Shown here piece after piece: positions 1-64,000 of a stretch of 64,000 nucleotides of DNA. The position numbers were made by a program, and so were the translations under genes. Source of the stretch: Methanoculleus frigidifontis (GTDB lineage Archaea; Halobacteriota; Methanomicrobia; Methanomicrobiales; Methanoculleaceae). Below the pieces are notes generated by a model, which saw only the letters and a program-made list of their open reading frames with translations, was not told the origin of the DNA and did not search any database. Location of the stretch: NCBI RefSeq assembly GCF_030464345.1, contig NZ_VCYH01000005.1, positions 62,001 through 126,000 on the forward strand. The letters are read 5' to 3'. Within the stretch, counting starts at the first letter, position 1, and the number at the start of each line of letters is the position of its first letter.

Positions 1-2
1 TC

Positions 3-1268
3 TTCCTCTTCCTCGGCGGCTTTATCATCGCCATGTCCATGCAGCGCTGGGGACTGCACCGGCGGATCGCCCTGCAGATCATCAGGCTTGTCGGGACGAG
101 TCCGAAACGGTTGATCCTCGGGTTCATGCTGGCCACCGCGTTCCTCTCTATGTGGATCTCGAATACCGCCACCGCCATGATGATGATCCCGATCGCCGTC
201 GCCATCATCCTGACCATCATCCCCGAGACGAACAAGAAACTCGAGAACCTCACCGAAGAGCAGGGCTCGCTCGCGAAGTGCCTCATCATCTCCATCCCCT
301 ATGCAGCGAGCATCGGCGGCATCGCGACGCTCATCGGCACGCCGCCAAACGGCATCTTTCTCGCACAGGTTGAGACGCTCTTTCCTGACGCTCCCACGAT
401 CGACTTCTTCTCCTGGATGAAATTCGGTGTTCCTTTCGCCGCCGTCTTCCTCATCGTGGCCTGGCTCTGGCTTACCTACGTCCCGTACCGGGGGATGACC
501 AAAACCCTTCCCGAAGCGAAGGGCATCATCTCGACCGAGCTCGAAAAGATGGGGAACATGTCGACGGGCGAAGTCTGGACGCTGATCGTCTTCGTCCTGA
601 CTGCACTTGCATGGATCTTTGCGAAGACGAAACATATCGGGGATATTACGATTCCCGGTCTTGACATGCTCTTCCCCGGCATCCACGATTCCACCATCGC
701 GATTGCAGGTGCGTTCCTCCTCTTCGTCCTTCCCGTCAACGCGAAGAAGGGGATCTTCACCATGGACTGGAAGTGGGCGGTGAAGATCCCGTGGGGCATT
801 CTGATCCTCTTCGGCGGCGGTATTGCCCTCTCCAACGCCTTCATCCAGAGTGGGCTTGCCGCCGAGATCGTCGGATGGCTCACCGTCTTCCACGGCCTCC
901 CATTGATCCTCGTCCTCCTCATCGTAGCTCTCGGTGTTTCGTTTGCGACCGAGATCGCATCGAATACCGCGATGGCTGCCGTCCTGATGCCGATCATGGC
1001 GGTGACCGCCGTCAGCATGGGGGTAAATCCCTACATCCTGATGATCACTGCAGCGGTCTGTTCGTCGCTGGCGTTCATGCTCCCGGTGGCAACTCCCCCG
1101 AACGCCATCGCCTACGGTAGCGGCTACGTCGGTTCCGACGACCTGATACGTTCGGGCTGGGTGCTGGACATTACGGGAGTCGCAATCTGGACGATCTTCC
1201 TCTTCACTGTCGCCATGTGGGCGCTCGGCATCTCGGTCGACCTGCCCGCCTGGGCGCTCACTCCCTGA
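3..1268 (+). CDS. DASS/SLC13 family sodium-coupled anion transporter (5' end outside window)
   Basis: Polytopic inner-membrane carrier of the divalent anion:sodium symporter family, whose members import dicarboxylates, sulfate or related anions. The reading frame is already open at base 3 with hydrophobic sequence before the first ATG (33), so the true start lies upstream and the protein is incomplete. The two family Ser-Asn-Thr signatures are visible: SNTATA about residue 53 of the visible part and SNTAMA about residue 325, each beside a re-entrant-loop style segment (GTPPNG and TPPNAIAYGSG). About nine hydrophobic segments remain. The substrate cannot be told from sequence. Nothing downstream is co-directional within 600 bases except decayed sequence, so it ends its transcription unit. 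Confidence 0.88.
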   Translation, partial: FLFLGGFIIAMSMQRWGLHRRIALQIIRLVGTSPKRLILGFMLATAFLSMWISNTATAMMMIPIAVAIILTIIPETNKKLENLTEEQGSLAKCLIISIPYAASIGGIATLIGTPPNGIFLAQVETLFPDAPTIDFFSWMKFGVPFAAVFLIVAWLWLTYVPYRGMTKTLPEAKGIISTELEKMGNMSTGEVWTLIVFVLTALAWIFAKTKHIGDITIPGLDMLFPGIHDSTIAIAGAFLLFVLPVNAKKGIFTMDWKWAVKIPWGILILFGGGIALSNAFIQSGLAAEIVGWLTVFHGLPLILVLLIVALGVSFATEIASNTAMAAVLMPIMAVTAVSMGVNPYILMITAAVCSSLAFMLPVATPPNAIAYGSGYVGSDDLIRSGWVLDITGVAIWTIFLFTVAMWALGISVDLPAWALTP

Positions 1269-1335
1269 TCCTTTTTCTGGAGCACTGCTCCGTTCGCCGG
1301 GAAGGAAACGGTGGCCATATGCGATATTTGGGGAG

Positions 1336-1786
1336 ATGATCGGTATCGGCGGCGTGAATCCGACGGTAGAGCAGCAATGCACCCGGAAAGTTGCCTGGCG
1401 GCTGCTCCCTTCTCTCTTCATCCTCTAGAGTGTTGCATACCTCGACTGTGCGAACTCTGACCGCCGAACATGCCGGGGAGATGCTCGCCGACCGACGGGT
1501 CTGGCACCTCCCGGCGATCTACTGCACGCTCGTCATCGGGCTCTCCGGCCCCGGGTTCTGGTTTCCTCAGGTTGCTCTCCGCCACGATGACCGCCATGGA
1601 GGTCGAGCCTCGTGACCATGTCCCCTACGTCGCCGGGTGTGCGGTTATGGTCGTCTGGTCGCGCCGTTCGGCATCTCCAGCACCTTCGCCCCCTTCTGGA
1701 CGCCTCCGGCGCTTTTCCTCTCGCAGGCGACGGCTGCAGTCGGCAATCTCGGCAGGTTCGTCGGTCATTCGGCCTTCGGTGGCTGA
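1336..1786 (+). pseudogene. Remnant of an MFS transporter (anion:cation symporter type)
   Basis: Two separated in-frame scraps match the start and the end of ACS-type major facilitator transporters. Translating from ATG 1336 gives KVAWRLLPSLFIL, a TAG at 1426, then SVAYLDCANS, resembling the family N-terminus (RLLP-LF-L--VAYLDR-N). About 200 bases later the scraps VPYVAGCAVMVVWSRRS (about 1621) and PFWTPPALFLS plus AVGNLGRFVG (to TGA 1784) resemble a late cytoplasmic loop and the GNLGGFVG segment of the C-terminal half. Everything between is missing and frames change, so this is a nonfunctional relic after internal deletion. The family call is from remembered motifs, not a database search. 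Confidence 0.6.
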
Positions 1787-1918
1787 TCGGAACGATGCAA
1801 AGCCTGCATCCAAGGCCACTCGTCTGCAACCTGCTTGTCTTCCTGGTGCGGGTGCCGGTTCGGTGCTGAGAGATCCGTTACCTTCTTCCCGGATCACGCC
1901 GGAGATACGGTAGCGAGC

Positions 1919-3277
1919 ATGCCCGGCGAAGACCACTACCACAGTCCCTCGGTCGAGACCCTGGATCGTGCCGACCTCGACGCCCTCATCGATGAGCGGG
2001 TGCGCTATACCGTCGCCTACGCTGCCAGGCACTCCCCGTTCTACCGGCGGTGGTTCCGCGAGCACCGCATCCGGCCGGAGCGGGTGCGCACCCATGAAGA
2101 CCTGCTGGATCTCCCGGTCGTCTCGGCCGAGACGCTCCGGCAGAACCAGCCCCCGGCAACGTCAGAGTTCGGCTTCAAGAGCGTCCCCTGCGAGAGCGTC
2201 TACACAATCCACGAGACGAGCGGGACGAGCGGGATGCCCAAGACCTTCTTTCTCACCTGGGAAGACTGGGAGCGGTACGCCGAGAAATACGCCCGTTTTT
2301 TTGTAGCACAGGATTTCTCCGCCGGCGATCGGGTGGCCGTCTGCGCCTCCTACGGGATGAACGTCGGTGCCAACACCATGACCCTCGCTGCCCGGGACCT
2401 CGGGATGACAATCATTCCGGAGGGCAGATGCACGTTTCCGGTGCGGGTGATCCGGGTTTACCGGCCGACGGCCATCGTTGGGAGCGTCTTCAAACTCCTC
2501 CGGCTGGCGCGGAGGATGGAGGCCGACGGTCTCGACCCGCAGGAGTCCGGCATCACCCGTCTGGTGGTCGGTGGGGAAAGTTTTGCGCAGGAGTCGCGGG
2601 CGTACCTCGCCGAAGTCTGGGGCGTTCCCGTCTACAACACCTACGGGAGCACCGAAGGCGGGATGTGCGGCGAGTGCGCCTGCCGGGACGGCCTCCATGT
2701 CCCGGAAGATCTGGTGCACTTCGATCTCTATGATCCGGCACTGGAGCGGTTCGTTGCCGATGGGGAGTGGGGCAGACTCGTCTTCACCACGCTCCTGCCG
2801 GTCGGCGGGAGGATGGGGACGCTCCTCATCAACTATGATACCGAGGACACCTCCGTCGTCCTCTCCCGGGAGCGCTGCCGCTGCGGCAGAACCCATATGC
2901 GGATCTGGTATCCCCGGCGTGAGGCCGAAACGTTTCAGGTTGCAGGACAGTCTTTTAACCGCGTAGACGTGGAGGGTGCCGTCTTCCAGCGGGAGAATAT
3001 GGACGACCTCACCGGGGAGTACGAAGCGTTTATCTACGGCGGTGAGGAGATCGGCGAGACGGTTCTTCGGGTGAGCATGGAGTGCTGCAATCCTGAGGCC
3101 TGCGACCGGGAGGGGATCGAGGATCGATGTACTGCAACTTTTCTGTCCCGGGTGCCGGGTCTACGGGAGGCCTACGCCGACGGGGCGCTACAGATCCTCT
3201 TCCACTTTACGCCTCCCGGCGGGCTCGAACTGCACCGGGCGGCGGGGCGGCCGAAACGGATCGTCGACCGCCGCTAG
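1919..3277 (+). CDS. ftsA: Coenzyme F390 synthetase / phenylacetate-CoA ligase-like adenylate-forming enzyme
   Basis: Adenylate-forming enzyme that, in methanogens, attaches AMP or GMP to the 8-hydroxyl of oxidized coenzyme F420, giving F390 when cells meet oxygen. Visible motifs are the nucleotide loop ETSGTSGMPK (about residue 105), the adenylation motif NTYGSTEGG (about 240) and a Cys-rich turn CRCGRTH (about 318). The 452-residue length fits the F390/PaaK group, which lacks the large acyl-pocket domain of acyl-CoA synthetases. ATG 1919 is preferred to the upstream start at 1835 because the first 28 codons lie over decayed sequence and lack family similarity (family N-termini begin near YHSPSVETLDR). 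It stands alone, with decayed sequence before it and a convergent surface protein after it. PaaK activity is the alternative. Confidence 0.75.
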   Translation: MPGEDHYHSPSVETLDRADLDALIDERVRYTVAYAARHSPFYRRWFREHRIRPERVRTHEDLLDLPVVSAETLRQNQPPATSEFGFKSVPCESVYTIHETSGTSGMPKTFFLTWEDWERYAEKYARFFVAQDFSAGDRVAVCASYGMNVGANTMTLAARDLGMTIIPEGRCTFPVRVIRVYRPTAIVGSVFKLLRLARRMEADGLDPQESGITRLVVGGESFAQESRAYLAEVWGVPVYNTYGSTEGGMCGECACRDGLHVPEDLVHFDLYDPALERFVADGEWGRLVFTTLLPVGGRMGTLLINYDTEDTSVVLSRERCRCGRTHMRIWYPRREAETFQVAGQSFNRVDVEGAVFQRENMDDLTGEYEAFIYGGEEIGETVLRVSMECCNPEACDREGIEDRCTATFLSRVPGLREAYADGALQILFHFTPPGGLELHRAAGRPKRIVDRR

Positions 3278-3292
3278 CGCAAAAATCTTCTC

Positions 3293-3838
3293 CTACCGCC
3301 GCAATAGCAGCGCCGCCGCAAGAATGGCTGTCAGAACCGCGAGTACCGGCACGGTCGGAGCCGCTTCCGTGGGCGTCGGGGACGGCGTGGCCGTCGTGGC
3401 GTTTGTCGTGGGCGTCGGCGTCGCTGTGGTGACCGTCGGAGACGGGCCTGCTGCCTCCACAAACAGCGTCGTCGTTGCGGTGGCGTCACCTTCGATCCAT
3501 TCGACGGTCACAAGGTAGTTGCCCGGCTCAAGCTGTCCGGGGTTTATGGTGAACGACCAGGTATTGGCGGGCTCGCCCGGCTCCACCGTCACCGTACCGG
3601 ATATTCCGGCCGGTTCCGTCGTCTGGTTCTGCTCCAGCGGGAGGAACTCCGTCGGTATCACGCTGACGAGCAGCTGGTTCCCGGGTGCGAGGTTTGTCGT
3701 CCCGCTGATCGTGATCGGCTCTCCGGCGCTGACCGTTCCGGGCTCCTCCACGGCGAGAGACTGTGCGGCCACGATGCCGCACGCGCCGAAGCAGAGGATC
3801 AGAAGACCGGCTGCTATAGCGGTTCCGTTTGGTTTCAT
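3293..3838 (-). CDS. Secreted, membrane-anchored surface protein with Thr/Pro-rich stalk
   Basis: Predicted extracytoplasmic protein of 181 residues. It has a cleavable signal peptide (1-25, ending GIVAAQS), a beta-rich domain of about 100 residues resembling an Ig-like or carbohydrate-type fold (GEPITISGTTNL, GNYLVTVEW), a low-complexity TPTPTT/TPSPTPTE stalk (about 133-158) and a C-terminal hydrophobic segment ending in Arg-Arg. This layout is common among S-layer-associated proteins of Methanomicrobiales. There is no PGF motif before the final helix, so archaeosortase processing is not indicated. No enzymatic motif is seen. It converges with the F390 synthetase gene, 15 bases apart. Confidence 0.7.
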   Translation of the reverse strand: MKPNGTAIAAGLLILCFGACGIVAAQSLAVEEPGTVSAGEPITISGTTNLAPGNQLLVSVIPTEFLPLEQNQTTEPAGISGTVTVEPGEPANTWSFTINPGQLEPGNYLVTVEWIEGDATATTTLFVEAAGPSPTVTTATPTPTTNATTATPSPTPTEAAPTVPVLAVLTAILAAALLLRR

Positions 3839-3893
3839 GGTATCACTCCCTGCGATGCGGCTCTCTTCCGGCCTGCCTCGATATAAATTCTCC

Positions 3894-4379
3894 TTAGAAG
3901 CCCGACTGCTTGCCGGTCATCCGCTCGATACCGATCCTGATGATCGTCGTCTGGCGGACGGTCTTGTCAGGATACGTCCACCCGCCCCTTCCTGAGTACT
4001 TCTCCATCAGACGGTCGAGGGCGGCTACCTTCTTCTGTGGGTCGTCGACGGAGGCTGCTCTTCCGAATCCGATGACGCTCCGGTAGCGCATCCCCCATCC
4101 GCAGGCAGCATCGGCGGGGACGAGCGCCACATCCGCTTCGACCTCGAAGCAGACGGCATCGTTCTGCTTCAGGATATCGATCTTCCTCTCCTCTCGGGCG
4201 GCGTGCAGGTAGATGGCGTCTCCCACGCGGACAAAGCACATGGGGACGACGTAGGGGTTCCCCCCGTCCACAAGTCCGAGCCTGCAGACGAGCGCCTCCG
4301 CAAGTACGGCATCAATCAGGCTGTCGTCCTGGATCTCTTTCTCACTTCTGCACATCCCCGCACCACTCTCGCTGCTCAT
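3894..4379 (-). CDS. Pyridoxamine 5'-phosphate oxidase-like FMN-binding protein
   Basis: A split-barrel flavin-binding protein of about 160 residues, of the type grouped with NimA (nitroimidazole reductase) and PPOX-like enzymes. Typical features are the N-terminal cap (SLIDAVLAEALVCRLGLVDGG), the strand PYVVPMCFV, the AIYLHAAREERKIDILKQND segment that usually contributes FMN contacts, and the YRSVIGFGRA strand. The substrate is unknown; in anaerobes such proteins reduce small electrophiles. It is divergent from the metallo-beta-lactamase fusion gene. Translation could also start at Met9, which would remove a short Ser/Glu-rich lead. Confidence 0.8.
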   Translation of the reverse strand: MSSESGAGMCRSEKEIQDDSLIDAVLAEALVCRLGLVDGGNPYVVPMCFVRVGDAIYLHAAREERKIDILKQNDAVCFEVEADVALVPADAACGWGMRYRSVIGFGRAASVDDPQKKVAALDRLMEKYSGRGGWTYPDKTVRQTTIIRIGIERMTGKQSGF

Positions 4380-4477
4380 AACGTACCTGTTGGCGGTGCT
4401 TCCTCATGCTTTTTAAGAGACTACGCCGAAGATTCTCCCTGAAACCTGCTTTCCGGCAGGCATGGAGAGGAGAAGGA

Positions 4478-6250
4478 GTGCTTCACGACCAGCAGTGGCA
4501 GCCGATCCCGGGTGCGGCCGGCGCCGAGATATACCCTCTGACGCGCAGACCCGACGTATCCTGCTCGAATGCATACATCATCCGGACAGCCTCCGAGATT
4601 CTGATCATCGACACCGGTGCCGATTCCGCACAGATGGCAGAGATCGTAGAAAGGGTGCGGGATGAGACGGTGACATTGCCGCGGCCGGTTCTGCTCGTCA
4701 TTACCCACTGCCATCTCGATCACTGCTTTGCGATTATACGGGACGAGGCACTGCGGGCGGTCGCGCCTTTGACGATAGCCGCTCAGGAGGACGGCGCCCG
4801 GGCGCTTGCGTCTGCCGATAAAGCCCTGACGGTCTCCGATCTCTTCCACTGGGAGATCAAGCCGCTTGCGGTTGATCTGCACCTGCTCAACGCCGCCGAC
4901 AGGGCGCACGGCGGTATCCGCACCGTCGAGCTCGCGGGGGGAGGGAGAGCCGTGCTCTCGATGAAGGTTCCCGGGACCGCGGGCGATCTCTCGTTCTCCT
5001 GCCAGACGGTTCTGCTCGGGAGCGGCGAGAGGCTCGAGGTCTATCATGTGCCGGGGCACACTCCCGACAGCATCTGTATCCGCATCGGTGAGTGTCTCTT
5101 CATCGGTGACCTGCTCTTCGCGACCGCTCCTGGCATTGCCGGGATTGCCGGATGGGATCCGTCCGCGCTCTCCGCTTCGCTCGAAGGCGTGCGGTGGCTG
5201 CTCGAAAGCGAACCGATCTGCCTCTGCTGCTCCGGCCACGGCAGGGCGGTGCCTGCTGCTGCGGTGGCGGAGATGCTCCCGAAACTGCAGCGGGAAGCGG
5301 CGGCGATGGCCGGCATCGGAGTATTCGATCCGGAACGTCTCCGGAGATCCCGCGAAGAGGCGATCGACCTGCTTGCTGAGGCGAACCGACTGTTCTCTGT
5401 CATCGCCGGTCGTCTCTACTCCCTGGCGTACGCGCTTGAAGAACTCGGCGAAGCAGAAGAGGGGCAGCGCTACCAGAACCTGATCGAGGCCGACCGGATC
5501 GATGAGTTCCTGGTCGACTTCGGCCGGTTCGCCGGTGAATTCTCCGAAGGAAAGAAGATCGAGTTACAGCTCGTGCTCAAAGCGGTGCAGATTATCCAGC
5601 GGATCGGCCAGGTCTTTGCGCAGGACCGGCTCGATCATGTCGTCGACGCCTCCCTCCTGCGACGTGCCGACCGGCTGCTCTCCGACTTCATGGATACCGT
5701 CTGCTGCTACCCGTCGGAAGGCCGGTGCCGGTCTGTCGACCTGAACACCCTGATCTCCGATCTGGTGAAAGGCCTGCACGTGCCGCCGCTCTCGGATGAA
5801 GCCTTCATCGAGGCTGCCGACGACGACGACGCCTACCGGGAGGCGCTTGTTGCGCGCCTGGCGTATCTCCCGCTCTTTGAGGAGACCTGCCTCGATGTCT
5901 CGCTGTGTGAGTCCCCTCTGCCGGTGATGACCGACGCGGAGCGTCTCTCCGATGCCCTAACCGGCGTTCTCGAGGATCTGGTCTCTGCGGGAGTGACGGA
6001 TATCAGGCTCACGACCTCTCTGAGTGGCTGCTCTGTCCTGCTCGGCATCGCGTATCCGGGTTGTGCTCTTCCGGGAACGAAGACCGGGGAGCGGCTCCGC
6101 CTGTACCGGCGGGAGTTTCTGCGATGTGGAGCCGGTCTCGCGAGCCGGGACGGAAACGGGGTATCGGAGCTTTGTATCGCCCTGAATACGGCTGATGCTT
6201 TGGCCATATCGTCTCAGGAGAACGATCGTAGCGGGTGGGACAGGGCGTGA
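4478..6250 (+). CDS. Metallo-beta-lactamase domain fused to a degenerate histidine-kinase-like C-terminal half
   Basis: Two-part protein of about 590 residues. The N-terminal half (to about 270) is a complete metallo-beta-lactamase fold: ITHCHLDHC supplies the HxHxDH site, VYHVPGHTPDS the next His, FIGDLLFA the bridging Asp and CSGHGR the last His. After a helical region (about 290-440) the C-terminal part (SVDLNTLISDLVKGL, then MTDAERLSDALTGVLEDLV) resembles the dimerisation and ATP-binding halves of a sensor kinase, but I see no phospho-accepting H-box or clear N/G boxes, so catalysis there is doubtful. GTG 4478 is preferred because GGAGAAGGA directly precedes it and a TATA-like TTTTTAAG at 4409 overlaps the alternative ATG 4406, which would add 24 residues. 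The stop overlaps the next, broken gene. Confidence 0.72.
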   Translation: MLHDQQWQPIPGAAGAEIYPLTRRPDVSCSNAYIIRTASEILIIDTGADSAQMAEIVERVRDETVTLPRPVLLVITHCHLDHCFAIIRDEALRAVAPLTIAAQEDGARALASADKALTVSDLFHWEIKPLAVDLHLLNAADRAHGGIRTVELAGGGRAVLSMKVPGTAGDLSFSCQTVLLGSGERLEVYHVPGHTPDSICIRIGECLFIGDLLFATAPGIAGIAGWDPSALSASLEGVRWLLESEPICLCCSGHGRAVPAAAVAEMLPKLQREAAAMAGIGVFDPERLRRSREEAIDLLAEANRLFSVIAGRLYSLAYALEELGEAEEGQRYQNLIEADRIDEFLVDFGRFAGEFSEGKKIELQLVLKAVQIIQRIGQVFAQDRLDHVVDASLLRRADRLLSDFMDTVCCYPSEGRCRSVDLNTLISDLVKGLHVPPLSDEAFIEAADDDDAYREALVARLAYLPLFEETCLDVSLCESPLPVMTDAERLSDALTGVLEDLVSAGVTDIRLTTSLSGCSVLLGIAYPGCALPGTKTGERLRLYRREFLRCGAGLASRDGNGVSELCIALNTADALAISSQENDRSGWDRA

Positions 6251-7210
6251 TCCTCCTCAGTGCCGACGATCTCCGAAAAGCCCTGCCCATGCGGGAAGCG
6301 ATCGCTGCGATGAAGGAGGCTTTCGGCGCACTCTCGTCGGGAAAAGCCACCGCCCCCCTCAGGACACGCCTGGAAATCCCTCGTCACGGTGGCGTCATCC
6401 TCTTCATGCCGGCATACCTGGATGCCGACGAGGCCGAACCGGTTGCGTTGAAGGCGGTCTCGGTCTTTCCGCAGAATCGCGAGGCGGGGATGCCTACCAT
6501 CCACGCAGCGGTGCTGCTGGTGGACGGTACCGACGGGCGCCCGCAGGCATTGATCGAGGGGAGCGCTCTCACCGCCATCCGGACCGGTGCGGCGTCGGGT
6601 CTGGCGACCGAGTACCTTGCCCGTCCCGAGAGCAGCATCCTTGCCATCATCGGTGCCGGGGTGCAGGCACGGACGCAGGCAGAGGCTGTCTGCACCGTCC
6701 GCGCAATCGACGAGGTCAGGGTCTACGCCCCGGCCTGAGAGCACACGGATGCATTCATCGATGATATGGCCGGTTTTGGGCTCGTTCCTGATGATATTGT
6801 TGCTGCAGAGCGTCCTGCTGAAGCGGTGCGGGGAGCGGATATCATCTGCACGGCGACGACCTCGATGACACCGGTCTTCCCTGACCGGGATATCGCGCCC
6901 GGAGTGCACATCAACGGGATCGGCTCCTATATGCCGAATATGCAGGAGATCCCGCAGGAGACCGTTCTCCGGGCGACGGTGGTCGTCGATGGCCGCGCCG
7001 CCGCACTCGCGGAGGCTGGGGACCTCATCGTCCCCATCCGTGATGGCCGTATGACTGCGGAGAAGATCCATGCCGATCTCGGCGAGGACGCGGCCGAACG
7101 AGATCACCCTCTTCAAATCGGTCGGGATCGCCGTCCAGGATGCCGCCGCAGCGCACCGGGCGGTCCGGTGCGCCCGGGAGCGGGGGCTCGGGCAGCACGT
7201 CTCCTGGTGA
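6247..7210 (+). pseudogene. Broken ornithine cyclodeaminase / alanine dehydrogenase family gene
   Basis: The product would be an NAD-dependent mu-crystallin/ornithine cyclodeaminase family enzyme. The N-terminal part is intact (LLSADDLRKALPM, GSALTAIRTGAASG, and the nucleotide fold IIGAGVQARTQAEA). An in-frame TGA at 6736 interrupts it just after VRVYAPA; the same frame continues with EHTDAFIDDM through GADIICTATTS and HINGIGSYMPNMQEI. A second lesion, a frameshift near 7085-7100, moves the C-terminus (NEITLFKSVGIAVQDAAAAH) into another frame ending at 7210. Two independent lesions make a sequencing error at both less likely, though not excluded. The natural start is probably GTG 6247, overlapping the upstream TGA; GTG 6235 is the alternative. 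Confidence 0.85.
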
Positions 7211-7283
7211 CGCCCGGCCTTCTGCGCTACGGAAAGGTTAATGGACTTTCGGCATGACTGTAGCGTGCGGAGGCAGCGCTGAC

Positions 7284-7568
7284 ATGGATGTCGTTCACGT
7301 TCCCGGAGAAGACCGCGGCAGGGTCGTGCTCTACGCTCTGAGCACCTGCGGCTGGTGTGCAAAGACCAAACAGCTCCTCACCGATCTCGGTGTCGAGTTC
7401 TCGTACCTGTATGTCGACCGGGTCGATCCCGCTGAGTTCGATCAGGCGCTCGAGGAGGTGGAACGGTGGAATCCACGGGGGTCGTTTCCGACCCTGGTCA
7501 TCAACGATGAACACGTGATCGTGGGGTTCCAGGAGGATGCGATCCGGGAGGCGCTCCATGCCAAATGA
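7284..7568 (+). CDS. Glutaredoxin-like thiol-disulfide protein
   Basis: Thioredoxin-fold protein of 94 residues with the redox pair CGWC in [15 protein letters not shown], the cis-Pro region GSFPTLVIN and the [11 protein letters not shown] helix of NrdH/glutaredoxin proteins. It would carry electrons in the cytoplasm to reductases or assist cofactor handling. ATG 7284 is preferred to 7254 because GGAGG lies about 12 bases before it and the extra ten residues look unstructured. Its last codons overlap the ATG of the ferredoxin:thioredoxin reductase gene at 7558, so the two are translationally coupled and probably work together. Confidence 0.85.
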
Positions 7569-8070
7569 CATTCCGGATGAAGAAGTCGATCGCCTCTACA
7601 CCGAACTCGATGCCGAGGCGGAGGCGGGCGGATACCATCTCAACCCTGACCGGGAGTTCACCCGCGGGCTGGTGTGCGGTCTGCTCGTCAACCGGGACCG
7701 GTACGGCTACATCGCCTGCCCGTGCCGGCTCGCCACCGGGAGGCGTGAAGACGACCTCGATATCATCTGTCCATGCGACTACCGCGACCCCGACCTTGCC
7801 GAGTACGGTGCCTGCTACTGTGCCCTCTATGTCTCGGCGGATGTGAAGACCGGGAAGCGGGAGGCCGAACCGGTGCCGGAACGCCGGCCGCCGCGGCCTG
7901 AACGGAAGAAGATGCGCGAGGAACGGGAGAGCACGTCAGCGGCTCCCTCCACTCTTGCCTATCCGGTCTGGCGCTGCCGGGTCTGCGGCTATCTCTGTGC
8001 CAGAAACGCCCCACCCGAGATCTGCCCGATCTGCCGGGTGCCCCGGGAGCGGTTCGAACGGTTCATGTGA
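7558..8070 (+). CDS. Ferredoxin:thioredoxin reductase catalytic subunit fused to a C-terminal rubredoxin-like domain
   Basis: Residues 1-92 match the FTR catalytic (beta) subunit: Cys40, then CPC (54-56), CPC (71-73) and CYC (86-88), which together supply the [4Fe-4S] cluster and the redox-active disulfide. After a charged linker (about 93-135, rich in Glu/Arg/Pro) comes a rubredoxin-like zinc/iron knuckle, RCRVCGYLC then [11 protein letters not shown]. Such fusions occur in methanogens and let ferredoxin or rubredoxin electrons reach thioredoxin-like partners. The start overlaps the end of the glutaredoxin gene, its likely partner. A variable subunit is not present nearby, as is usual for archaeal forms. 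Confidence 0.85.
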
Positions 8071-8460
8071 CCGGTGCCGGACTACCCGGTCGAGGACGGC
8101 GTAGGTGACGAACGCGGCCACGATCCCGTTCACCGGCGGAATGCCGGGACTGAGTGCGGCGATCGCCGACCCGATGATATACGCGCCGATACCTGCCGGG
8201 TTCTACCGGGAATCTACCGCCAGGAAGAGCGACGGAATGAGCGTCCCAAGCAGGGTGGCGGTTCTGCGCCGCCCTGTCCGGAGGAGATCGCATCCCCGGC
8301 TACCGAGACGGTATGCGGGAACGCGATCGGGCAGCCTGCGATCGCGCCCCGCCCCCCCGCATCCTCCATGGCGACGCTGATACCCTAGAGGATCAGGGCG
8401 GTCATCAGCGGAACCGAGGGGAGCGAGAGGTACTCCTCCTCTGCGGGAGCCTCCGGTGGG
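8071..8460 (-). pseudogene. Decayed membrane-protein fragment, family not identified
   Basis: This gene-poor stretch holds membrane-protein-like scraps when read on the minus strand. One frame gives a hydrophobic run, IGAYIIGSAIAALSPGI followed by VNGIVAAFVTYAVLDRV (about 8205-8085). Another frame, interrupted by a stop near 8388, gives SVPLMTALIL and GISVAMEDAGGRGAIAG. Frames change and stops intervene, so no protein can be made. The composition suggests the C-terminal half of a polytopic permease, but I cannot name the family. Confidence 0.35.
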
Positions 8461-8573
8461 AGTGTGTGCCGTTTCACGATATCATCGGGTGCTCTTCTGG
8501 TTTTCGGTGCAGGCGCAATCCGGGAAGATGCGTATCGTTCCACTTTTAACCGCCCGGCGCAGACATTTCTGCT

Positions 8574-8948
8574 ATGCTGATCCGGGATATCCGCGATGGA
8601 GTGCACGAGCGGGTGATGGATAACTCCCTCCTCTGCGAATTGCTGCACCCCGGCCGGGAGGCGGCGCCTACTGGCATGCGCTACAGTATTGCCCACGCCA
8701 GAGTGCCGGCGGGAGAGAGAACGTTCCCTCACCGGCTGAAGACGGCGTCGGAGGTCTATTACATCCTTGACGGGGAGGGGTGCATGCATATCGACGGTGA
8801 AACGGCCTCCGTCCGCCCGGGACAGGCGATCTACATTCCGCCCGGAGCAGTGCAGTGGATCGAGAGCACGGCTGCTTCTGATCTCATCTTCCTCTGTCTT
8901 GTAGACCCCATGTGGCGTGAAGACGAGGAAGAACTCATCGGGCGCTGA
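8574..8948 (+). CDS. Cupin-domain protein
   Basis: Single-domain cupin of 124 residues. The first cupin motif appears as PHRLKTASEVYYILDGEG and the second as PGQAIYIPPGAVQWIES. Metal ligands are partly degenerate: a His and Glu are present in motif 1, but the usual His of motif 2 is replaced by Gln/Trp, so metal-dependent catalysis is uncertain and a binding or isomerase role is equally possible. A TATA-like CACTTTTAACC at about 8539 would start transcription close to the ATG. It converges with the sensor gene downstream, two bases apart. Confidence 0.82.
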   Translation: MLIRDIRDGVHERVMDNSLLCELLHPGREAAPTGMRYSIAHARVPAGERTFPHRLKTASEVYYILDGEGCMHIDGETASVRPGQAIYIPPGAVQWIESTAASDLIFLCLVDPMWREDEEELIGR

Positions 8949-8950
8949 CG

Positions 8951-10084
8951 TTACCCGGCATGCCCCTCTCGCAGGAGAAAATCGCGGAAGATGGAGGGGA
9001 TCTCCGTCCGCTCCTCGACGATCGCTGTGTTCAGGTCGTGAAGGTTTCTGAGGATCTGCTCGGCGATCCGGATCTGGATACAGAGCTCCGTGAGCAGATC
9101 GTCGGGGAGATCCGGGATATCCGCGAACCGCTGGCGGATCGCAATGAGATTGCCCTGCAGGAGCTCCGCCGGAATGATCACCCGGTTTGTCGTCTCGGTG
9201 ATATACCCGATGAGGGCGCTGTGCTTCTCATGGATCTGGTCCTGGAGGAGTCCTCGCCTGACGGCGCCTCCGATCTTCCTCCCGATCGCTTCGAGAATCT
9301 CTTTTTCAAGAGGCGAGAACCGGTACCGGTTACTGCTTGCGATACAGATGACGCCGAGAACGTCATCCCCTATCGTGATCGGAACCTTTGCGAGGGAGAA
9401 GATCCCATCCTCTCCATGGTCATGGTCGACATCCATATACTGCTCGAAGTACTGCGCCTTTCCGTCGACCAGCACGTCGCGGATCAGCGGCTCGGCAGGG
9501 TCAAGCACCTGTACCCCGGTGAAGTACAGGTTATGGATGCCTGAGAACGCTTTGAGATCCGCCATGCCCGTAGCCGTATTGATGAGGTAGACTGCACCGG
9601 CGTCAAAGTCGAGCATTGTCAGGGTTTCTTCAAGACTGGTGCTGAGAATCTCGTCGAGCGTCATGGACGACGTGGCGGCGGCGATGATCCGGCTGATGAT
9701 CTGAACCTGCCGGTCCCGGCACGAGACCATCTCCTCTGCCTCCCGGGAATCGGCATACTCGTGGAGCATCAGCAACGCGGCACGCTCTCCGCCTACCAGC
9801 AGGCTGCCGGTTGCCTTTCCATACCGTGCTCCGATCGGGGGCAGCCTGCTCTCTGCATGTCCGGTTTTCCATACCTGCTCCAGGAGAGACTGTATGCAGC
9901 CCTCCGCGGAGAGGCCGGCCGTTACGGTGAAGATAGACCGTCCCCGGAGATCGTTTCCGGAAGGCTCCGGAAACAGCGATGAGAACGCCTGGTTCGCGTA
10001 CAGTATCATGCCTTGCGCATTCAGTACAACCATCGGATCAGGGATTGCCTGGATTATTCGGCAGGGATCAGGTATTCTCTCCAT
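8951..10084 (-). CDS. PAS-GAF sensor protein lacking a kinase ATPase domain
   Basis: Cytoplasmic sensor of 377 residues. An N-terminal PAS domain (about 8-110; IPDPMVVLNAQGMILYANQAF) is followed by a GAF domain (about 140-290; TLDEILSTSLEETLTMLDFDAGAVYLIN, then ITIGDDVLGVICIAS) and a helical C-terminal tail of about 90 residues. The tail ends without N, G1 or G2 boxes, so no HATPase domain is encoded; output must be by protein contact or another partner. ATG 10084 is preferred because a good TATA box (10115-10125) lies about 35 bases upstream; the longer in-frame start at 10225 would sit before this promoter. The DUF7504-like gene lies just upstream on the same strand. Confidence 0.78.
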   Translation of the reverse strand: MERIPDPCRIIQAIPDPMVVLNAQGMILYANQAFSSLFPEPSGNDLRGRSIFTVTAGLSAEGCIQSLLEQVWKTGHAESRLPPIGARYGKATGSLLVGGERAALLMLHEYADSREAEEMVSCRDRQVQIISRIIAAATSSMTLDEILSTSLEETLTMLDFDAGAVYLINTATGMADLKAFSGIHNLYFTGVQVLDPAEPLIRDVLVDGKAQYFEQYMDVDHDHGEDGIFSLAKVPITIGDDVLGVICIASSNRYRFSPLEKEILEAIGRKIGGAVRRGLLQDQIHEKHSALIGYITETTNRVIIPAELLQGNLIAIRQRFADIPDLPDDLLTELCIQIRIAEQILRNLHDLNTAIVEERTEIPSIFRDFLLREGHAG

Positions 10085-10114
10085 CGTGGGTCTCACATGG
10101 AGATTGCATGTCCG

Positions 10115-10125
10115 TATATTTAAAA
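10115..10125 (-). promoter_or_regulatory. TATA box of the PAS-GAF sensor gene
   Basis: On the minus strand the sequence reads TTTTAAATATA, an archaeal TATA box about 31-41 bases before ATG 10084. This predicts a very short leader and supports the downstream start. Confidence 0.55.
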
Positions 10126-10221
10126 CTTGCTCAGTGAGAAACTCTGTAATAAAGAAGTATCTTCCAAAACATCGCCAAAATATGGATTTGATCAGTTGCT
10201 CTCCTGTATTCGGGGTTTTTG

Positions 10222-10764
10222 TCACCGGATGACCCGATCGGCGAAGGTGGTAAGCTGGGAGAGCATGACCGGATCCAGCCCCTCTTCCACGGCCAGAAAG
10301 ATCCCGGCCACGTCCAGCAGCCTGAGCTTGTTGGTAACAAAGTGGATGAATTTTGAGATGTTGACCGACGGAAGATAGATGAGCATGGTGCTGATCGAAT
10401 CGAAGAGGATGCAGGTCTCCTCACCCTGGAGATCACGGAGCATGCCGGTCAGTGCAATGCCCATGTCCGTCAGATTGGCGGGGTTGCTGATGAAGGTCGT
10501 CCGCTCGATACCCTCCGGTACCGAACCGAGTGCATATTTCGTGATCGCGTCGATGAAGAAAACCCGTGTCGGATCGATGCCGTTCTGTTCATAAGACCGC
10601 CTGAGAATCGCCGATGGCTGGTTGGTGGTGATGACGAGAACCGTAAAACCCTTCGCGGTGAGATCCCGAACGAGATCGGTATTCTTCTGTTTCAGGTGAT
10701 CGGCGGCGGCAAGTACCAGAAAGATCCGTTCGTCGTCCGAAGCGCCTCCGAAGAAACCGGTCAT
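10222..10764 (-). CDS. DUF7504-like RecA-superfamily protein without Walker A
   Basis: Protein of 180 residues with an alpha/beta pattern like the RecA/KaiC core: LVLAAADHLKQKNTDLVRDL, FTVLVITTNQP, RVFFIDAITKYA and the Walker B-like ETCILFDSISTMLIYLP. There is no P-loop GxxxxGK(S/T), so ATP hydrolysis is unlikely. Comparable proteins in methanogens and haloarchaea sit beside PAS/GAF sensors, as here (the sensor follows on the same strand), suggesting a signalling adaptor. The family name is from memory of this signature and the role is inference. Confidence 0.6.
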   Translation of the reverse strand: MTGFFGGASDDERIFLVLAAADHLKQKNTDLVRDLTAKGFTVLVITTNQPSAILRRSYEQNGIDPTRVFFIDAITKYALGSVPEGIERTTFISNPANLTDMGIALTGMLRDLQGEETCILFDSISTMLIYLPSVNISKFIHFVTNKLRLLDVAGIFLAVEEGLDPVMLSQLTTFADRVIR

Positions 10765-10866
10765 CCGCGGTTCACCTGATTACAGGTTCAATCTTGTGCC
10801 CTATCAGTCCTTCGTTCCATGCTGCACCGTGTCGCGGTTCAAACGCAGGACGGAGTGATTGCGCAT

Positions 10867-10877
10867 GCATATATACT
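10867..10877 (+). promoter_or_regulatory. TATA box of a small charged-protein gene
   Basis: GCATATATACT lies about 22-32 bases before ATG 10899, the distance expected for a leaderless archaeal transcript. It is the main support for the small gene that follows. Confidence 0.45.
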
Positions 10878-10898
10878 CCCGGCGATGATTCTCCCTGT

Positions 10899-11108
10899 AT
10901 GCCGCGTGAGAAGATCATTGACGGTGACCTCGCCGGGGGCACGGGGGTTGAGGGGCGCCGCTCGGGGGGAAAAAAAGATGAACATTCTGAGAAAGCGCCG
11001 GTCGATAGCGAGCAGCCCCGCGAGCAGAGCACCGGGAAACCGCCATCGCGAAAGCCCCGGTTTGGACAGGGCAACACAGCCGACATCTTCTATTCCGAGC
11101 AGAAGTAA
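10899..11108 (+). CDS. Small highly charged hypothetical protein
   Basis: A 69-residue hydrophilic product beginning MPREKIIDGDLAGGTG and ending GNTADIFYSEQK. It is rich in Lys, Arg, Glu and Pro with no hydrophobic segment, so it is probably disordered and cytoplasmic. Support comes from the TATA box at the right distance for a leaderless message. Its codon use is less typical than neighbouring genes and no motif is recognised. It converges with the OB-fold gene, one base apart. Confidence 0.45.
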   Translation: MPREKIIDGDLAGGTGVEGRRSGGKKDEHSEKAPVDSEQPREQSTGKPPSRKPRFGQGNTADIFYSEQK

Positions 11109-11109
11109 T

Positions 11110-11475
11110 TCACTCCAGGATGCGGATATCCCCGGGTGAATGTACGACGATCTCTTTTTTCCCCTGATAGGTCTGCAGGGTCCCATACAGCGTAATCAGA
11201 TCGCCCTGCCGTACATCGATGCCGCCTGCGACGTCTGCCGGGACGAAGATCGGAACACCCGCAACCGTGAGCAGCAGGTGTCCGCCGGTCTTGGTGACGG
11301 TCATGGTTTCGATCGGCCCCTCGAGAATAACCAGCGCTCCGTCTTCTGCAGCCTCGGAGTATGGGGAGGCTGCTATTGGCTTTGCAAATGCATCGAGGAG
11401 CAGGTGTGCTGCCAGCACGACTGCAACCACGCCTATGAGCAGGAAGAGCGCCTTCCGCTCCTGTCGCTCAAGCAT
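11110..11475 (-). CDS. Membrane-anchored OB-fold protein
   Basis: Protein of 121 residues with one N-terminal transmembrane segment (about 8-30, ALFLLIGVVAVVLAAHLLLD) and an extracytoplasmic OB-fold-like barrel (LVILEGPIETMTVTKTGGHL, then VRQGDLITLYGTLQTYQGKKEIVV). The pattern of short strands resembles the tRNA-anti/NrfJ type OB fold used to bind nucleic acid or small ligands; the ligand is unknown. It is divergent from the two-regulator operon, so the GTTAAC dyad between them could affect both. Confidence 0.7.
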   Translation of the reverse strand: MLERQERKALFLLIGVVAVVLAAHLLLDAFAKPIAASPYSEAAEDGALVILEGPIETMTVTKTGGHLLLTVAGVPIFVPADVAGGIDVRQGDLITLYGTLQTYQGKKEIVVHSPGDIRILE

Positions 11476-11525
11476 ATGGTAGAGTATATGCAGAACGTGA
11501 CAATAGAGTATCGGCAGTTTGATAT

Positions 11526-11540
11526 GTTAACACTGTTAAC
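11526..11540. promoter_or_regulatory. GTTAAC-N3-GTTAAC dyad, candidate operator
   Basis: Two copies of the palindromic hexamer GTTAAC are separated by ACT and end ten bases before the ATG of a small winged-helix regulator. A site this close to the start could block transcription or translation initiation, fitting autoregulation by the adjacent HTH proteins (inference). Confidence 0.45.
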
Positions 11541-11549
11541 GGGTACTCC

Positions 11550-11783
11550 ATGGATGAAGTGAACCTTCCTCCCTCATCACAGAAGATTCTCGTCCTGCTG
11601 ACGGATGGAGGCGCCATGACCCACAAAGAACTTGTCAGCCTGAGCAATCTGGCTCCCCGAACCGTTCGCTATGCCCTGAAGAAACTGAAGGACAACGGTA
11701 TGATCGTGGAGAAGTTCAACTTCCGGGACGCACGGCAGATCCTGTACGAATACAAAACCTCGCGGATGGTGCAGACGACATGA
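11550..11783 (+). CDS. Small winged-helix transcriptional regulator (MarR-like fold)
   Basis: A 77-residue protein that is almost entirely one winged helix: QKILVLLTDGGAMTHKELVS (first helices), NLAPRTVRYALKKLKDNGMI (recognition helix) and a wing around KFNFRDARQILYEY. It has no ligand domain. It is the first gene of a two-gene unit; its TGA overlaps the ATG of the next HTH gene. The GTTAAC dyad immediately upstream suggests autoregulation. Confidence 0.8.
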   Translation: MDEVNLPPSSQKILVLLTDGGAMTHKELVSLSNLAPRTVRYALKKLKDNGMIVEKFNFRDARQILYEYKTSRMVQTT

Positions 11784-12091
11784 GTGAACCGTCATGCGAT
11801 ATCATGCGCTGTGACAGTCTCGTCAGGAGGCTGCTCCCGAAGATGCGGGCTGAGATGGTCTATCGCCTCGTTCACGAGCGGGGTATCAGCCAGAGCGAAG
11901 TCTCGAAGCGCCTCGGAATCAGCCGGGCAGCGATATCCCAATATATGAGCCGGAAGCGCGGGAATACGAAGGCGGATTTCTCCGGGGATCTCGATGCGGT
12001 CATTGAGAGGTGGGTGAGCGCCGTTGATTCCGGAACCGGTACGATCACCATCTGCGATGTCTGCCGGATGGCGGGTTTCGAGAGAAAATAA
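11780..12091 (+). CDS. HTH-domain transcriptional regulator
   Basis: Protein of 103 residues with a central helix-turn-helix, RGISQSEVSKRLGISRAAISQYMSRKRG, followed by a short C-terminal region containing a CDVC pair (ITICDVCRMAGF) that could bind metal or sense redox together with Cys6/Cys11. The N-terminus (LVRRLLPKMRAEMVYRL) looks like a dimerisation helix. It belongs to a family of small predicted archaeal regulators. Its ATG overlaps the upstream TGA, so both regulators are made together. Confidence 0.78.
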   Translation: MSEPSCDIMRCDSLVRRLLPKMRAEMVYRLVHERGISQSEVSKRLGISRAAISQYMSRKRGNTKADFSGDLDAVIERWVSAVDSGTGTITICDVCRMAGFERK

Positions 12092-12097
12092 CGGCGT

Positions 12098-13774
12098 TCA
12101 CCGCCGGTGGCGATACCAGTAGAGCGCTGCAAGACCTATGATGATACAGAAGGCTGCTGCAGCCTTCGCCGGATCGGATCCTATGCCGTTTTCTGTCCTG
12201 CCTCTCGTTGTGGCGGCCTCCCAGTCGTCCCGGAAGATGCTGGTAAAGTACGCGGCAACGGCAGCATCTTCGATGATTACGCCAGCTTCGCGGTTGAAAC
12301 CCGGTGAGTTCGCATTCCAGTTGATGCTGCTGATCAGCACCGCACGTTCGTCAACAACGACTCCTTTTGTGTGAATCTTCTCCAGGTTGTTGCCGTCGCA
12401 GTCGGCGAGGCGTGCTTCGAGCGGCAGTCCTTCGGCGGCCGCTATCCGGTTGATGACCCCCACCATCTCGTCGTTGTCGGCGTCGCCTTCCGTGTTGAAC
12501 CAGGCGGAGTCGAGGATCACCCGCACCTCGACGCCGCGGCGTGAGGCGTTGATCGCTGCCGCCAGGTACGGGTTGAGCTCGTACGCCGTCTCGTTCGTGA
12601 TGTACGCCTGTTCGATTGCGATGTTTCTCGTCGCCCCCTCCAGCAGATCGGTGATCAGGAAGCTTGTGTCGGGTGAGAGCACCGGTGTGACCCTGACGCC
12701 GCCCCTGTGGACCGGTTCGAACTCAACGGTGTAGGGAACCTGCCTGGGATCCCCGACCTCCGCAGCAGTTCCTGCAAGTGGGGCGATGTCGCCACCGCTG
12801 GAGTCATGCAGGAAGACCTCGCGGAAATAGGCGGCAAGAGCCGGATCCTCCAGGTACGTCCCCCATCCACGGTTGCCTCGCGTTCCCGCAGCCGGAAAAC
12901 CGCTCGGCTTGTAGTTCTCGCTCCCGATGAGGACGCGTGCGCCGTCGATCACCATGTACTTCGCATGGTCGAACCGATAGGCTGCGTGCGCTCGTTCGGT
13001 GGTGGTCATCTGGAGAACCGGAATGCCGCCTCTTGCGAGGAGTCCTGCGACGAATCTGCCTTCCGGAGATATTCCGCCGACAGGTCCGCCTTCGAGGAGA
13101 ACCGTGACGTTCACCCCCGCCTGCCGTGCGCGGACGAGCTCTTCTGCAAGACCCGGGTCGGTGAACTCGTAGACGTTGACCAGAATCTCGCTCTCTGCCG
13201 ATGAGACGGCCTGCACGAAGATCTCACGCGCGCAGTCGGGTGCGACGAACGCCGTGATGCGGACGCCCTCGAAGACAGCCGGCCGGAAGCGTGACTGGCC
13301 GATGAAGAGCGGGCGGGCGTCCCAGACTCCTCCTTCGAGGTAGTGGATCTGGCCTTCGCGCGATGCGACGTCATCCGGCCAGGCAACCTGCTGGAGGAGG
13401 GTGGTCCCCTGGTAGAGCAAGAGCTCGTCGGCACGGTTCGCCATCCGGAGGTCACCGCTCCTGCGCACCTCGGGAACGTCTGGAGAATAATCAAAGAACT
13501 CATAATCGGGGAGGGCGCCGTGGCTTTCGGCGTATGCAACGGCGCTTCGGGCAACCGTCAGCCTGCCGTCGATCCTGGACCCGTCCGGGAACCGGAACCC
13601 GCCTTCGCCGTCCGAGACCACGAAACCGTCGAGCGGCCCGTGCCCCTCGAGCACCAGGTATTCGTCCGGGTCTCCCTTCTGGTAGGGGTCGGGGCAGAAC
13701 TCGACGATCTCAAGGGCGCTCCCGGCTATGGCGAGGATGCAGCAGAGGAGGAGAGCGACGCCGATCCGTTCCAT
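12098..13774 (-). CDS. Secreted phospholipase D-like protein with N-terminal lamin-tail domain
   Basis: Exported protein of 558 residues: signal peptide (1-20), a lamin-tail-like beta domain (about 20-130; IVEFCPDPYQKGDPDEYLVLEG), then two PLD half-domains. The catalytic HxKx4D motifs are both present, HAKYMVIDG with GSEN and HTKGVVVDE with SSINWN. A C-terminal hydrophobic helix (about 535-552) before RHRR anchors it outside the cell. Related proteins cleave phosphodiesters, often in extracellular nucleic acid; the lamin-tail domain is frequently joined to secreted nucleases. It diverges from mfnE across a 56-base shared promoter. Confidence 0.85.
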   Translation of the reverse strand: MERIGVALLLCCILAIAGSALEIVEFCPDPYQKGDPDEYLVLEGHGPLDGFVVSDGEGGFRFPDGSRIDGRLTVARSAVAYAESHGALPDYEFFDYSPDVPEVRRSGDLRMANRADELLLYQGTTLLQQVAWPDDVASREGQIHYLEGGVWDARPLFIGQSRFRPAVFEGVRITAFVAPDCAREIFVQAVSSAESEILVNVYEFTDPGLAEELVRARQAGVNVTVLLEGGPVGGISPEGRFVAGLLARGGIPVLQMTTTERAHAAYRFDHAKYMVIDGARVLIGSENYKPSGFPAAGTRGNRGWGTYLEDPALAAYFREVFLHDSSGGDIAPLAGTAAEVGDPRQVPYTVEFEPVHRGGVRVTPVLSPDTSFLITDLLEGATRNIAIEQAYITNETAYELNPYLAAAINASRRGVEVRVILDSAWFNTEGDADNDEMVGVINRIAAAEGLPLEARLADCDGNNLEKIHTKGVVVDERAVLISSINWNANSPGFNREAGVIIEDAAVAAYFTSIFRDDWEAATTRGRTENGIGSDPAKAAAAFCIIIGLAALYWYRHRR

Positions 13775-13798
13775 GCGGAGAGATTATGTTGCTGTCCG

Positions 13799-13808
13799 TT
13801 TTATAAGC
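13799..13808. promoter_or_regulatory. Bidirectional TATA box between the PLD gene and mfnE
   Basis: TTTTATAAGC reads as a TATA element on both strands. Its centre is about 29 bases from the PLD ATG on one side and about 28 bases from ATG 13831 of mfnE on the other, so both messages would be essentially leaderless. Confidence 0.5.
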
Positions 13809-13830
13809 TGGCGATATGTCCACGCTCTCC

Positions 13831-14415
13831 ATGCCTCTCGTCGTCAAGGTCGGCGGGAGTCTCTTCGATCGCACCGACGCCGTCATCGGTGCGATCCGGG
13901 CGACAGGAAGGGCTGTCCTGCTGATCCCGGGTGGCGGGCGGTTTGCGGATTTCGTGCGCCGCCTCAACCTCTCGGATACGGCGGGGCACTGGATGGCGAT
14001 AGCCGCCATGGAGCAGTACGGCTGGTATCTGGCCTCGCACGGCATCCCCGCAACCGCGGTGATCGCCCACCCCGCGATGGTGACGGTGCTGCTCCCCTAC
14101 TGCGCCCTGCGCGACCTCGACCCCCTCCCGCACTCGTGGGACGTCACCTCCGACACCATTGCGGCATGGGTTGCCGCACGCCTTGGCACCGAGCTTGTCC
14201 TCCTCAAGTCGGTGGACGGGATCCATCGCCACCGGACGCTCATCGAACGGGTCGATGCACCCTGCCCCTGTGACGAGGTCGACCCCACCCTGATTCCCTT
14301 CGTCCTCGAGCACGGCGTCCGGACGACCGTGGTGAACGGGCGGATCGACGAACGGATACGGGACGCTCTTGCAGGGCTGCCGGTACGGGGAACCGTCATT
14401 GACACGAGATTTTAA
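13831..14415 (+). CDS. mfnE: Amino-acid-kinase-family protein, probable methanofuran biosynthesis kinase MfnE
   Basis: Small amino acid kinase fold protein (about 194 residues). The glycine-rich start VVKVGGSLFDR, the second loop LLIPGGGRFADFVR and LLKSVDGIH all belong to this fold. Methanogens use a short member, MfnE, to phosphorylate the aminomethyl-furan phosphate intermediate to the diphosphate in methanofuran synthesis; the short length without an ACT domain agrees. ATG 13831 is preferred to 13816 from the position of the shared TATA box and because homologues begin directly at the first strand. An uncharacterised amino acid kinase is the alternative. Confidence 0.7.
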   Translation: MPLVVKVGGSLFDRTDAVIGAIRATGRAVLLIPGGGRFADFVRRLNLSDTAGHWMAIAAMEQYGWYLASHGIPATAVIAHPAMVTVLLPYCALRDLDPLPHSWDVTSDTIAAWVAARLGTELVLLKSVDGIHRHRTLIERVDAPCPCDEVDPTLIPFVLEHGVRTTVVNGRIDERIRDALAGLPVRGTVIDTRF

Positions 14416-14460
14416 TTGGTTCGGGGGAAATATGATAGGGTACCGTTCGAGGAAGAAACG

Positions 14461-14625
14461 ATGATAGCAACAGATCGATGCACATCCTGCAACGGCACGC
14501 TGGCAGAGACCGGTGCCACGCAGTTCAAGTGTCCTGAGTGTTCATCTGTCGTCAGCAGGTGCTACCGCTGCAGAGAACAGAGTATCGCGTACGAATGCCG
14601 GAAGTGTGGATTCCGGGGGCCATGA
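14461..14625 (+). CDS. Small zinc-ribbon protein (HVO_2753-like)
   Basis: A 54-residue protein made of two zinc knuckles: CTSC with CPEC, and CYRC with CRKC, eight Cys in all, binding two zinc ions. It resembles the archaeal HVO_2753-type small zinc-finger family, which in many archaea sits directly before the aEF1-beta gene. GAGGAAG eight bases upstream supports ATG 14461. It is followed after one base by aEF1-beta, so the pair is co-transcribed and a translation-linked role is likely (inference). Confidence 0.82.
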   Translation: MIATDRCTSCNGTLAETGATQFKCPECSSVVSRCYRCREQSIAYECRKCGFRGP

Positions 14626-14626
14626 G

Positions 14627-14881
14627 ATGGGAGACGTCGCTATTATTCTCAAAATCATGCCTGAATCGCCCGAGGTTGACCGTGAGGCACTGAAGGCAGC
14701 GATCAACGATGCGGTACCGGTAAAAGATCTCAAGGAAGAACCGATTGGCTTCGGTCTCGTTGCTCTGAAGGCCGTTGTGGTCGTACCCGATAAGGAAGGG
14801 GCGCCCGACGAGGTTGAGAAGTCGCTCCGGGAACTTGATGGCGTCGGCAGTGCCGAGATCATCGAGCTGACCCTGATGTGA
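14627..14881 (+). CDS. ef1b: Elongation factor 1-beta (aEF1-beta), nucleotide exchange factor
   Basis: Guanine nucleotide exchange factor for aEF1-alpha in translation elongation. The 84-residue length is typical for archaea; the alpha-beta plait is visible from MGDVAIILKIMPESPEVD, through IGFGLVALKAVVVVPD to VEKSLRELDGVGSAEII. The start at 14627 follows the upstream zinc-ribbon stop by one base. A T-run at 14901-14908 probably ends the transcript. Confidence 0.92.
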   Translation: MGDVAIILKIMPESPEVDREALKAAINDAVPVKDLKEEPIGFGLVALKAVVVVPDKEGAPDEVEKSLRELDGVGSAEIIELTLM

Positions 14882-14899
14882 GAGCGGCCTGTACGTTCT

Positions 14900-14910
14900 A
14901 TTTTTTTTGC
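14900..14910 (+). terminator. T-rich terminator after aEF1-beta
   Basis: An eight-T run (14901-14908) 20 bases after the stop codon fits archaeal intrinsic termination. The convergent malate dehydrogenase gene ends just beyond. Confidence 0.5.
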
Positions 14911-14920
14911 GCAACGGCGG

Positions 14921-15874
14921 CTAACAGTCGTTTTCCAGTCTTTCCAGAACTTCGGCCGTGAGCGAGCGGATCTTGTCGACTGATGCCTTAAAGCCTGCAA
15001 CCTCCTGCTCTTCAAGCCTGATCGGTACGGGGAATACGCCTTTTCGGTTGAGCCGTGCAGGCACGCCGATACAGGCATCGCCGATGCCGTGGACTTCGCT
15101 CTTGATGTACCCCGAGACCGTCAGTATGCGGTTCTCATCACCGAGGATCGTCCGGACCAGAGTGGCGATCGCCTCTCCGGGACCATACACCGTTGCACCC
15201 TTGTTCTTGATGATGAACTGGCCGCTCGACCGCACCGTCTCCATCATCTCGCGGTGCGGGATTCCCGAAAATGTCGGCAGATTGCAGATCTGAATACCGC
15301 CGATTGTCGTCGCCGACCAGAGCGGCACCATACTCTCGCCATGCTCTCCGATGATACGGGTATGGACTTCACTGACGTGCACCTTGAAGTAACCGGCGAT
15401 AAGCGCTTTGAGGCGCATCGAATCGAGGTGCGTGCCGAGTCCGAAGACCTGCCAGGGTTCGAGCTCCGAGTATTTGAGGGCAACGGCCGTCATGACGTCG
15501 ACGGGGTTGGTCACCATGAGAAGAAGGGCATCCGGTGCCCGTTCGCCGACGATTTCCGCGGTTTCTGCCACCACCCGTGCGTTGGCGACCGCCAGATCGT
15601 TTCTGTCCTGTCCAGCCTGCCGCGGTGCACCCGATGTACAGATGATGATGTCCGATCCTTCCACGTCCACAAGTCGTGTGCTGTGCGCAAGGCGCATCTG
15701 CGTGCCCCGCGCTGCGAATGAGTCGGACATATCGCGACAGCATCCTTCAAGGAAATTTTCCCGTCCGGGTCGTCCCATCAGCAGCATCTCGGTGACGTGG
15801 GGGATCTCAGAAATAGTGTGTGCCGCAAATGAACCGACGTTGCCTGTCGCTCCGATAATCGTAACCTTTGCCAT
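14921..15874 (-). CDS. mdh: Malate/lactate dehydrogenase family protein, probable malate dehydrogenase
   Basis: NAD(P)-dependent 2-hydroxyacid dehydrogenase (317 residues) interconverting malate and oxaloacetate, used in the incomplete TCA pathway of methanogens. Visible features are the Rossmann loop VTIIGATGNVGSFAA (GxxGxxG), TSGAPRQAGQDRNDLAVANA around the mobile loop with its Arg residues, VTNPVDVMT, and the active-site His in RIIGEHGESMVPLWS. Arg in the loop favours malate over lactate. Met8 (15874) is chosen because the Rossmann strand starts directly after it. It stands alone, convergent with aEF1-beta and following the SRP RNA on the same strand. Confidence 0.88.
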   Translation of the reverse strand: MAKVTIIGATGNVGSFAAHTISEIPHVTEMLLMGRPGRENFLEGCCRDMSDSFAARGTQMRLAHSTRLVDVEGSDIIICTSGAPRQAGQDRNDLAVANARVVAETAEIVGERAPDALLLMVTNPVDVMTAVALKYSELEPWQVFGLGTHLDSMRLKALIAGYFKVHVSEVHTRIIGEHGESMVPLWSATTIGGIQICNLPTFSGIPHREMMETVRSSGQFIIKNKGATVYGPGEAIATLVRTILGDENRILTVSGYIKSEVHGIGDACIGVPARLNRKGVFPVPIRLEEQEVAGFKASVDKIRSLTAEVLERLENDC

Positions 15875-15924
15875 AGAAATCGCCGTTGGGGACACGTCCT
15901 CGGTCGACAGCGCGCACCTGCTTT

Positions 15925-16197
15925 TACCGGGGCTTCCTTCCTCCGCCCCGCAACCCTATGGGCGCCGAACGTCCACGGTGAGTCTGCTCCCTTCCGGGCC
16001 TGAACCGGTCCCCGTGGCAACAGGTCGCTGCTCCCTCCGGAGTGTTGGTGCCTGTCCGCCGACCTCATAGGACGAGGTTTCTCCGTCAGGACGCACCGGC
16101 TCCGGCAGGCCACCACAGCCTTCCTCAGACTTCGCCTCCCGCGTAACGGCGGTTTCGGGTTACAGGTGACGCCGAGCCACCCGGGCTAGTCCCCGTA
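15925..16197 (-). ncRNA. ffs: Signal recognition particle RNA (7S RNA)
   Basis: On the minus strand this region carries the archaeal SRP RNA landmarks. Near the 5' end is CTAGCCCGGGTGG followed by TGTAACCCGAAACCGCCG of the Alu domain. Further on, CTCCGGAGGGAGCAGC looks like helix 6, and TTCAGGCCCGGAAGGGAGCAG is the conserved helix 8 tip that binds SRP54. The ends (TACGGGG and CCCCGGTA) can pair. A TATA-like TTTTTAT near 16218 lies at the right distance. Length is about 273 bases; ends are approximate. Confidence 0.88.
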
Positions 16198-16208
16198 TAT
16201 CATGGGGC

Positions 16209-17240
16209 CTACGGGATAAAAACCTCTCCGCCTACCACCTTCGTCCACATCGTGGCCATCTCTTTGACCTTCCCGGTCTCGCTCTTCTCGAAGAGGTCAA
16301 GGACGGCGAGATCCGCTCGTCTCTGCAGCAGGGGGGCGAGCATCCGCAGATCTCCGTGGTAGACCTCCACCTGCCGGGCTCCGGCCGCCTCCGCGACCAG
16401 GAGCGGTTCCCCGGCGACCGGCCGCTGCCGCAGGTCGTCGTATCTTCGCAGGATGCGCACTGCATCGATCGCGAGCGTGTCCCGGTTTACTACGATGTTG
16501 CAGGCCGTCCAGAAAGCGGCTGCATACCAGGCGTCGTTGCAGATGACGTGGGGGACACCGGCTGCTGCCGCCGCAATTCCGAGCGTTCCGGCGCCGGAGC
16601 AGGCGTCAACGAGCGTTTTGGGGTTTTTCTGGCGGATAGCCCCGTCCAGGGCACGGATCTTCGGATCATGGCCGCGGGAAAACTCAATGTGGATGGTCGA
16701 CTGCTGCTTGTAGATCACGACCGGCCCTGCGCGCGTCGAGAATATGTCGGCGCGCACGTCACACCCGGCAAGCAGTGTGTGTGTCCTTCCGGCACTGTCG
16801 CGGTCAGGGTCGGTAATGCCGGGCACGCCGTCCCCGGTCTGTACCACGCCCCGCACCTCCGGCACCTCGGCGACGAGCCGGTCTGCGCTCTTTTTCGTGA
16901 TAGCACGAGAGAGGAGCACCAGCGATCGCACCGGGAGGTATGGTGGCTGCTGCAGGGCGTACCCGGGGTGGATGAGGGGGGTTCCCGCCGCGGCGAGCGG
17001 TTCGGTCCCGGAGAGATCCCCTTCCTCGTTCATGATCCGGTAGATATGGGCGAAGACCTCGTCGATGAATCGTTTCCCGCACGAGGGGCACGGTTCTGCC
17101 GGGGCGAGATCGGGTGGAGGTGCGCGTTTGTCAAAGGTGAGCCCCATGCAGTCGGGGCAGGGGGTGAAGATCCGCGGTGCCTCTGTGAGCAGCGACGGAG
17201 CGTCTTCGATGCAGCTCCCTCCGCATACCGGGCAGTACAT
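16209..17240 (-). CDS. SAM-dependent methyltransferase with N-terminal zinc-ribbon region (methanogen type)
   Basis: Protein of 343 residues. The N-terminus has three cysteine pairs (CPVC, CPDC, CPSC) likely to hold zinc. A mixed middle part is followed by a class I methyltransferase core: LVDACSGAGTLGIAAA is motif I, VICNDAWYAAAF the acidic loop, and ADLAVLDLFEK lies where motif IV is expected. The catalytic (N/D)PPY is not obvious, so the substrate (RNA, protein or cofactor) is unknown. Comparable proteins are conserved in methanogens. It is followed by the SRP RNA on the same strand but the RNA has its own promoter-like sequence. Confidence 0.72.
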   Translation of the reverse strand: MYCPVCGGSCIEDAPSLLTEAPRIFTPCPDCMGLTFDKRAPPPDLAPAEPCPSCGKRFIDEVFAHIYRIMNEEGDLSGTEPLAAAGTPLIHPGYALQQPPYLPVRSLVLLSRAITKKSADRLVAEVPEVRGVVQTGDGVPGITDPDRDSAGRTHTLLAGCDVRADIFSTRAGPVVIYKQQSTIHIEFSRGHDPKIRALDGAIRQKNPKTLVDACSGAGTLGIAAAAAGVPHVICNDAWYAAAFWTACNIVVNRDTLAIDAVRILRRYDDLRQRPVAGEPLLVAEAAGARQVEVYHGDLRMLAPLLQRRADLAVLDLFEKSETGKVKEMATMWTKVVGGEVFIP

Positions 17241-17292
17241 GCCACTGCATGCGCTGCGGAAGCATAAAAGGGTGCAGCATCGCCTTGCGCAT

Positions 17293-19206
17293 TTACGGGA
17301 AGAGCAGGGCGATGGCGGTGAGGGCGGTTATATAGGCGAGCGGATAGGACCAGACCATGAACCGGTCGATACGCTCTGCAATTTCCTTCTGCCTCTCCGT
17401 AGCCAGCCATCTCAAATACAGGTTATAGGCAACCGTCGCACCGGTAATCGTGAAAGTGGTAACGAGGATGGTGTCCAGGAATGTGAGGTATCCGAGGCGC
17501 GGCAGATCGTCGGCGATGGTGAAGTTGAATGCAATGAAGAGGAGCAGGTTGGCGCTGGCGATATCGGCCCGTTTCCCGTAGTCCTTGAGGAGGAACGTGA
17601 TATACGTCAGCAGGATGATGATCAGGATGGGCACCAGGATCCGGAGGATGTAGAAGGTCAGGTGGCGGGCCGCCTCGAAGTGGAAGGAGTAACGGGAGTT
17701 CTGCGTGTTTATCTGGACGCTGCTTATGTTGGTATCATATGAAGTGATGTACCACTCCTCCTCACCGAGCTGTCCTCCCACAGCAGTCTTCTCCTCCCAG
17801 GGTACGTAGACGTAGAACTCTTCGGGGTAGAGCGAGTCAACCCTTACGTAGAAGTCCTGGGTATCGAACGGGTAGTTCCTGAAGTTGAAGTCCGGTGCCT
17901 GCAGGAGCGTCCAGAAACGCTCGTAGTAGGTGGCGGTGCCGTCGGGGCGGACCGTGATGTATTGATTCTGCGTCCAGCGCCGTTCCTGCTGGTTGAAGAG
18001 GGTGAACTCGGGCCACCGTTGCCCTTCTGCAGTCACGAACTCGTCGATGCTCCGGTAGACCTTGAACTGGCAGTTGCATTCGTCCGGGCTGAACGCCAGT
18101 GCCGGGTCGGTCCACCGCATCCAGATGTTGCCGACCACGCCGAAGTTCTCGGCCTGCTGGTCGACCGCCGTGATCTGGTCGAGTTCGAACCCGACCATCA
18201 CCCGGATGGGCTCCTCTAGGACCCGGGAGCCCATCGGTGCGGCATCGCCCGCCAGCACGGCAGGCACGTTGAGCCCGACCAGCAGCCGGTAGTCGCCCGT
18301 CGTATTGGCGCCGTTCAGGCTGCGGCTGAAGACCTCGATCTCATTGCCTTCGCTGTCGTCGTCGAAGGTGTACTCGAGGGTGGCGGTACTGCCATCTCCG
18401 GCCGGAACGGCTGCGCTCAGAGGTTTACCGCCAAAGTCCCGCAACACGATGACCGGAATAAGGTTCCCGGACGTCGCCTCGATGAAGGCGTAGAAGGTAT
18501 CGCCCCCGGTGACGGGATTTACGGTGTAGAATGTCGACGTCCTGTTCGCCGTCAGCGTCCCGTCGACTTCCTGCACGGCCATGCCTACCTCTGATGCACC
18601 TCTGTCCAGTACGGCGATAGCGGCACCGGTCGGCTCTGCCTGGCCGCTCAGAACCTGCGGCGCATCGATACCGACCAGCAGGCGGTAGGTGCCGAACGTA
18701 TTCTCCTTTGCCGGGGAGCTGAACAGGAGCAGCCGGTAATCACCGTCGGCAGGGATCGTATACCGAACTGTTGCGTCGTAACCCGCTCCGGAGTCGTCGT
18801 CCCATGCAAGGAAGTACCGGTCGGCAATTTCCGGGATCACCAGGAGCGGATCACGTCCTTCGGCGATGGACCGGTTGACCTCCAGATCGAACTCCCGGCG
18901 TGCCTCTCCCCGGGTCAGGCTCGTGTTCGGGAGAGCCAGGAACGGGTCGAGGTTTCCGCCGGTTCCGTTGGCGTAGATGAAGAGGGTCTCTTCCGCCTGC
19001 AGACCGGGAAGATCAAAAAAGATAACCTGATCCGGTTCTATTCGCCCGGTCAGCTCCTGAATTCCGGCATTTTCCTGTGTCTGGGCACTCACCGCGCCCA
19101 CCAGTACTCCGAGCAGGAGCGCTAGGAGGAGTGTTCTTTCTACTGCACGGGCCCGGCTGTTCCGGGCTCCCTGTTCCCGCACCGGCCAACCGGTCCGGGC
19201 ATGCAT
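17293..19206 (-). CDS. Pentameric ligand-gated ion channel (Cys-loop superfamily) with tandem N-terminal domains
   Basis: Membrane receptor-channel of 637 residues. After a signal peptide (about 24-41) come two similar beta-rich domains (about 45-190 and 190-322), each ending in GTYRLLVGI or GDYRLLVGL followed by VLSG or VLAG. The ligand-binding domain (about 325-513) has the prokaryotic Pro-loop as NYPFDTQ (444-450), without Cys-loop cysteines. M1 (about 515-541), M2 (547-566), the hallmark LPRLGYLTFLD linker into M3 (574-597) and M4 (617-636) follow; LPRL closely resembles GLIC. The extra domains recall DeCLIC-type channels. GGAG before ATG 19206 supports the start. It is expressed alone. 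Ligand and ion selectivity are unknown. Confidence 0.9.
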   Translation of the reverse strand: MHARTGWPVREQGARNSRARAVERTLLLALLLGVLVGAVSAQTQENAGIQELTGRIEPDQVIFFDLPGLQAEETLFIYANGTGGNLDPFLALPNTSLTRGEARREFDLEVNRSIAEGRDPLLVIPEIADRYFLAWDDDSGAGYDATVRYTIPADGDYRLLLFSSPAKENTFGTYRLLVGIDAPQVLSGQAEPTGAAIAVLDRGASEVGMAVQEVDGTLTANRTSTFYTVNPVTGGDTFYAFIEATSGNLIPVIVLRDFGGKPLSAAVPAGDGSTATLEYTFDDDSEGNEIEVFSRSLNGANTTGDYRLLVGLNVPAVLAGDAAPMGSRVLEEPIRVMVGFELDQITAVDQQAENFGVVGNIWMRWTDPALAFSPDECNCQFKVYRSIDEFVTAEGQRWPEFTLFNQQERRWTQNQYITVRPDGTATYYERFWTLLQAPDFNFRNYPFDTQDFYVRVDSLYPEEFYVYVPWEEKTAVGGQLGEEEWYITSYDTNISSVQINTQNSRYSFHFEAARHLTFYILRILVPILIIILLTYITFLLKDYGKRADIASANLLLFIAFNFTIADDLPRLGYLTFLDTILVTTFTITGATVAYNLYLRWLATERQKEIAERIDRFMVWSYPLAYITALTAIALLFP

Positions 19207-19342
19207 TAGATCCGCTCCATCAGCAGTCCAATCACCTCATAGGCGATCTGTATCGGATATATTCTGGATTTGATAGCAGGTTTCGTCGGGTTGCATTGTT
19301 ATTATCAGTGTATTATATTTTTGGGTGTATGCTGCCTATCTG

Positions 19343-20389
19343 TCATTCTGATCGTTCTCCAGTAACTTCGATATCGTCGGACGGCTCCATCAGTATCGCG
19401 AGCCAGCGTGTCTCCTCCGAGCTCGATAGTACCGCCTTTATGAGCAGTGCCAGGGGAGCGCCCAGAAACAGTCCCGGGACGCCGAGCACCAGCCCCCAGG
19501 CGAGGACCGAGAGGATGATCACCAGCGGAGAGATTCGGAGCGCCTGTTCGGCAGGGTACGGCAGGAGCAGGCGGCGGGCTGCGAAGTCGAAGGCGAAGAT
19601 GCCGCCGGCAACGGCGAGCGCTCCCGGAAGGCCGTGCTGGAGCCAGGCAAGCCCGATCGGGGGTACTGAAGCGATAGGCCGGCCGAAGTAGGGAATATAG
19701 CCGAGCACGACGATCAGCACCGCCCAGAGCGCCGGGGCGTCGATCCCGAGGAGCAGCAGGAGAATCGCGATTCCGATGCCGGTTGCAAGGCCGCTTTTCG
19801 TGCGGAGAGCTGCGTATGCGACCAGATTGATTGCAGACCTGTTGAGTTCTGTCCTGGCGTCCGTTCCGAGGCTTTTTTCGAGTTTGCCCCGGATGGAGGC
19901 CACCTCGAGGAGCATGAAGACGGCTACGATCAGGATGACCAGAAAATCGATGACCAGAATGGAGAGTCCGGCGAGGATCTCTCCGAGCGAAGGGATGAGC
20001 AGAGGCTCTGCAGCTGCACCGGGCAGCTCCAGAGAGGTCATGAGCCCGATCTCCGCAAGCCATGCCTGCAGTGTCTCCAGCTGCGCCTGCAGCAGGTTAT
20101 GGTAGGCGGGCAGGGCGCTGTCGAGTTCGATCAGCGACAGGCTAAAGACGGCGACCAGCAGCAGACCGATCCCGGCGATAACACCGGTCATCGCCAGCAC
20201 TGCTGCCAAACTGGGCAGTCCGCGCTCTTCCAGGCGGTGCACTATCGGTGTAACGATGACCGCCAGAATAAATCCGACGAGTACCGGGCTTGCGATCGCG
20301 GCGCCGAGGTGCATGCCGGTGACGACGACGGCAGTGATGACGACGACCCGGGTGAGGGATGCAAGATGGGATGGAGCGGGCATGGTCAC
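19343..20389 (-). CDS. AI-2E family transporter
   Basis: Polytopic membrane protein of 348 residues with about eight hydrophobic segments and the family pattern: two N-terminal helices (PVLVGFILAVIVTPIVHRLEERG), a long extramembrane middle, then ALWAVLIVVLGYIPYFGRPIASVPP and the C-terminal GLVLGVPGLFLGAPLALLIKAVL. Members export diverse small molecules (TqsA) or exchange sodium and protons; the substrate cannot be predicted. A second copy is encoded at 29.3 kb. The ATG at 20383 is an alternative start two codons later. Confidence 0.85.
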   Translation of the reverse strand: MTMPAPSHLASLTRVVVITAVVVTGMHLGAAIASPVLVGFILAVIVTPIVHRLEERGLPSLAAVLAMTGVIAGIGLLLVAVFSLSLIELDSALPAYHNLLQAQLETLQAWLAEIGLMTSLELPGAAAEPLLIPSLGEILAGLSILVIDFLVILIVAVFMLLEVASIRGKLEKSLGTDARTELNRSAINLVAYAALRTKSGLATGIGIAILLLLLGIDAPALWAVLIVVLGYIPYFGRPIASVPPIGLAWLQHGLPGALAVAGGIFAFDFAARRLLLPYPAEQALRISPLVIILSVLAWGLVLGVPGLFLGAPLALLIKAVLSSSEETRWLAILMEPSDDIEVTGERSE

Positions 20390-20452
20390 CTTCTTCTCGC
20401 AGGAGATACGGTCGATTTCGGGGGAGGGGTACCCATGCTACAATCTCCGGAT

Positions 20453-20926
20453 CTACAATCCAAGGAGCTGTTTCTTCTTGGCCCGGAACTCTTCCTCGGT
20501 GATGATCCCTTTATCTCGAAGCCCGGCAAGCTGCTCCAGTTCGTCGATGTAGGACGGTTCGGCGGGCACAGCCCCGGGCGGAGGGGGTGCCGTGGGCGCT
20601 CTGGCAGGCTGCGGCGCCTGTTCTTCTGCCATACCTGCCTCGATTGCGGCCACGTCCCGATCAGTCAGCTCCTGCTCCTCAATGCCGAGGTCGTCCATCG
20701 CCGTGTCGAGCTCCTGCTCGGAGAGGTCTTCGGCCTTTTTGCCCGTATGCTGCTCGATGCGGTCGACATCCCTCTGTGAGAGTTTGATCGCGGCGGCGGT
20801 TCCGCCGACAGCGAGCGCGACCATCCCGCCTACGAGGACTGTCCGCCGTATGGTACGGCGCATGAAGCGGCGTGATGTGCGGCGGGCGGTTCTCCGTGCG
20901 GTCCTCCGGGCTCCCATGCGAAACAT
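20453..20926 (-). CDS. SHOCT-domain membrane-associated protein
   Basis: Protein of 157 residues. The N-terminus is strikingly Arg-rich (MGARRTARRTARRTSRRFMRR), followed by one hydrophobic segment (about 29-47), an acidic helical region, a Pro/Ala linker and a C-terminal SHOCT helix pair (YIDELEQLAGLRDKGIITEEEF, ending KKKQLLGL). SHOCT segments are short oligomerisation helices often joined to membrane parts. The start at 20926 is fixed by GGAGGAGGAAT directly before it. A TATA-like element at 21011-21024 on the minus strand would give a leader of about 65 bases. Confidence 0.75.
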   Translation of the reverse strand: MFRMGARRTARRTARRTSRRFMRRTIRRTVLVGGMVALAVGGTAAAIKLSQRDVDRIEQHTGKKAEDLSEQELDTAMDDLGIEEQELTDRDVAAIEAGMAEEQAPQPARAPTAPPPPGAVPAEPSYIDELEQLAGLRDKGIITEEEFRAKKKQLLGL

Positions 20927-20971
20927 ATTCCTCCTCCATAGGTTGTGATGCGGGCTGTGCGGTGATATCAC

Positions 20972-21302
20972 GCCTCTCCCGCCTCAACCGGTTCAGTCAT
21001 AGGGATCGGTTTTTATAATACTTTCCAGATAATGGCCGTACCTCGTGACCGGCAGTATCGATTGTTTACCTCACCCTGTCTGCCGGGATCATGACCGCAT
21101 CGCCACGGCCGGTGCCGTTGAGGGCAGGGCTCTCAAGCAGCGCCTCGACTGGTGGAGGATACCCGACGATTCCTTTCTCTGGTGCGAAAATAGGTGAATT
21201 GGCTTAAAAGAAGGTTTCTGACGAGTGTCTGGCTCCGGCGTTACTTTTATAGTATCTGCCGACAGCCGGTGCCTTCATCCTCAACTTCAGGAGGGTGTAC
21301 TG
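20972..21302. other. Intergenic region with divergent promoters
   Basis: No convincing gene is seen. On the minus strand GGAAAGTATTATAAAAACC (21009-21027) is a BRE/TATA for the SHOCT gene. On the plus strand CTTTTATAGT (21244-21253) is the probable TATA box of the lipoprotein gene, with AGGAGGG just before its ATG. A short open frame around 21066-21197 (ending WWRIPDDSFLWCENR) has no start or similarity that I recognise. Confidence 0.45.
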
Positions 21303-21521
21303 ATGGTGAAGAGATTGATCCTGGTGATCCTGCTGATGATCATGGCAGCGGCGGTTCTGGTGACAGGGTGTGTTTCCCCGGCGGGGAACGAGACGCCGAC
21401 GGTAACGCCGACCGAAACGATACCGGCCGAAACGACTTCCGTGATGACCCCCGAAGCGACACCGATGGAGACGATACCGGCCGAAACGACGACGGCGGCA
21501 GTCGGGGTGCCGGGGTACTAG
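21303..21521 (+). CDS. Small Thr-rich lipoprotein
   Basis: A 72-residue exported protein: basic start MVKR, a hydrophobic stretch and the lipobox LVTGC (Cys22), so lipid attachment to the membrane surface is likely. The mature part is a low-complexity tail with repeated ETIPAETT units and no fold. AGGAGGG eight bases upstream sets the start, and a TATA box lies at 21244. Possibly a surface stalk or cell-envelope filler; function unknown. Confidence 0.7.
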   Translation: MVKRLILVILLMIMAAAVLVTGCVSPAGNETPTVTPTETIPAETTSVMTPEATPMETIPAETTTAAVGVPGY

Positions 21522-21725
21522 ACCCGGACACAGTTTCTGCCTTTTACTCTTGATGTCGTTCCCGGTCTATCGGCGCATTTCATTGACGGGTCTTCCGGCA
21601 ACACCATCTCCCCCGAAGGGTCGCTACATCCCCCGGTTCTGGAGCGGTTTTCCGGCACCGAAAGGAATTTATCCGTGACACCTCTTAACACGGCGTTCGT
21701 AATCCTGCGCAGTGGAGGGTTTAAG

Positions 21726-24074
21726 ATGTCTGATACATGGAAGGGCACGGTCAATCTCGATATCCGGGATTCGGTGCCTGACTGGGACCCCTACCTGCAG
21801 CCGCAGGCACCGGAAGGTGCCCCCAACGTCCTGATGATCGTCTGGGATGATGTGGGCTACGGGGCAATGGACGTATTCGGCGGACCTATCGAGACGCCCA
21901 CGATGCAGCGTATCGCTGATATGGGCATACGGTACAGCAACTTCCATACCACGGCGCTCTGTTCGCCGACCCGCTCCAGCCTGCTCACCGGCCGCAACGC
22001 AACCAGCAACAACATGGCCTGCATCACTGAGGCTTCAGCGGGTTTTCCAGGGCTTTCCGCCCGGATCCCCTTTGAGAACGGGTTTATCTCGGAGGTGCTG
22101 AACGAACGGGGCTGGAACACGTACGCCATCGGCAAGTGGCACCTGACTCCGGGAGAGGAGACCGATATGTCCTCGTGGAAGGGGCGCTGGCCGCTCGGGC
22201 GGGGATTCGAGCGTTACTACGGTTTCCTCGGCGGGGAGACCAACCAGTGGTACCCCGACATCGTCTACGACAACCACCCCATGGATCAGCCTTACCGCCC
22301 GGATGAGGGCTACCATTTCTCGAAGGATATCGCCGACAGAGCAGTCGAGTTTATCCGCGACTCGAAGGTGATCGCTCCCGAGAAGCCCTGGTTCATGTAC
22401 TTCTGTCCGGGGTGCGCCCATGCGCCGCACCACGTCTTCAAGGAGTGGGCAGACAGGTACAGAGGCCGGTTCGATATGGGCTACGAGAAGATACGGGAGC
22501 AGATCCTGGAGAACCAGAAGAAGATGGGACTATTACCGGAGAACACCGATCTATCGCCCATCAACCCTCACGGCGAGCCGGCCACGACCGGGCCGGACGG
22601 CCAGCCATGGCCTCCTCTCGATTTCGTACCTCCCTGGGAATCGCTGAACGAAGATGAAAAGAGGCTTTTTATCCGCATGGCAGAGGTGTATGCCGGCTTC
22701 GTCACGTATACCGATGCCCAGATCGGGCGGATCCTCGACTATCTCGAAGGGTCCGGGCAGCTTGAGAATACCATAATCGTCGTTGTATCCGACAACGGCG
22801 GCAGTGCCGAGGGCGGTCCCAGCGGTTCCTTCAACGAGAGCAAGTTCTTCAATAACGTCCCCGATACGGTCGAGGCGAACCTGCCGCACATCGACGAGCT
22901 CGGCGGCCCCGGGGCGTACAACCACTACTGCAGCGGCTGGGCGTGGGCATTCGACACTCCGTTCCCGTACTGGAAACGGTTTGCCGGGTACGAGGGCGGG
23001 ATCGCGGATATGTGCCTGGTTGCGTGGCCCCGCGGCATCGGTGCCCGCGGAGAGCTACGCCACCAGTATATCCACGCCGTCGATATCGTCCCGACGCTCT
23101 ACGACCTGCTGGGCATTGAGCCGCCGAAGGTGCTGAAGGGCTATACCCAGAGCCCGATCGAGGGGGAGAGTTTCAAGGCAAGCTTCGGCGATCCCGATGC
23201 GCCAGGAAGGGAGATCCAGTTCTACGCGATGCTCGGCCAGAGGGCGGTCTACCACCAGGGCTGGCTGGCAAACACCGTCCACCCGCCCATCTCCGGGTGG
23301 GGCAACTACGCACATGACGTCTGGGAGCTCTACAACCTGAAGGAGGATAGAGCCCAGATGCGGAACCTTGCAGACGAGAAGAAAGACATGCTTGAGCTCC
23401 TCAAGGGGCTCTGGTTCTACTATGCAGGGGTCTACAACGGCATGCCGCTTGATGACCGCAGCGCACTGGAGATCATTTCGACACCGCGTCCCCAGCCGTC
23501 CGGACCCAGGAACCGTTACGTCTACTATCCGGGGACCGCCGAGGTTCCTGAGTCGGTGGCCGTCAGTATCCGGGGGCGATCGTATACGATCGCGGCTGGT
23601 GCCGTCATCGACGGGCCGGAGGCGCAGGGGGTGCTGTTCGCCCACGGAGGTGTCGGCGGCGGCCACAGCCTCTACATCGCCGACGGGCGGCTTCACTACG
23701 TCTACAACTGGCTCGGGGACGCGATCCAGAAGTTCTCCTCGAATGGCACCGTGCCAACCGGCCGGCACGTCTTCACCGCGGAATTTGCCAGGGACGGAGA
23801 GGATACGGAGACGAAGAGCGCTCTAGGCACCCTTACGCTCTACATAGACATGAAGAAGGTGGGAGAGGGACGGATCAAGACTCAGCCGGGATTCTTCGCC
23901 CTCACCGGCGACGGTCTCTGTGTCGGCCGGGATAGCGGATCGCCGGTATCGCCGGACTACTCCGCACCCTTCGCCTTTACGGGTGGAACCATCGATCGGG
24001 TGGTGATCGATGTCAGCGGTGAGCATTATGTCGACCATGAGAAGGAAGTGGCGGCATGGATCGTGCGGGATTAA
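21726..24074 (+). CDS. Arylsulfatase (type I sulfatase)
   Basis: Formylglycine-dependent sulfatase of 782 residues. The metal site DDVGYGAMDVFGG starts at 41, the signature CSPTRSSLLTGR at 79 (Cys79 is the residue converted to formylglycine) and the second signature follows in IGKWHLTPG; WFMYFCPGCAHAPHH and VVSDNGGS supply further active-site residues. The C-terminal 200 residues form a separate beta-rich domain. There is no signal peptide, so the enzyme is cytoplasmic as encoded. ATG 21726 is chosen for the GGAGGG before it; an in-frame start at 21675 lacks one. A GAAAGGAATTTATCC element at about 21660 may be the promoter. No maturase gene is visible in the window. Confidence 0.9.
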   Translation: MSDTWKGTVNLDIRDSVPDWDPYLQPQAPEGAPNVLMIVWDDVGYGAMDVFGGPIETPTMQRIADMGIRYSNFHTTALCSPTRSSLLTGRNATSNNMACITEASAGFPGLSARIPFENGFISEVLNERGWNTYAIGKWHLTPGEETDMSSWKGRWPLGRGFERYYGFLGGETNQWYPDIVYDNHPMDQPYRPDEGYHFSKDIADRAVEFIRDSKVIAPEKPWFMYFCPGCAHAPHHVFKEWADRYRGRFDMGYEKIREQILENQKKMGLLPENTDLSPINPHGEPATTGPDGQPWPPLDFVPPWESLNEDEKRLFIRMAEVYAGFVTYTDAQIGRILDYLEGSGQLENTIIVVVSDNGGSAEGGPSGSFNESKFFNNVPDTVEANLPHIDELGGPGAYNHYCSGWAWAFDTPFPYWKRFAGYEGGIADMCLVAWPRGIGARGELRHQYIHAVDIVPTLYDLLGIEPPKVLKGYTQSPIEGESFKASFGDPDAPGREIQFYAMLGQRAVYHQGWLANTVHPPISGWGNYAHDVWELYNLKEDRAQMRNLADEKKDMLELLKGLWFYYAGVYNGMPLDDRSALEIISTPRPQPSGPRNRYVYYPGTAEVPESVAVSIRGRSYTIAAGAVIDGPEAQGVLFAHGGVGGGHSLYIADGRLHYVYNWLGDAIQKFSSNGTVPTGRHVFTAEFARDGEDTETKSALGTLTLYIDMKKVGEGRIKTQPGFFALTGDGLCVGRDSGSPVSPDYSAPFAFTGGTIDRVVIDVSGEHYVDHEKEVAAWIVRD

Positions 24075-24372
24075 CACCTCCGCTCCCGAATTCCCGAAGG
24101 GCAGACGGACCGGGCAAATGGAACCGTGCTTCACGAGGAGGCGACTGACATCGTCCGAGCCCGGATCCCGCCACCTGCCTGGGGGAGTGCTTGCGGGAGG
24201 CTGCTACCGAGCTCTAAGAGACTCTGCAGCCTGCACTCTCTGAGATAGTCGACGATGTCCTCCTCGGCGAATTCCGTGAGCTTTCGCTCCGGCAGGGAGG
24301 TGGATTCCCTCCTGCCGGTGTGGTTCCCGGTGCGGTGCAAGCCCGCCACCACCCTGTTGCCCGAAAAAATGA
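24075..24372. other. Intergenic region with a hairpin; no gene assigned
   Basis: A GC-rich gap between convergent genes. The inverted repeat CCGGCAGG (24289-24296) and CCTGCCGG (24311-24318) can form a hairpin, perhaps ending one of the two genes. An open minus-strand frame (24131-24352) contains LTEFAEEDIVDYLRE but has no clear start or family. Confidence 0.35.
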
Positions 24373-24894
24373 CTACGGGGAGGGGGGCGGCACTTCTGCC
24401 TTTGCCGGCAGCCCGGTGCCGAACGCCTCCCGGAGGCGCTCCTCCTCCTCGCCCGAGAGTGATGTCTTGATGACGGTGCCGTGGTACTCCTTGATGGCGT
24501 CGACCACCTTGTCCGGCGTCATCTTCTTGATCAGCAGAAAGATGGCCGAACTCCCGGGCTGGACGTTCTCGGCCACTTCCTTGATGAATTTGTCGTCGAT
24601 GCCGTAGTCGGAGAGACGGGCCCCGATGGCGCCGGCGATCGCCCCTATCGCCAGGCCGAAGATCGGCATGAAGAAGATGAGCCCGATCAGCAGCCCCCAG
24701 AAGGCGCCGGAGAGCGCTCCGAGGCCGACCAGATCGGTGCTCTGTTTTATCTCGGTCTTTCCGTCTTTGTGGTGGACGACGACGACCAGATCCTCAAGCT
24801 CGATAACGTGCTCCTTTGTCAGGTCTGCTAGTTTATCCCGAACCGTATAGGCCGTGGATTCATCATCATACGCAATAACAACAAGGTCGCTCAT
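24373..24894 (-). CDS. DUF1269-family membrane protein
   Basis: Protein of 173 residues. The N-terminal half is an alpha/beta domain (LVVIAYDDESTAYTVRDKLADL, then VVVVHHKDGKTEI) and the centre is a Gly-rich hydrophobic hairpin (ALSGAFWGLLIGLIFF, then IGAIAGAIGARLSDYG) characteristic of DUF1269, followed by PGSSAIFLLIKKM and a helical end. The function of the family is unknown. An AT-rich TATA element (24991-25000) is shared with the divergent cardiolipin synthase gene. Confidence 0.85.
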   Translation of the reverse strand: MSDLVVIAYDDESTAYTVRDKLADLTKEHVIELEDLVVVVHHKDGKTEIKQSTDLVGLGALSGAFWGLLIGLIFFMPIFGLAIGAIAGAIGARLSDYGIDDKFIKEVAENVQPGSSAIFLLIKKMTPDKVVDAIKEYHGTVIKTSLSGEEEERLREAFGTGLPAKAEVPPPSP

Positions 24895-24990
24895 AGTACC
24901 TCCCGCAGGTATCCTCCCATCCGGTCAACCCCCGGGAGGATTGGCACATGGCGGATACGCGCGAGTATGCTGGCACAATCCATACATAGG

Positions 24991-25000
24991 AATATATAAT
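24991..25000. promoter_or_regulatory. AT-rich TATA element between DUF1269 and cls
   Basis: AATATATAAT reads as a TATA box on both strands, about 100 bases before the DUF1269 start. A second candidate for the plus gene is CCTATATCT at about 25023. Confidence 0.35.
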
Positions 25001-25123
25001 TACCCCTGCCGCCCGAAAGATACCTATATCTCCCGGGGAAGAGAGGTTGTAATGCAGCCTGATGCTCGAAGAATGCCCTTTTCGCGTCCCGGAGCGTGAC
25101 GGCCGCGGCAAGGAGTCGTTGGT

Positions 25124-26560
25124 ATGGAGATCGAGCTTGAAATCGTCCTTGGTATCATCCTGGTACTCAACATACTCTTTGCCATCATTATCGTCTTCGT
25201 TGAGCGGAAAAATCCCACGGCAGCGCTTGCGTGGCTGATGGTGCTCTTCTTCCTGCCACCGATCGGGTTTCTGCTCTACCTGATCTTCGGCCAGAACTAC
25301 ACCCGGCAGAAGATGTTCGCCGTCAAGGAGAAGGACGATCGGATCCTGCGGGCGATCTTCGAAGAGCAGCATCGAGACCTGGTTGACCGGACATACCGGT
25401 TCTCGAACCCGGATGCGGAGCCCTACCGTGACACCATCTTTGCCCTGCTCCAGAGCAACCGGGCATTTTTGACTGAATATAACCAGGTCGACCTCTACAC
25501 CGACGGAAGAGAGATGTTCGACGCGCTCTTTGCGGCGATACGGGGAGCACGCCATCACATTCACCTGGAGTATTTCATCATCAACAACGACGACCTCGGG
25601 CGAGCGATCGTCGGCGCCCTCGCGGAGAAGGCGCGTGAGGGCGTCGAGGTCCGGCTGCTCTTCGATGCGTTGGGGACGCGGGCAGGTGGCGGGTCGAAGG
25701 AGGCCTTTCACGAACTGACCGATGCCGGCGGGAAGATCGGCGTCTTCTTCCCCTCGATCTACCGGCTCAACTACCGCAACCACCGCAAGATCGCCATCAT
25801 CGACGGAACGGTCGGGTTCATCGGCGGGTTCAATATCGGCGACGAGTATCTGGGCATAGGGGCGATGGGGTACTGGCGCGATACCGCGATACGGATCGCC
25901 GGCGCGGCGGTCTACCTGCTGCAGCTCCGGTTCTTCCTGGACTGGCACTTCGCGACGGAAGAGGAACTGGAGGCGACCGGGCAGTACTTCCCGGAGATCG
26001 AAGGGCTCGGCGCCACTCCGGTTCAGATAGTCTCCGGCGGCCCCGACACGCGGTGGAACCCCATCAAAGAGGGCTACCTCAAGCTGATCAACTCCGCCCG
26101 CGAGTCGGTCTACATCCAGACACCCTACTTCATCCCGGACGACAGCGTATCCGACGCCCTGCGTCTCTCCGCTCTTTCCGGTGTCGACGTGCGGGTGATG
26201 GTCCCCTGCAAACCCGACCATCCCTTCGTCTACTGGGCGACCCTCTCCTTCATCGGCGACCTGCTCGACTCCGGCGTGCGGGCGTATACCTACGACAACG
26301 GGTTCATCCATGCCAAGACGATCGTGATCGACGGAAAAGCGGGCTCCGTCGGCAGTGCGAACTGGGACGTGCGGAGTTTCCGGCTGAACTTCGAGGCGAA
26401 CGCCGTCTTTTACGATTCATCCGTCGGCAGTGAGATGAAGCGGCGGTTCGAGCAGGATCTCACTGTCTGCACCGAGATTACGGCCGAACGCTACCGTGCG
26501 CGTTCCCGCCGGGTACGGTTTAAAGAGTCGATATCCCGGCTTTTCTCGCCGCTCGGATGA
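25124..26560 (+). CDS. cls: Cardiolipin synthase (phospholipase D superfamily)
   Basis: Membrane enzyme of 478 residues that joins two phospholipids (in archaea, archaetidylglycerol) to make cardiolipin-type dimers. Two N-terminal helices (about 5-25 and 35-55) precede two PLD domains. HxKx4D motif 1 is HRKIAIIDG at residue 220 and motif 2 HAKTIVIDG at residue 396, each followed by the Gly/Asn-rich strand (GGFN and GSANWD). AAGGAGT upstream supports ATG 25124. It is a single gene, convergent with the PHP gene. Confidence 0.9.
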   Translation: MEIELEIVLGIILVLNILFAIIIVFVERKNPTAALAWLMVLFFLPPIGFLLYLIFGQNYTRQKMFAVKEKDDRILRAIFEEQHRDLVDRTYRFSNPDAEPYRDTIFALLQSNRAFLTEYNQVDLYTDGREMFDALFAAIRGARHHIHLEYFIINNDDLGRAIVGALAEKAREGVEVRLLFDALGTRAGGGSKEAFHELTDAGGKIGVFFPSIYRLNYRNHRKIAIIDGTVGFIGGFNIGDEYLGIGAMGYWRDTAIRIAGAAVYLLQLRFFLDWHFATEEELEATGQYFPEIEGLGATPVQIVSGGPDTRWNPIKEGYLKLINSARESVYIQTPYFIPDDSVSDALRLSALSGVDVRVMVPCKPDHPFVYWATLSFIGDLLDSGVRAYTYDNGFIHAKTIVIDGKAGSVGSANWDVRSFRLNFEANAVFYDSSVGSEMKRRFEQDLTVCTEITAERYRARSRRVRFKESISRLFSPLG

Positions 26561-26567
26561 CGGGGTG

Positions 26568-27443
26568 TCACCAAAGGCGGAACCGCCGCCGGATTGCCGG
26601 GAGGTGCTGCTCGGCGCGTGCCCGCAGAATGGGTGCGGTATAGGGGAGGTGCTGCGGGAGAACTGCAGCTCCCATCACTGCTTTTGCAAAAAAGTGCTTT
26701 TCCTGCCCGATAACGACCGTCCTGCGCCCGAGAATGGCCTCGAGAAACTCCTCGACCGTCCCGGCGCGGGCGCAGGTGACGACACCCCCGAGTTCGTGCA
26801 GGAGGTGACTGTCGGTGCCCCCCGTCCGCCCGAGATCGTGCCGCCGGGCGAGAGCCGCTGCTCTCAGGTTGTGGGCTCGGGCCATCCCGCCGCAGATCAC
26901 CTCGAGTGCGTCGAGTCGGGAGAAGATATCCTCTTGCGTGCAGCCCGTTGCGATGCACCGCCCGACTCCCCGGTTCAGGAAGGCATATCCGCAGGGATGC
27001 GCCTCCGCCGCGACACACGGGTAGCCCTCGCGCGCCGCGAGGATCTCCTCCGTGTTCAGGCGGATCCCGATGTACGGACTCGTCTGTTTATTCCTCTCCA
27101 CATAGCGGCGGTAAAACTCAGTGAGATCGGAGATTGAGAAGAAGTAGAGGAGGATATGCGGCCCGTCCCCGGCGCTGATCTCGATCCCGGGTACGACGGG
27201 GACGCCGGTCTTCAGCCGCTCCGCCTCGAGCACGCCGCTGATCTGGTTGTGATCGGTGATGGCGAGCCCGATCCCCTGTCGGGCAGCGAGCTTGAGCGCG
27301 TCACGCACCCGCGTCGGCGAGTCCGAGTGGTTTGTGTGGACGTGGAGATCGGCAGGCAGAAACCCTTCAGTGCGCATCTGCTCCGGGTCGGGTTTTTCAA
27401 AGAGGATAGCTTCACGGAAGGGATCGATGTCGGGCTGTCTCAC
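26568..27443 (-). CDS. PHP-domain metal-dependent phosphoesterase
   Basis: Protein of 291 residues with the PHP metal-site motifs in order: DLHVHTNHSD (about 32), AITDHNQ (about 63), PGIEIS (about 84), EAHPCG (about 145) and GGTDSHL (about 208). Such proteins hydrolyse phosphoesters or nucleic-acid ends; the closest functional group (TrpH-like) acts on nucleoside 3',5'-bisphosphates. The middle has a Cys pair (GRCIATGC). It is the last gene of a six-gene minus-strand run, 48 bases after a SpoIIAA-like gene. Confidence 0.82.
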   Translation of the reverse strand: MRQPDIDPFREAILFEKPDPEQMRTEGFLPADLHVHTNHSDSPTRVRDALKLAARQGIGLAITDHNQISGVLEAERLKTGVPVVPGIEISAGDGPHILLYFFSISDLTEFYRRYVERNKQTSPYIGIRLNTEEILAAREGYPCVAAEAHPCGYAFLNRGVGRCIATGCTQEDIFSRLDALEVICGGMARAHNLRAAALARRHDLGRTGGTDSHLLHELGGVVTCARAGTVEEFLEAILGRRTVVIGQEKHFFAKAVMGAAVLPQHLPYTAPILRARAEQHLPAIRRRFRLW

Positions 27444-27491
27444 GGATCATCCGGTCTGCCCCCGGGAAGAAAAAGGGTTCGATCGTCCCTC

Positions 27492-27872
27492 TCATCTCCC
27501 TCCCGCCTCCCGGCGCAGCCACGTCCATGCATCGTCGAGGCGTGTCTCCGGGAAATAGCGGACGTCGGTCCTGATAAAGCCGACGAAGAGCCCCGGCAGC
27601 CGGTTCATCCACTCCTGCCACCGTTCTCCGCCGACGACGGCAATACGGTCGACTCTGGTGATATGCGGCCAGTTCTTCAGGTCTTCCCACGCGCCATGCG
27701 GCATCCACCCGCGAAAATTGACGATCTGAAAGAGAATGCGGGCGTTGCCGTGCTCCCTGACCGCCCGGTCAAGCGGCGGGAGCAGGACATTGTTGTACTC
27801 ATCCCGGGTCATCCTGCCGTCGAATGCAAACCCGATGACATCGTCCGAACTTTCCGGCAGTACCTCGATCAT
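27492..27872 (-). CDS. SpoIIAA-like (STAS-fold) protein, copy 1
   Basis: A protein of about 126 residues with the SpoIIAA-like fold: IEVLPESSDDVIGFAFDGRMTRDEY at the start, a central ARILFQIVNFRGW strand-turn, DRIAVVGGERWQEWMNRL, and the DAWTWLRRE ending. The family usually binds lipids or partner proteins at membranes. Met12 (27872) is chosen so that the protein begins like its two neighbours. The conserved serine of sporulation antagonists is not evident. Confidence 0.75.
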   Translation of the reverse strand: MIEVLPESSDDVIGFAFDGRMTRDEYNNVLLPPLDRAVREHGNARILFQIVNFRGWMPHGAWEDLKNWPHITRVDRIAVVGGERWQEWMNRLPGLFVGFIRTDVRYFPETRLDDAWTWLRREAGGR

Positions 27873-27950
27873 GGACGACACCCTGGCACGATGGGGGATA
27901 AGCATTTCGGGTGTTGCCGGGGAATCCGGATCTCCCGGCGTTCTCCTCCC

Positions 27951-28361
27951 TTAACGCCGTCCTGACGATGCTGCTGTCGTCACGGTGTGCTCTCCTCCCA
28001 GACTCACCCATTTCCACGCCTCTTCATCCTGTTCGTCGGAAAAGAGCCGAATCTCTGTGTCGCCTCCACCGATGAAGGACTGCACCAGACTGCTCATCCA
28101 GATTGCCCGGCTTTCATCGCCGACGACGGCCACTCTCCGGACAAATTCGAGGGCTGCCATCGCTGCCGGATCCTGCAGAGCCCGCGACAGCGATTCGCCT
28201 TCAAAGCCCGCAATCTCGATCAGCAGGTGAATCGTGCCGTATTCGTCGTGCAGCCGTCTGAGGGAGGGCAGGAAAATCCCGGAGAAATCGTGATCGGTGA
28301 GGCGATCGCTGATCCGAAAGCCGATGATGTTCCCGACACTCGCATACAGCAGTTCAATCAT
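27951..28361 (-). CDS. SpoIIAA-like (STAS-fold) protein, copy 2
   Basis: A 136-residue paralogue of the two flanking SpoIIAA-like genes. Shared points are the start MIELLYASVGNIIGFRISDRLT, the strand IHLLIEIAGFEG, RRVAVVGDES and the ending EEAWKWV. It has an extra Ser/Thr-rich tail. It lies 24 bases after the coiled-coil membrane protein gene and 78 before copy 1. Confidence 0.75.
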   Translation of the reverse strand: MIELLYASVGNIIGFRISDRLTDHDFSGIFLPSLRRLHDEYGTIHLLIEIAGFEGESLSRALQDPAAMAALEFVRRVAVVGDESRAIWMSSLVQSFIGGGDTEIRLFSDEQDEEAWKWVSLGGEHTVTTAASSGRR

Positions 28362-28385
28362 ACCCGTCCACTCGTGCTCTGAGGG

Positions 28386-28817
28386 TCATATAGGTATGGA
28401 CGGGCTGGCATACTGCCGGTGCCATGCAACCCGCAGTGCATGAACCTCATCGGCGATTGCTCCGGCTGCTTCAGGGGCGCTTGCGCCGTCGGGGAGAGCC
28501 GCGAGTCTTCGGTCGAGGGCGGCGTAGGTCGTCTCGATCTCATCGATCTCCACCTCTTTCTCTTCGGCCGTGCGCCGCAGGTGTTCAACGGCAGCGGAGA
28601 CCTTCTCCCGCGCTTCCCAGGGCGCCGTACTCGTGTTTCTCTGCTCAAGATGCTCCAGCTCGACGAGTGCCTGATCGAGTTCGAGGAGCGCGTCGTCGAA
28701 CCGGTCATCGGCCTTTTGCGGAGATGAGGCTGCGACCAGCGTGAAGATGCCCGCAAAAAACAGGACAAGTGCCAGAAGGAAGTAGACTCGTACGGTTTTC
28801 TCTCCCGCCGGCTCCAT
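28386..28817 (-). CDS. Single-pass membrane protein with coiled coil
   Basis: Protein of 143 residues: one N-terminal transmembrane segment (about 9-30, VYFLLALVLFFAGIFTLVA) and a long Glu/Leu-rich helix (LDQALVELEHLEQRN, then EEKEVEIDEIETTYAALDRRL) that should form an extracytoplasmic coiled coil. No enzyme motif. Met20 of the longer frame (28817) is chosen because the added 19 residues are very basic and overlap the upstream stop. It sits between two SpoIIAA-like genes, so it may be their membrane partner (inference). Confidence 0.62.
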   Translation of the reverse strand: MEPAGEKTVRVYFLLALVLFFAGIFTLVAASSPQKADDRFDDALLELDQALVELEHLEQRNTSTAPWEAREKVSAAVEHLRRTAEEKEVEIDEIETTYAALDRRLAALPDGASAPEAAGAIADEVHALRVAWHRQYASPSIPI

Positions 28818-28837
28818 CGGATCCCTCTCCCGGACTA

Positions 28838-29218
28838 TCAGGGAGTGACGCCTCCTTCGTGCAGCCAGTCCCATGCTTCTTGAAGCTCGCCGGTTCGGAA
28901 ATGCCGGATCCGGGTGTCGATGCGCGACAGGAGCATATCGGAGATGGCGGCTGCCAGCGCTTCCGCGGTCGAATCCCCGACGACGGCAATCCGCCTGATC
29001 TTCCTGATCAAGGGCAAGTTCTTCAACTCCTCAATGAATGCTTCGGGTGTCTCCCCTTCGAGCCGGTCAAGGTGCAGCAGCAGATGGGCGTAGCCGTAGG
29101 TGGTGGCAACCCGGCCGAGTTCCGGGATGAGTATTGCCTTCGCTTCTTCCCCGGTCAGCACGCCGCTGATCCGATATCCGACAATCCTCCCGGAGGCTCC
29201 GGCCATCCGCTCGAACAT
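28838..29218 (-). CDS. SpoIIAA-like (STAS-fold) protein, copy 3
   Basis: A 126-residue member of the local family: GRIVGYRISGVLTGEEAKAIL, HLLLHLDRLEGETPEAF, RRIAVVGDSTAE and QEAWDWLHEG. ATG 29218 gives a protein matching copies 1 and 2 from the first residues. The same frame stays open far upstream only because it overlaps the AI-2E gene out of frame. Spacing to the upstream AI-2E gene is 77 bases and to the downstream membrane protein 20 bases. Confidence 0.78.
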   Translation of the reverse strand: MFERMAGASGRIVGYRISGVLTGEEAKAILIPELGRVATTYGYAHLLLHLDRLEGETPEAFIEELKNLPLIRKIRRIAVVGDSTAEALAAAISDMLLSRIDTRIRHFRTGELQEAWDWLHEGGVTP

Positions 29219-29295
29219 GCTCTTCACCCTATCAGTGCGGGAAGAAATAGGTTGCGGGTCATACCGGCCTTGCATACCGGAGTCCCGCCGGACGG

Positions 29296-30345
29296 TCAGT
29301 TCTGTGACGCTCTCTCTTTGCTGTTCCCGGAGCTCATCAGTGCGGCCAGCCACCGGGTTTCTTCCCAGACCTCGAGCACCATCTTCACCGCCAGGGTGAG
29401 CGGCACGGCCAGAAAGACGCCCGCCCCGCCGAGTATGAACCCCCAGAAGACGACGGAGAAGAGGACGACAAAGGGGGAGAGATCGAGACCCTGGCCGGCC
29501 ATCTGGGGGAAGAGGACATTCTCTGCGAGTGCGTTGACGATCGTCACGCCGACAAGGACAATCACAACCCCGGGGAGCCCGAGTTCCAGCCACGCCAGCA
29601 CCGTGGCCGGGAGTGCCGCCAGGGCAAGGCCGATGTAGGGGATATAACTCAGAATAAACGTGAGAAGTCCCCAGAGAAGGGCGAAGTCCACGCCCAGCAC
29701 ATAGAGCAGCGCCGCGACGCCCGCACCGGTGATCAGGTTCACCTTCGTCCTGACGATCATATAGTCGATGAGGAGCCTGCTCGACTGCCTGATCCGCTCC
29801 AGCATCCTGCTGTCCGTCCCGAACCGGCGCTCGATATCGGCGGTAAAATGGGAGGCCTCCAGCAGCAGGAACCCCGTGGCGATGACGATCAGAATGGCAT
29901 CGAAGAGAGCACCGCCGAAACTGCCTGCAAAGGCGGCCAGTTGCTGGATCAGCATTCCCCGGTCGATGAGGTCGAATATCTGGATTGATGCAGGTTCGAC
30001 CCCGTAGTCTGCCAGAAACAATTCGAGGAGCGCGAGCTGGATGTTCAGCTGCTCCTGGTAGGTGGGCAGCGCGTTGACAATCTGGACGAGTGCCGCCCCG
30101 ACGAATGCGCTTACAAGAAGGAAGCCGGCAATGAGCCCCGTGAGGATCACTCCCAGCGCTGCGAGGGGCGGGACACCGTGGCGTACCAGCCACCGGAGGA
30201 GTGGGGTGGTGATCATGGCAAGAAAGACGGCCAGGAGGAGCGGGCCGAGGATCGGCGTTGCGGCCCGGATGCCGGCCAGGATGATCACGATTGCCGCTCC
30301 GACGATGATAAAACGAACCGGAGGCGAGAGGTTCCGCTCGGTCAT
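29296..30345 (-). CDS. AI-2E family transporter, second copy
   Basis: Eight-helix membrane protein of 349 residues with the same architecture as the gene at 19.3 kb: PILGPLLLAVFLAMITTPLLR at the start, a long loop region, LLWGLLTFILSYIPYIGLALAALP, and GFILGGAGVFLAVPLTLAVKMVLEVWEETRWLA in parts at the end. Sequences have clearly diverged, so the duplication is not recent. It heads the six-gene minus-strand run including the SpoIIAA-like proteins, which suggests a membrane-centred process shared by these products. Confidence 0.85.
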   Translation of the reverse strand: MTERNLSPPVRFIIVGAAIVIILAGIRAATPILGPLLLAVFLAMITTPLLRWLVRHGVPPLAALGVILTGLIAGFLLVSAFVGAALVQIVNALPTYQEQLNIQLALLELFLADYGVEPASIQIFDLIDRGMLIQQLAAFAGSFGGALFDAILIVIATGFLLLEASHFTADIERRFGTDSRMLERIRQSSRLLIDYMIVRTKVNLITGAGVAALLYVLGVDFALLWGLLTFILSYIPYIGLALAALPATVLAWLELGLPGVVIVLVGVTIVNALAENVLFPQMAGQGLDLSPFVVLFSVVFWGFILGGAGVFLAVPLTLAVKMVLEVWEETRWLAALMSSGNSKERASQN

Positions 30346-30505
30346 GGACGTATGTTTGTAATGCGCCGCCGCTGTATGTAAGATTTCCTGTAGGTCTCTT
30401 CCCCGGCGCTCCGCTCCGGGATATGCGTCTCCGGGATGCCTGCGTGGAACGATGCAGTGAGTACGGTCGCCGACAATGAAGCGGTGATGCGGATGGAAAA
30501 GCCAG

Positions 30506-30580
30506 TGGGCCCGGAGGGATTCGAACCCACGACCGCCCGGTTATGAGCCGGGCGCTCTGACCGGACTAAGCTACGGGCCC
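30506..30580 (-). tRNA. tRNA with CAT anticodon (probably tRNA-Ile2, otherwise elongator Met)
   Basis: A 75-base cloverleaf read on the minus strand: acceptor stem GGGCCCG paired with CGGGCCC, discriminator A, anticodon stem CCCGG-CTCATAA-CCGGG with anticodon CAT, and T-loop GGTTCGAATCC. No intron and no encoded CCA. The GGGCCCG acceptor end is like archaeal isoleucine tRNAs, favouring the CAT-reading Ile2 species whose C34 is modified to agmatidine; elongator methionine tRNA is the alternative. Confidence 0.92.
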
Positions 30581-31065
30581 AAATGTGATAGAATCCGGAC
30601 GTCTGTGTGGAAACGGCACAAGCGCTCTGCGTTTCCCGAAAATCCCGATGCATATACAGATTGCTGTTAATGGATAAAAAATTTTTGAGCGTCCGCGGCC
30701 CCGGCATCTCTGGCACCGCGAGTCTGCCCGGACTTCCGTTTCCCGGTTGCATGTGCTCCGCTCTGCCGGGTTCCTGTGCCCTGCTCCGACCTGGATCATG
30801 CGGGCCGGTTGCAACTTCTCTGCAGTGGCGTAGGACGAAATCGACGCATTGTGCAGGGTACTGGAATAAATCGACCCTGGGAAAGGAAGTTCTCTATTGG
30901 AGCTGTTTTCTCTTTCCAAATCTCTATATCTCTCCTATTTGCCGGAAACATATTTTGATGCATAGCCATGAGTCCGAATCTATATATAGTCTCAATAAAA
31001 ACGCAGATATGTCCATACTCTGGCGTGTCACCGGACGCCGGAAAACGGAATAATCGGTGTTTTAC
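30581..31065. other. Long intergenic region with the promoter of the betaine-binding protein
   Basis: Mixed GC- then AT-rich sequence. A BRE/TATA, CCGAATC then TATATATAGT (30980-30990), is well placed for the 31066 gene with a leader of about 60 bases. Other AT-rich stretches (about 30650 and 30925-30960) may be further promoter elements. An open plus-strand frame from 30607 to 31053 has Cys/Pro-rich, unprotein-like composition and is not called. Confidence 0.5.
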
Positions 31066-31956
31066 ATGAATTTGAAGAGTATAGGTCTTTTTTGCATTGT
31101 TGGCATTCTGGTTGTGCTCTGCACAGTCGGTGCCGGATGCACTGGAACTACCAGTCCTGGGACTGGAGACGGAAGTGACGAACCCAAAACCATTGAGATG
31201 GTCTACACCCCGTGGGGAACGGCTATCTCCAGCGCGAACGTCATGAAGCAGGTCCTTGAGGAGGCCGGGTACGATGTCGAGCTCAAGCAGGTTGACGTCG
31301 GTCTCGCCTTCCAGGCTGTCGCCGGCGGCAACGTCGACTGCTTCATCGATGCATGGGTCCCCTCATGCCACGGGAGCTACATGAACGAGTACGAGGGTCA
31401 GATGGATTTCGTCCGCTACAACATGGAAGGCACGCGCTGCGGCCTTGTTGTCCCGTCGTACGTCACCATCGACTCGATCGATGAGCTGAACAGCGTCAAA
31501 GACAAGTTCGACGGACAGATCATCGGCATCGAGCCGGGTGCCGGCATCATGGGGCAGAGCGAGGACGCAATCGAGGAGTACGGTCTCGACTATACGGTCA
31601 TCGCCGGTAGTGAGGTCGGCATGCTCACGACTCTCTCGTCTGCCATCGACAAGGAGGAGTGGGTCGTCGTGACCGGGTGGACGCCGCACTGGAAGTTCGC
31701 CCGCTGGGACCTGAAGTACCTCGACGACCCGAAGGGTGTCTACGGCGGTGAAGAGTACATCGCAACCCTCGCACGCCTGGGCCTGCAGGAGGATAAGCCC
31801 GAAGCTTACGCCATCCTCGAGCGGTTCCACTGGACCGCCGATGACATGTGCGAAGTGATGTACGCCATCGAGCAGGGCATCCCTGAAGATGAGGCCGCTG
31901 CTGCCTGGATCGCCGGGAATCACGACCAGGTCGACGCCTGGCTCGGGAAGGCATAA
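31066..31956 (+). CDS. Glycine betaine / proline betaine ABC-transporter substrate-binding lipoprotein (OpuAC-like)
   Basis: Extracytoplasmic solute receptor of 296 residues. The signal ends with lipobox VGAGC (Cys about 25). The mature protein has the OpuAC pattern: IEMVYTPWGTAISSANVMKQ, AGNVDCFIDAWVPSCHGSY-type ligand loop, VVPSYVTIDSIDEL, and VVTGWTPHWKFARWDLKYL with the Trp residues that cage quaternary amines. ATG 31066 is preferred to GTG 31057 because the basic N-region begins there. No permease or ATPase gene lies near it, so it must serve a transporter encoded elsewhere. A T-run (31965-31970) probably ends the message. Confidence 0.88.
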   Translation: MNLKSIGLFCIVGILVVLCTVGAGCTGTTSPGTGDGSDEPKTIEMVYTPWGTAISSANVMKQVLEEAGYDVELKQVDVGLAFQAVAGGNVDCFIDAWVPSCHGSYMNEYEGQMDFVRYNMEGTRCGLVVPSYVTIDSIDELNSVKDKFDGQIIGIEPGAGIMGQSEDAIEEYGLDYTVIAGSEVGMLTTLSSAIDKEEWVVVTGWTPHWKFARWDLKYLDDPKGVYGGEEYIATLARLGLQEDKPEAYAILERFHWTADDMCEVMYAIEQGIPEDEAAAAWIAGNHDQVDAWLGKA

Positions 31957-32255
31957 ATCTCCTATTTTTTAAAGCCGGCGGGAGGGGCGAGCAGGTCGTC
32001 CGGCCGGAGATGCTGTGGAAGATCGTTTGGCACGCCCCCCCGTTCAGCAATGTTTACGTGCCCAATCCCGCGGCAGTTCGTTGGAAACCCTGAAAAGGGT
32101 GGCAGTTTAGCCTTATTTTGGAAGTAGACAAGGATCGTTCCCTCGTCCCCGACATGCCGGACGGGTTACGGGCAGGGAACGTGTATCAAACTGTATACCG
32201 TGGGGTCTCCAACAGAAATACAATTGGTCACTGGTATGAATGTAAAAAAGGAAGA

Positions 32256-32328
32256 CGCCGCCAACAGGACTCGAACCTGTGACATGCTGGTTAACAGCCA
32301 GCCACTCTACCAACTGAGTTATGGCGGC
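32256..32328 (-). tRNA. tRNA-Asn (GTT)
   Basis: A 73-base cloverleaf on the minus strand: acceptor GCCGCCA paired with TGGCGGC, D-arm ACTCAGTTGGTAGAGT, anticodon arm GCTGGCTGTTAACCAGC with anticodon GTT, and T-arm ACAGGTTCGAGTCCTGT, discriminator G. No intron, CCA not encoded. TTTAATAG at about 32365 may be its TATA box. Confidence 0.95.
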
Positions 32329-32365
32329 ACACCGGAGTGCTCTAACAAGGTCGGCATGAAGGCTA

Positions 32366-32665
32366 TTAAAGATTGCGGGAATTTTCCCGTTTCAGCGTCT
32401 GCAGGAGCTCGATCAGCTCGTCGACCTGGCCGTCCAGAGCCCGGATCAGTTCGTCAGCGCGTGCCGTGGCTACCGCGCCCGCCGGCGAGGCGCGGATATA
32501 TCCTTCCTGCTCCAGGATCCGCAGCGAGTAGCGGACGCGGTGGTAGGGGAGGTCAAGGACGTCCGATAGTTTCATGATGCCGATGGGCTGGTGCTCGGCG
32601 ACCGCCCGTATCACCTGGAGGTGCCGGGTCACCCGCTCTATCTCGGCCTTCAGTTTCTCAAGCAT
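32366..32665 (-). CDS. Small winged-helix protein with C-terminal coiled coil
   Basis: Protein of 99 residues. A helix (LEKLKAEIERVTRHLQVIRAV in part) leads to a winged helix: GIMKLSDVLDLPYHRVRYSLRILEQEGYI is helix 2, turn, recognition helix and wing. The last 35 residues form an amphipathic helix (ELIRALDGQVDELIELLQTL) likely to dimerise. Probably a transcription regulator; ligand and targets unknown. Confidence 0.75.
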   Translation of the reverse strand: MLEKLKAEIERVTRHLQVIRAVAEHQPIGIMKLSDVLDLPYHRVRYSLRILEQEGYIRASPAGAVATARADELIRALDGQVDELIELLQTLKRENSRNL

Positions 32666-32720
32666 ACTCGCCGTTCCATACTCGCTGTTCCTCGTTCCTG
32701 TTCCGAAAATTCTGTTATCC

Positions 32721-32951
32721 TTATGCGTGCTCGTCCAGCCAGAGTTTCGTTGCGGCGTAGCGTTTCCGGAACGACAACGATGAGACCAGTGCGATGGCTA
32801 TCAGCACGACGGCGATGGCAACGGCTGTGGTGCTTGACGAGTATCTGAAGAGCACGAAGGCCGCCATCGCAGCACAGAGGATGATGATATTCAGAATGAC
32901 CGTCAGGACGACAAACTTCCCTTTAAAAACCTGCTTGGTTGCCTCATCCAT
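32721..32951 (-). CDS. Small two-helix membrane protein
   Basis: Protein of 76 residues with two hydrophobic helices (about 13-35 and 42-60), a short polar N-terminus and a basic C-terminal tail (RKRYAATKLWLDEHA). No family recognised. It is divergent from the M24 peptidase gene, about 60 bases apart, and follows no gene closely on its strand. Confidence 0.6.
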   Translation of the reverse strand: MDEATKQVFKGKFVVLTVILNIIILCAAMAAFVLFRYSSSTTAVAIAVVLIAIALVSSLSFRKRYAATKLWLDEHA

Positions 32952-33010
32952 TATTCATACTTGAGCATGATGGTAAAAGTACTTGTGGTTTTACCGGGAG
33001 AGAGGATGGG

Positions 33011-34138
33011 ATGACTATGCTGGATATGGCGATCAGAGAAGCAGGGGCGTGCGCATACGTGGCGTATGGCTCCTCGGCGGATGCGAACACGCGCTACCTG
33101 ACACGGCTGCAGATCACGGACCCGGTCGTCTTCATCAAAAAGCCCGGTGAGCGAGGGCGCCTGATTGTGCCGCAGATGGAGTACGAGCGGGCGGTGCGCG
33201 AATCGGCCGCCGCGGTCGTCACCCGGTCCGCCGCCGGGTTCTTTGAGTATATCACGGCGGGGGAGAGCAGGCTGCGGGCGACCGCCCATATGATCGCCGC
33301 CCAGGCAGGAGGGGCGGTGCTGGTTCCGGAACAGTTCCCACTGGGGCTGGCACGCGAGATCGAGTCGTTCGCGCCTGTCCTGCTCGATGCGGGCACGGTC
33401 GAGTCGATGCGCGCAGTCAAATCGGCCGATGAGATCGAAGCAATCCGCTCCGTCCAGCGGGCGACTGAGGCGGCGATGGACCACGCCCTGACACTGATCC
33501 GGAATGCGAGATCGAAAGGCGGCATCCTCTATCACGGTGACGCCCCGCTCACCTCCGAGGCCGTCCGTGCCGGGATGCACAGGCTGCTGCTGGATCATGG
33601 GTGCAGGGGGACGGACACTATCGTTGCGTGCGGCGCCGACACCGCACTTCCCCATCACGTGGGAAGCGGCCCGCTCGCCGCAGGAGAACCGATCATCATC
33701 GATATCTTTCCGCAGGACGAACAGACCGGGTATCACGCCGATATGACCCGGACCGTCGTGAAGGGAGAGCCGTCGCCGGAGATCCGCGAGATGTACGAGG
33801 CGGTGCGGGACGCCCAGCAGATGGCATCGCAACGCATCATGCCCGGCGTGAGCGGTGCCGACCTCTACCAGGAGGTCGTGGACTTCTTCCGGGAACGCGG
33901 GTATGCGACCGACACGCAGGGGTTCGTCCACTCCCTCGGTCACGGCGTCGGGCTCGACGTCCACGAGCAGCCCTTCCTCGGGCTGACGGGCGAGGCGCTT
34001 GCAGCCGGCAACGTGGTGACGGTCGAGCCGGGTCTCTACTACACCGGGATCGGCGGCGTCCGCCTCGAGGATATGGGCGCAGTCTCCCCAGGCGGTTTTG
34101 ACCGGTTTACACGCTATCCAATGGAGCTCCAACTATGA
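33011..34138 (+). CDS. M24-family aminopeptidase (Xaa-Pro dipeptidase-like)
   Basis: Cytoplasmic metallopeptidase of 375 residues. The N-terminal domain is a creatinase-type domain (about 1-130) and the rest the pita-bread fold with the five metal ligands in context: IIIDIFPQDE, GYHADMTRT, VHSLGHGVGLDVHE, VEPGLYY and RLEDMG. Likely role: cleaving X-Pro bonds in peptide turnover. ATG 33011 follows GAGAGGA. The stop overlaps the methionine aminopeptidase start (ATGA), so two M24 enzymes are produced from one message. Confidence 0.87.
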   Translation: MTMLDMAIREAGACAYVAYGSSADANTRYLTRLQITDPVVFIKKPGERGRLIVPQMEYERAVRESAAAVVTRSAAGFFEYITAGESRLRATAHMIAAQAGGAVLVPEQFPLGLAREIESFAPVLLDAGTVESMRAVKSADEIEAIRSVQRATEAAMDHALTLIRNARSKGGILYHGDAPLTSEAVRAGMHRLLLDHGCRGTDTIVACGADTALPHHVGSGPLAAGEPIIIDIFPQDEQTGYHADMTRTVVKGEPSPEIREMYEAVRDAQQMASQRIMPGVSGADLYQEVVDFFRERGYATDTQGFVHSLGHGVGLDVHEQPFLGLTGEALAAGNVVTVEPGLYYTGIGGVRLEDMGAVSPGGFDRFTRYPMELQL

Positions 34139-35010
34139 ATGACGAAATCTATGACCAGTACATGAGCGCGGGAGCGCTCGCAGCGAAGGTGCTCCGCCGC
34201 GGTGCCGATATGGTGCGCGAGGGAGGAAGCATTCTTGAATTCGTGGAGACCATCGAGGCGATGGTGGTTGACGAAGGGGGACAGCTCGCCTTCCCGTTCA
34301 ATGTCTCCCTCAACGAGGACGCCGCGCACGATACCGCCATGCCCGGTGACGACCGGATCTTCTCCCGCGGTGACCTGGTGAAGATCGATCTCGGGGTGCA
34401 CCTCGACGGCTATATCGCCGATACGGCAATGACGGTCGATCTCGGGGATCATGCCTCGCTTGTTGCGGCGTCGCGCAGCGCTCTTGAGGCGGCGATCGCA
34501 ACCGTGCGTCCGGGGATCACCGCAGGGGAGATCGGGGCGGCGATCCAGCGCGAGATTGAGGTACGGGGGTACCGGCCTGTCTCGAACCTGACCGGCCATG
34601 GCCTCGGCCGTTACGACCTGCACGCCGGCTCCAACATCCCGAACGTCGGCATCGTCGGCGGGGCGGTTATCGAGGAGGGGATGGTGCTTGCCATCGAGCC
34701 GTTCGCCACGACCGGGAGCGGGCGGGTCGCCGAACGTTCACGGGCCGAGATATTCCGGCAGGTCTCGACGAAGCCCGCGAGGCTCCCCTCGGCAAAACGC
34801 ATCCTCGATGTGGCAAGGAAGTCCCGCGGCCTGCCGTTCGCCCGCCGCTGGGTGCAGGGGGACAAGGTCGACATCGGGCTTGCCACACTCCTCCGTTCGC
34901 AGACGCTGCAGCCGTATCCTGTCCTGCATGACATGCCGGCCTCGTTCGTCTCGCAGGCCGAGCATACCATGATCGTCACCGGGGACGGGTGCGTCGTCAC
35001 AACCCGGTAG
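34135..35010 (+). CDS. map: Methionine aminopeptidase, type II
   Basis: Removes the initiator Met from new proteins. The 291 residues include the type II metal-binding pattern: FPFNVSLNEDAAHDTA, VKIDLGVHLDGYIADTA, LTGHGLGRYDLHAG with the catalytic His, AIEPFAT and, near the end, QAEHTMIV. The helical insertion between about 195 and 255 is diagnostic of type II archaeal and eukaryotic enzymes. It overlaps the upstream peptidase gene by four bases. Confidence 0.93.
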   Translation: MNDEIYDQYMSAGALAAKVLRRGADMVREGGSILEFVETIEAMVVDEGGQLAFPFNVSLNEDAAHDTAMPGDDRIFSRGDLVKIDLGVHLDGYIADTAMTVDLGDHASLVAASRSALEAAIATVRPGITAGEIGAAIQREIEVRGYRPVSNLTGHGLGRYDLHAGSNIPNVGIVGGAVIEEGMVLAIEPFATTGSGRVAERSRAEIFRQVSTKPARLPSAKRILDVARKSRGLPFARRWVQGDKVDIGLATLLRSQTLQPYPVLHDMPASFVSQAEHTMIVTGDGCVVTTR

Positions 35011-35053
35011 ATATGCTTATCGATCCCGCGACCCTATAGGTACGTTCATTGCC

Positions 35054-36349
35054 ATGTCCGGACAAGAGGGTAACAGCGACGTCCTGAAGATCATGGAGTT
35101 CCTCCTCACAGCGGAGATCTTCAATGCACATCAGGATCTCGATATAAATGATCTGAATCCGGAGAGCCGGGCGCTTTTCGGCGCCGGCAGCGGGGGCAAT
35201 CCGGATGTGAAACGTCCCCTGCTCGTGAGTGAGGGGGCGCTTCGAAGAGTCTTCGACGGCGGTGAAGCCTTCCCGGCAGTACGGAAGAATCCGTTCGTCG
35301 GCTACGAGGAGTTCGGGCAGCGCTTCTCCATTACATCGCTCGAACCGGCGGCGGCCTGGTTCCTCAAGAAAGGGGGAATGCCTCTTGTCGGGAAGAACCC
35401 GGTCCTCGCCTACTTCCTTGAGAACGTCGACTCCGTCCCGGTCACGTATTCCGAGGTGCGGGCACGCAATCCCCGGTTCGAGGATACCAAGGAATACCTG
35501 GATGCAAAAGTGTCGCGGGTGATCGGCGAGAGCGAAGAGATGCGGGAGGCCCGCGACCTGATCATCATCAGCGCCCCCGACGAGGTCGAGTTCTCGCTCG
35601 AGAAGCTGGTCTGTACTCACCGGCAGGCGGAGATCGTCGAAAAGATCGGTATCGCGCTCGAACACCGGGATTTCTTGAAAGCCCGCGGCATCTATGAGTT
35701 CGGCAGACTCCTCTTCGTCGGCCCCCCCGGCACCGGGAAGACGAGCCTTGCGCTTGCCATGTCGCGTGAACTCCACATGCCGGTCCTCGAGGTCAGGCTC
35801 GCCATGGTGACCTCCCAGTATCTCGGTGAGACCTCGAAGAACATCGACCGGATATTCGAGCTCGCCAAGAAGATCTCGCCCTGCATCCTCTTCATCGACG
35901 AGTTCGACTTCGTTGCAAAGACCCGTGTATCAGACGATCACGGCGCCATGAAGCGGGCGGTCAATATGCTCCTCAAGAACATCGACCAGATCAGTTTCGT
36001 CAGGAACGGTGTCCTTCTCATCGGGGCGACAAACCACCCGCGCCTGCTTGACGAGGCGGCGTGGCGGCGGTTCGATGAGATTGTCGAGTTTCCGCTGCCT
36101 GACGAGGAGATGCGGCGGGAGATCCTGGTAAAAGTCGGCTCTGCCGTCGACTGCGACTGCGACTTTGCGGACATCGCCGCCCGGACGGAGGGCTTCTCGG
36201 GATCGGACCTCCGTATGATGATGAAGGAGGCCATCATATCGGCGCTGATGAGCGGCCGCCACCGGATCGAGCCTGAAGATGTCGAGCTCGGGCTGCTGCG
36301 GGTCGAGGAGCGCAACGTCATCAGGGGTGCGGGTTCGGCGTACGCATGA
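35054..36349 (+). CDS. AAA-family ATPase
   Basis: Protein of 431 residues. The C-terminal AAA module carries Walker A GPPGTGKTS (about 224), Walker B CILFIDEFD (about 277), sensor 1 GATNHP, arginine finger region RRFDE and a lid with GFSGSDLRMMMKEA. The N-terminal 190 residues are an uncharacterised substrate or partner domain. The absence of a protease domain makes a chaperone or remodelling role likely. It overlaps the PhnP-like gene downstream (ATGATG), so the two are coupled. Confidence 0.82.
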   Translation: MSGQEGNSDVLKIMEFLLTAEIFNAHQDLDINDLNPESRALFGAGSGGNPDVKRPLLVSEGALRRVFDGGEAFPAVRKNPFVGYEEFGQRFSITSLEPAAAWFLKKGGMPLVGKNPVLAYFLENVDSVPVTYSEVRARNPRFEDTKEYLDAKVSRVIGESEEMREARDLIIISAPDEVEFSLEKLVCTHRQAEIVEKIGIALEHRDFLKARGIYEFGRLLFVGPPGTGKTSLALAMSRELHMPVLEVRLAMVTSQYLGETSKNIDRIFELAKKISPCILFIDEFDFVAKTRVSDDHGAMKRAVNMLLKNIDQISFVRNGVLLIGATNHPRLLDEAAWRRFDEIVEFPLPDEEMRREILVKVGSAVDCDCDFADIAARTEGFSGSDLRMMMKEAIISALMSGRHRIEPEDVELGLLRVEERNVIRGAGSAYA

Positions 36350-37065
36350 TGCTCACGCTGCTCGGTACCGGAGATGCCATCGGGACGCCGAAGATCGGGT
36401 GTGACTGTGAGACCTGCAGCCAGGCCGTGGCGTCGGGCGAGAGCAGGCTGCGGACATCTCTCCTCCTCGAGGTTGGTGGCAGGCACATCCTCATTGATTC
36501 CTCGCCGGACCTCCGGCAGCAGCTCCTGCGGTGCTGCTCTCCTCACATCGACGCGGTCGTCTGGACGCACGGCCACTATGACCATTTCATCGGTTACGGC
36601 GAGTTTTACCGGGTGCAGGAGATGCCGCCTGCCTACGCCCCCCCGCCGGTGGCGGAGTACTGCATGCAGCATCTCCACTTCCTCCCCCTCACGCCCCACC
36701 CCGTCGAGCCGTACGTCCCCTTCGACCTCTTCGGGGTTACCTGCACCTTTTTTGTCGTGAACCATCCGCCGGTGTATACTTGCGGCATCCGGATGGAGCA
36801 CGACGGTGTCGTGATCGCCTACACATCCGACACCCGCAAGGATATTCCTGAAAAAAGCTTCGACCTCCTCTGCGGTGCAGATCTCCTCCTCGTCGACGGC
36901 ATCGCTCCTGAAAGCTACACCATCCACAAACACATGAACTATGCCGACGCCGTCGAACTCGCCGAGTCGGCCGGCGCCCGGGACTACCGCATCGTGCATA
37001 TGAGCCATCTTGTTCCGTTCGGGATGCCGAACGCAGGTCACGATATGGAATGCTTCCGGTGGTAG
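36346..37065 (+). CDS. Metallo-beta-lactamase hydrolase, PhnP-like
   Basis: Protein of 239 residues with the PhnP-type start LLGTGDAIGTPKIGCDCETC, where the Cys trio (CDC, C) can bind a structural zinc, and the active-site motif WTHGHYDHFIG (HxHxDH). Later ligands are AYTSDTR and VHMSHLVPFG. PhnP relatives hydrolyse cyclic phosphodiesters such as ribose 1,2-cyclic phosphate. The start overlaps the AAA ATPase stop, a context that does not point to phosphonate metabolism. Confidence 0.8.
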   Translation: MMLTLLGTGDAIGTPKIGCDCETCSQAVASGESRLRTSLLLEVGGRHILIDSSPDLRQQLLRCCSPHIDAVVWTHGHYDHFIGYGEFYRVQEMPPAYAPPPVAEYCMQHLHFLPLTPHPVEPYVPFDLFGVTCTFFVVNHPPVYTCGIRMEHDGVVIAYTSDTRKDIPEKSFDLLCGADLLLVDGIAPESYTIHKHMNYADAVELAESAGARDYRIVHMSHLVPFGMPNAGHDMECFRW

Positions 37066-37119
37066 CCGGCGTGCTCACCCATACTTATATGCCATTCCTG
37101 CTCCCATACCTAGGAGGAT

Positions 37120-37404
37120 ATGGCCGTCAAGATCAAAGTACTGGAACTTTCGGAGAATAAGACCCGGATTCTCTTCGAAGGCGAAGGCAATACCTATATG
37201 AACGTTCTGACCGATGAGTTGCTGAAAGATCCTGCCGTGGACGTAGCGCAGTATAAGCAGCAGTTCAAGTTCTCCGACCCCGAGCTCGTCGTCACCACGA
37301 AGGGCGACCGTGCGCCGCTCGATGCGGTGGTCGACGCCGCAAAACGCCTCTCCGGCTACGCCACCGGGCTGCTCCACGAGCTCGAGACCGTGGCTACCGA
37401 GTAA
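37120..37404 (+). CDS. rpo11: DNA-directed RNA polymerase subunit Rpo11 (RpoL)
   Basis: Small assembly subunit (94 residues) that pairs with Rpo3 in the archaeal RNA polymerase. The family signature is visible in ILFEGEGNTYMNVLTDELL and the last helix DAVVDAAKRLSGYATGLL. AGGAGG six bases before the ATG fixes the start. It is followed by a methyltransferase gene eight bases later. Confidence 0.93.
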   Translation: MAVKIKVLELSENKTRILFEGEGNTYMNVLTDELLKDPAVDVAQYKQQFKFSDPELVVTTKGDRAPLDAVVDAAKRLSGYATGLLHELETVATE

Positions 37405-37412
37405 GAGCGACG

Positions 37413-38030
37413 ATGGGCGGGAGTCCCGAAGGCTTCAACCGGATCGCACGGGAGGTCTTCGCACCGATATACCCGGTCATTGCGGACCGTCTGCTTGGGT
37501 GGTCGGGGGCACGGGACGGGCTGGCTCTTGACATAGGGAGCGGCCCGGGCCTGCTCGGCTTCGCTCTTGCACGGAAAAGCAATCTCTCCTGCATCGCCCT
37601 CGACAGCGACCCCGCGATGGCGGCGATCTGTCGGCGGAACGCCGCAGAAGAAGGACTCTCCACCCGCATCTGTCCGGTTCTGGCCGATGTGCACCGGATG
37701 CCGCTCAAGGCGGACAGCATCGCGCTTGCCGTCAGCCGCGGCTCCGTCTTCTTCTGGGGCGACCGATCCTGCGCGTTCCGCGAGATTGAGCGGGTGCTCC
37801 GCCCCGGCGGCGTCGCCTACGTCGGTGGGAGCTTCGGATCTGCGCCGCTCCGCGATGAAATCTTTGCGGAGATGCGCAGGCGAAACCCGCACTGGGACGA
37901 GGACGTGCAGCGCCGGAGCGGCAGCCTGCCGCATTCCCTTCTTTTCCAGGAACTCGAAAAGAGCGGTGTCGCCGCATCCCGCATCCGCGAGGAGGAGGCA
38001 GGATGGTGGGTGGAGATCCGGAAATGCTGA
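37413..38030 (+). CDS. Class I SAM-dependent methyltransferase
   Basis: Protein of 205 residues with the Rossmann methyltransferase core: LALDIGSGPGLLGFALA (motif I), LSCIALDSDPAM (acidic loop), DVHRMPLKADSIALAVSRGSVFFW (motif II to III region) and EIERVLRPGGVAYVGGSFG (motif III). The substrate is unknown; the architecture is that of small-molecule or cofactor methylases. It follows rpo11 closely and probably shares its transcript, ending in the T-run at 38061. Confidence 0.82.
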   Translation: MGGSPEGFNRIAREVFAPIYPVIADRLLGWSGARDGLALDIGSGPGLLGFALARKSNLSCIALDSDPAMAAICRRNAAEEGLSTRICPVLADVHRMPLKADSIALAVSRGSVFFWGDRSCAFREIERVLRPGGVAYVGGSFGSAPLRDEIFAEMRRRNPHWDEDVQRRSGSLPHSLLFQELEKSGVAASRIREEEAGWWVEIRKC

Positions 38031-38049
38031 AGACGGGAAAAATCCCTGA

Positions 38050-38068
38050 AAAAAGTATCGTTTTTTTT
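38050..38068 (+). terminator. T-rich terminator between convergent genes
   Basis: AAAAAAG and an eight-T run (38061-38068) flank a short spacer, so the element can end transcripts on either strand. It overlaps the aIF2-beta stop codon by two bases. Confidence 0.45.
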
Positions 38069-38684
38069 AGTCCGCACGCTCGGTGAAGACGATCGAGCCT
38101 GCGACCCGCGTTATCCTGACCTTGACAGTCTGGCCCGGTTTTGCGTTTGCAACATACATCGTGTAGCGATCGATCTTCACCACACCGTCGCCGCGCTTTG
38201 AGAGGAACTGGATCGTGACGTCGAGAACGGCGCCTTCGGTCAGTTTCGACGACTCGGATGCCTCGACGGTTGCCTTCCGCTTCCGCACGGGTCTATGGCC
38301 GCCGCAGGCGTCGCACCTGAGCATGAGGATCCGGGCGTCCTTCACGAGGCGGGTATCGGGCTTGCCGCACTCGGAGCAGATGACATAGTCGTCCACGTAG
38401 CCCTTGATGATCGTGTTGATCTGCTCCTGCTCGAACTTGCCGTTGAAGATTGCACGGTTCCCGTCGATCTTGCCTGCAGTCCCGAGTTCGGAGAGGAGGT
38501 GCTTCATAAGGTGGTCCTGGTCGCGCCGGAGCGTGCTCGCAATCTCGGCGAAGTTTTCCAGCAGCGTCGTTTTGCCCTCGATAAAGACGCGCGGCGTCGG
38601 AATGGTGAACCGCTCCTCCGACTCGGTCGGTTCGGTGATATTGGTATATGCCTTCTTCAGAAGGTCTTCGTATGAGGCGGTCAT
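38067..38684 (-). CDS. Translation initiation factor aIF2-beta with C-terminal TRAM domain
   Basis: Beta subunit of the archaeal initiation factor that carries initiator tRNA to the ribosome. The 205 residues comprise the usual core (about 1-80), the zinc ribbon CSEC and CDAC (about 105-130), and an added TRAM domain (about 150-205; [24 protein letters not shown]) that should bind RNA. The TRAM extension is found in several methanogens, not in the minimal factor. ATG 38684 gives the canonical start [12 protein letters not shown]. Confidence 0.9.
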
Positions 38685-38774
38685 AGGTATACATGGGCGC
38701 TGCTGCAACAATAAATGGTTGCCTGCACGAGCTCGTGAACATGCTTATGTAGATAGCAGCCTCACCTTTTTTAC

Positions 38775-40853
38775 ATGGTATCGGTTCAGGACCTTGAACT
38801 GCTGCGAAGAACCCTTCAGCGCGATCTGACCGACGTTGAAGTCGCCTGCTTCGACAATCTCTGGAGTGAACACTGCAGTTACCGTTCCACGCGCCCCCTC
38901 CTCAAGACGCTGCCGACCGAGGGGCCGGCCGTGCTGCTCGGGCCCGGGGACGATGCTGCCATCGTGCGGTTCAGTGATACCTGTGCCATTGCTATCGGGA
39001 TGGAGAGCCACAACCATCCGAGCTACGTCGATCCCTTCGACGGAGCCGCCACGGGCGTCGGCGGCATCGTCCGCGACGTCCTTTCCATGGGAGCCCGTCC
39101 GATAGCCCTGATGGATCCGCTCTACTTCGGGACACTCGATGCGGAGAAGAACCGTTACCTCTTCGAGCACGTGGTCAGCGGCATCGGTGACTACGGCAAC
39201 TGCATCGGTGTCCCGGTCGTCGGCGGCGATCTCGGGTTCGACCCCTGCTACGCGGGAAACCCGCTCGTCAACGTCGTCTGTGTCGGCACCGTCCATCCTG
39301 ACCGCTTCCTGACCGCCCGGGTAAAGAAGCCGGGCACCCGTCTCGTCCTCGTCGGGTCGTCGACGGGCCGTGACGGCCTTGGCGGAGCGTCGTTCGCATC
39401 CCGCGATCTTGCCGAGGATGCCGAGGCGGAGGATAGGCCGAGCGTGCAGGTCGGCGATCCCTTCACCGAGAAACTGCTGATCGAGGCGATCCTCGAGATG
39501 GCGGAGATCGGGAAGGTGCTCTCGTGCCGCGACCTCGGTGCCGCCGGGCTTGCCGGGGCGTCGAGCGAGATGGCGAGCACTTTCGGCGCCGTCATCCACG
39601 CCGACCGCGTGCATCTCCGGGAGACCGGGATGACCGCCCGCGAGATCATGCTCGCCGAGTCGCAGGAGCGGATGCTGCTTGAGGTGGAGCCTGAGGATGT
39701 TGCTCTGATGGGGGCGATCGCCGAGAAGTACGATCTTTCGTGGAGTGATATCGGTGAGGTCATCGCCGAACCCCGCTACGTCGTGACCTTCCACGGCGAG
39801 ACGGTCGCGGACATCCCGATCGACCTCCTCGTCTCCGGCGCCCCGCTCTGTCCCTGGGAGCGGCGCCCTTACCAGGCGGAGACGGCGTTTGTCCGTCCGG
39901 CGACCCCGGTCAAAGAGCTCGCCCTGCGGGTGCTCGCCCACCCCGACGTGGCGGAGAAGACCTGGGTCACCGAGCAGTACGACAAGGACGTGCAGCTCCA
40001 GACGGTCTCCCACAGCCGCGATGCCGCGGTGCTCCGCCTGGAGGATGCGGCGCTTGTCCTCTCCTCAGGCTGCAACCCCCGCCACATCTACCTGAAACCC
40101 TACGAGGGCACCGCGAACACGGTCATCGAGAACGCGAGCAATCTTGCCTGTGTCGGCGCCGAGCCGCTCTGCATCGTCAACTGCTTAAACTTCGCAAGCC
40201 CGGTGCACCCCGAGATCTCCTGGCAGCTCGAGCAGTCAGTCCTCGGACTCGGGGATATGGCGCGGACGATGGGCATCCCGATCGTCGGGGGCAATGTCTC
40301 GCTTTACAACGAGAGCGACGAGTTCAATACGCAGATCAAGCCCACGCCCTCGATCGGGATGGCGGGGAAGAGCGACGAGGTCCGCCGCTGGAAACCGGCG
40401 GAGGAGGGCGACCTGCTGATGCTCATCGGCGCTACGCGACCCGAATTCGGCGGTTCGGTGCTCGATGCCGTGACCGGTTGCGGCGGCATGGCGCCTGCCC
40501 TCGCCGATCCTGCGGTCGTGGCGGTCGTCCGCGACCTCGGCAGGAGCGGGGTGGTCACCGCCGCCACCGACCTCTCACGCGGCGGTCTCCTGGCGGCGCT
40601 GGCGAAACTCGCACCGCAGTCACGGGTCGAGCTCGCCGGCGATCCGCTGGAGGAGCTCTTCGCCGAGACCTACGGCCGGTTCCTGGTTGCCTGCCGCGAC
40701 GAGTCCGCCCTCGCCGGCGTCGAGCAGCACCGTGTCATCGGCAAGGTCGGCGGCGATGCCCTCACCGTCGCCTGGGACGGGACGAGTTTTGCCATCACGC
40801 CGGAGGAGCTCGAGACCGCGCTCGCGACCACGACCCGGATCATGCGTTACTGA
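38775..40853 (+). CDS. purL: Phosphoribosylformylglycinamidine synthase subunit II (PurL)
   Basis: ATP-dependent amidation of FGAR to FGAM in purine synthesis, acting with PurQ and PurS encoded elsewhere. The 692-residue length is normal for the small PurL. Visible are the active-site helix [18 protein letters not shown], the nucleotide loop [26 protein letters not shown], the Gly-rich turn [10 protein letters not shown] and the second-half ATP site motifs [13 protein letters not shown] and GGNVSLYN. Transcribed alone. Confidence 0.95.
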
Positions 40854-41173
40854 TCCCGCGTTTTCTTTTTTGCTCTGGTTCGGCCAGAGAGGGTTCTCGC
40901 CGGGCATGGGTCTGGTATGGGGTCCATGCGCCTACCTGTTGGAAAGTTTTGACCGTTGTGGCACCCGGATCCAGTGTGCCGTGGGGGCAATCGCATGCGG
41001 AGGAGGGGTTTTGAGGGGAGGGGGCCGGCCCCCTCCCCTGTCCCCGCCCCCAAGGCCCACTGTTCAGAGAATCCCTCGATAGCCCCGATCGACATTCCGC
41101 AGTGTCTGGAAAATGAGCAGCAGGCGTTTTCAGCCGCTCACAAAAAATGTCTTTCGTATCTCTCTATTCTATT
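40854..41173. other. Intergenic region holding a 26-bp perfect palindrome
   Basis: No gene is supported. Its chief feature is a perfect palindrome at 41014-41039 (half AGGGGAGGGGGCC). Upstream, a G-rich stretch with short repeats (GGCATGGGTCTGG, GTATGGGGTCC) resembles an extragenic repeat unit rather than coding sequence. Confidence 0.5.
41014..41039. repeat. Perfect 26-bp GC palindrome
   Basis: AGGGGAGGGGGCC is followed directly by its exact reverse complement GGCCCCCTCCCCT. It could form a very stable cruciform or, in RNA, a hairpin with almost no loop; the G-runs may also form other structures. Confidence 0.7.
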
Positions 41174-41551
41174 CTATTCTGTCTCAAGCGCCTTGAGCGC
41201 AGCCCGTCCGATGAGGTCGGGCGGCACCGCCGTTGCCCCTTCGAGCGCCTCCAGGCACGCCCCTTCGTCCTCGCACCCGGCACAGGAGGCGCAGGGGGAT
41301 TCGGGGGCTGCGGGAACCTCCATTCCGGCGGTGAGGTCTTCGAGCGGGATTCCGTTGAAGAGGACGCCCGGGCTACCCCCTGCCGGGACGGGCGTCTCGA
41401 AGATGCTCACGGCGATCCCCTCCATCTCGAGAAGCGTGGCGATCTCGGCCAGGGTGCCGCGGAGCACCGCTCCGGCATTGCCGCAGCGCACCGCGAGCGT
41501 CCCTGGCCGGTCTTCCGGGTATCTCCATTCGATGACGAGTTTCTCCTTCAT
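41174..41551 (-). CDS. DUF2703-like protein with C-terminal cysteine cluster
   Basis: Protein of 125 residues similar in layout to DUF2703: IEWRY start, LRGTLAEIATLLEMEGIAVSIFET, then VLFNGIPLEDL and the closing Cys motif SPCASCAGCEDEGACLEALEG. The N-terminal CxxC seen in many family members is absent here (a single Cys in VRCGNAG). The Cys cluster may bind metal or act in thiol chemistry. It precedes the flavodoxin stop by 42 bases on the same strand order and may be co-expressed. Confidence 0.55.
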   Translation of the reverse strand: MKEKLVIEWRYPEDRPGTLAVRCGNAGAVLRGTLAEIATLLEMEGIAVSIFETPVPAGGSPGVLFNGIPLEDLTAGMEVPAAPESPCASCAGCEDEGACLEALEGATAVPPDLIGRAALKALETE

Positions 41552-41593
41552 ATGCTCATCTCATCTTGTGTTGCAGGAAGATGGTTCTGCCGT

Positions 41594-42082
41594 TTATACG
41601 CTGCTGACCGGCCGCGGCCGGACGAGGTCGACAAGGGCGTTCACCATCTCGGTCTTCTGGACATCCCGCTCCGTAAACGAGACCGCTCCGCGCACGATGG
41701 CGCCCCGCTCTGTAAGCATCGCCTGCACCGTCTCCAGCGTCCTGCCGGGCATCCCGCCGGAGGTGCAGAAGACGACCGTTCTCTTTCCTTCGATACCCTG
41801 CAGGGCGGCGACGGCGGCGTTGATCGCCGGTGTCGGGTTGAACGCCCAGACCGGGCTGCCGATGACGATGGTGTCGTAGCCGGAGACGTCGATGACGGCA
41901 GGCTCGATATCGGCTTTCTCGCCCCGCATGGCCTTCGGAGCACCTTTGAGGTACATTCCTGCCTTTGAGTAGCCTGCGAGGTCTTTTACTTCGATGAGGT
42001 TGCCGCCGGTTTCCCGGGCGACCCGCGCGGCTACGGTGCGCGTGTTCCCGGTTTCGGAATGGTAGACAATGCAGACGGACAT
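41594..42082 (-). CDS. Flavodoxin
   Basis: Small FMN electron carrier of 162 residues: the phosphate loop SETGNTRTVAARVA starts about residue 9, followed by DTIVIGSPVWAFNPTPAINA (the first FMN-binding loop) and VVFCTSGGMPG (the second). A redox partner for ferredoxin-dependent enzymes under iron limitation is the usual role. ATG 42082 is chosen because the loop begins nine residues later; the same frame stays open upstream without similarity. Confidence 0.85.
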   Translation of the reverse strand: MSVCIVYHSETGNTRTVAARVARETGGNLIEVKDLAGYSKAGMYLKGAPKAMRGEKADIEPAVIDVSGYDTIVIGSPVWAFNPTPAINAAVAALQGIEGKRTVVFCTSGGMPGRTLETVQAMLTERGAIVRGAVSFTERDVQKTEMVNALVDLVRPRPVSSV

Positions 42083-42138
42083 GTCCTGTGGTAGTCCCGG
42101 AGAGTATATACCGGTATCGACCGGGAAAAAGATGGGGG

Positions 42139-43134
<996 letters not shown>

Positions 43135-43161
43135 TCAGAATCATATCGGCGCCAGGGTTGA

Positions 43162-43173
43162 TAAATATTATAT
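43162..43173. promoter_or_regulatory. Bidirectional TATA element between ilvC and mptA
   Basis: TAAATATTATAT reads as a TATA box on both strands. It is about 40 bases from the ilvC ATG and would start the mptA message near 43195, at the first arm of the nested inverted repeat. Confidence 0.5.
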
Positions 43174-43194
43174 GAGACAAGGGTCGATTTTCTT

Positions 43195-43246
43195 AATAGA
43201 TTATTTTAAGGTTCATAGTTGTGAACCTGTTTATCGATAATCTATT
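43195..43246 (+). promoter_or_regulatory. Nested inverted repeats in the mptA leader
   Basis: Outer arms AATAGATTAT (43195-43204) and ATAATCTATT (43237-43246) are exact complements; inside them GGTTCA (43210-43215) and TGAACC (43222-43227) form a second exact dyad around TAGTTG. The second outer arm is followed at once by the GAGG ribosome site and ATG 43258. The structure could be an RNA switch, a stem that hides the ribosome site, or paired operators. Confidence 0.6.
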
Positions 43247-43257
43247 GAGGATTTGCA

Positions 43258-44196
43258 ATGGAATTACCGGATGTTCAATCGACCTGCCCGGATGTGCGGA
43301 TCAACCTGACACGGGTGGGCGTGAAAAACGTCAAAAAACTCGTCGAAGTTGCACGTCCCGGTAAACGGCCGGTCATATTCATATCTACGTTTGATGTTTT
43401 CGTTGACCTGCCGGGAAGCCTGAAGGGTGCGAACCTCTCACGGAACTTCGAGGTTATCGACGAGGTGTTGCAGCAGGCAACCGACGGTGAGGTAGAGGAG
43501 ATCGAAAACCTCTGCAGCGTCGTTGCCCGGCGGCTGCTTGATCGTCATGAGTATGCGGAGCGGACGGAGGTGCTGATGGTGAGCCAGTTTATGGTCCGCC
43601 GTGAGACTCCGGTGAGCGAGACGAGCTGCCAGGAAGTGGTGAACGTCCACGCGAGCGCCGTAGCTCAGCGAAACGACGAGTCTCCCATCATCAGGAAGAG
43701 TATCGGCGCAGAAGTGACCGGGATGACCGCCTGCCCCTGTGCCCAGAACATCATGAAGGATCATGCCACGCATGTCCTTGCCGGGCTCGGGGTTGAGGAG
43801 GAGACGATCCAGCGGTTCCTGGCGGAGGTCCCGATGGCGTCCCACAACCAGCGGGGAAAAGGGTTCCTTGCCATCGAGACCGACGACGATCAGCACGTCA
43901 GCCTCGAAAAGATCATCAAGATCCTGAAAGACTCGATGAGCGCGCGGATATACGAACTCCTCAAGCGCGGGGACGAGAGCTACGTCGTCATGGAGGCGCA
44001 CAAGAACCCGCGGTTCGTGGAAGACTGCGTCCGCGAGATGGCCAAGAAGGTCATCGCGCAGTTCCGCAACCTCGCCGGGGACTCCGTCGTTACGATAAAA
44101 CAGACGAATGAAGAGAGTATTCACCAGCATGATGCATACGCAGAGCGCAAGGCCACGATCGCCGAGCTCGTCGGAGAACTGGGGGATATTGTTTAA
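43258..44196 (+). CDS. mptA: GTP cyclohydrolase MptA (archaeal, FolE2-type)
   Basis: First step of the pterin branch of tetrahydromethanopterin synthesis: Fe(II)-dependent conversion of GTP to dihydroneopterin 2',3'-cyclic phosphate. The 312-residue length and the metal/substrate motifs TGMTACPCAQNIMKDHATH, MASHNQRGKGF and SCQEVVNVHASA match MptA/FolE2. GAGG eight bases before ATG 43258 is preceded by the nested dyads. It precedes the frh operon but an intergenic region of 228 bases with its own promoter separates them. Confidence 0.93.
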   Translation: MELPDVQSTCPDVRINLTRVGVKNVKKLVEVARPGKRPVIFISTFDVFVDLPGSLKGANLSRNFEVIDEVLQQATDGEVEEIENLCSVVARRLLDRHEYAERTEVLMVSQFMVRRETPVSETSCQEVVNVHASAVAQRNDESPIIRKSIGAEVTGMTACPCAQNIMKDHATHVLAGLGVEEETIQRFLAEVPMASHNQRGKGFLAIETDDDQHVSLEKIIKILKDSMSARIYELLKRGDESYVVMEAHKNPRFVEDCVREMAKKVIAQFRNLAGDSVVTIKQTNEESIHQHDAYAERKATIAELVGELGDIV

Positions 44197-44226
44197 TATC
44201 GCTCAAAATATAAAACATATTTTATA

Positions 44227-44255
44227 TTACGAATTTGTATTTTACTAATTCGTAA
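44227..44255. promoter_or_regulatory. Inverted repeat between mptA and frhA
   Basis: TTACGAATT (44227-44235) and AATTCGTAA (44247-44255) are exact complements separated by 11 bases, about 45 bases before the frh BRE/TATA. This spacing suits a regulator binding site; an mptA transcript-end hairpin is the alternative. Confidence 0.5.
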
Positions 44256-44296
44256 CACTATTCCGGCCTATTTTGCTATTTCCTTTTGTCATAAAA

Positions 44297-44310
44297 CGAA
44301 AGGTATAAAC
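44297..44310 (+). promoter_or_regulatory. BRE and TATA box of the frh operon
   Basis: CGAAAG (BRE, 44297-44302) followed by GTATAAAC (44303-44310) predicts initiation near 44332, giving a leader of about 90 bases. A second exact dyad, ACGTAC-CTC-GTACGT (44336-44350), lies at the predicted leader start. Confidence 0.6.
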
Positions 44311-44424
44311 TCTGTATTCTTCATAATGATTTTTGACGTACCTCGTACGTTTTACTGTACAGATTTGTGTGGTAACACCGGCATAGCAATGTGAACACCA
44401 AAATATCGGAATGAGGCGATATAA

Positions 44425-45792
44425 TTGTCGAAAGTTGTAGAGATTTCCCCAACTACAAGACACGAGGGCCATTCTAAGCTCGTCCTGAAAGTCAATGATG
44501 AAGGCATCATCGAGCGTGGAGACTGGCTTAGTATCACCCCCGTACGGGGCGTTGAGAAGCTCGCGCTCGGCAAGACGATGGAGCAGGTCCCGAAGATTGC
44601 ATCTCGGGTCTGTGGTATCTGTCCGATTGCCCACACGCTCGCAGCAACCGAGGCCATGGAGGCCTCGATCGGGTGTGAGATCCCTGAGGACGCGAAACTG
44701 CTGCGCTACATCCTGCAGTGTGCCAACAGGCTGCACAGCCACGCGATCCACAATATCCTGTCCCTGCCGGACATGTACATCCCCGGGACGGAGACCAAGA
44801 TCAACCCGTTCACCAAGGAAGAGCCCGTGAGGAGCGTTGCGCTGCGCATCCAGCGGCTCCGTGAGATCGGCCAGACGGTCGGCGAGATCGTCGGCGGCGA
44901 GGCAATCCACCCGAGCAACCCCCGCGTCGGCGGTATGTACATGAACATCACCCCCCGCGCCAAGGCCAAGATCTACGACCTTGCCAAGGAAGCACGGGTG
45001 CTTGCTCAGGAGCAGATGGAGTTCATGATCGCGGTCTTCAATGATTTCCAGAACCGCGACTACGTAGAAGTCGGCGGTGCCCAGGTGCCTGTCCCCGACG
45101 ACCTCGGCTACCACGACCAGGGCTACATGGCCACCGCCCCGATGTACGGCAGCTCCAGCCTTGACGACAACCCCACCTGGTACCCCGAGCGCTTCACCGA
45201 AGTGCGCCCCTGGGACTGGTACATGGGAGAGATGGAAGTCAGTGAGGAGGATCCGAACTACCCCATCGGCGGTACCACGGCAGTCGGTACGAAGACCTGG
45301 CCACAGATGCAGGCCTGCACCGGCGTTCCGCTCTATGACGGCCAGCCCGTCGAGGTCGGACCCCGTGCCCGTCTGGTCCAGTTCAGGAACTACGACAAGA
45401 AGGGTGCCATGGGTCTGCAGATCGCCCGGCAGATGGAGCTCCCCGACTGCGCATATGGCATGATCGAGGCCTGCGAGGCGCTGAACACCTCCGGAAAGGT
45501 CGTTGCGGACAACATCCCGCAGGGTGACGGTTCGCTCGGATGGGCGGCAAACGAGGCTCCCCGCGGAACGGACGTTCACCTTGCCCAGGTCAGAGACGGC
45601 CGCCTCGAGTACTTCTCGCTGCTCGTCCCGACGACCTGGAACTTCCCCACCTGCAGCCGTGCACTGACCGGTGCGCCCTGGCGGCTTGCCGAGGTCATAA
45701 TGCGTGCATATGACCCCTGCGTGTCGTGTGCCACACACATGCTGGTGGTCGACGAGGACAAGAGGATAGTGGCCCAGAAACTCATTCAGTGA
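44425..45792 (+). CDS. frhA: F420-reducing [NiFe]-hydrogenase large subunit FrhA
   Basis: Catalytic subunit of the FrhABG complex, which passes electrons from H2 to coenzyme F420 in the cytoplasm. NiFe ligands are Cys63 and Cys66 in RVCGICP and Cys432 and Cys435 in DPCVSCATH. The 17 residues after His438 form the C-terminal peptide that the protease FrhD removes. Neither pair contains selenocysteine. Translation starts at TTG 44425: it gives the family N-terminus SKVVEISPTTRHEGH, no in-frame ATG lies nearby upstream, and GAGGCGAT sits seven bases before. First gene of frhADGB. Confidence 0.96.
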   Translation: MSKVVEISPTTRHEGHSKLVLKVNDEGIIERGDWLSITPVRGVEKLALGKTMEQVPKIASRVCGICPIAHTLAATEAMEASIGCEIPEDAKLLRYILQCANRLHSHAIHNILSLPDMYIPGTETKINPFTKEEPVRSVALRIQRLREIGQTVGEIVGGEAIHPSNPRVGGMYMNITPRAKAKIYDLAKEARVLAQEQMEFMIAVFNDFQNRDYVEVGGAQVPVPDDLGYHDQGYMATAPMYGSSSLDDNPTWYPERFTEVRPWDWYMGEMEVSEEDPNYPIGGTTAVGTKTWPQMQACTGVPLYDGQPVEVGPRARLVQFRNYDKKGAMGLQIARQMELPDCAYGMIEACEALNTSGKVVADNIPQGDGSLGWAANEAPRGTDVHLAQVRDGRLEYFSLLVPTTWNFPTCSRALTGAPWRLAEVIMRAYDPCVSCATHMLVVDEDKRIVAQKLIQ

Positions 45793-45803
45793 GTGTTACG
45801 CGC

Positions 45804-46403
45804 ATGCTATTCCGCGAGATCGTGATTGCAGGGTGTGGAAACCCGCTCTTCGGAGACGACGGATTCGGACCTGCTGTAGTGGAGGAGCTCCAGAAGCTGC
45901 AACTGCCCGACAATATCAAGGTGATCGATGCGGGGCTCGGTGCTCCGCATTTCCTTTTTACTCTGATGGAGGATGCGGAGATTCCGGTGAAGAAGCTCAT
46001 CATCGTGGACACTACCGACTTCGGTGCGAACCCCGGTGACATCACCAAGCTCAAGCCGGAGCATCTGCCGCCCGGGACGTATCGTGACGCCCATTCGTGG
46101 GACCTGTCCGAGCCGCTGCAGCGATTAAAGGACGTTATTGACATCACGATCGTCGGGTGCCAGCCGAAGCGCGTTAGCCATGAGTATGAGTTAGGGCTCA
46201 CTGAGGAGGTTGAAAGGGCCATTCCCAAAACGGTACGTATTGTACTCGAAGAAATTGGGGTTAATTATGGGGCTGCTATCAACCATCAAAAGGATCATCT
46301 TGGGGCAATCCAGCGACGAGCCGGAGCAGAAGGACCCGGGGAAACCGGAGCCGGTGCAGACGGCGAGTCCGCCGCAGACGAAACCTGCAATGAAGCCCTC
46401 TGA
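45804..46403 (+). CDS. frhD: Hydrogenase maturation protease FrhD
   Basis: Endopeptidase that matures FrhA by cutting after the C-terminal His. The HybD-type start IVIAGCGNPLFGDDGFGPAVV holds the metal-sensing Asp, DTTDFGANPGD and the His in DAHSWDLSEP complete the site. The frame continues to 46403, giving about 40 residues (INHQKDHLGAIQRRAG onward) beyond the usual family end and overlapping frhG by 137 bases. GTG 45789, which overlaps the frhA stop, is an alternative start five codons earlier. Confidence 0.9.
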   Translation: MLFREIVIAGCGNPLFGDDGFGPAVVEELQKLQLPDNIKVIDAGLGAPHFLFTLMEDAEIPVKKLIIVDTTDFGANPGDITKLKPEHLPPGTYRDAHSWDLSEPLQRLKDVIDITIVGCQPKRVSHEYELGLTEEVERAIPKTVRIVLEEIGVNYGAAINHQKDHLGAIQRRAGAEGPGETGAGADGESAADETCNEAL

Positions 46404-47214
46404 TGTAAGTGTCGAAGAAAAGGTGGAAATGGAACTTAAGGAGGAGAAGCCTGTGGCAGATAAGATTACCATTGGTGAATTACACCTGAGCGGATGTACG
46501 GGATGTCTCGTGACGTTGGCAGACAACTACGAGGGTCTCTTCAAGCTGCTCGACGACTATGCGGATCTGGTCTATGCCCTGACGCTGGTCGATGTGCGCC
46601 ACGTCCCTGAGATGGACGTGTGCCTTGTTGAGGGATCGTGCTGTCTGAACGACGAGATCTCGGTAGAGGAACTCAAAGAAGCCAGAGCAAAATCGGCGGT
46701 CCTGGTTGCCTACGGTGCCTGTGCGGCATACGGCAATATCACCCGGTTCTGCCGCGGTGGTCAGTGGAACCAGCCCGGACAGGAAGCCTTCGTCCCCATC
46801 AGCGAAGTGGTGGACGTCGACCTGTACCTGCCGTCCTGTCCCCCGTGCCCCCAGGCAATCAGGAACATCGCCGTCATGGCCTACCTGCTCCTGAAGGGCA
46901 ACGACGAGCAGAAGGCGCTCGCAACCGCGTACCTGACGCCGCTGATGCAGCTCGCACAGCGTGGCAACGAGGCCTGCGGCTGCGACCTGATGTACGACGT
47001 CATCAACCAGGGTCTCTGCATGGGATGCGGTACCTGTGCCGGTACCTGCCCCGTCCGTGCCATCACGATGGAGTACGGCAAGCCGAACGTGAACCGGGAC
47101 CTCTGTATCAAGTGCGGCGCCTGCTACTCGCAGTGCCCCCGGAGCTGGTTCAACTTCGACGTCATGAACAACTATGAGGGCATCATCGATGCCATCAACG
47201 GAGCTATGAAGTGA
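46267..47214 (+). CDS. frhG: F420-reducing hydrogenase small subunit FrhG
   Basis: Electron-transfer subunit: N-terminal CTGC, GSCC and PSCPPCP bind the proximal [4Fe-4S] cluster, and two ferredoxin motifs, CMGCGTCAGTCP and CIKCGACYSQCP, carry two more. The start is uncertain. From ATG 46267 the product gains a 62-residue Pro/Glu-rich extension whose third-position GC looks coding. GTG 46453, preceded by AAGGAGGAG six bases upstream, gives the familiar start ADKITIGELHLSGCTGC (254 residues). I list the longer form, with the shorter as a serious alternative or second start. Confidence 0.92.
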   Translation: MGLLSTIKRIILGQSSDEPEQKDPGKPEPVQTASPPQTKPAMKPSDVSVEEKVEMELKEEKPVADKITIGELHLSGCTGCLVTLADNYEGLFKLLDDYADLVYALTLVDVRHVPEMDVCLVEGSCCLNDEISVEELKEARAKSAVLVAYGACAAYGNITRFCRGGQWNQPGQEAFVPISEVVDVDLYLPSCPPCPQAIRNIAVMAYLLLKGNDEQKALATAYLTPLMQLAQRGNEACGCDLMYDVINQGLCMGCGTCAGTCPVRAITMEYGKPNVNRDLCIKCGACYSQCPRSWFNFDVMNNYEGIIDAINGAMK

Positions 47215-47224
47215 GGTGACCAAA

Positions 47225-48112
47225 ATGGACGTACTCGGCAACTACAAGTCCGTCATATCCGCGCGTGCGGCAGACAAGGACATCCAGAAGAAGGCCCAGG
47301 ACGGAGGTATTGTTACCACGCTCTTCGCCTATGCACTCGAGGAAGGCATCATCGACGGTGCCATCGTTGCAGGCCCGAGCGACGAGCCCTGGAAGCCGGA
47401 GCCCATGGTCGTGACCACGAAGGCCGAGCTCCTGGCAGCTGCCGGAACCCGGTACACCATCAGCCCGAACCTGCAGCTGATCAAGGAGGCCACCCGCTCC
47501 TACGGTCTTGACCGTGTCGGTATCGTCGGGACGCCCTGCCAGGTGCAGGCGACCCGGAAGGCCCAGCTCTACCCGATCGGGATGCGTGACGTCGACGATA
47601 AGATCGCCCTCGTCCTCGGTATCTACTGTATGGAGAACCTCTCCTACCAGGCACTCGAGGCGATCGTCGAGGACCACTGCAACCAGAAGATGGAGTCCGT
47701 GAAGAAGATGGACATCGGCAAGGGCAAGTTCACGGTTTACACCGAGCGCGGTGCAGTCAGCCAGATGCCCCTGAAGTACATCCACAAGTATGTACAGCCC
47801 GGGTGTCACGTCTGCCTCGACTACGTCGCCAACCTCGCCGACATCTCGACCGGTTCCGTCGGAAGCCCCGATGGATGGAGCACCGTCTTCGTCCGCTCGA
47901 ACAAGGGTAACGCGGTCTGGGACGGCGCAATGGCGGCCGGCCTCTTCGAGACCAAAGACATGGAAGGTGTCAAGCCCGGTCTCGACCTCGTGAAGAAGCT
48001 CGCAACCGAGAAGATCACGAAGAACCAGAAGCACGTCGACGAGCGCAAATCGTTCGGTCTCAAGGCGGACGGGACTCCGAAGGCACTCAGGAACCCGTAC
48101 GAGACTCCCTAA
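47225..48112 (+). CDS. frhB: F420-reducing hydrogenase subunit FrhB (F420-binding)
   Basis: Carries FAD and a [4Fe-4S] cluster and hands hydride to coenzyme F420, completing FrhABG. The 295 residues show QKKAQDGGIVTTLFAYAL, VGTPCQVQATRK and the cluster ligands in PGCHVCLDYVANLADISTG. GAGGTGA eight bases upstream supports ATG 47225 over GTG 47216. It is the last gene of the operon, ten bases after frhG, and is followed by a T-run. Confidence 0.95.
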   Translation: MDVLGNYKSVISARAADKDIQKKAQDGGIVTTLFAYALEEGIIDGAIVAGPSDEPWKPEPMVVTTKAELLAAAGTRYTISPNLQLIKEATRSYGLDRVGIVGTPCQVQATRKAQLYPIGMRDVDDKIALVLGIYCMENLSYQALEAIVEDHCNQKMESVKKMDIGKGKFTVYTERGAVSQMPLKYIHKYVQPGCHVCLDYVANLADISTGSVGSPDGWSTVFVRSNKGNAVWDGAMAAGLFETKDMEGVKPGLDLVKKLATEKITKNQKHVDERKSFGLKADGTPKALRNPYETP

Positions 48113-48117
48113 ATACA

Positions 48118-48132
48118 CACTTTTTTTATTCC
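48118..48132 (+). terminator. T-rich terminator of the frh operon
   Basis: A seven-T run starting at 48121, eight bases after the frhB stop, is typical archaeal termination sequence. No hairpin precedes it. Confidence 0.55.
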
Positions 48133-48290
48133 TTTCAAGGAGCCATCCGTCCCGGCTTATCGGTACTGTTCCGGAAAGGAGAATGCGATCGGACGGATCC
48201 GACGGATCCATCCTTCACGCCGGACAGAGAGAGGCTTTGCTCTCAATAAGTGATTCTGTTTTTTAAATCCGGGTGAGAATTCGGGAACGG

Positions 48291-48737
48291 CTAGTCTCTG
48301 AATAACACGTTGTAGGTGACCGACTTTGCGTCGAAAAAGGTCTTGCAGAACTCAGCGGTCTTTGCTGGTCCGTACTCTTTGCAGCTGAAGATGTCGATGT
48401 ATGCCGCATCCGTCTCGTTTGCGAAGTGTGCGGTGATGCACGAGGTCTCAATCAGCTGGGTCATGGAGTACCCGGCCACCCTCTCGTTCGGGCCGAAGTG
48501 GATGATCTGCGGCTCGCCGAAGCGTTTCATGTCGATGAAGTCGCAGAGTTCGACGACGAACTGGTGGATCTTCTCTGCATCTCTGATCGCTGCGGGGTCG
48601 CAGTCCTTCAGGTCGACGCTCATGTAGAGACCCCAGCTGCCGCGCTGCCGGTACTCGGCGATGATCTCCTGATCGTTCAACGTTGTTGCCGGAGAGCTTC
48701 TTGCCGCGGCACTGTTTACCATAACATTGCTTTCCAT
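48291..48737 (-). CDS. speD: S-adenosylmethionine decarboxylase-like protein
   Basis: Pyruvoyl enzyme family that makes decarboxylated SAM for polyamines. Aligning the processing region with the bacterial/archaeal class, SCITAHFANE corresponds to SHISIHTWPE: the self-cleaved Ser (Ser99), His104 and Glu108 are kept, and FSC (Cys119) matches the catalytic Cys, all with the normal spacing. The His after the Ser is Cys here. The 148 residues are slightly longer than usual because of a Ser/Ala-rich start. AGGTG nine bases upstream supports 48737. Whether it makes the product needs testing, but nothing required is missing. Confidence 0.78.
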   Translation of the reverse strand: MESNVMVNSAAARSSPATTLNDQEIIAEYRQRGSWGLYMSVDLKDCDPAAIRDAEKIHQFVVELCDFIDMKRFGEPQIIHFGPNERVAGYSMTQLIETSCITAHFANETDAAYIDIFSCKEYGPAKTAEFCKTFFDAKSVTYNVLFRD

Positions 48738-49389
48738 AGTACTTTTCACCTACAGGAGGAATCCATCCGATCGAAATGATCTAAGTAGTTGTTATCGGTT
48801 CAGGTTTTAAATTTTTTTGTTGAGGAAATGATTTTAATCCCGTAATTTCGCAATACCTCTGTGTATCCCGTCTGGCTCGAGGAATTGATGGCTAAATATT
48901 GGCCTATTTTACAAAAAATGACTTTCCGCGTTTTCTTTGCCGTTGAGTGTGCGTTATACATCTAAAATTTCATACAAATTATGCAAATTTACAGCTATGC
49001 CTTTTCTGTGCCAGCGATGACCTCATCGGTCTTTTTCGAGTGTTCTGCGGCTTGTGAAAACGATCCGTATCCCGGCGGCGGGTGACCTGTCTCCCTGGAA
49101 TCCGGCGATTTCGAGTGGCTCTATCCTTGTCTTAAGACTGCACCGGGTTTTGTTCCCCCGCACGGTCGGATGCGCCCGATGACTACCGGTTCCGGTTCGG
49201 GCATCTATTTTTGGGTTGATTTCCCTCTGCCGGATGGAGCGGGAGAAACCCTCATATGGAAACACGGTGGCGTGCCGCAACCCCTCCCGCACTCTCTGGT
49301 GTTGCAAACCGTCCGGTGAGCGGATATCCTGGTACACAACGCGGTTCTTGTAGACTATCCAGCCCTCGGGGAGTGCCAGCAGCGAACGG
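48738..49389. other. Intergenic region, AT-rich then GC-rich, no gene seen
   Basis: The first part (to about 49010) is markedly AT-rich, with the speD promoter area and repeated AAATT/ATTTTAC words. The second part lies downstream of the zinc-finger gene and has open frames without starts or similarity. Nothing further is supported. Confidence 0.4.
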
Positions 49390-49563
49390 CTACGCAAGTC
49401 TCGGCCGGTCGCGGTGCTCCCTCTGGACATGCCGGTGGAGCTCGGCATGCGTGGAGAAGATCCTACCGCAAACAGGGCAGATGTACTCCCCCATCTCGGG
49501 CGGGATCTCAGGAGACCGCTCCCTGTCCCCGTCCCGGTCCGGGCGACACCTATTTTGCGTCAT
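49390..49563 (-). CDS. Small C2H2 zinc-finger protein
   Basis: A 57-residue protein with one exact classical zinc finger, C29-x2-C32-x12-H45-x4-H50, in EYICPVCGRIFSTHAELHRH; the N-terminus is charged (Arg/Asp/Pro-rich). The ATG overlaps the stop of the LigD-type phosphoesterase gene as ATGA, so the two are translated together. Such fingers bind DNA or protein. Single C2H2 proteins of this size occur in archaea but their roles are largely unknown. Confidence 0.75.
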   Translation of the reverse strand: MTQNRCRPDRDGDRERSPEIPPEMGEYICPVCGRIFSTHAELHRHVQREHRDRPRLA

Positions 49564-50156
49564 GCCTGCCTGCCCGCCGCGATCTCTTCGAGCGATCGGC
49601 CGGTCAGGACGGATCGCGGTTCGGTGGTGACGGGGTTCCTGTGCGGATTCGCCGCTTCGTCGTTTATCTTGACGAGCAGCCAGGCTTCACTCTTCCCGGT
49701 TCTGAAGCGGGTGAGGGCGTATCCTCCCCGGAGCTTCTCGCCTTCGAGCCGGACTGCGATATGGCCGCCTGCGATCGCCTCGGCAGCCGGTATCTCCTTC
49801 CCGCTCTTCTCGGTGATGTTGCGGTATGTTCCGGTGTCCCAGACGAGGACGGTGCCGCCTCCGTATTCCCCTTCCGGGATGACGCCCTCGAACCCGGCAT
49901 ACTCCAGTGGGTGGTCTTCGGTGGGAACGGCCAGGTGCTTCTCCTTCGGATCGGTCGACGGCCCCTTCGGAACCGCCCAGGATTTGAGCACGCCCTCAAC
50001 CTCCAGGCGGAGGTCGTAATGCAGGGTGCTGGCGTCATGCTTCTGGATCACAAAGATGGGGCGCCTGCCTGCCTCTTCCTCTCCGGGAACGGGTTCGGGC
50101 GTACGCGCGAAGTTTCGCTTCTCGTGGTACTCCTTCAGTGTATCCTCGTCTGCCAT
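49560..50156 (-). CDS. LigD-type 3'-phosphoesterase domain protein
   Basis: Stand-alone version of the phosphoesterase module of bacterial DNA ligase D, which trims 3'-phosphate and ribonucleotide ends before sealing. The active site lies in FVIQKHDASTLHYDLRLEVEG (His, Asp, His) with later residues in AGFEGVIPEGEYGGGTV. About 198 residues. ATG 50156 is preferred to 50195 since GGAGAG lies about ten bases before it. No ligase or polymerase domain is attached. Flanked by a HerA-like ATPase upstream and a zinc-finger protein downstream on the same strand. Confidence 0.87.
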   Translation of the reverse strand: MADEDTLKEYHEKRNFARTPEPVPGEEEAGRRPIFVIQKHDASTLHYDLRLEVEGVLKSWAVPKGPSTDPKEKHLAVPTEDHPLEYAGFEGVIPEGEYGGGTVLVWDTGTYRNITEKSGKEIPAAEAIAGGHIAVRLEGEKLRGGYALTRFRTGKSEAWLLVKINDEAANPHRNPVTTEPRSVLTGRSLEEIAAGRQA

Positions 50157-50219
50157 CGGCATCGTCTCTCCGGTCGTACCAGGGGGGGTGTTCATCCCTG
50201 CAGATAAGTATTGCCCTGT

Positions 50220-52595
50220 CTACAGGTGCCGCTCAGAAGCCGGAACAATCCGGACATTCAACCTCTCGGAGCCGATGATCAGGATCCCTTCTCCCGGCTG
50301 GAAGTTCATGAGGTCGGCCTCGCCCACCTCGAAGAACTTGGCGTTCTCCTGTGCCTGTTTCTTATTCTCCGCCCGCATGCAGAATTTCACGGCAATGTTG
50401 GCCAGGATCTCCTCGTTGAAGTGTGCTATCAGCTGCGAGGCGAGGATGAGCGAGACACCGAACTTCCGCATCTCGGTGGCGTACTTGTTCAGGACGGCCT
50501 TGACCGTCGTCTTCGAGCCGCTCTTCTGGCTCACCAGGAGTTTTGCCTCATCGACGATGACGAAGAGGCGGAACTTCTCCTTCTCGTCTTTCGTTCCCCG
50601 CGGGATCTCCCCCGTGGCCTGGAGGGTGTAGTAGATCCGCCGGAGGAAGAGATCGGCGAAGAGGTACCGGAGGCTCTCGGGGAGGGCGTTGAGGTTGATA
50701 TGGGTCACGCCGCCGGAGAGGATGGTGGGGATTGAGATCTTCTCGTCGCCCGAGAAGAGTTTGTAATCGAAGATATCCTCAAGGTATGCCGGTATCGCCT
50801 CGTCCTCGCAGTCCATGATCTCCCGTTCGATATCGTCGAAGTCAAGCCTGCGCGACCAGGTTTCTGGGTCTGCGGTGATGCCGCCCATCCGGTAGCAGTC
50901 TTTGATGATATTCTTGATCTTGCGCCGCTGCTGGATGCCGAGGGTCGGGAAGTTGATCGAGATGGCGTCGACGAAGTCTGAGGTTGCGCGGAGCGGAGTG
51001 ATCTCGTCGATATCGGTGTCGAGTTCGAGCGGGTTGAAGTAGTATGCGCTGCCCTCTTTGATCTTGTACGACCGGAGCGCTCCCGAAGTTGCCGCCATAT
51101 CGCCGTGGAAATCGAGCAGCACAACCGGCATCTGCCGTGCGTTCAGTTCCCCGGCGATGCACCGGATCGTCTCGGTCTTCCCGGCACCCGAACCGCCGAG
51201 GATGATCATATGCCCGTTATTCAGCTTCCCGGGCGACCAGCGCACTATCTCTCCCTCCCCGGTATAGCCGAGGAAAACGTCCAGGTCGTCGCCCGGTGCC
51301 GGCACCGGCAGGTCGGCGGCCGGCATAAACGGAGGTTTCTTCTCCGGAAGAGGCGCCTTCTGTTGATTTCTCTTTCGATTTTTGGTCGGAGTGGACACCG
51401 GTGCCGTTTCGACCACATCTGCCGCCGCATCTTCTCTCTCCGGTTCATCCTCTTCGACGGCAGCATCCTCTTTTACGGTCGGGATATCCGGAACTGACAT
51501 CGCTCCGGAGGGTATATCGCCGCCCATATCCGGGATCTCGCCGGGGATGACGGCCGTCGATGAAGGCTTCGGAAGGTCCCGGGCAGAGCTGTCGGCCTCG
51601 CCGCACCCGGCTTCACCATCCAGCACCATGGCAACCTCGCGCATGAGCACCCGGCCGAGTTCCTCGAGGCGAGTCTCGCACAGCGCACGGTCCCGGATCA
51701 TGAACCTGGCCGGAGTGTCCTCTGCATTCCGGGGGATGTGCTCGAGGATATAGACCGCATCCCCGAGATAGTCGAGTGTGCGCACAAGTTCCCTCCGGCC
51801 CGCCGCCGAGCTCCGGATCATATCCTGGTCTTCTCCGGTTGCCAGAAAACGCAGGGCGGTGTATCTGGCGTAGAACTCCCCAAACCGCTGGTCATAGTGG
51901 TCGCGCACGGCAGGATCGATCGCTTCCAGGACATCTTTCAGGATATGGGTGAACTCCGGCGGGAATGCGTATGCCGTCCCATCCGCCCGGCAGCTGTCGA
52001 GGTCATATGCGTATGCGAGAACCGCGCATCCCGCTTGCCTCAACCGGGATGCGAACTGTTCGCATTCCTCGAAGAGCATCGGGTTATTGTTGAGAAGGAA
52101 CCCGACGAACGTCCGTTCGCTCTCGGGGAGGGATGCCGGGAATGTCTTATTGACGTACGATCCCTTCACCGTCCCGGCAAGCAGGATGGGGACGGCCGGG
52201 TGGATGTACCGGACGAGCGTATCGATCTCGAGATCTCTGTGCCGCGCGTCCATGAGCGGCAGGGCAACCCGTTCGCCCGCCGCCGTAATCCGGATGATAG
52301 TCATGCCGTGCCAGGAGCGTTCTTCGATGAGGCCGACCTCTCGCAGGGCGAAGAGTGGACCTGCGGTATAGGCAAAACAACTCTGCTCGACCACGCCCTG
52401 CCCTCTCCCCTGCTGATAGCAGCTGTTCTGTGCGATGTAGACATACAGAAGCGTCTCGACGATGTCGCGGATCTCCTGGACTGAGAAGTCCTCGAGGTAT
52501 TCGGTAACGGCGGGTGGGAATGCCTCGGTGAGGCGAGGGATGTCTGTCTCTGAATAGTGCAATGCTCTCAGTGCTGCTGGAAGATCTGTCGACAC
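50220..52595 (-). CDS. HerA/DUF87-like ATPase with large N-terminal domain
   Basis: Protein of 791 residues. The C-terminal half is a HerA/FtsK-like motor: Walker A GGSGAGKT (467-474), Walker B RLFVIVDEAK (676-685), a Gln sensor in ILASQLIAHFNEEI and the RecA-like end EGILIIGSERLNVR. The first 330 residues form an all-helical and beta region with a winged-helix-like segment (GPLFALREVGLIEERSWHGMTIIRITAAGE), joined by a 100-residue acidic, Pro-rich linker. Such motors translocate DNA in end processing or defence. It precedes the phosphoesterase gene by about 60 bases and probably shares its transcript. No NurA-like nuclease is seen nearby. Confidence 0.85.
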   Translation of the reverse strand: MSTDLPAALRALHYSETDIPRLTEAFPPAVTEYLEDFSVQEIRDIVETLLYVYIAQNSCYQQGRGQGVVEQSCFAYTAGPLFALREVGLIEERSWHGMTIIRITAAGERVALPLMDARHRDLEIDTLVRYIHPAVPILLAGTVKGSYVNKTFPASLPESERTFVGFLLNNNPMLFEECEQFASRLRQAGCAVLAYAYDLDSCRADGTAYAFPPEFTHILKDVLEAIDPAVRDHYDQRFGEFYARYTALRFLATGEDQDMIRSSAAGRRELVRTLDYLGDAVYILEHIPRNAEDTPARFMIRDRALCETRLEELGRVLMREVAMVLDGEAGCGEADSSARDLPKPSSTAVIPGEIPDMGGDIPSGAMSVPDIPTVKEDAAVEEDEPEREDAAADVVETAPVSTPTKNRKRNQQKAPLPEKKPPFMPAADLPVPAPGDDLDVFLGYTGEGEIVRWSPGKLNNGHMIILGGSGAGKTETIRCIAGELNARQMPVVLLDFHGDMAATSGALRSYKIKEGSAYYFNPLELDTDIDEITPLRATSDFVDAISINFPTLGIQQRRKIKNIIKDCYRMGGITADPETWSRRLDFDDIEREIMDCEDEAIPAYLEDIFDYKLFSGDEKISIPTILSGGVTHINLNALPESLRYLFADLFLRRIYYTLQATGEIPRGTKDEKEKFRLFVIVDEAKLLVSQKSGSKTTVKAVLNKYATEMRKFGVSLILASQLIAHFNEEILANIAVKFCMRAENKKQAQENAKFFEVGEADLMNFQPGEGILIIGSERLNVRIVPASERHL

Positions 52596-52983
52596 GGATG
52601 TTCACCAACGGGTTGTATGCTCGCTCGTCGGTTCCGATATTGCATATCGGCCGACGCCTGCACGCGCAACGGGACGGGAAATGCAGCTTTTGCCTGCCGG
52701 TCCCTGTCTCATAGTTCTGCTGAAAGCCAATTAGTTTTAACGAAATGACGTTCGCTCTCGAAGAGTATTGTGCGGGCATATCGCGGTATCTCCGGCACGG
52801 ATCTGCGGTGATGGGATCCGGTTCTCCCCTTGTACGAGTACGGCTGCTCTGCAAATGGGGCTTTATCTGGAACGATTTCCTGATAAAAGTTCTCAGGATC
52901 TCTCCGTTAATTCAATCTGTGTATTATTATAATGGCTAAGATATATATTGCATGAAAGAGAGATGGGTGTGAGGCAACCTGCA
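52596..52983. other. Intergenic region with divergent promoters
   Basis: Between the ATPase and kinase genes. A TATA-like GTTAAAACTAATT reads on the minus strand near 52730-52742 for the ATPase. For the kinase, ATATATATT (52941-52949) lies about 38 bases before ATG 52984. No gene is seen. Confidence 0.45.
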
Positions 52984-54399
52984 ATGGATGAGAAGTACAG
53001 AATGCCGATGATTGCCGCGCTGTTGGTATTCTCGGTATTCCTGACGTATTACTTCCATGCGATACTTGCGCTGGGCACCGTCTTCTCCCATATATTCTAC
53101 ATTCCGATTATCCTGAGCGCACTCTGGTGGGGGCGGAGAAGTGTTCTCGTCGCCCTCTTTCTCGCCGGGCTCCTGGTGGGGAGCAGCATCATCTTCCGGC
53201 TCGGAGATCCGACGATAATTAACGACTATCTGCGTGCCCTGATGTTCGTCGTCGTCTCGCTGGTCATCGCCTCTCTGAGTGAACAGGTGCAGGGGCGGCA
53301 GCACGAACTTCACCGGGAGAAGAACCGGTTTCAGACGCTGCTCGACGTTGCAGGCGTACTTCTCGTTGTCATCAATGCCGACCAGACGGTCGGTCTCATC
53401 AACCGGCGCGGCCTTGAGCTTCTCGGCTACCGCGAGGCCGAGATCATGGGGAAGAATTGGTTCGACGTCATCGCTCCGGATCAGTATCGGCAAGAGGCAA
53501 AAGGTGCATTCGATCGGATAATGGCCGGTGACATGACCGCCTTCGAACAGGCGGAGACGCCGGTCGTTTCGAAGACCGGAAGGGAGTACACCATCGCGTG
53601 GCAGGATACGGTTCTCAGAGACGAAAGTGGGACGATCATCGGCATACTTGCCTCAGGCAAGGATATCACCGACCGGATACGGGCAGAAGAGGCTCTGCGG
53701 GTCGCAAATGAAGAGGCAAACCTGTACCTGGACATCATGGTGCACGACATCAATAATGCCAACGCCGTCGCCCTCGGATACGCCGAACTGCTCGCCGATA
53801 CCATGAACGGGGCGGAGCGTGAGATGGTCACAAAGCTCCACACGGGGATCCGCCGCAGCGTTGAGATCATCCAGAACGTCACGACGTTGCGCCGCCTTCG
53901 CTCGCAGGACTGTGCATTGCAGGAGTTTGATCTTGATGAGGTTATCAGGGCGGAGATCCGGCAGCACCCCGATCTGGAGATCGTCTATGACGGCAGACAG
54001 GTTGGCATTGCTGCAGATGAGCTGCTCCCTGAAGTCTTCACGAACCTGATCGGAAACAGCACCAAGTTCGGCGGTTCCGATGTGCAGGTCTGTGTGAGGG
54101 TTGCGGAATATGACGACACCGTCGTGGTTTCGGTGGAGGATACCGGGCCGGGTGTCCCCGAGGAGACGAAGTCATGTATCTTCTCCCGCTTTTCGAGAGG
54201 GAACTCGACCAAGAGCGGCAAAGGTCTCGGACTCTACATCTCCCGGATGCTGGTCGAACGCTACGGCGGCAGAATCTGGGTGGACGATCGGATTCCCGGG
54301 AAGCCGGAAGGAGGGGCGGCGTTCCGGTTCACTCTGCAAAAAACGGGGCGATCGCTGAGGCAGCGCGCTGATGCGTGCCCTCTCATCGCCAGATGTTGA
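52984..54399 (+). CDS. Membrane sensor histidine kinase with PAS domain
   Basis: Protein of about 471 residues. Four hydrophobic segments (within about 8-105) form a membrane sensing part of the MASE type, followed by a PAS domain (about 115-230; LLDVAGVLLVVINADQTVGLINRRG) and a kinase core. The phospho-accepting His is in IMVHDINNANAVALGYAELL; the ATP site shows NLIGNSTKFGG (N box), DTGPGVP and KGLGLYISRMLVERYGG (G boxes). The start at 52984 is chosen from the TATA box and GAGG position; in-frame starts at 52948 (TTG) and 52963 would add 12 or 7 residues. No response regulator gene is adjacent. Confidence 0.85.
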   Translation: MDEKYRMPMIAALLVFSVFLTYYFHAILALGTVFSHIFYIPIILSALWWGRRSVLVALFLAGLLVGSSIIFRLGDPTIINDYLRALMFVVVSLVIASLSEQVQGRQHELHREKNRFQTLLDVAGVLLVVINADQTVGLINRRGLELLGYREAEIMGKNWFDVIAPDQYRQEAKGAFDRIMAGDMTAFEQAETPVVSKTGREYTIAWQDTVLRDESGTIIGILASGKDITDRIRAEEALRVANEEANLYLDIMVHDINNANAVALGYAELLADTMNGAEREMVTKLHTGIRRSVEIIQNVTTLRRLRSQDCALQEFDLDEVIRAEIRQHPDLEIVYDGRQVGIAADELLPEVFTNLIGNSTKFGGSDVQVCVRVAEYDDTVVVSVEDTGPGVPEETKSCIFSRFSRGNSTKSGKGLGLYISRMLVERYGGRIWVDDRIPGKPEGGAAFRFTLQKTGRSLRQRADACPLIARC

Positions 54400-54865
54400 C
54401 CGGATCGATGGTGGCGTCGATGACCATGTTGAAGTCGAACGACTCCAGCCACCCCATCTTCTCGAACATCTTCATGAAGCAGACACCGATGAGAGCAGAT
54501 GGTTTGTGAGTGCCGACGACCTGCACGACCTGATCGCGGGAGACAGGGACGTTCGGCATGGACAGCCCTCCCATCAGGACGATGACTGTCGGATCGACGG
54601 GTACCTTCTCGGCACTCGCCTGCATCCCGACCTCCGTTACCATATGGAGTTTCCTGGCACCGACTTCGTCGACGTAGGGCACGAAGATCTGTTCGCAGGG
54701 CAGATCGCGGGTCGCGAACGCGAGCAGTTCGACGAACGGGGTGCAGGTGCCGGGACAACCATAGTAGACGATCTGGTCATCCCGGGAGAGGCCGGCCTCC
54801 GTCAGGAATGCCTTGAACGGCCGGAGCATACCGGGAACGCTGGTGAGCTGTTCTGCAAGTTCCAT
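54383..54865 (-). CDS. DUF2124-family protein
   Basis: Methanogen-type protein of 160 residues with conserved stretches: YYGCPGTCTPFVELLAFA (a Cys pair), IVLMGGLSMPNVPVS, GVCFMKMFEKMGWL and VIDATIDPVNIWR. The alpha/beta pattern is Rossmann-like but no cofactor loop is certain. Function unknown. ATG 54865 is chosen because the long upstream frame overlaps the promoter region and lacks similarity. It overlaps the kinase gene end by 17 bases, convergently. Confidence 0.78.
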   Translation of the reverse strand: MELAEQLTSVPGMLRPFKAFLTEAGLSRDDQIVYYGCPGTCTPFVELLAFATRDLPCEQIFVPYVDEVGARKLHMVTEVGMQASAEKVPVDPTVIVLMGGLSMPNVPVSRDQVVQVVGTHKPSALIGVCFMKMFEKMGWLESFDFNMVIDATIDPVNIWR

Positions 54866-54933
54866 ATGGTCTGGTTGGGGCGGCGACCTATAAAGTCTCT
54901 CTTTCGGTCTCCTGCTGCGGGCAGTCGTTGCTG

Positions 54934-56130
54934 TTACAGCCGGCCGAGCAGCATCGCTCCGCCGAGCCCCAGCATGACGCACCCCATAGCAAAACGCACC
55001 CTCCGTTTTGTCGTGATCCTCCATGCACCGACGCGGTCGGGCGAAAACCCGCAGTATACAATGAGGAGAATGACCGCCAGGGGAAGCACGAAGATAAGAT
55101 TATACAGGACAAGGTAGGGGAGCCCCTCTGCGAACGTCATCCTGCTGCCGAGCAGGCCGAGGATTGCGAGGTAGATCCCCCCGGTGCACGGGAGTTCGAC
55201 GACGCTGACGAGGGCGGCGAGTGCGATGGCTGAAGGGATCGAGGCCCGCCGGATGTACTGGCCGATCCCGGCTTTCATCGATTCCGGGATGGAGAAGCTG
55301 AATCCATCGTATTTCCGGAGCGCCTCCCCGATCTGCACCAGACCCGCGGCGACCGCGACGAGCCCGGCAAGGGTGAACACGGTTCCCGAGAGCCCGGATG
55401 CCTGGACGATTGCGAAAAAGCCGAGCCCCGAGAGGAGATATACGACAAATACAGTTCCGATATAGGCAAGACCGACCCGCAGCAGTCTCTTCTGGTCGGC
55501 AAGCGAGGTGAGATATGCAAGGAGGACAACGAGGACGGCAACGGTGCACGGGTTGATGCTGTCGACCGCTGCCGCAACCAGAACCGAGGCCAGGGTGATC
55601 TCCGCTCCCCGGGATGACGGTATATCCGCCGGAGCCGTAGTATTTCTGCTATCCGTCCCCCCGGGTTCCTGAGCGCTTCCGGCAAACTGCATGAGGGATC
55701 GCCTGATGCTGGACGGGTTCACTATCTCCCCGGATTCTTGCGCGATGATTGGTTTGAGACCCGCCCGGATCTCCTCTTCCCCTGCCATGGCCGTATTGCC
55801 GATGATAAGGAGAGGGATTGTCCCGGATTTGACATCGTAGTGATCGATGAGGTTCCGGAACACCTCGCGGTTCGTCGCGTTGAAGTAGACCTCGCGGCAC
55901 CGGACGTGAACCTGTGGGTGCTCTTCGGCCAGTTTTTCGACGAGGGGTTTGACCCATAGGCAGTGCGGGCACGCTGCACCGTAGAAAAAGTCTGCGTCGA
56001 TCGATACGTCCCCGTCGTCCTGCGCCTGCATAACCCTGCCGACGATCGCCGGAGTGCTGCTGGCGTCTGCGGCAGGGGAAAGAGATAATGCCAGAACGAG
56101 GATCAGGACAAATGACCGCAACCCGCTCAC
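54934..56130 (-). CDS. Thioredoxin-like domain fused to DsbD/CcdA-like membrane domain
   Basis: Membrane thiol-redox protein of 398 residues. A signal or anchor segment (1-24) precedes an extracytoplasmic thioredoxin fold (about 40-135) with redox pair CPHC in FFYGAACPHCLWVKPL and a Pro-loop GTIPLLIIG. The rest is a six-helix CcdA/DsbD core with its two catalytic Cys in INPCTVAVLV and ELPCTGGIYL. It would move electrons across the membrane to reduce outside thiols, as DsbD does for cytochrome and metalloprotein assembly. It lies 127 bases downstream of the CooC-like gene, on the same strand. Confidence 0.87.
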   Translation of the reverse strand: MSGLRSFVLILVLALSLSPAADASSTPAIVGRVMQAQDDGDVSIDADFFYGAACPHCLWVKPLVEKLAEEHPQVHVRCREVYFNATNREVFRNLIDHYDVKSGTIPLLIIGNTAMAGEEEIRAGLKPIIAQESGEIVNPSSIRRSLMQFAGSAQEPGGTDSRNTTAPADIPSSRGAEITLASVLVAAAVDSINPCTVAVLVVLLAYLTSLADQKRLLRVGLAYIGTVFVVYLLSGLGFFAIVQASGLSGTVFTLAGLVAVAAGLVQIGEALRKYDGFSFSIPESMKAGIGQYIRRASIPSAIALAALVSVVELPCTGGIYLAILGLLGSRMTFAEGLPYLVLYNLIFVLPLAVILLIVYCGFSPDRVGAWRITTKRRVRFAMGCVMLGLGGAMLLGRL

Positions 56131-56257
56131 CGTGTTGTGGTTTATTCAAAGCAGGTGATCGGCAGCGGGGCAGCCGCCCGGAAACATACTGCCTTTGGCT
56201 TCTGCGCGCGGAAAAACCTGTCGGCGGCCGGGGATCCGGGATCCCGGCCGATTCCTC

Positions 56258-57022
56258 CTATGCGGAGCGTTCATCCAGTGTCTCGATCAGCGTTTTGATG
56301 GCCGGGTGCCCGTCCGTCAAAGCCTGTCCGTCAAGGCCTGCTTCAAGGATGCCGGGTTCCTGCGGAATTTCGCAGATTATCCGGGACGGATTCGCAATTC
56401 CTTCGCGCATACGGGCGGCCATGGCTGGATCCGCCTTGTTCAGCACGTAGTAGAGCGGGACGCCGATATCCCCTGCCATCTCCGCAATCTTTTCCGCGAG
56501 CCGCAACGACTCAAATGAGGGGTCGAGCACCATGAGAATCACGTCGGCCTCCTGGTCGATCCCGCGGCCGAAGTGCTCAATCCCCGCTTCGGTGTCTGCA
56601 ATAACGACATCATCGTCACCGAGGCGAAGATTGCCGAGAAACTGCCTGGCGAGTATTCCCATCGGGCACGCACACCCTTCTCCCGCATCGTGGATCTTGC
56701 CGATGGCGGCGAGCCGAACGCCATGGTCTTCGGTGACGTAGTCCCTTGGAAGGCTGTCGAGCGTCCATGTCTCCTCAATCAGGTTGACCGATGCAAAATC
56801 GGGCATCGCTGCCATGATCTTCGCCCCCATGGCTTTCTTGCCCCCGAAGTAATCCATCAGGTCGGGCGGTGCGTCCGTCCCGAGCAGGCGGTGCAGACCA
56901 AGGTTCGACTCGTCGGTATCGACGACCAGCACGAGGTGGTTCCTCCGTGCATACTCACGTGCGAGCAGGGCGGTGAGCGTGCTCTTCCCGCTGCCTCCTT
57001 TTCCACAAATAGCGATCTTCAT
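56258..57022 (-). CDS. CooC-like nickel/iron-chaperone ATPase (MinD family)
   Basis: Cytoplasmic P-loop ATPase of 254 residues. The deviant Walker A GKGGSGKST starts at 7, DTDESNLGLHRLLG is the switch region, VVIADTEAGIEHFGRG is typical CooC, and VLNKADP gives base specificity. CooC loads nickel into carbon monoxide dehydrogenase, and relatives serve other metalloenzymes. The CooC-type dimer-interface Cys is present as CACPMG (about 117), fitting metal binding. It is encoded 40 bases after the importer ATPase gene, so its metal is probably supplied by that importer (inference). Confidence 0.85.
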   Translation of the reverse strand: MKIAICGKGGSGKSTLTALLAREYARRNHLVLVVDTDESNLGLHRLLGTDAPPDLMDYFGGKKAMGAKIMAAMPDFASVNLIEETWTLDSLPRDYVTEDHGVRLAAIGKIHDAGEGCACPMGILARQFLGNLRLGDDDVVIADTEAGIEHFGRGIDQEADVILMVLDPSFESLRLAEKIAEMAGDIGVPLYYVLNKADPAMAARMREGIANPSRIICEIPQEPGILEAGLDGQALTDGHPAIKTLIETLDERSA

Positions 57023-57062
57023 GTCGTTTTCACTTCCGTTCTGTTGTCTGCAGGCGATGCTC

Positions 57063-57914
57063 TCACAGCACTGACGACAGTTTTCCTCCCTTCGGGGAGG
57101 CGTGCATGCGCCGGTATGCCGGCCTGGCTCCGTTTCGGGAGATCTGACGCATAGGAACGACGAGAGGGGTTTCGTCGTCCTGCCGCTGCACCAGAGCCTC
57201 CACGCCGTAGACGTCCGCAATATGCCCGGGCGTCAATACCTCCCACGGGCTCCCGGCGGCATGGATCACCCCGTCTTTCATCATGACGATCCGGTCCGAG
57301 AACCGGGCGGCCATATTCAGGTCGTGGACGGCCATGAGCGCGGTGATCCCGCGCCCTGCGACGAGGCCTGCGACGATCATCATCACGTCCAGTTGATGCC
57401 AGATGTCGAGGTTCGACGTGGGTTCGTCCAGGAGCATCACGTCGGTCTCCTGGACGAGTGCCCGTGCGATGAGCGCCTTCTGCTGCTGTCCGCCCGAGAG
57501 CTCGGTGAAGGGAGCGAGCGCGATCTCCTCGAGGCCGAGCAGATCGATGACGTCCCAGACCCTCTCTTCATCCTCGCTCGAACTCGTCCACCCGAGGTGG
57601 GGGCGGCGGCCCATGAGAATGACGTCGAAGACGGAGTGGGGAAAGACCCGGACGGAGCTCTGCGGCACGTACGACATATGTTTCGCAAGTTCCATGCGTT
57701 CCAGCCGGAGCACGTCTTTTCCGTTGATCGCGACCATTCCCTGCTTTGGGGTGAGGATGCGGTCGATGCACTTGAGGAGGGTGGATTTCCCGGAACCGTT
57801 CGGCCCCACAATCGAGACCAGGGAGCCGCCGGGAACCTCCAGGCACATCCCGGTGAGCACCGGGATCGAGGTGTAGGCGAACTCCAGATCCTGCACGAGC
57901 AGTTTCATGTTCAT
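57063..57914 (-). CDS. ABC transporter ATPase (FecE/BtuD type)
   Basis: Import motor of about 282 residues. Walker A is GPNGSGKST (about 38), the Q-loop is YVPQSS, the signature LSGGQQQKALIARAL, Walker B VMLLDEPTSNLD and the switch His in MAVHDLNMA. It has a C-terminal extension of about 50 residues with a Lys/Arg-rich end. The stop codon of the upstream permease lies four bases inside its start, so permease and ATPase are coupled. It belongs to the metal-chelate/cobalamin importer group. Confidence 0.92.
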   Translation of the reverse strand: MNMKLLVQDLEFAYTSIPVLTGMCLEVPGGSLVSIVGPNGSGKSTLLKCIDRILTPKQGMVAINGKDVLRLERMELAKHMSYVPQSSVRVFPHSVFDVILMGRRPHLGWTSSSEDEERVWDVIDLLGLEEIALAPFTELSGGQQQKALIARALVQETDVMLLDEPTSNLDIWHQLDVMMIVAGLVAGRGITALMAVHDLNMAARFSDRIVMMKDGVIHAAGSPWEVLTPGHIADVYGVEALVQRQDDETPLVVPMRQISRNGARPAYRRMHASPKGGKLSSVL

Positions 57915-59032
57915 TGCCAGAACTCCTTGCGCTTTCCTTTGAGGACCAGGTAGAGGAAGAACGGCACGCCGAGGAGCGCGGTCATGATGCCGGTCGGGAT
58001 GACCGTCGGGCCGATGATGTTCATGGCCACCGCATCGGAACAGATGAGGAGGAACGCGCCCAGGATGCCGGAGGCGGGGATGAGGAGGCGATGGTCGGCC
58101 CCGATGAGCATCCGTGCCATGTGGGGAGCCACGAGCCCGACGAATCCGATCGTGCCCGTGAAGCAGACGATCGTCGCGACGAGGATCGAGGCGACGATCA
58201 TGGTGAGCATCCTGACGCGGTTGGCCTCGACACCCAGACTCTTTGCGGAGTCATCGCCGATCGTCATCAGGTTCAGGTCCTGCGCTTTCGACCAGAGAAG
58301 CGGCGTGCATACGGCGAAGATGACGAAGAAGAGCCCGAACTTGCTCCAGGAGAAGGCGGAGAGGTCGCCCATGCCCCACGTCGTCATTAGCCGCAGTTGC
58401 TCGTCGGTGGCAAAGTACGCCATCAGTTGCGACAGCGAGGAGAAGAGGTAGTTTACTGCAATCCCTGCGAGGATGAGCGTTTCGGAGGTCGCTCCCTTCA
58501 GCGCTGCCAGAGACACGATGAAGAGGGAGCAGAGCATGGCAAATGCAAACGCGTTTGCGATCAGCAGGAACGGCCCTCCGACGAGCGCAACCCCGAAGAC
58601 GGCGGCGATGGCGACGCCGAAATGGGCGCCGGATGAGATTCCGAGGGTGAAGGGGCTTGCGAGCGGGTTCTTCAAGACCGCCTGCATCACGCATCCGCAG
58701 ATGCCGAAGCCGAATCCCGCAAAGATCCCGCCGAGTATCCGGGGGAAGCGGATGTTCCAGACCACCTGCTCGAGGACGTCATCCATCGAAAAGACGCTCG
58801 GGAAGAACCGGGCGAGCAGCGTTTCGTAGACCTGCAGGATGGATAGGTCGAGCGGGCCGAGCGTAACGATGTAGCCGACGGCAAAGATGATGAGAGCGAT
58901 GATAAAAGCCAGGAAGGTAAATTTGCGGCTCATGAGCCGCCGGTGCTCCCTGCGGGTCTCCTCGAGCTTCTTATTTCGCAGCTCGCGGTGGTGCTGCGCC
59001 GCCCTGGAGCGGGGCTCATAGCCGCCGGTCAT
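57911..59032 (-). CDS. FecCD-type ABC transporter permease
   Basis: Transmembrane subunit of 373 residues with about ten helices and the family motifs FAGFGFGICGCVMQAVLKNPLASPFTLGISSGAHFG and GFVGLVAPHMARMLIGADHR (in parts). FecCD permeases form homodimers to import ferric or cobalt chelates; substrate not shown by sequence. The N-terminus has an unusual 45-residue Arg/Lys/Glu-rich cytoplasmic lead. ATG 59032 overlaps the methyltransferase stop (ATGA). Confidence 0.92.
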   Translation of the reverse strand: MTGGYEPRSRAAQHHRELRNKKLEETRREHRRLMSRKFTFLAFIIALIIFAVGYIVTLGPLDLSILQVYETLLARFFPSVFSMDDVLEQVVWNIRFPRILGGIFAGFGFGICGCVMQAVLKNPLASPFTLGISSGAHFGVAIAAVFGVALVGGPFLLIANAFAFAMLCSLFIVSLAALKGATSETLILAGIAVNYLFSSLSQLMAYFATDEQLRLMTTWGMGDLSAFSWSKFGLFFVIFAVCTPLLWSKAQDLNLMTIGDDSAKSLGVEANRVRMLTMIVASILVATIVCFTGTIGFVGLVAPHMARMLIGADHRLLIPASGILGAFLLICSDAVAMNIIGPTVIPTGIMTALLGVPFFLYLVLKGKRKEFWQ

Positions 59033-59847
59033 GCCCCGCTGTCCTCCTTCTCCCACCAGATCCGTGCCCGCCATCCGGTTCGCATCGCCGCAAACCTGCC
59101 ATCATCGGTCGGTTCAAGTGTTTCGGCGAGGTAGGTGCGGAGGATCTCGGTCTCTGACGAGGAGATATCGTTGCGTTCGCACCACCAGGCGACGGCGTCG
59201 TCGGGGCTGTCGTAGACCTGGCGGCTTGTGGTCTTCTCCACCGAGACGTTGGCGTAGATCCCCATGACGTGAAGCACATTCACAATGAAGCGATAATCGG
59301 GTACAAACCGCTCCTGTCCGTCCCGCCCGAGGCGGCGGAGGAGCTCCGCATCCATCGGGTGGCGCTCGCGCCCGGCGAACCAGAGGAGATGGACGGCCCG
59401 GCGTGCGGCAGCGTCGATCTTTTCAAGTCCTGCTGCGAGATCGTCGAACCCGAGGGAGTTCGATGCGAAGACGACGTCGTGAACCGGGATGTCCCGGCCA
59501 ACCTCGACGTCTTCCCAGCGCCGGCGGACGACAGAATAGTTGGTGAGCCCTGCGTCCGCCATGCCCTGTTCCAGGTATGCAACCATTCCTGCAGAGGGTT
59601 CGAGGGCGGTGACATGGGCGGCGTGCCGGGCCAGCGGAACCGCAAACCTGCCGGTGCCGGCGCCCATATCGAGGACGGTGTCGGTCGGACGAAGGCCGAG
59701 GGCGCGGACCTGCGCCTCGACCTCTGCCGACGTTCCCGCGACCGCCCGGTGAAAGGAGGCGGCGCGCCGGTCCCAGTCGACCGTGCGCCCTCCCTGCCGC
59801 TGCCGGAGCAGCCGCCAGAGTTGGTTATAATCGACAATGGCGGTCAT
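59029..59847 (-). CDS. SAM-dependent methyltransferase inside the ABC importer operon
   Basis: Class I methyltransferase of 272 residues. The core shows VLDMGAGTGRFAVPLARHA (motif I), VTALEPSAGMVAYLEQG (acidic loop) and the following region. A C-terminal part (WWCERNDISSSETEILRTYL) resembles enzymes methylating small molecules. It overlaps the substrate-binding protein gene upstream and the permease gene downstream (ATGA each way), so its product is made in step with the importer. It may modify the imported chelate or its metal-free form; this is inference. Confidence 0.85.
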   Translation of the reverse strand: MTAIVDYNQLWRLLRQRQGGRTVDWDRRAASFHRAVAGTSAEVEAQVRALGLRPTDTVLDMGAGTGRFAVPLARHAAHVTALEPSAGMVAYLEQGMADAGLTNYSVVRRRWEDVEVGRDIPVHDVVFASNSLGFDDLAAGLEKIDAAARRAVHLLWFAGRERHPMDAELLRRLGRDGQERFVPDYRFIVNVLHVMGIYANVSVEKTTSRQVYDSPDDAVAWWCERNDISSSETEILRTYLAETLEPTDDGRFAAMRTGWRARIWWEKEDSGA

Positions 59848-61103
59848 ATCTGCTGGTCACGCGGGAACGTCAGATAGTCCGCATATGCGCTGTACACCCC
59901 GTCGACACCCAGGAAGGCGGTCATGATCTCGTTGCCCTCCTGCTCCATGTCGAGATCGGCAAATTTGTCCGGATAGAGGATCCTGGCCATGTACAGGACG
60001 TTCAGGAGGTTCCTGTCCTGTGGCCGTCCGCGGCAGTGTGGGTAGAAGACGTTGTAGACCCGGCCTTCCTGGATTGCTTTTATCGACTGGAGCTCGGGAG
60101 CTGCCAGGATAAAGTCCACGCCGGCATCGTCCGGCGTCGAGCAGGAGACCAGGATCACGTCGGGGTTCCAGGCGATAATCTGCTCGATGGCGACATTCAC
60201 ATTCCCGTCTGCGCAGTCTTCCGCGACGTTAACGCCTCCCGCCATATCGAGGGGGAAGTAGGTATTGTAGGTGCGAGTGAAGTCACGTCCTTCCTTGGCA
60301 TCGTAGAAACCTTTTTTCGCCCCGCGTGGAGCGAAGTAGACCCGGACCTTCTCGTCTTCGGGAATGGCATCGGTGATGTCGGTCACCATTCTTATCTTGC
60401 TGTTCATGAACGCGACGAGTTCTTCGGCCTCGCCCTCTTTCGAGAGCGCCTCGCCGACGGCCAGGGTATGATCCGTCACCGATTCGTAGGTGAAATCAGG
60501 CCCTGCTACGAAGACGGGGGCGCCCACGCGCTCTACCATATCGTCCGCCTGGTCTTCCCAGGACATCCAGAGGAAGACCAGGTCGGGCTTGAGGGATACC
60601 ATCTGTTCGTAGTTCGGCGTGTATCTGTCGTTGGTCAGGGCGAGGTTTTCGAGCCCGCCGGGAGTGACTCCTTCCCAGCATTCTTCGCAGAAGATCTCCC
60701 CGTCTGCGGTCATCGGGCAGACACAGCCCGAATCGATGGTGCACTCGTCGGACCCGACGAGGAGGTGCCCGTCGCCGTAGGCGATCACCAGCCGGGAGTT
60801 GTCGGGATTATTGGTGATGATCCGCTCGACGGGGCGGTAGAGAGTCATCTTGCGGCCGGTCATGTCGGTGACGGTCTTTGGCTCGCCGCCCCAGACGGCA
60901 TAGACGTATGCGGCGTCCGAGACTTCGTCGAGCGTCAGGTCGTTCGTGCCGAGGAGATAGCCGCAGACGCTCGTGGCGACGAGGTCACCGGTGAGTCTTC
61001 CTTCCGCGCCGAGCGGGAGCGAATCCGCCGCTGCGGCCGGTGAGATGAGGAAGGCTGCAGCGAGAGCGACGAGCAGCAGAACGGGAGCCCTGGAAACGTT
61101 CAT
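59844..61103 (-). CDS. ABC importer substrate-binding protein with cysteine-rich insert
   Basis: Exported periplasmic-binding (FecB/BtuF) protein of 419 residues: signal peptide (1-26), then the two-lobed fold with the lobe motif KTVTDMTGRKMTLYRPVERIITN, KPDLVFLWMSWEDQ and NPDVILVSCSTPDDAG. Between the lobes lies an unusual insert with five Cys, in ECTIDSGCVCPM and FCEECWEG (about 118-142), able to hold a metal directly. No lipobox is seen, so the receptor may be free or anchored by its partner. Overlaps the surface-protein gene and the methyltransferase gene. Confidence 0.87.
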   Translation of the reverse strand: MNVSRAPVLLLVALAAAFLISPAAAADSLPLGAEGRLTGDLVATSVCGYLLGTNDLTLDEVSDAAYVYAVWGGEPKTVTDMTGRKMTLYRPVERIITNNPDNSRLVIAYGDGHLLVGSDECTIDSGCVCPMTADGEIFCEECWEGVTPGGLENLALTNDRYTPNYEQMVSLKPDLVFLWMSWEDQADDMVERVGAPVFVAGPDFTYESVTDHTLAVGEALSKEGEAEELVAFMNSKIRMVTDITDAIPEDEKVRVYFAPRGAKKGFYDAKEGRDFTRTYNTYFPLDMAGGVNVAEDCADGNVNVAIEQIIAWNPDVILVSCSTPDDAGVDFILAAPELQSIKAIQEGRVYNVFYPHCRGRPQDRNLLNVLYMARILYPDKFADLDMEQEGNEIMTAFLGVDGVYSAYADYLTFPRDQQI

Positions 61104-61666
61104 GCCTCGTCACCTCCGGTTCTCTGTCGCAGGGCGATGGCACCGGCACCGAGAGCACAGCCGAGCAGGGCTGCACAGATGCCGAATCCCGGCGACTTTT
61201 GTGCCTGCGTCTCCTGCTGCAGGTTCACGGAAGAGACCGACGACGCGCCGAGCGTGTTCCAGCGCCCTTTGCCCTCCTTCAGGTCGGGCGAGAGTTCGCA
61301 GAGGTCGACCCATTCAGTTACAAAGCCCTGGATCCCGTCTCCGGTTCCCGTCAGGGTGTAGGAGACCTCTTTTTCGTCACAGACAAAGAAGGCGATCTTT
61401 CGCCCGTCGCGGTCGATCTCGAAGTGCGGTGCGGCGGAGATCGCATTGTCGGTTTCCGCAAACGTCCAGCCTTCGGGGACGGACTCGACGATGCCGATCG
61501 CGAACGGTTCTTCCGCGTCGATCGTGTAGGTTACCGTCACTGCTCCGCCGGAGGGCGCAACCTCTCTCTGGACGATTGGCGCCGCTGCCGCAGGTAGAAT
61601 GCAGCAGACGTGAAATATCAGCAGGGCGGCAAGAATCAGCCCTGTTCGATGAATAGCTGTTTTCAT
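61100..61666 (-). CDS. Surface protein with PGF-CTERM-like sorting signal
   Basis: Exported protein of 188 residues: signal peptide (1-29), a beta-rich domain (about 30-120; VTVTYTIDAEEPFAIGIVES), a Ser/Gln linker and a C-terminal tail with SPGFG, a hydrophobic helix and RQRTGG. PGF-CTERM signals are processed by archaeosortase A. GGGAG lies about 8 bases before ATG 61666. Its stop overlaps the substrate-binding protein start, so it begins the operon and may be a cell-surface capture component for the importer (inference). Confidence 0.75.
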   Translation of the reverse strand: MKTAIHRTGLILAALLIFHVCCILPAAAAPIVQREVAPSGGAVTVTYTIDAEEPFAIGIVESVPEGWTFAETDNAISAAPHFEIDRDGRKIAFFVCDEKEVSYTLTGTGDGIQGFVTEWVDLCELSPDLKEGKGRWNTLGASSVSSVNLQQETQAQKSPGFGICAALLGCALGAGAIALRQRTGGDEA

Positions 61667-62167
61667 GGTTGCATCTCCCGTTTGATTGAATGCCGTGGGT
61701 TCAATTGCATTGGGTGTTACTTATCTGATTTAGGTTCATACTTATTTTTTACTATTTTGAATTCTGTAATACTAAGTAATCAATTATTTTAAAATAGTAG
61801 TCTTAATGGTGCCCCGTCATCGTTTGAGCCGCACAAACCTGCCGGCCATCTGGGATTTTATTTCTTTTCCTGCGGGAACGATGAGCAGTAGGAGTAAGGT
61901 ATTATGGTGTATGTTTGTTCAAACCGATGACGAACGGGAGCGGAAGATCGTCCTGCTGTTGAGCAGACTCTGCATGGTATTACATATCATGGGGGATGTC
62001 GCACATTGTGCGTAAAATTACAAACGTTAGTGAAATAAGTAATCCTTTTATACAATATTGTCATACCGGTTGGATAGAGCAGCGCCCGGAGACTCGTATG
62101 CACCGGAAGGCCGCATCTCCCTGTTCTCTGCACGGCGCCGGGCTATGACATCCCGTTTCGAGGAGCC
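61667..62167. other. Regulatory intergenic region between the importer operon and the Gate protein
   Basis: AT-rich, with several dyads: ACTATTTT (61751-61758) and AAAATAGT (61791-61798) are complementary; CGCACATTGTGCG (62000-62012) is a 13-base palindrome; ACAATATTGT (62052-62061) overlaps a TATA-like CCTTTTATACAA before the plus gene. The density of repeats fits metal- or nutrient-responsive control. A short frame at 61806-62015 is not convincing. Confidence 0.5.
62000..62012. promoter_or_regulatory. 13-bp palindrome CGCACATTGTGCG
   Basis: An exact odd-length palindrome about 40 bases before the TATA-like element of the 62168 gene, a plausible regulator site. Confidence 0.4.
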
Positions 62168-63130
62168 ATGTACGACAGTATCGTTCAGACGGTGACGCTG
62201 GCGGCCGGCCTGCTCGGCGAGATGGTTCCGATGATGGTCATCGGCGTCTTTCTCGCCGAGCTGCTCGTCGCCCTGAAGGTTGCCGGGAGGATTGCGGTTC
62301 TCTCCCGCCCGCTCACCGCATTCGCCTGCCTCCGTGAGGAGTGCGGCACCAGTTTCCTCATGGCCTTCGTCTCGCCTCCTGCCGCCAACGCCATGCTGGT
62401 GGATTACCACGCAAAGGAGATCATTACCCGGCGCGAGCTCGTCATTGCAGCCATCATGAATTCGTTCCCGACGGTCGTCATGCACTGGCGCTACCTCCTC
62501 CCGGTCTACATCCCGCTTCTTGGGATCCCCGGCCTCATCTATTTCGGTCTGCTGATGCTGGTGGGGCTTGCAAAGACCGCGGTCATCATGGTTGCCGGGC
62601 GGGTCGTCCTCACGCCCGCTCCACCCGTTCAGGTTCGGGCTGTGGAGGAGCCGGCCGCTGGTACGTTCCGTGACGCGCTGCGGGAAGCAGGTGCCTCTTC
62701 CTGGAAAACCCTGACACGCCTGCTCAAAGTCACCGTCCCTACAATCATCATTGTCGCATTCCTCATCAACGCAGGTACCTTCGACCGGCTCGCTGAGCTG
62801 ATGCAGGGTGCAGGCGGGTTCTTCCCGGTTCCTCCGGAGGGCTTTGCGATCATTGCCGCTCAGTTCGGGAGTTTCGTTGCGGGCGCAAGCGTCGCGTCCG
62901 CCCTGCTCGCTGCAGGGGACATGACCTGGCAGGAGATCGTGCTCACGCTGCTTGTCGGCAACATTCTCACCAGCGTAACCCGGAGCATCCGCTGGTTCGG
63001 GTCGTCCTATGCGGCGATCTTCGGGATGCGGACCGGAACGGAGATCATGCTGATCTCGACGGCGCTCCGGAACGGTATTATGGCGGTGCTGGTCGTCGTG
63101 CTGGCCTACGGTGCCGGATGGGCACTGTGA
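62168..63130 (+). CDS. Nucleoside-recognition (Gate) domain membrane protein
   Basis: Polytopic protein of 320 residues with two Gate-type halves: VPMMVIGVFLAELLVALK with PLTAFACLREECGTSFLMAFVSPPAANAML (in parts) and VTVPTIIIVAFLINAG with FVAGASVASALLAAG. The same module forms the C-terminal pore of FeoB and parts of nucleoside transporters. As a stand-alone protein it probably moves a small solute or metal. GAGGAG five bases before ATG 62168 fixes the start. It diverges from the metal importer operon, so a related role is plausible. Confidence 0.8.
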   Translation: MYDSIVQTVTLAAGLLGEMVPMMVIGVFLAELLVALKVAGRIAVLSRPLTAFACLREECGTSFLMAFVSPPAANAMLVDYHAKEIITRRELVIAAIMNSFPTVVMHWRYLLPVYIPLLGIPGLIYFGLLMLVGLAKTAVIMVAGRVVLTPAPPVQVRAVEEPAAGTFRDALREAGASSWKTLTRLLKVTVPTIIIVAFLINAGTFDRLAELMQGAGGFFPVPPEGFAIIAAQFGSFVAGASVASALLAAGDMTWQEIVLTLLVGNILTSVTRSIRWFGSSYAAIFGMRTGTEIMLISTALRNGIMAVLVVVLAYGAGWAL

Positions 63131-63287
63131 GCAAATCTTCCGTGATATGCGCATGTGCCGGGAATCAGGATTCGCCCCCCCTCTGGGAATATTACTGCTT
63201 TAAATTTAAGGATTAATTAGTAATATTAATATTGTATAATTTCATACTGAGTTCGGGGGTCGGTGCCTGCCGGGAGAAGGAGATGGC
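63131..63287. other. AT-rich intergenic region
   Basis: Contains the palindrome AATATTAATATT (63222-63233) and a TATA-like ATTGTATAAT (63231-63240). These could serve the small open frame that follows. Nothing else is seen. Confidence 0.3.
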
Positions 63288-63434
63288 ATGAGCACGCCAT
63301 CTCTCCAGTCAGCACCCGGAGCAGGACTTCACATCCTTCCTTTCCATACGCCAGGGAATTCCCTTCCTGAACAAGGGATTTGTGCGGCGCTCCCTGTTCC
63401 GGCATATCGACCCCCACGGCGATTTATTGCCTGA
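63288..63434 (+). CDS. Possible small protein (48 residues), weakly supported
   Basis: An open frame beginning MSTPSLQSAPGAGLHILPF. It has a good ribosome site (AAGGAG, seven bases upstream) and a TATA-like element about 50 bases upstream, but codon choice is unlike neighbouring genes and no similarity or structure is recognised. It may be chance. Confidence 0.22.
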   Translation: MSTPSLQSAPGAGLHILPFHTPGNSLPEQGICAALPVPAYRPPRRFIA

Positions 63435-63470
63435 AATCCGGCAGACAGCATACTACGCGGGCTCCTCCGC

Positions 63471-63818
63471 TTACAGCACCCCGCATTCCGAGAGGTGGTA
63501 GAGCCTTCTGACCCGTTCCGCCGCATCTTCCGATACGTGCGCGGTGATCTCCGCGAGCACTGCTTCGACGTCTTCTTCGGGTATGCACGAAAGGCTCTCG
63601 CGCCCTTTCAGTATCGCTTCGGTGAGGTACTGCCAGTCCTCATCCGAGAGGCGGCGGATGCGTTCTGCAAAATCATCTGCATCGTCTGCAACATGGTTCG
63701 AGACCGGTGGGAGGATCGACTGGAATGCATGCCCCGCTCCCGGGCAGATGACATCCGCGTACTCGGGGGCGAGTTTCCGGAAGATGGTCAGGTCTTTTTC
63801 GTCAAGTTTACGTGGCAT
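63471..63818 (-). CDS. Conserved-looking hypothetical protein, helical
   Basis: Protein of 115 residues, almost all helix: LDEKDLTIFRKLAPEYADVI, VADDADDFAERIRRLSDEDWQYLTEAIL and AVLAEITAHVSEDAAERVRRLYHL. Acidic, no signal peptide, no membrane segment. It contains the short motif SDEDWQYLTEAILKG typical of small archaeal regulatory or scaffold proteins but I cannot name a family. Translation probably starts at ATG 63818. Confidence 0.6.
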   Translation of the reverse strand: MPRKLDEKDLTIFRKLAPEYADVICPGAGHAFQSILPPVSNHVADDADDFAERIRRLSDEDWQYLTEAILKGRESLSCIPEEDVEAVLAEITAHVSEDAAERVRRLYHLSECGVL

Positions 63819-63922
63819 GGCAATCGCTTCCGCGGCAATGCGCCGTAGTGCATACGTGCTCCCGGGGAGTATGTATCGTTTCCGCCTGCCGGCGGGAAGA
63901 GAAGAAAGGATTGTCAGAGTCT

Positions 63923-64000
63923 CTACGATTCACTGAGCAGTTTTCCGGACTTTGCGATGTTCTCGCGATCGAGTTCTTCGATCAGAATGGTGACCCAGTC
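63923..64000 (-). CDS. C-terminal end of an unidentified gene (5' end outside window)
   Basis: The minus strand is open from the window edge to a stop at 63923, giving 25 residues DWVTILIEELDRENIAKSGKL then LSES. The short amphipathic helix looks protein-like, but no family can be assigned from so little. Confidence 0.5.
   Translation of the reverse strand, partial: DWVTILIEELDRENIAKSGKLLSES

Follow-up and report, generated by a model that had tools for sequence, protein, structure and literature searches.

The window analysed here is a stretch of 64,000 nucleotides from Methanoculleus frigidifontis (assembly GCF_030464345.1, contig NZ_VCYH01000005.1, positions 62,001-126,000), and all positions below are numbered within it. 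Its reverse strand carries, at 17293..19206, a gene for a DeCLIC-type pentameric ligand-gated ion channel subunit of 637 amino acids. These coordinates coincide exactly with the ends of an open reading frame, and both its ATG start and the sequence MHAR that opens the protein are kept in close relatives. All features of the channel gene and its leader described below lie on the same strand. The nearest named relatives of the host genome are Methanoculleus and HGW-Methanomicrobiales genomes, and its two mcrA copies bear out the methanogen host proposed in a preliminary description of this DNA. Contamination was ruled out, the neighbours of the channel gene being syntenic with Methanoculleus genomes and mcrA being present in the genome.

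The protein matches the Pfam profile Neur_chan_LBD (PF02931) over residues 331-508 with 46.8 bits against a cut-off of 26, which places it in the superfamily, and a profile search found no second match to PF02931 in the host genome. The Pfam transmembrane model (PF02932) gives a score below its listed threshold, which is reached by 14 of 31 relatives. The Pro-loop NYPFDTQ (residues 444-450; 17857..17877) contains P446, D448 and Q450, which are invariant in the 31 relatives aligned. Four transmembrane helices are predicted from the structure model: M1 (residues 516-538; 17593..17661), the pore helix M2 (543-565; 17512..17580), M3 (576-601; 17404..17481) and M4 (604-635; 17302..17397), with the M2-M3 loop LPRLGYLTFLD at residues 568-578 (17473..17505). 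In a phmmer search of the PDB, DeCLIC ranked first (E = 3e-130, residues 29-629, 38% identity), followed by sTeLIC over residues 330-636 and then by GLIC. The Pro-loop, the M2-M3 motif and the four helices had all been read correctly in the preliminary description, and its assignment of the protein to an archaeal pentameric ligand-gated channel is upheld by the PF02931 score, the Pfam check that it had proposed, and by the match to DeCLIC along the full length.

The chain begins with a predicted signal peptide (residues 1-41; 19084..19206), in which a hydrophobic stretch is followed by VSA-Q and which overlaps a helix of the model at residues 15-45. Two accessory beta domains follow, NTD1 (residues 46-190; 18637..19071) and NTD2 (residues 191-325; 18232..18636), with 34% and 29% identity to the corresponding domains of DeCLIC. 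They precede the receptor, or extracellular, domain (residues 326-514; 17665..18231), which contains the PF02931 match and is 46% identical to that of DeCLIC; the membrane domain is 43.5% identical. Searched alone, the region ahead of the receptor domain matched DeCLIC only (E = 2.5e-39), so that homology extends beyond the membrane part, and both accessory domains are homologous to DeCLIC NTD1 and NTD2, as the suggestion of two tandem beta domains had implied.

An AlphaFold2 monomer model built with 31 homologues (mean pLDDT 84.8, pTM 0.74) consists of two beta domains, a receptor beta sandwich and four helices. The best 20 Foldseek matches in the PDB are all DeCLIC structures, with E values down to 2e-63, followed by sTeLIC and GLIC. 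The closest, DeCLIC 9ev1, aligns over 604 columns with TM-scores of 0.71 and 0.74 and an rmsd of 5.8 A, a value which makes the angles between domains in the monomer model uncertain. The receptor fold anticipated from the sequence is thus present in the monomer prediction, with DeCLIC matching best across some 600 residues. Judged by sequence and predicted fold, membership of the protein in the pentameric ligand-gated channel superfamily, and in its DeCLIC type, is near certain. A separate prediction of NTD1, made with no alignment, was of poor quality (pLDDT 56) and was set aside.

The receptor domain also contains a CxC pair, C377-N-C379 (18070..18078), which does not vary among the 31 aligned relatives and recurs in DeCLIC, but is missing from sTeLIC; a word search of two DeCLIC papers returned no mention of a disulfide. 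The lobes of the DeCLIC N-terminal domain have a collagenase domain as a published structural match (PMC12664993). The PPC profile (PF04151) scored 16.3 bits against NTD1, under its cut-off of 25.9 (E = 0.018), and gave no match to NTD2 in the profile search; assignment of the accessory domains to the PPC family by sequence was rejected.

The M2 helix aligns without gaps to those of DeCLIC and sTeLIC. With DeCLIC L554 taken as position 9' (PMC9897478), the pore positions are D542 (-4', just before the M2 helix), D548 (2'), A552 (6'), L555 (9'), A559 (13') and F562 (16'). An acidic residue, D or E, stands at 2' in 41 of 42 sequences; every sequence has L at 9', and nearly all have F at 16'. Two acidic rings together with leucine at 9' and phenylalanine at 16' would fit cation selectivity and a hydrophobic gate. 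DeCLIC itself is inhibited by Ca2+ and has been classed as cation-selective from its two acidic rings (PMC9897478, PMC12664993), while there is disagreement over its open state (PMC9897478, PMC12664993). The open-access literature searched contained no recording from the archaeal clade, which leaves room for a non-conducting cell-surface receptor or scaffold that has kept the fold and passes a conformational signal to a partner. This is extremely unlikely, as the pore positions, acidic at -4' and 2', L at 9' and F at 16', match the receptor domain in their degree of conservation, the protein has no cytoplasmic signalling domain, and no partner gene is kept beyond local synteny.

A conserved leader precedes the channel gene (19204..19238) and occurs as a single copy in the genome; it comprises the ribosome-binding sequence GAGGTGAT and a four-codon frame. 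This frame, ATG GAG CGG ATC TAA, follows the strong ribosome-binding sequence, and its stop codon overlaps the start codon of the channel (TAATG). The ATG of the mini-ORF is kept in most close relatives; because it is replaced by ACG at three loci, coupling of the two frames by re-initiation is considered here only as a possibility. A TATA-box-like element, CCCAAAAATATAATA, is located further upstream (19311..19325) and is conserved upstream of homologous genes even when their neighbours differ; the leader, too, is shared even by channel copies with different neighbours. Since both elements are retained across differing surroundings, the channel gene probably has its own promoter. A scan for bacterial-style promoters produced hits at chance level only.

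In the close family the genes are arranged in the order permease, channel, zinc-ribbon methyltransferase-like protein and malate dehydrogenase-like protein, and the order channel, methyltransferase-like protein and dehydrogenase was also found in one genome of another family. In the window the AI-2E/PerM-type permease is encoded at 19343-20389, and it might be supposed that it forms a functional pair with the channel: it lies directly upstream in most close-family loci examined, and a close (75-83%) ortholog was found only in genomes with the permease-channel arrangement. However, the 136-base gap between the two genes contains the promoter-like leader of the channel, which is conserved where the permease is absent, other lineages have the channel without an adjoining permease, and loss of a single segment explains the joint absence. 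Such a pairing is therefore regarded as very unlikely. Outside the close family the channel occurs in unrelated settings, and among approximately 28 loci examined no fixed operon partner was found outside close relatives. The gene context gives no firm clue to the physiological signal of the channel.

The zinc-ribbon and methyltransferase-like protein adjoining the channel (16209-17240, reverse strand) is conserved in the family and has no Pfam match above the cut-off. A sulfatase gene with a formylglycine-type motif, C-S-P-T-R, is located on the forward strand of the window (21675-24074). In five genomes whose other neighbours differ, a sulfatase gene and the channel are no more than about 5 kb apart. 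A sulfatase near the channel, as at four of the loci compared, is often the only copy in its genome; a degraded remnant was seen in one further genome, and in four others the sulfatase is unlinked to the channel.

The receptor-domain profile detected members in 26 of 100 related genomes, belonging to 7 of 28 genera, nearly all of them with the extra domains, while a full-length alignment search of the phylum matched 24 of 393 genomes, in 19 of which the match spans almost the entire length. Some other genomes of the order encode short forms of about 345 residues without accessory domains. The rarity in archaea that had been supposed thus holds for the phylum, but not for the order, and DeCLIC-type channels are not as few as had been thought, since about 40 archaeal and bacterial relatives were retrieved. 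A scan of approximately 85,000 species genomes revealed 31 loci; the archaeal ones are in Methanoculleus, Methanofollis, Methanotrichaceae and Methanophagales, and the bacterial ones in Chloroflexota and in one deltaproteobacterial and one gammaproteobacterial bin. No plasmid-borne copies were found.

A maximum-likelihood tree unites the 24 archaeal rows from Methanomicrobiales and Methanotrichaceae in a single, fully supported group. Two Methanophagales sequences are placed apart from this group, Chloroflexota being nearest, and the related bacterial forms are mostly from Chloroflexota. The simplest reading of these data would be an old acquisition in the archaeal lineage, followed by mostly vertical inheritance with many losses; support for the deep branches is weak, which makes the direction of any transfer uncertain. 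The HGW-Methanomicrobiales-2 genome contains two DeCLIC-type genes, of which L022 occupies the syntenic place and belongs to the Methanoculleus branch; L016 is closer to the copy in the window, yet lies in a different neighbourhood. In Methanoculleus sp. SpSt-1212 two overlapping frames together make up the channel gene, pointing to a frameshift or a sequencing error. Among bacterial copies, the one that most resembles those of archaea (52%) comes from a 4.1 kb contig binned as Anaerolineae; mis-binning is possible, and the tree groups this copy with other Chloroflexota copies.

The calcium-site residues of DeCLIC, which had no part in the preliminary description, are retained. In DeCLIC, Site 1 is formed by the side chains of D76, D123 and D124 and the carbonyls of P77, D123 and Y129, and Site 3 by the side chain of E347 and the carbonyls of P434, F436 and L477; the weaker Sites 2 and 4 involve D124, G126 and G128, and Q476, G478 and E480, respectively (PMC12664993). 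By alignment, D76 and P77 correspond to D87-P88 (18943..18948), invariant in relatives, and the remaining residues of Sites 1 and 2 (D123, D124, G126, G128 and Y129) to the segment D137 D138 S G140 A G142 Y143 (18778..18798). In the receptor domain, the Site 3 ligand E347 corresponds to E353 in the beta1-beta2 loop (18148..18150), the backbone ligands P434 and F436 to P438-D-F440 (17887..17895), and Sites 3 and 4 of loop F to QLGEEE at residues 479-484 (17755..17772). The window protein has the same residue at all 16 DeCLIC calcium-site positions checked, E479 and E481 among them, in contrast to the acidic residues of DeCLIC overall, just 34 of 77 of which are kept.

Among about 40 homologues D87, D137 and D138 are fully conserved and E353 is present in 98%; in loop F, E482 and E484 never vary, and position 483 is E in 88% and D in the rest. 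The DeCLIC-type residues are thus found in both NTD1 and the receptor domain as residue identities, which are weak evidence at the backbone ligands, because several of the Ca2+ ligands are carbonyls. Most Methanoculleus sequences have N in place of G140 and T in place of G142, changes that need not matter, since Site 2 uses backbone atoms. A second Site 1 motif in NTD2 was considered and rejected: its DDD belongs to another loop, and neither the D-P nor the D-D positions are retained.

The protein is likely to be a subunit of a cation-selective homopentamer of the DeCLIC type that is held closed by extracellular Ca2+. The pentameric state, inhibition by Ca2+, cation conduction and selectivity and the role of the accessory domains are carried over from DeCLIC by analogy, on the strength of residue conservation. 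Five subunits would assemble in the cytoplasmic membrane of the methanogen with the receptor and the two accessory domains outside. Extracellular Ca2+ would bind at the interface between receptor subunits, to E353 and the backbone of P438 and F440 in one subunit and to loop F QLGEEE of the next, and also in NTD1 to D87, D137 and D138, thereby keeping the pore shut at L555 and F562. Loss of Ca2+, possibly together with a change of pH or an unknown ligand, may then release the accessory domains, and cations could enter through the open pore past the acidic rings D548 and D542. No measured function of an archaeal DeCLIC-type member was found in the open-access full-text literature searched.

Ca2+ might instead be merely structural in the same channel, stabilising the accessory domains and the interface, while opening is triggered by pH or by an organic ligand that occupies the receptor interface or the accessory domains. 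Among the structures of DeCLIC determined at pH 5 are open conformations in 10 mM Ca2+ (9fth). In sTeLIC, which is gated by alkaline pH, the receptor Ca2+ site likewise retains E, P, F and QLGEEE, so the trigger is not fixed by this site; fusions to small-molecule-binding domains occur in other prokaryotic members (PMC549065). Against this, DeCLIC currents arise on depletion of Ca2+ (PMC12664993), all DeCLIC Ca2+ ligands are kept in the window protein, and no other ligand was identified, which makes a purely structural role of Ca2+ possible, yet rather doubtful.

If the channel is indeed closed by Ca2+, it could serve these methanogens as a cell-surface alarm for Ca2+ depletion, an unlikely, speculative extension. 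The Ca2+-binding accessory domains would then lie in the surface layer or immediately beneath it, and a fall in extracellular Ca2+ or a disturbance of the layer would cause a cation leak that gives a membrane-potential signal in an archaeon. In the archaeal clade there are dozens of natural variants that share these domains and calcium sites, some with an altered Site 2, which makes the role of the accessory domains and of calcium testable by comparison. The methanogen families of this clade include cultivated members. The locus is also a defined case of a relative of neurotransmitter receptors kept across an archaeal order with frequent loss.

Prokaryotic members of the superfamily, including Methanosarcina proteins with Cache and MCP-N domains, were described in 2004 (PMC549065), and an inventory of 2016 counted 24 archaeal sequences, some of which fell between those of bacteria (PMC4795631). 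DeCLIC was presented in 2025 as the only superfamily member with a partly characterised N-terminal domain (PMC12664993). A search of open-access full text, with subscription papers outside its scope, found no paper on DeCLIC and archaeal homologues or on pentameric ligand-gated channels and methanogens. The archaeal DeCLIC-type channel is therefore of a kind already known that seems undescribed in this host group; as the search covered open-access text, priority is not firmly claimed.

Of the characterised systems, DeCLIC from a Desulfofustis deltaproteobacterium (PDB 6v4a, 6v4s, 9ev1 and 9eva), the sole bacterial channel of this type with a solved structure, is the most similar, sharing the four-part architecture with two N-terminal beta domains, homology along the full length, the Ca2+-site residues, 9' L, 16' F and the CxC pair. 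Unlike it, the window protein (38% identical) is archaeal and from a cell expected to have no outer membrane, has D rather than E at 2', and contains R at the vestibule position of N405. sTeLIC (PDB 6fl9) is 43% identical in the receptor and membrane domains and has D at 2' and the Ca2+-site letters of the receptor, but lacks the N-terminal accessory domains and the CxC pair, and is gated by alkaline pH according to its PDB title. The receptor and membrane part also matches GLIC (PDB 4hfi and others), which shares the superfamily fold, but is only about 25% identical, proton-gated and devoid of accessory domains. The PPC domain (compare the collagen-binding domain of collagenase, 1NQD) is linked to the accessory domains through the published structural match of that collagenase domain to the DeCLIC lobes and through the weak sequence match of NTD1, whose score below the Pfam cut-off does not establish membership. 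The Methanosarcina Cys-loop relatives are likewise archaeal and possess two extra N-terminal domains; these, however, are described as MCP-N and Cache (PMC549065), and not as jelly rolls of the DeCLIC type.
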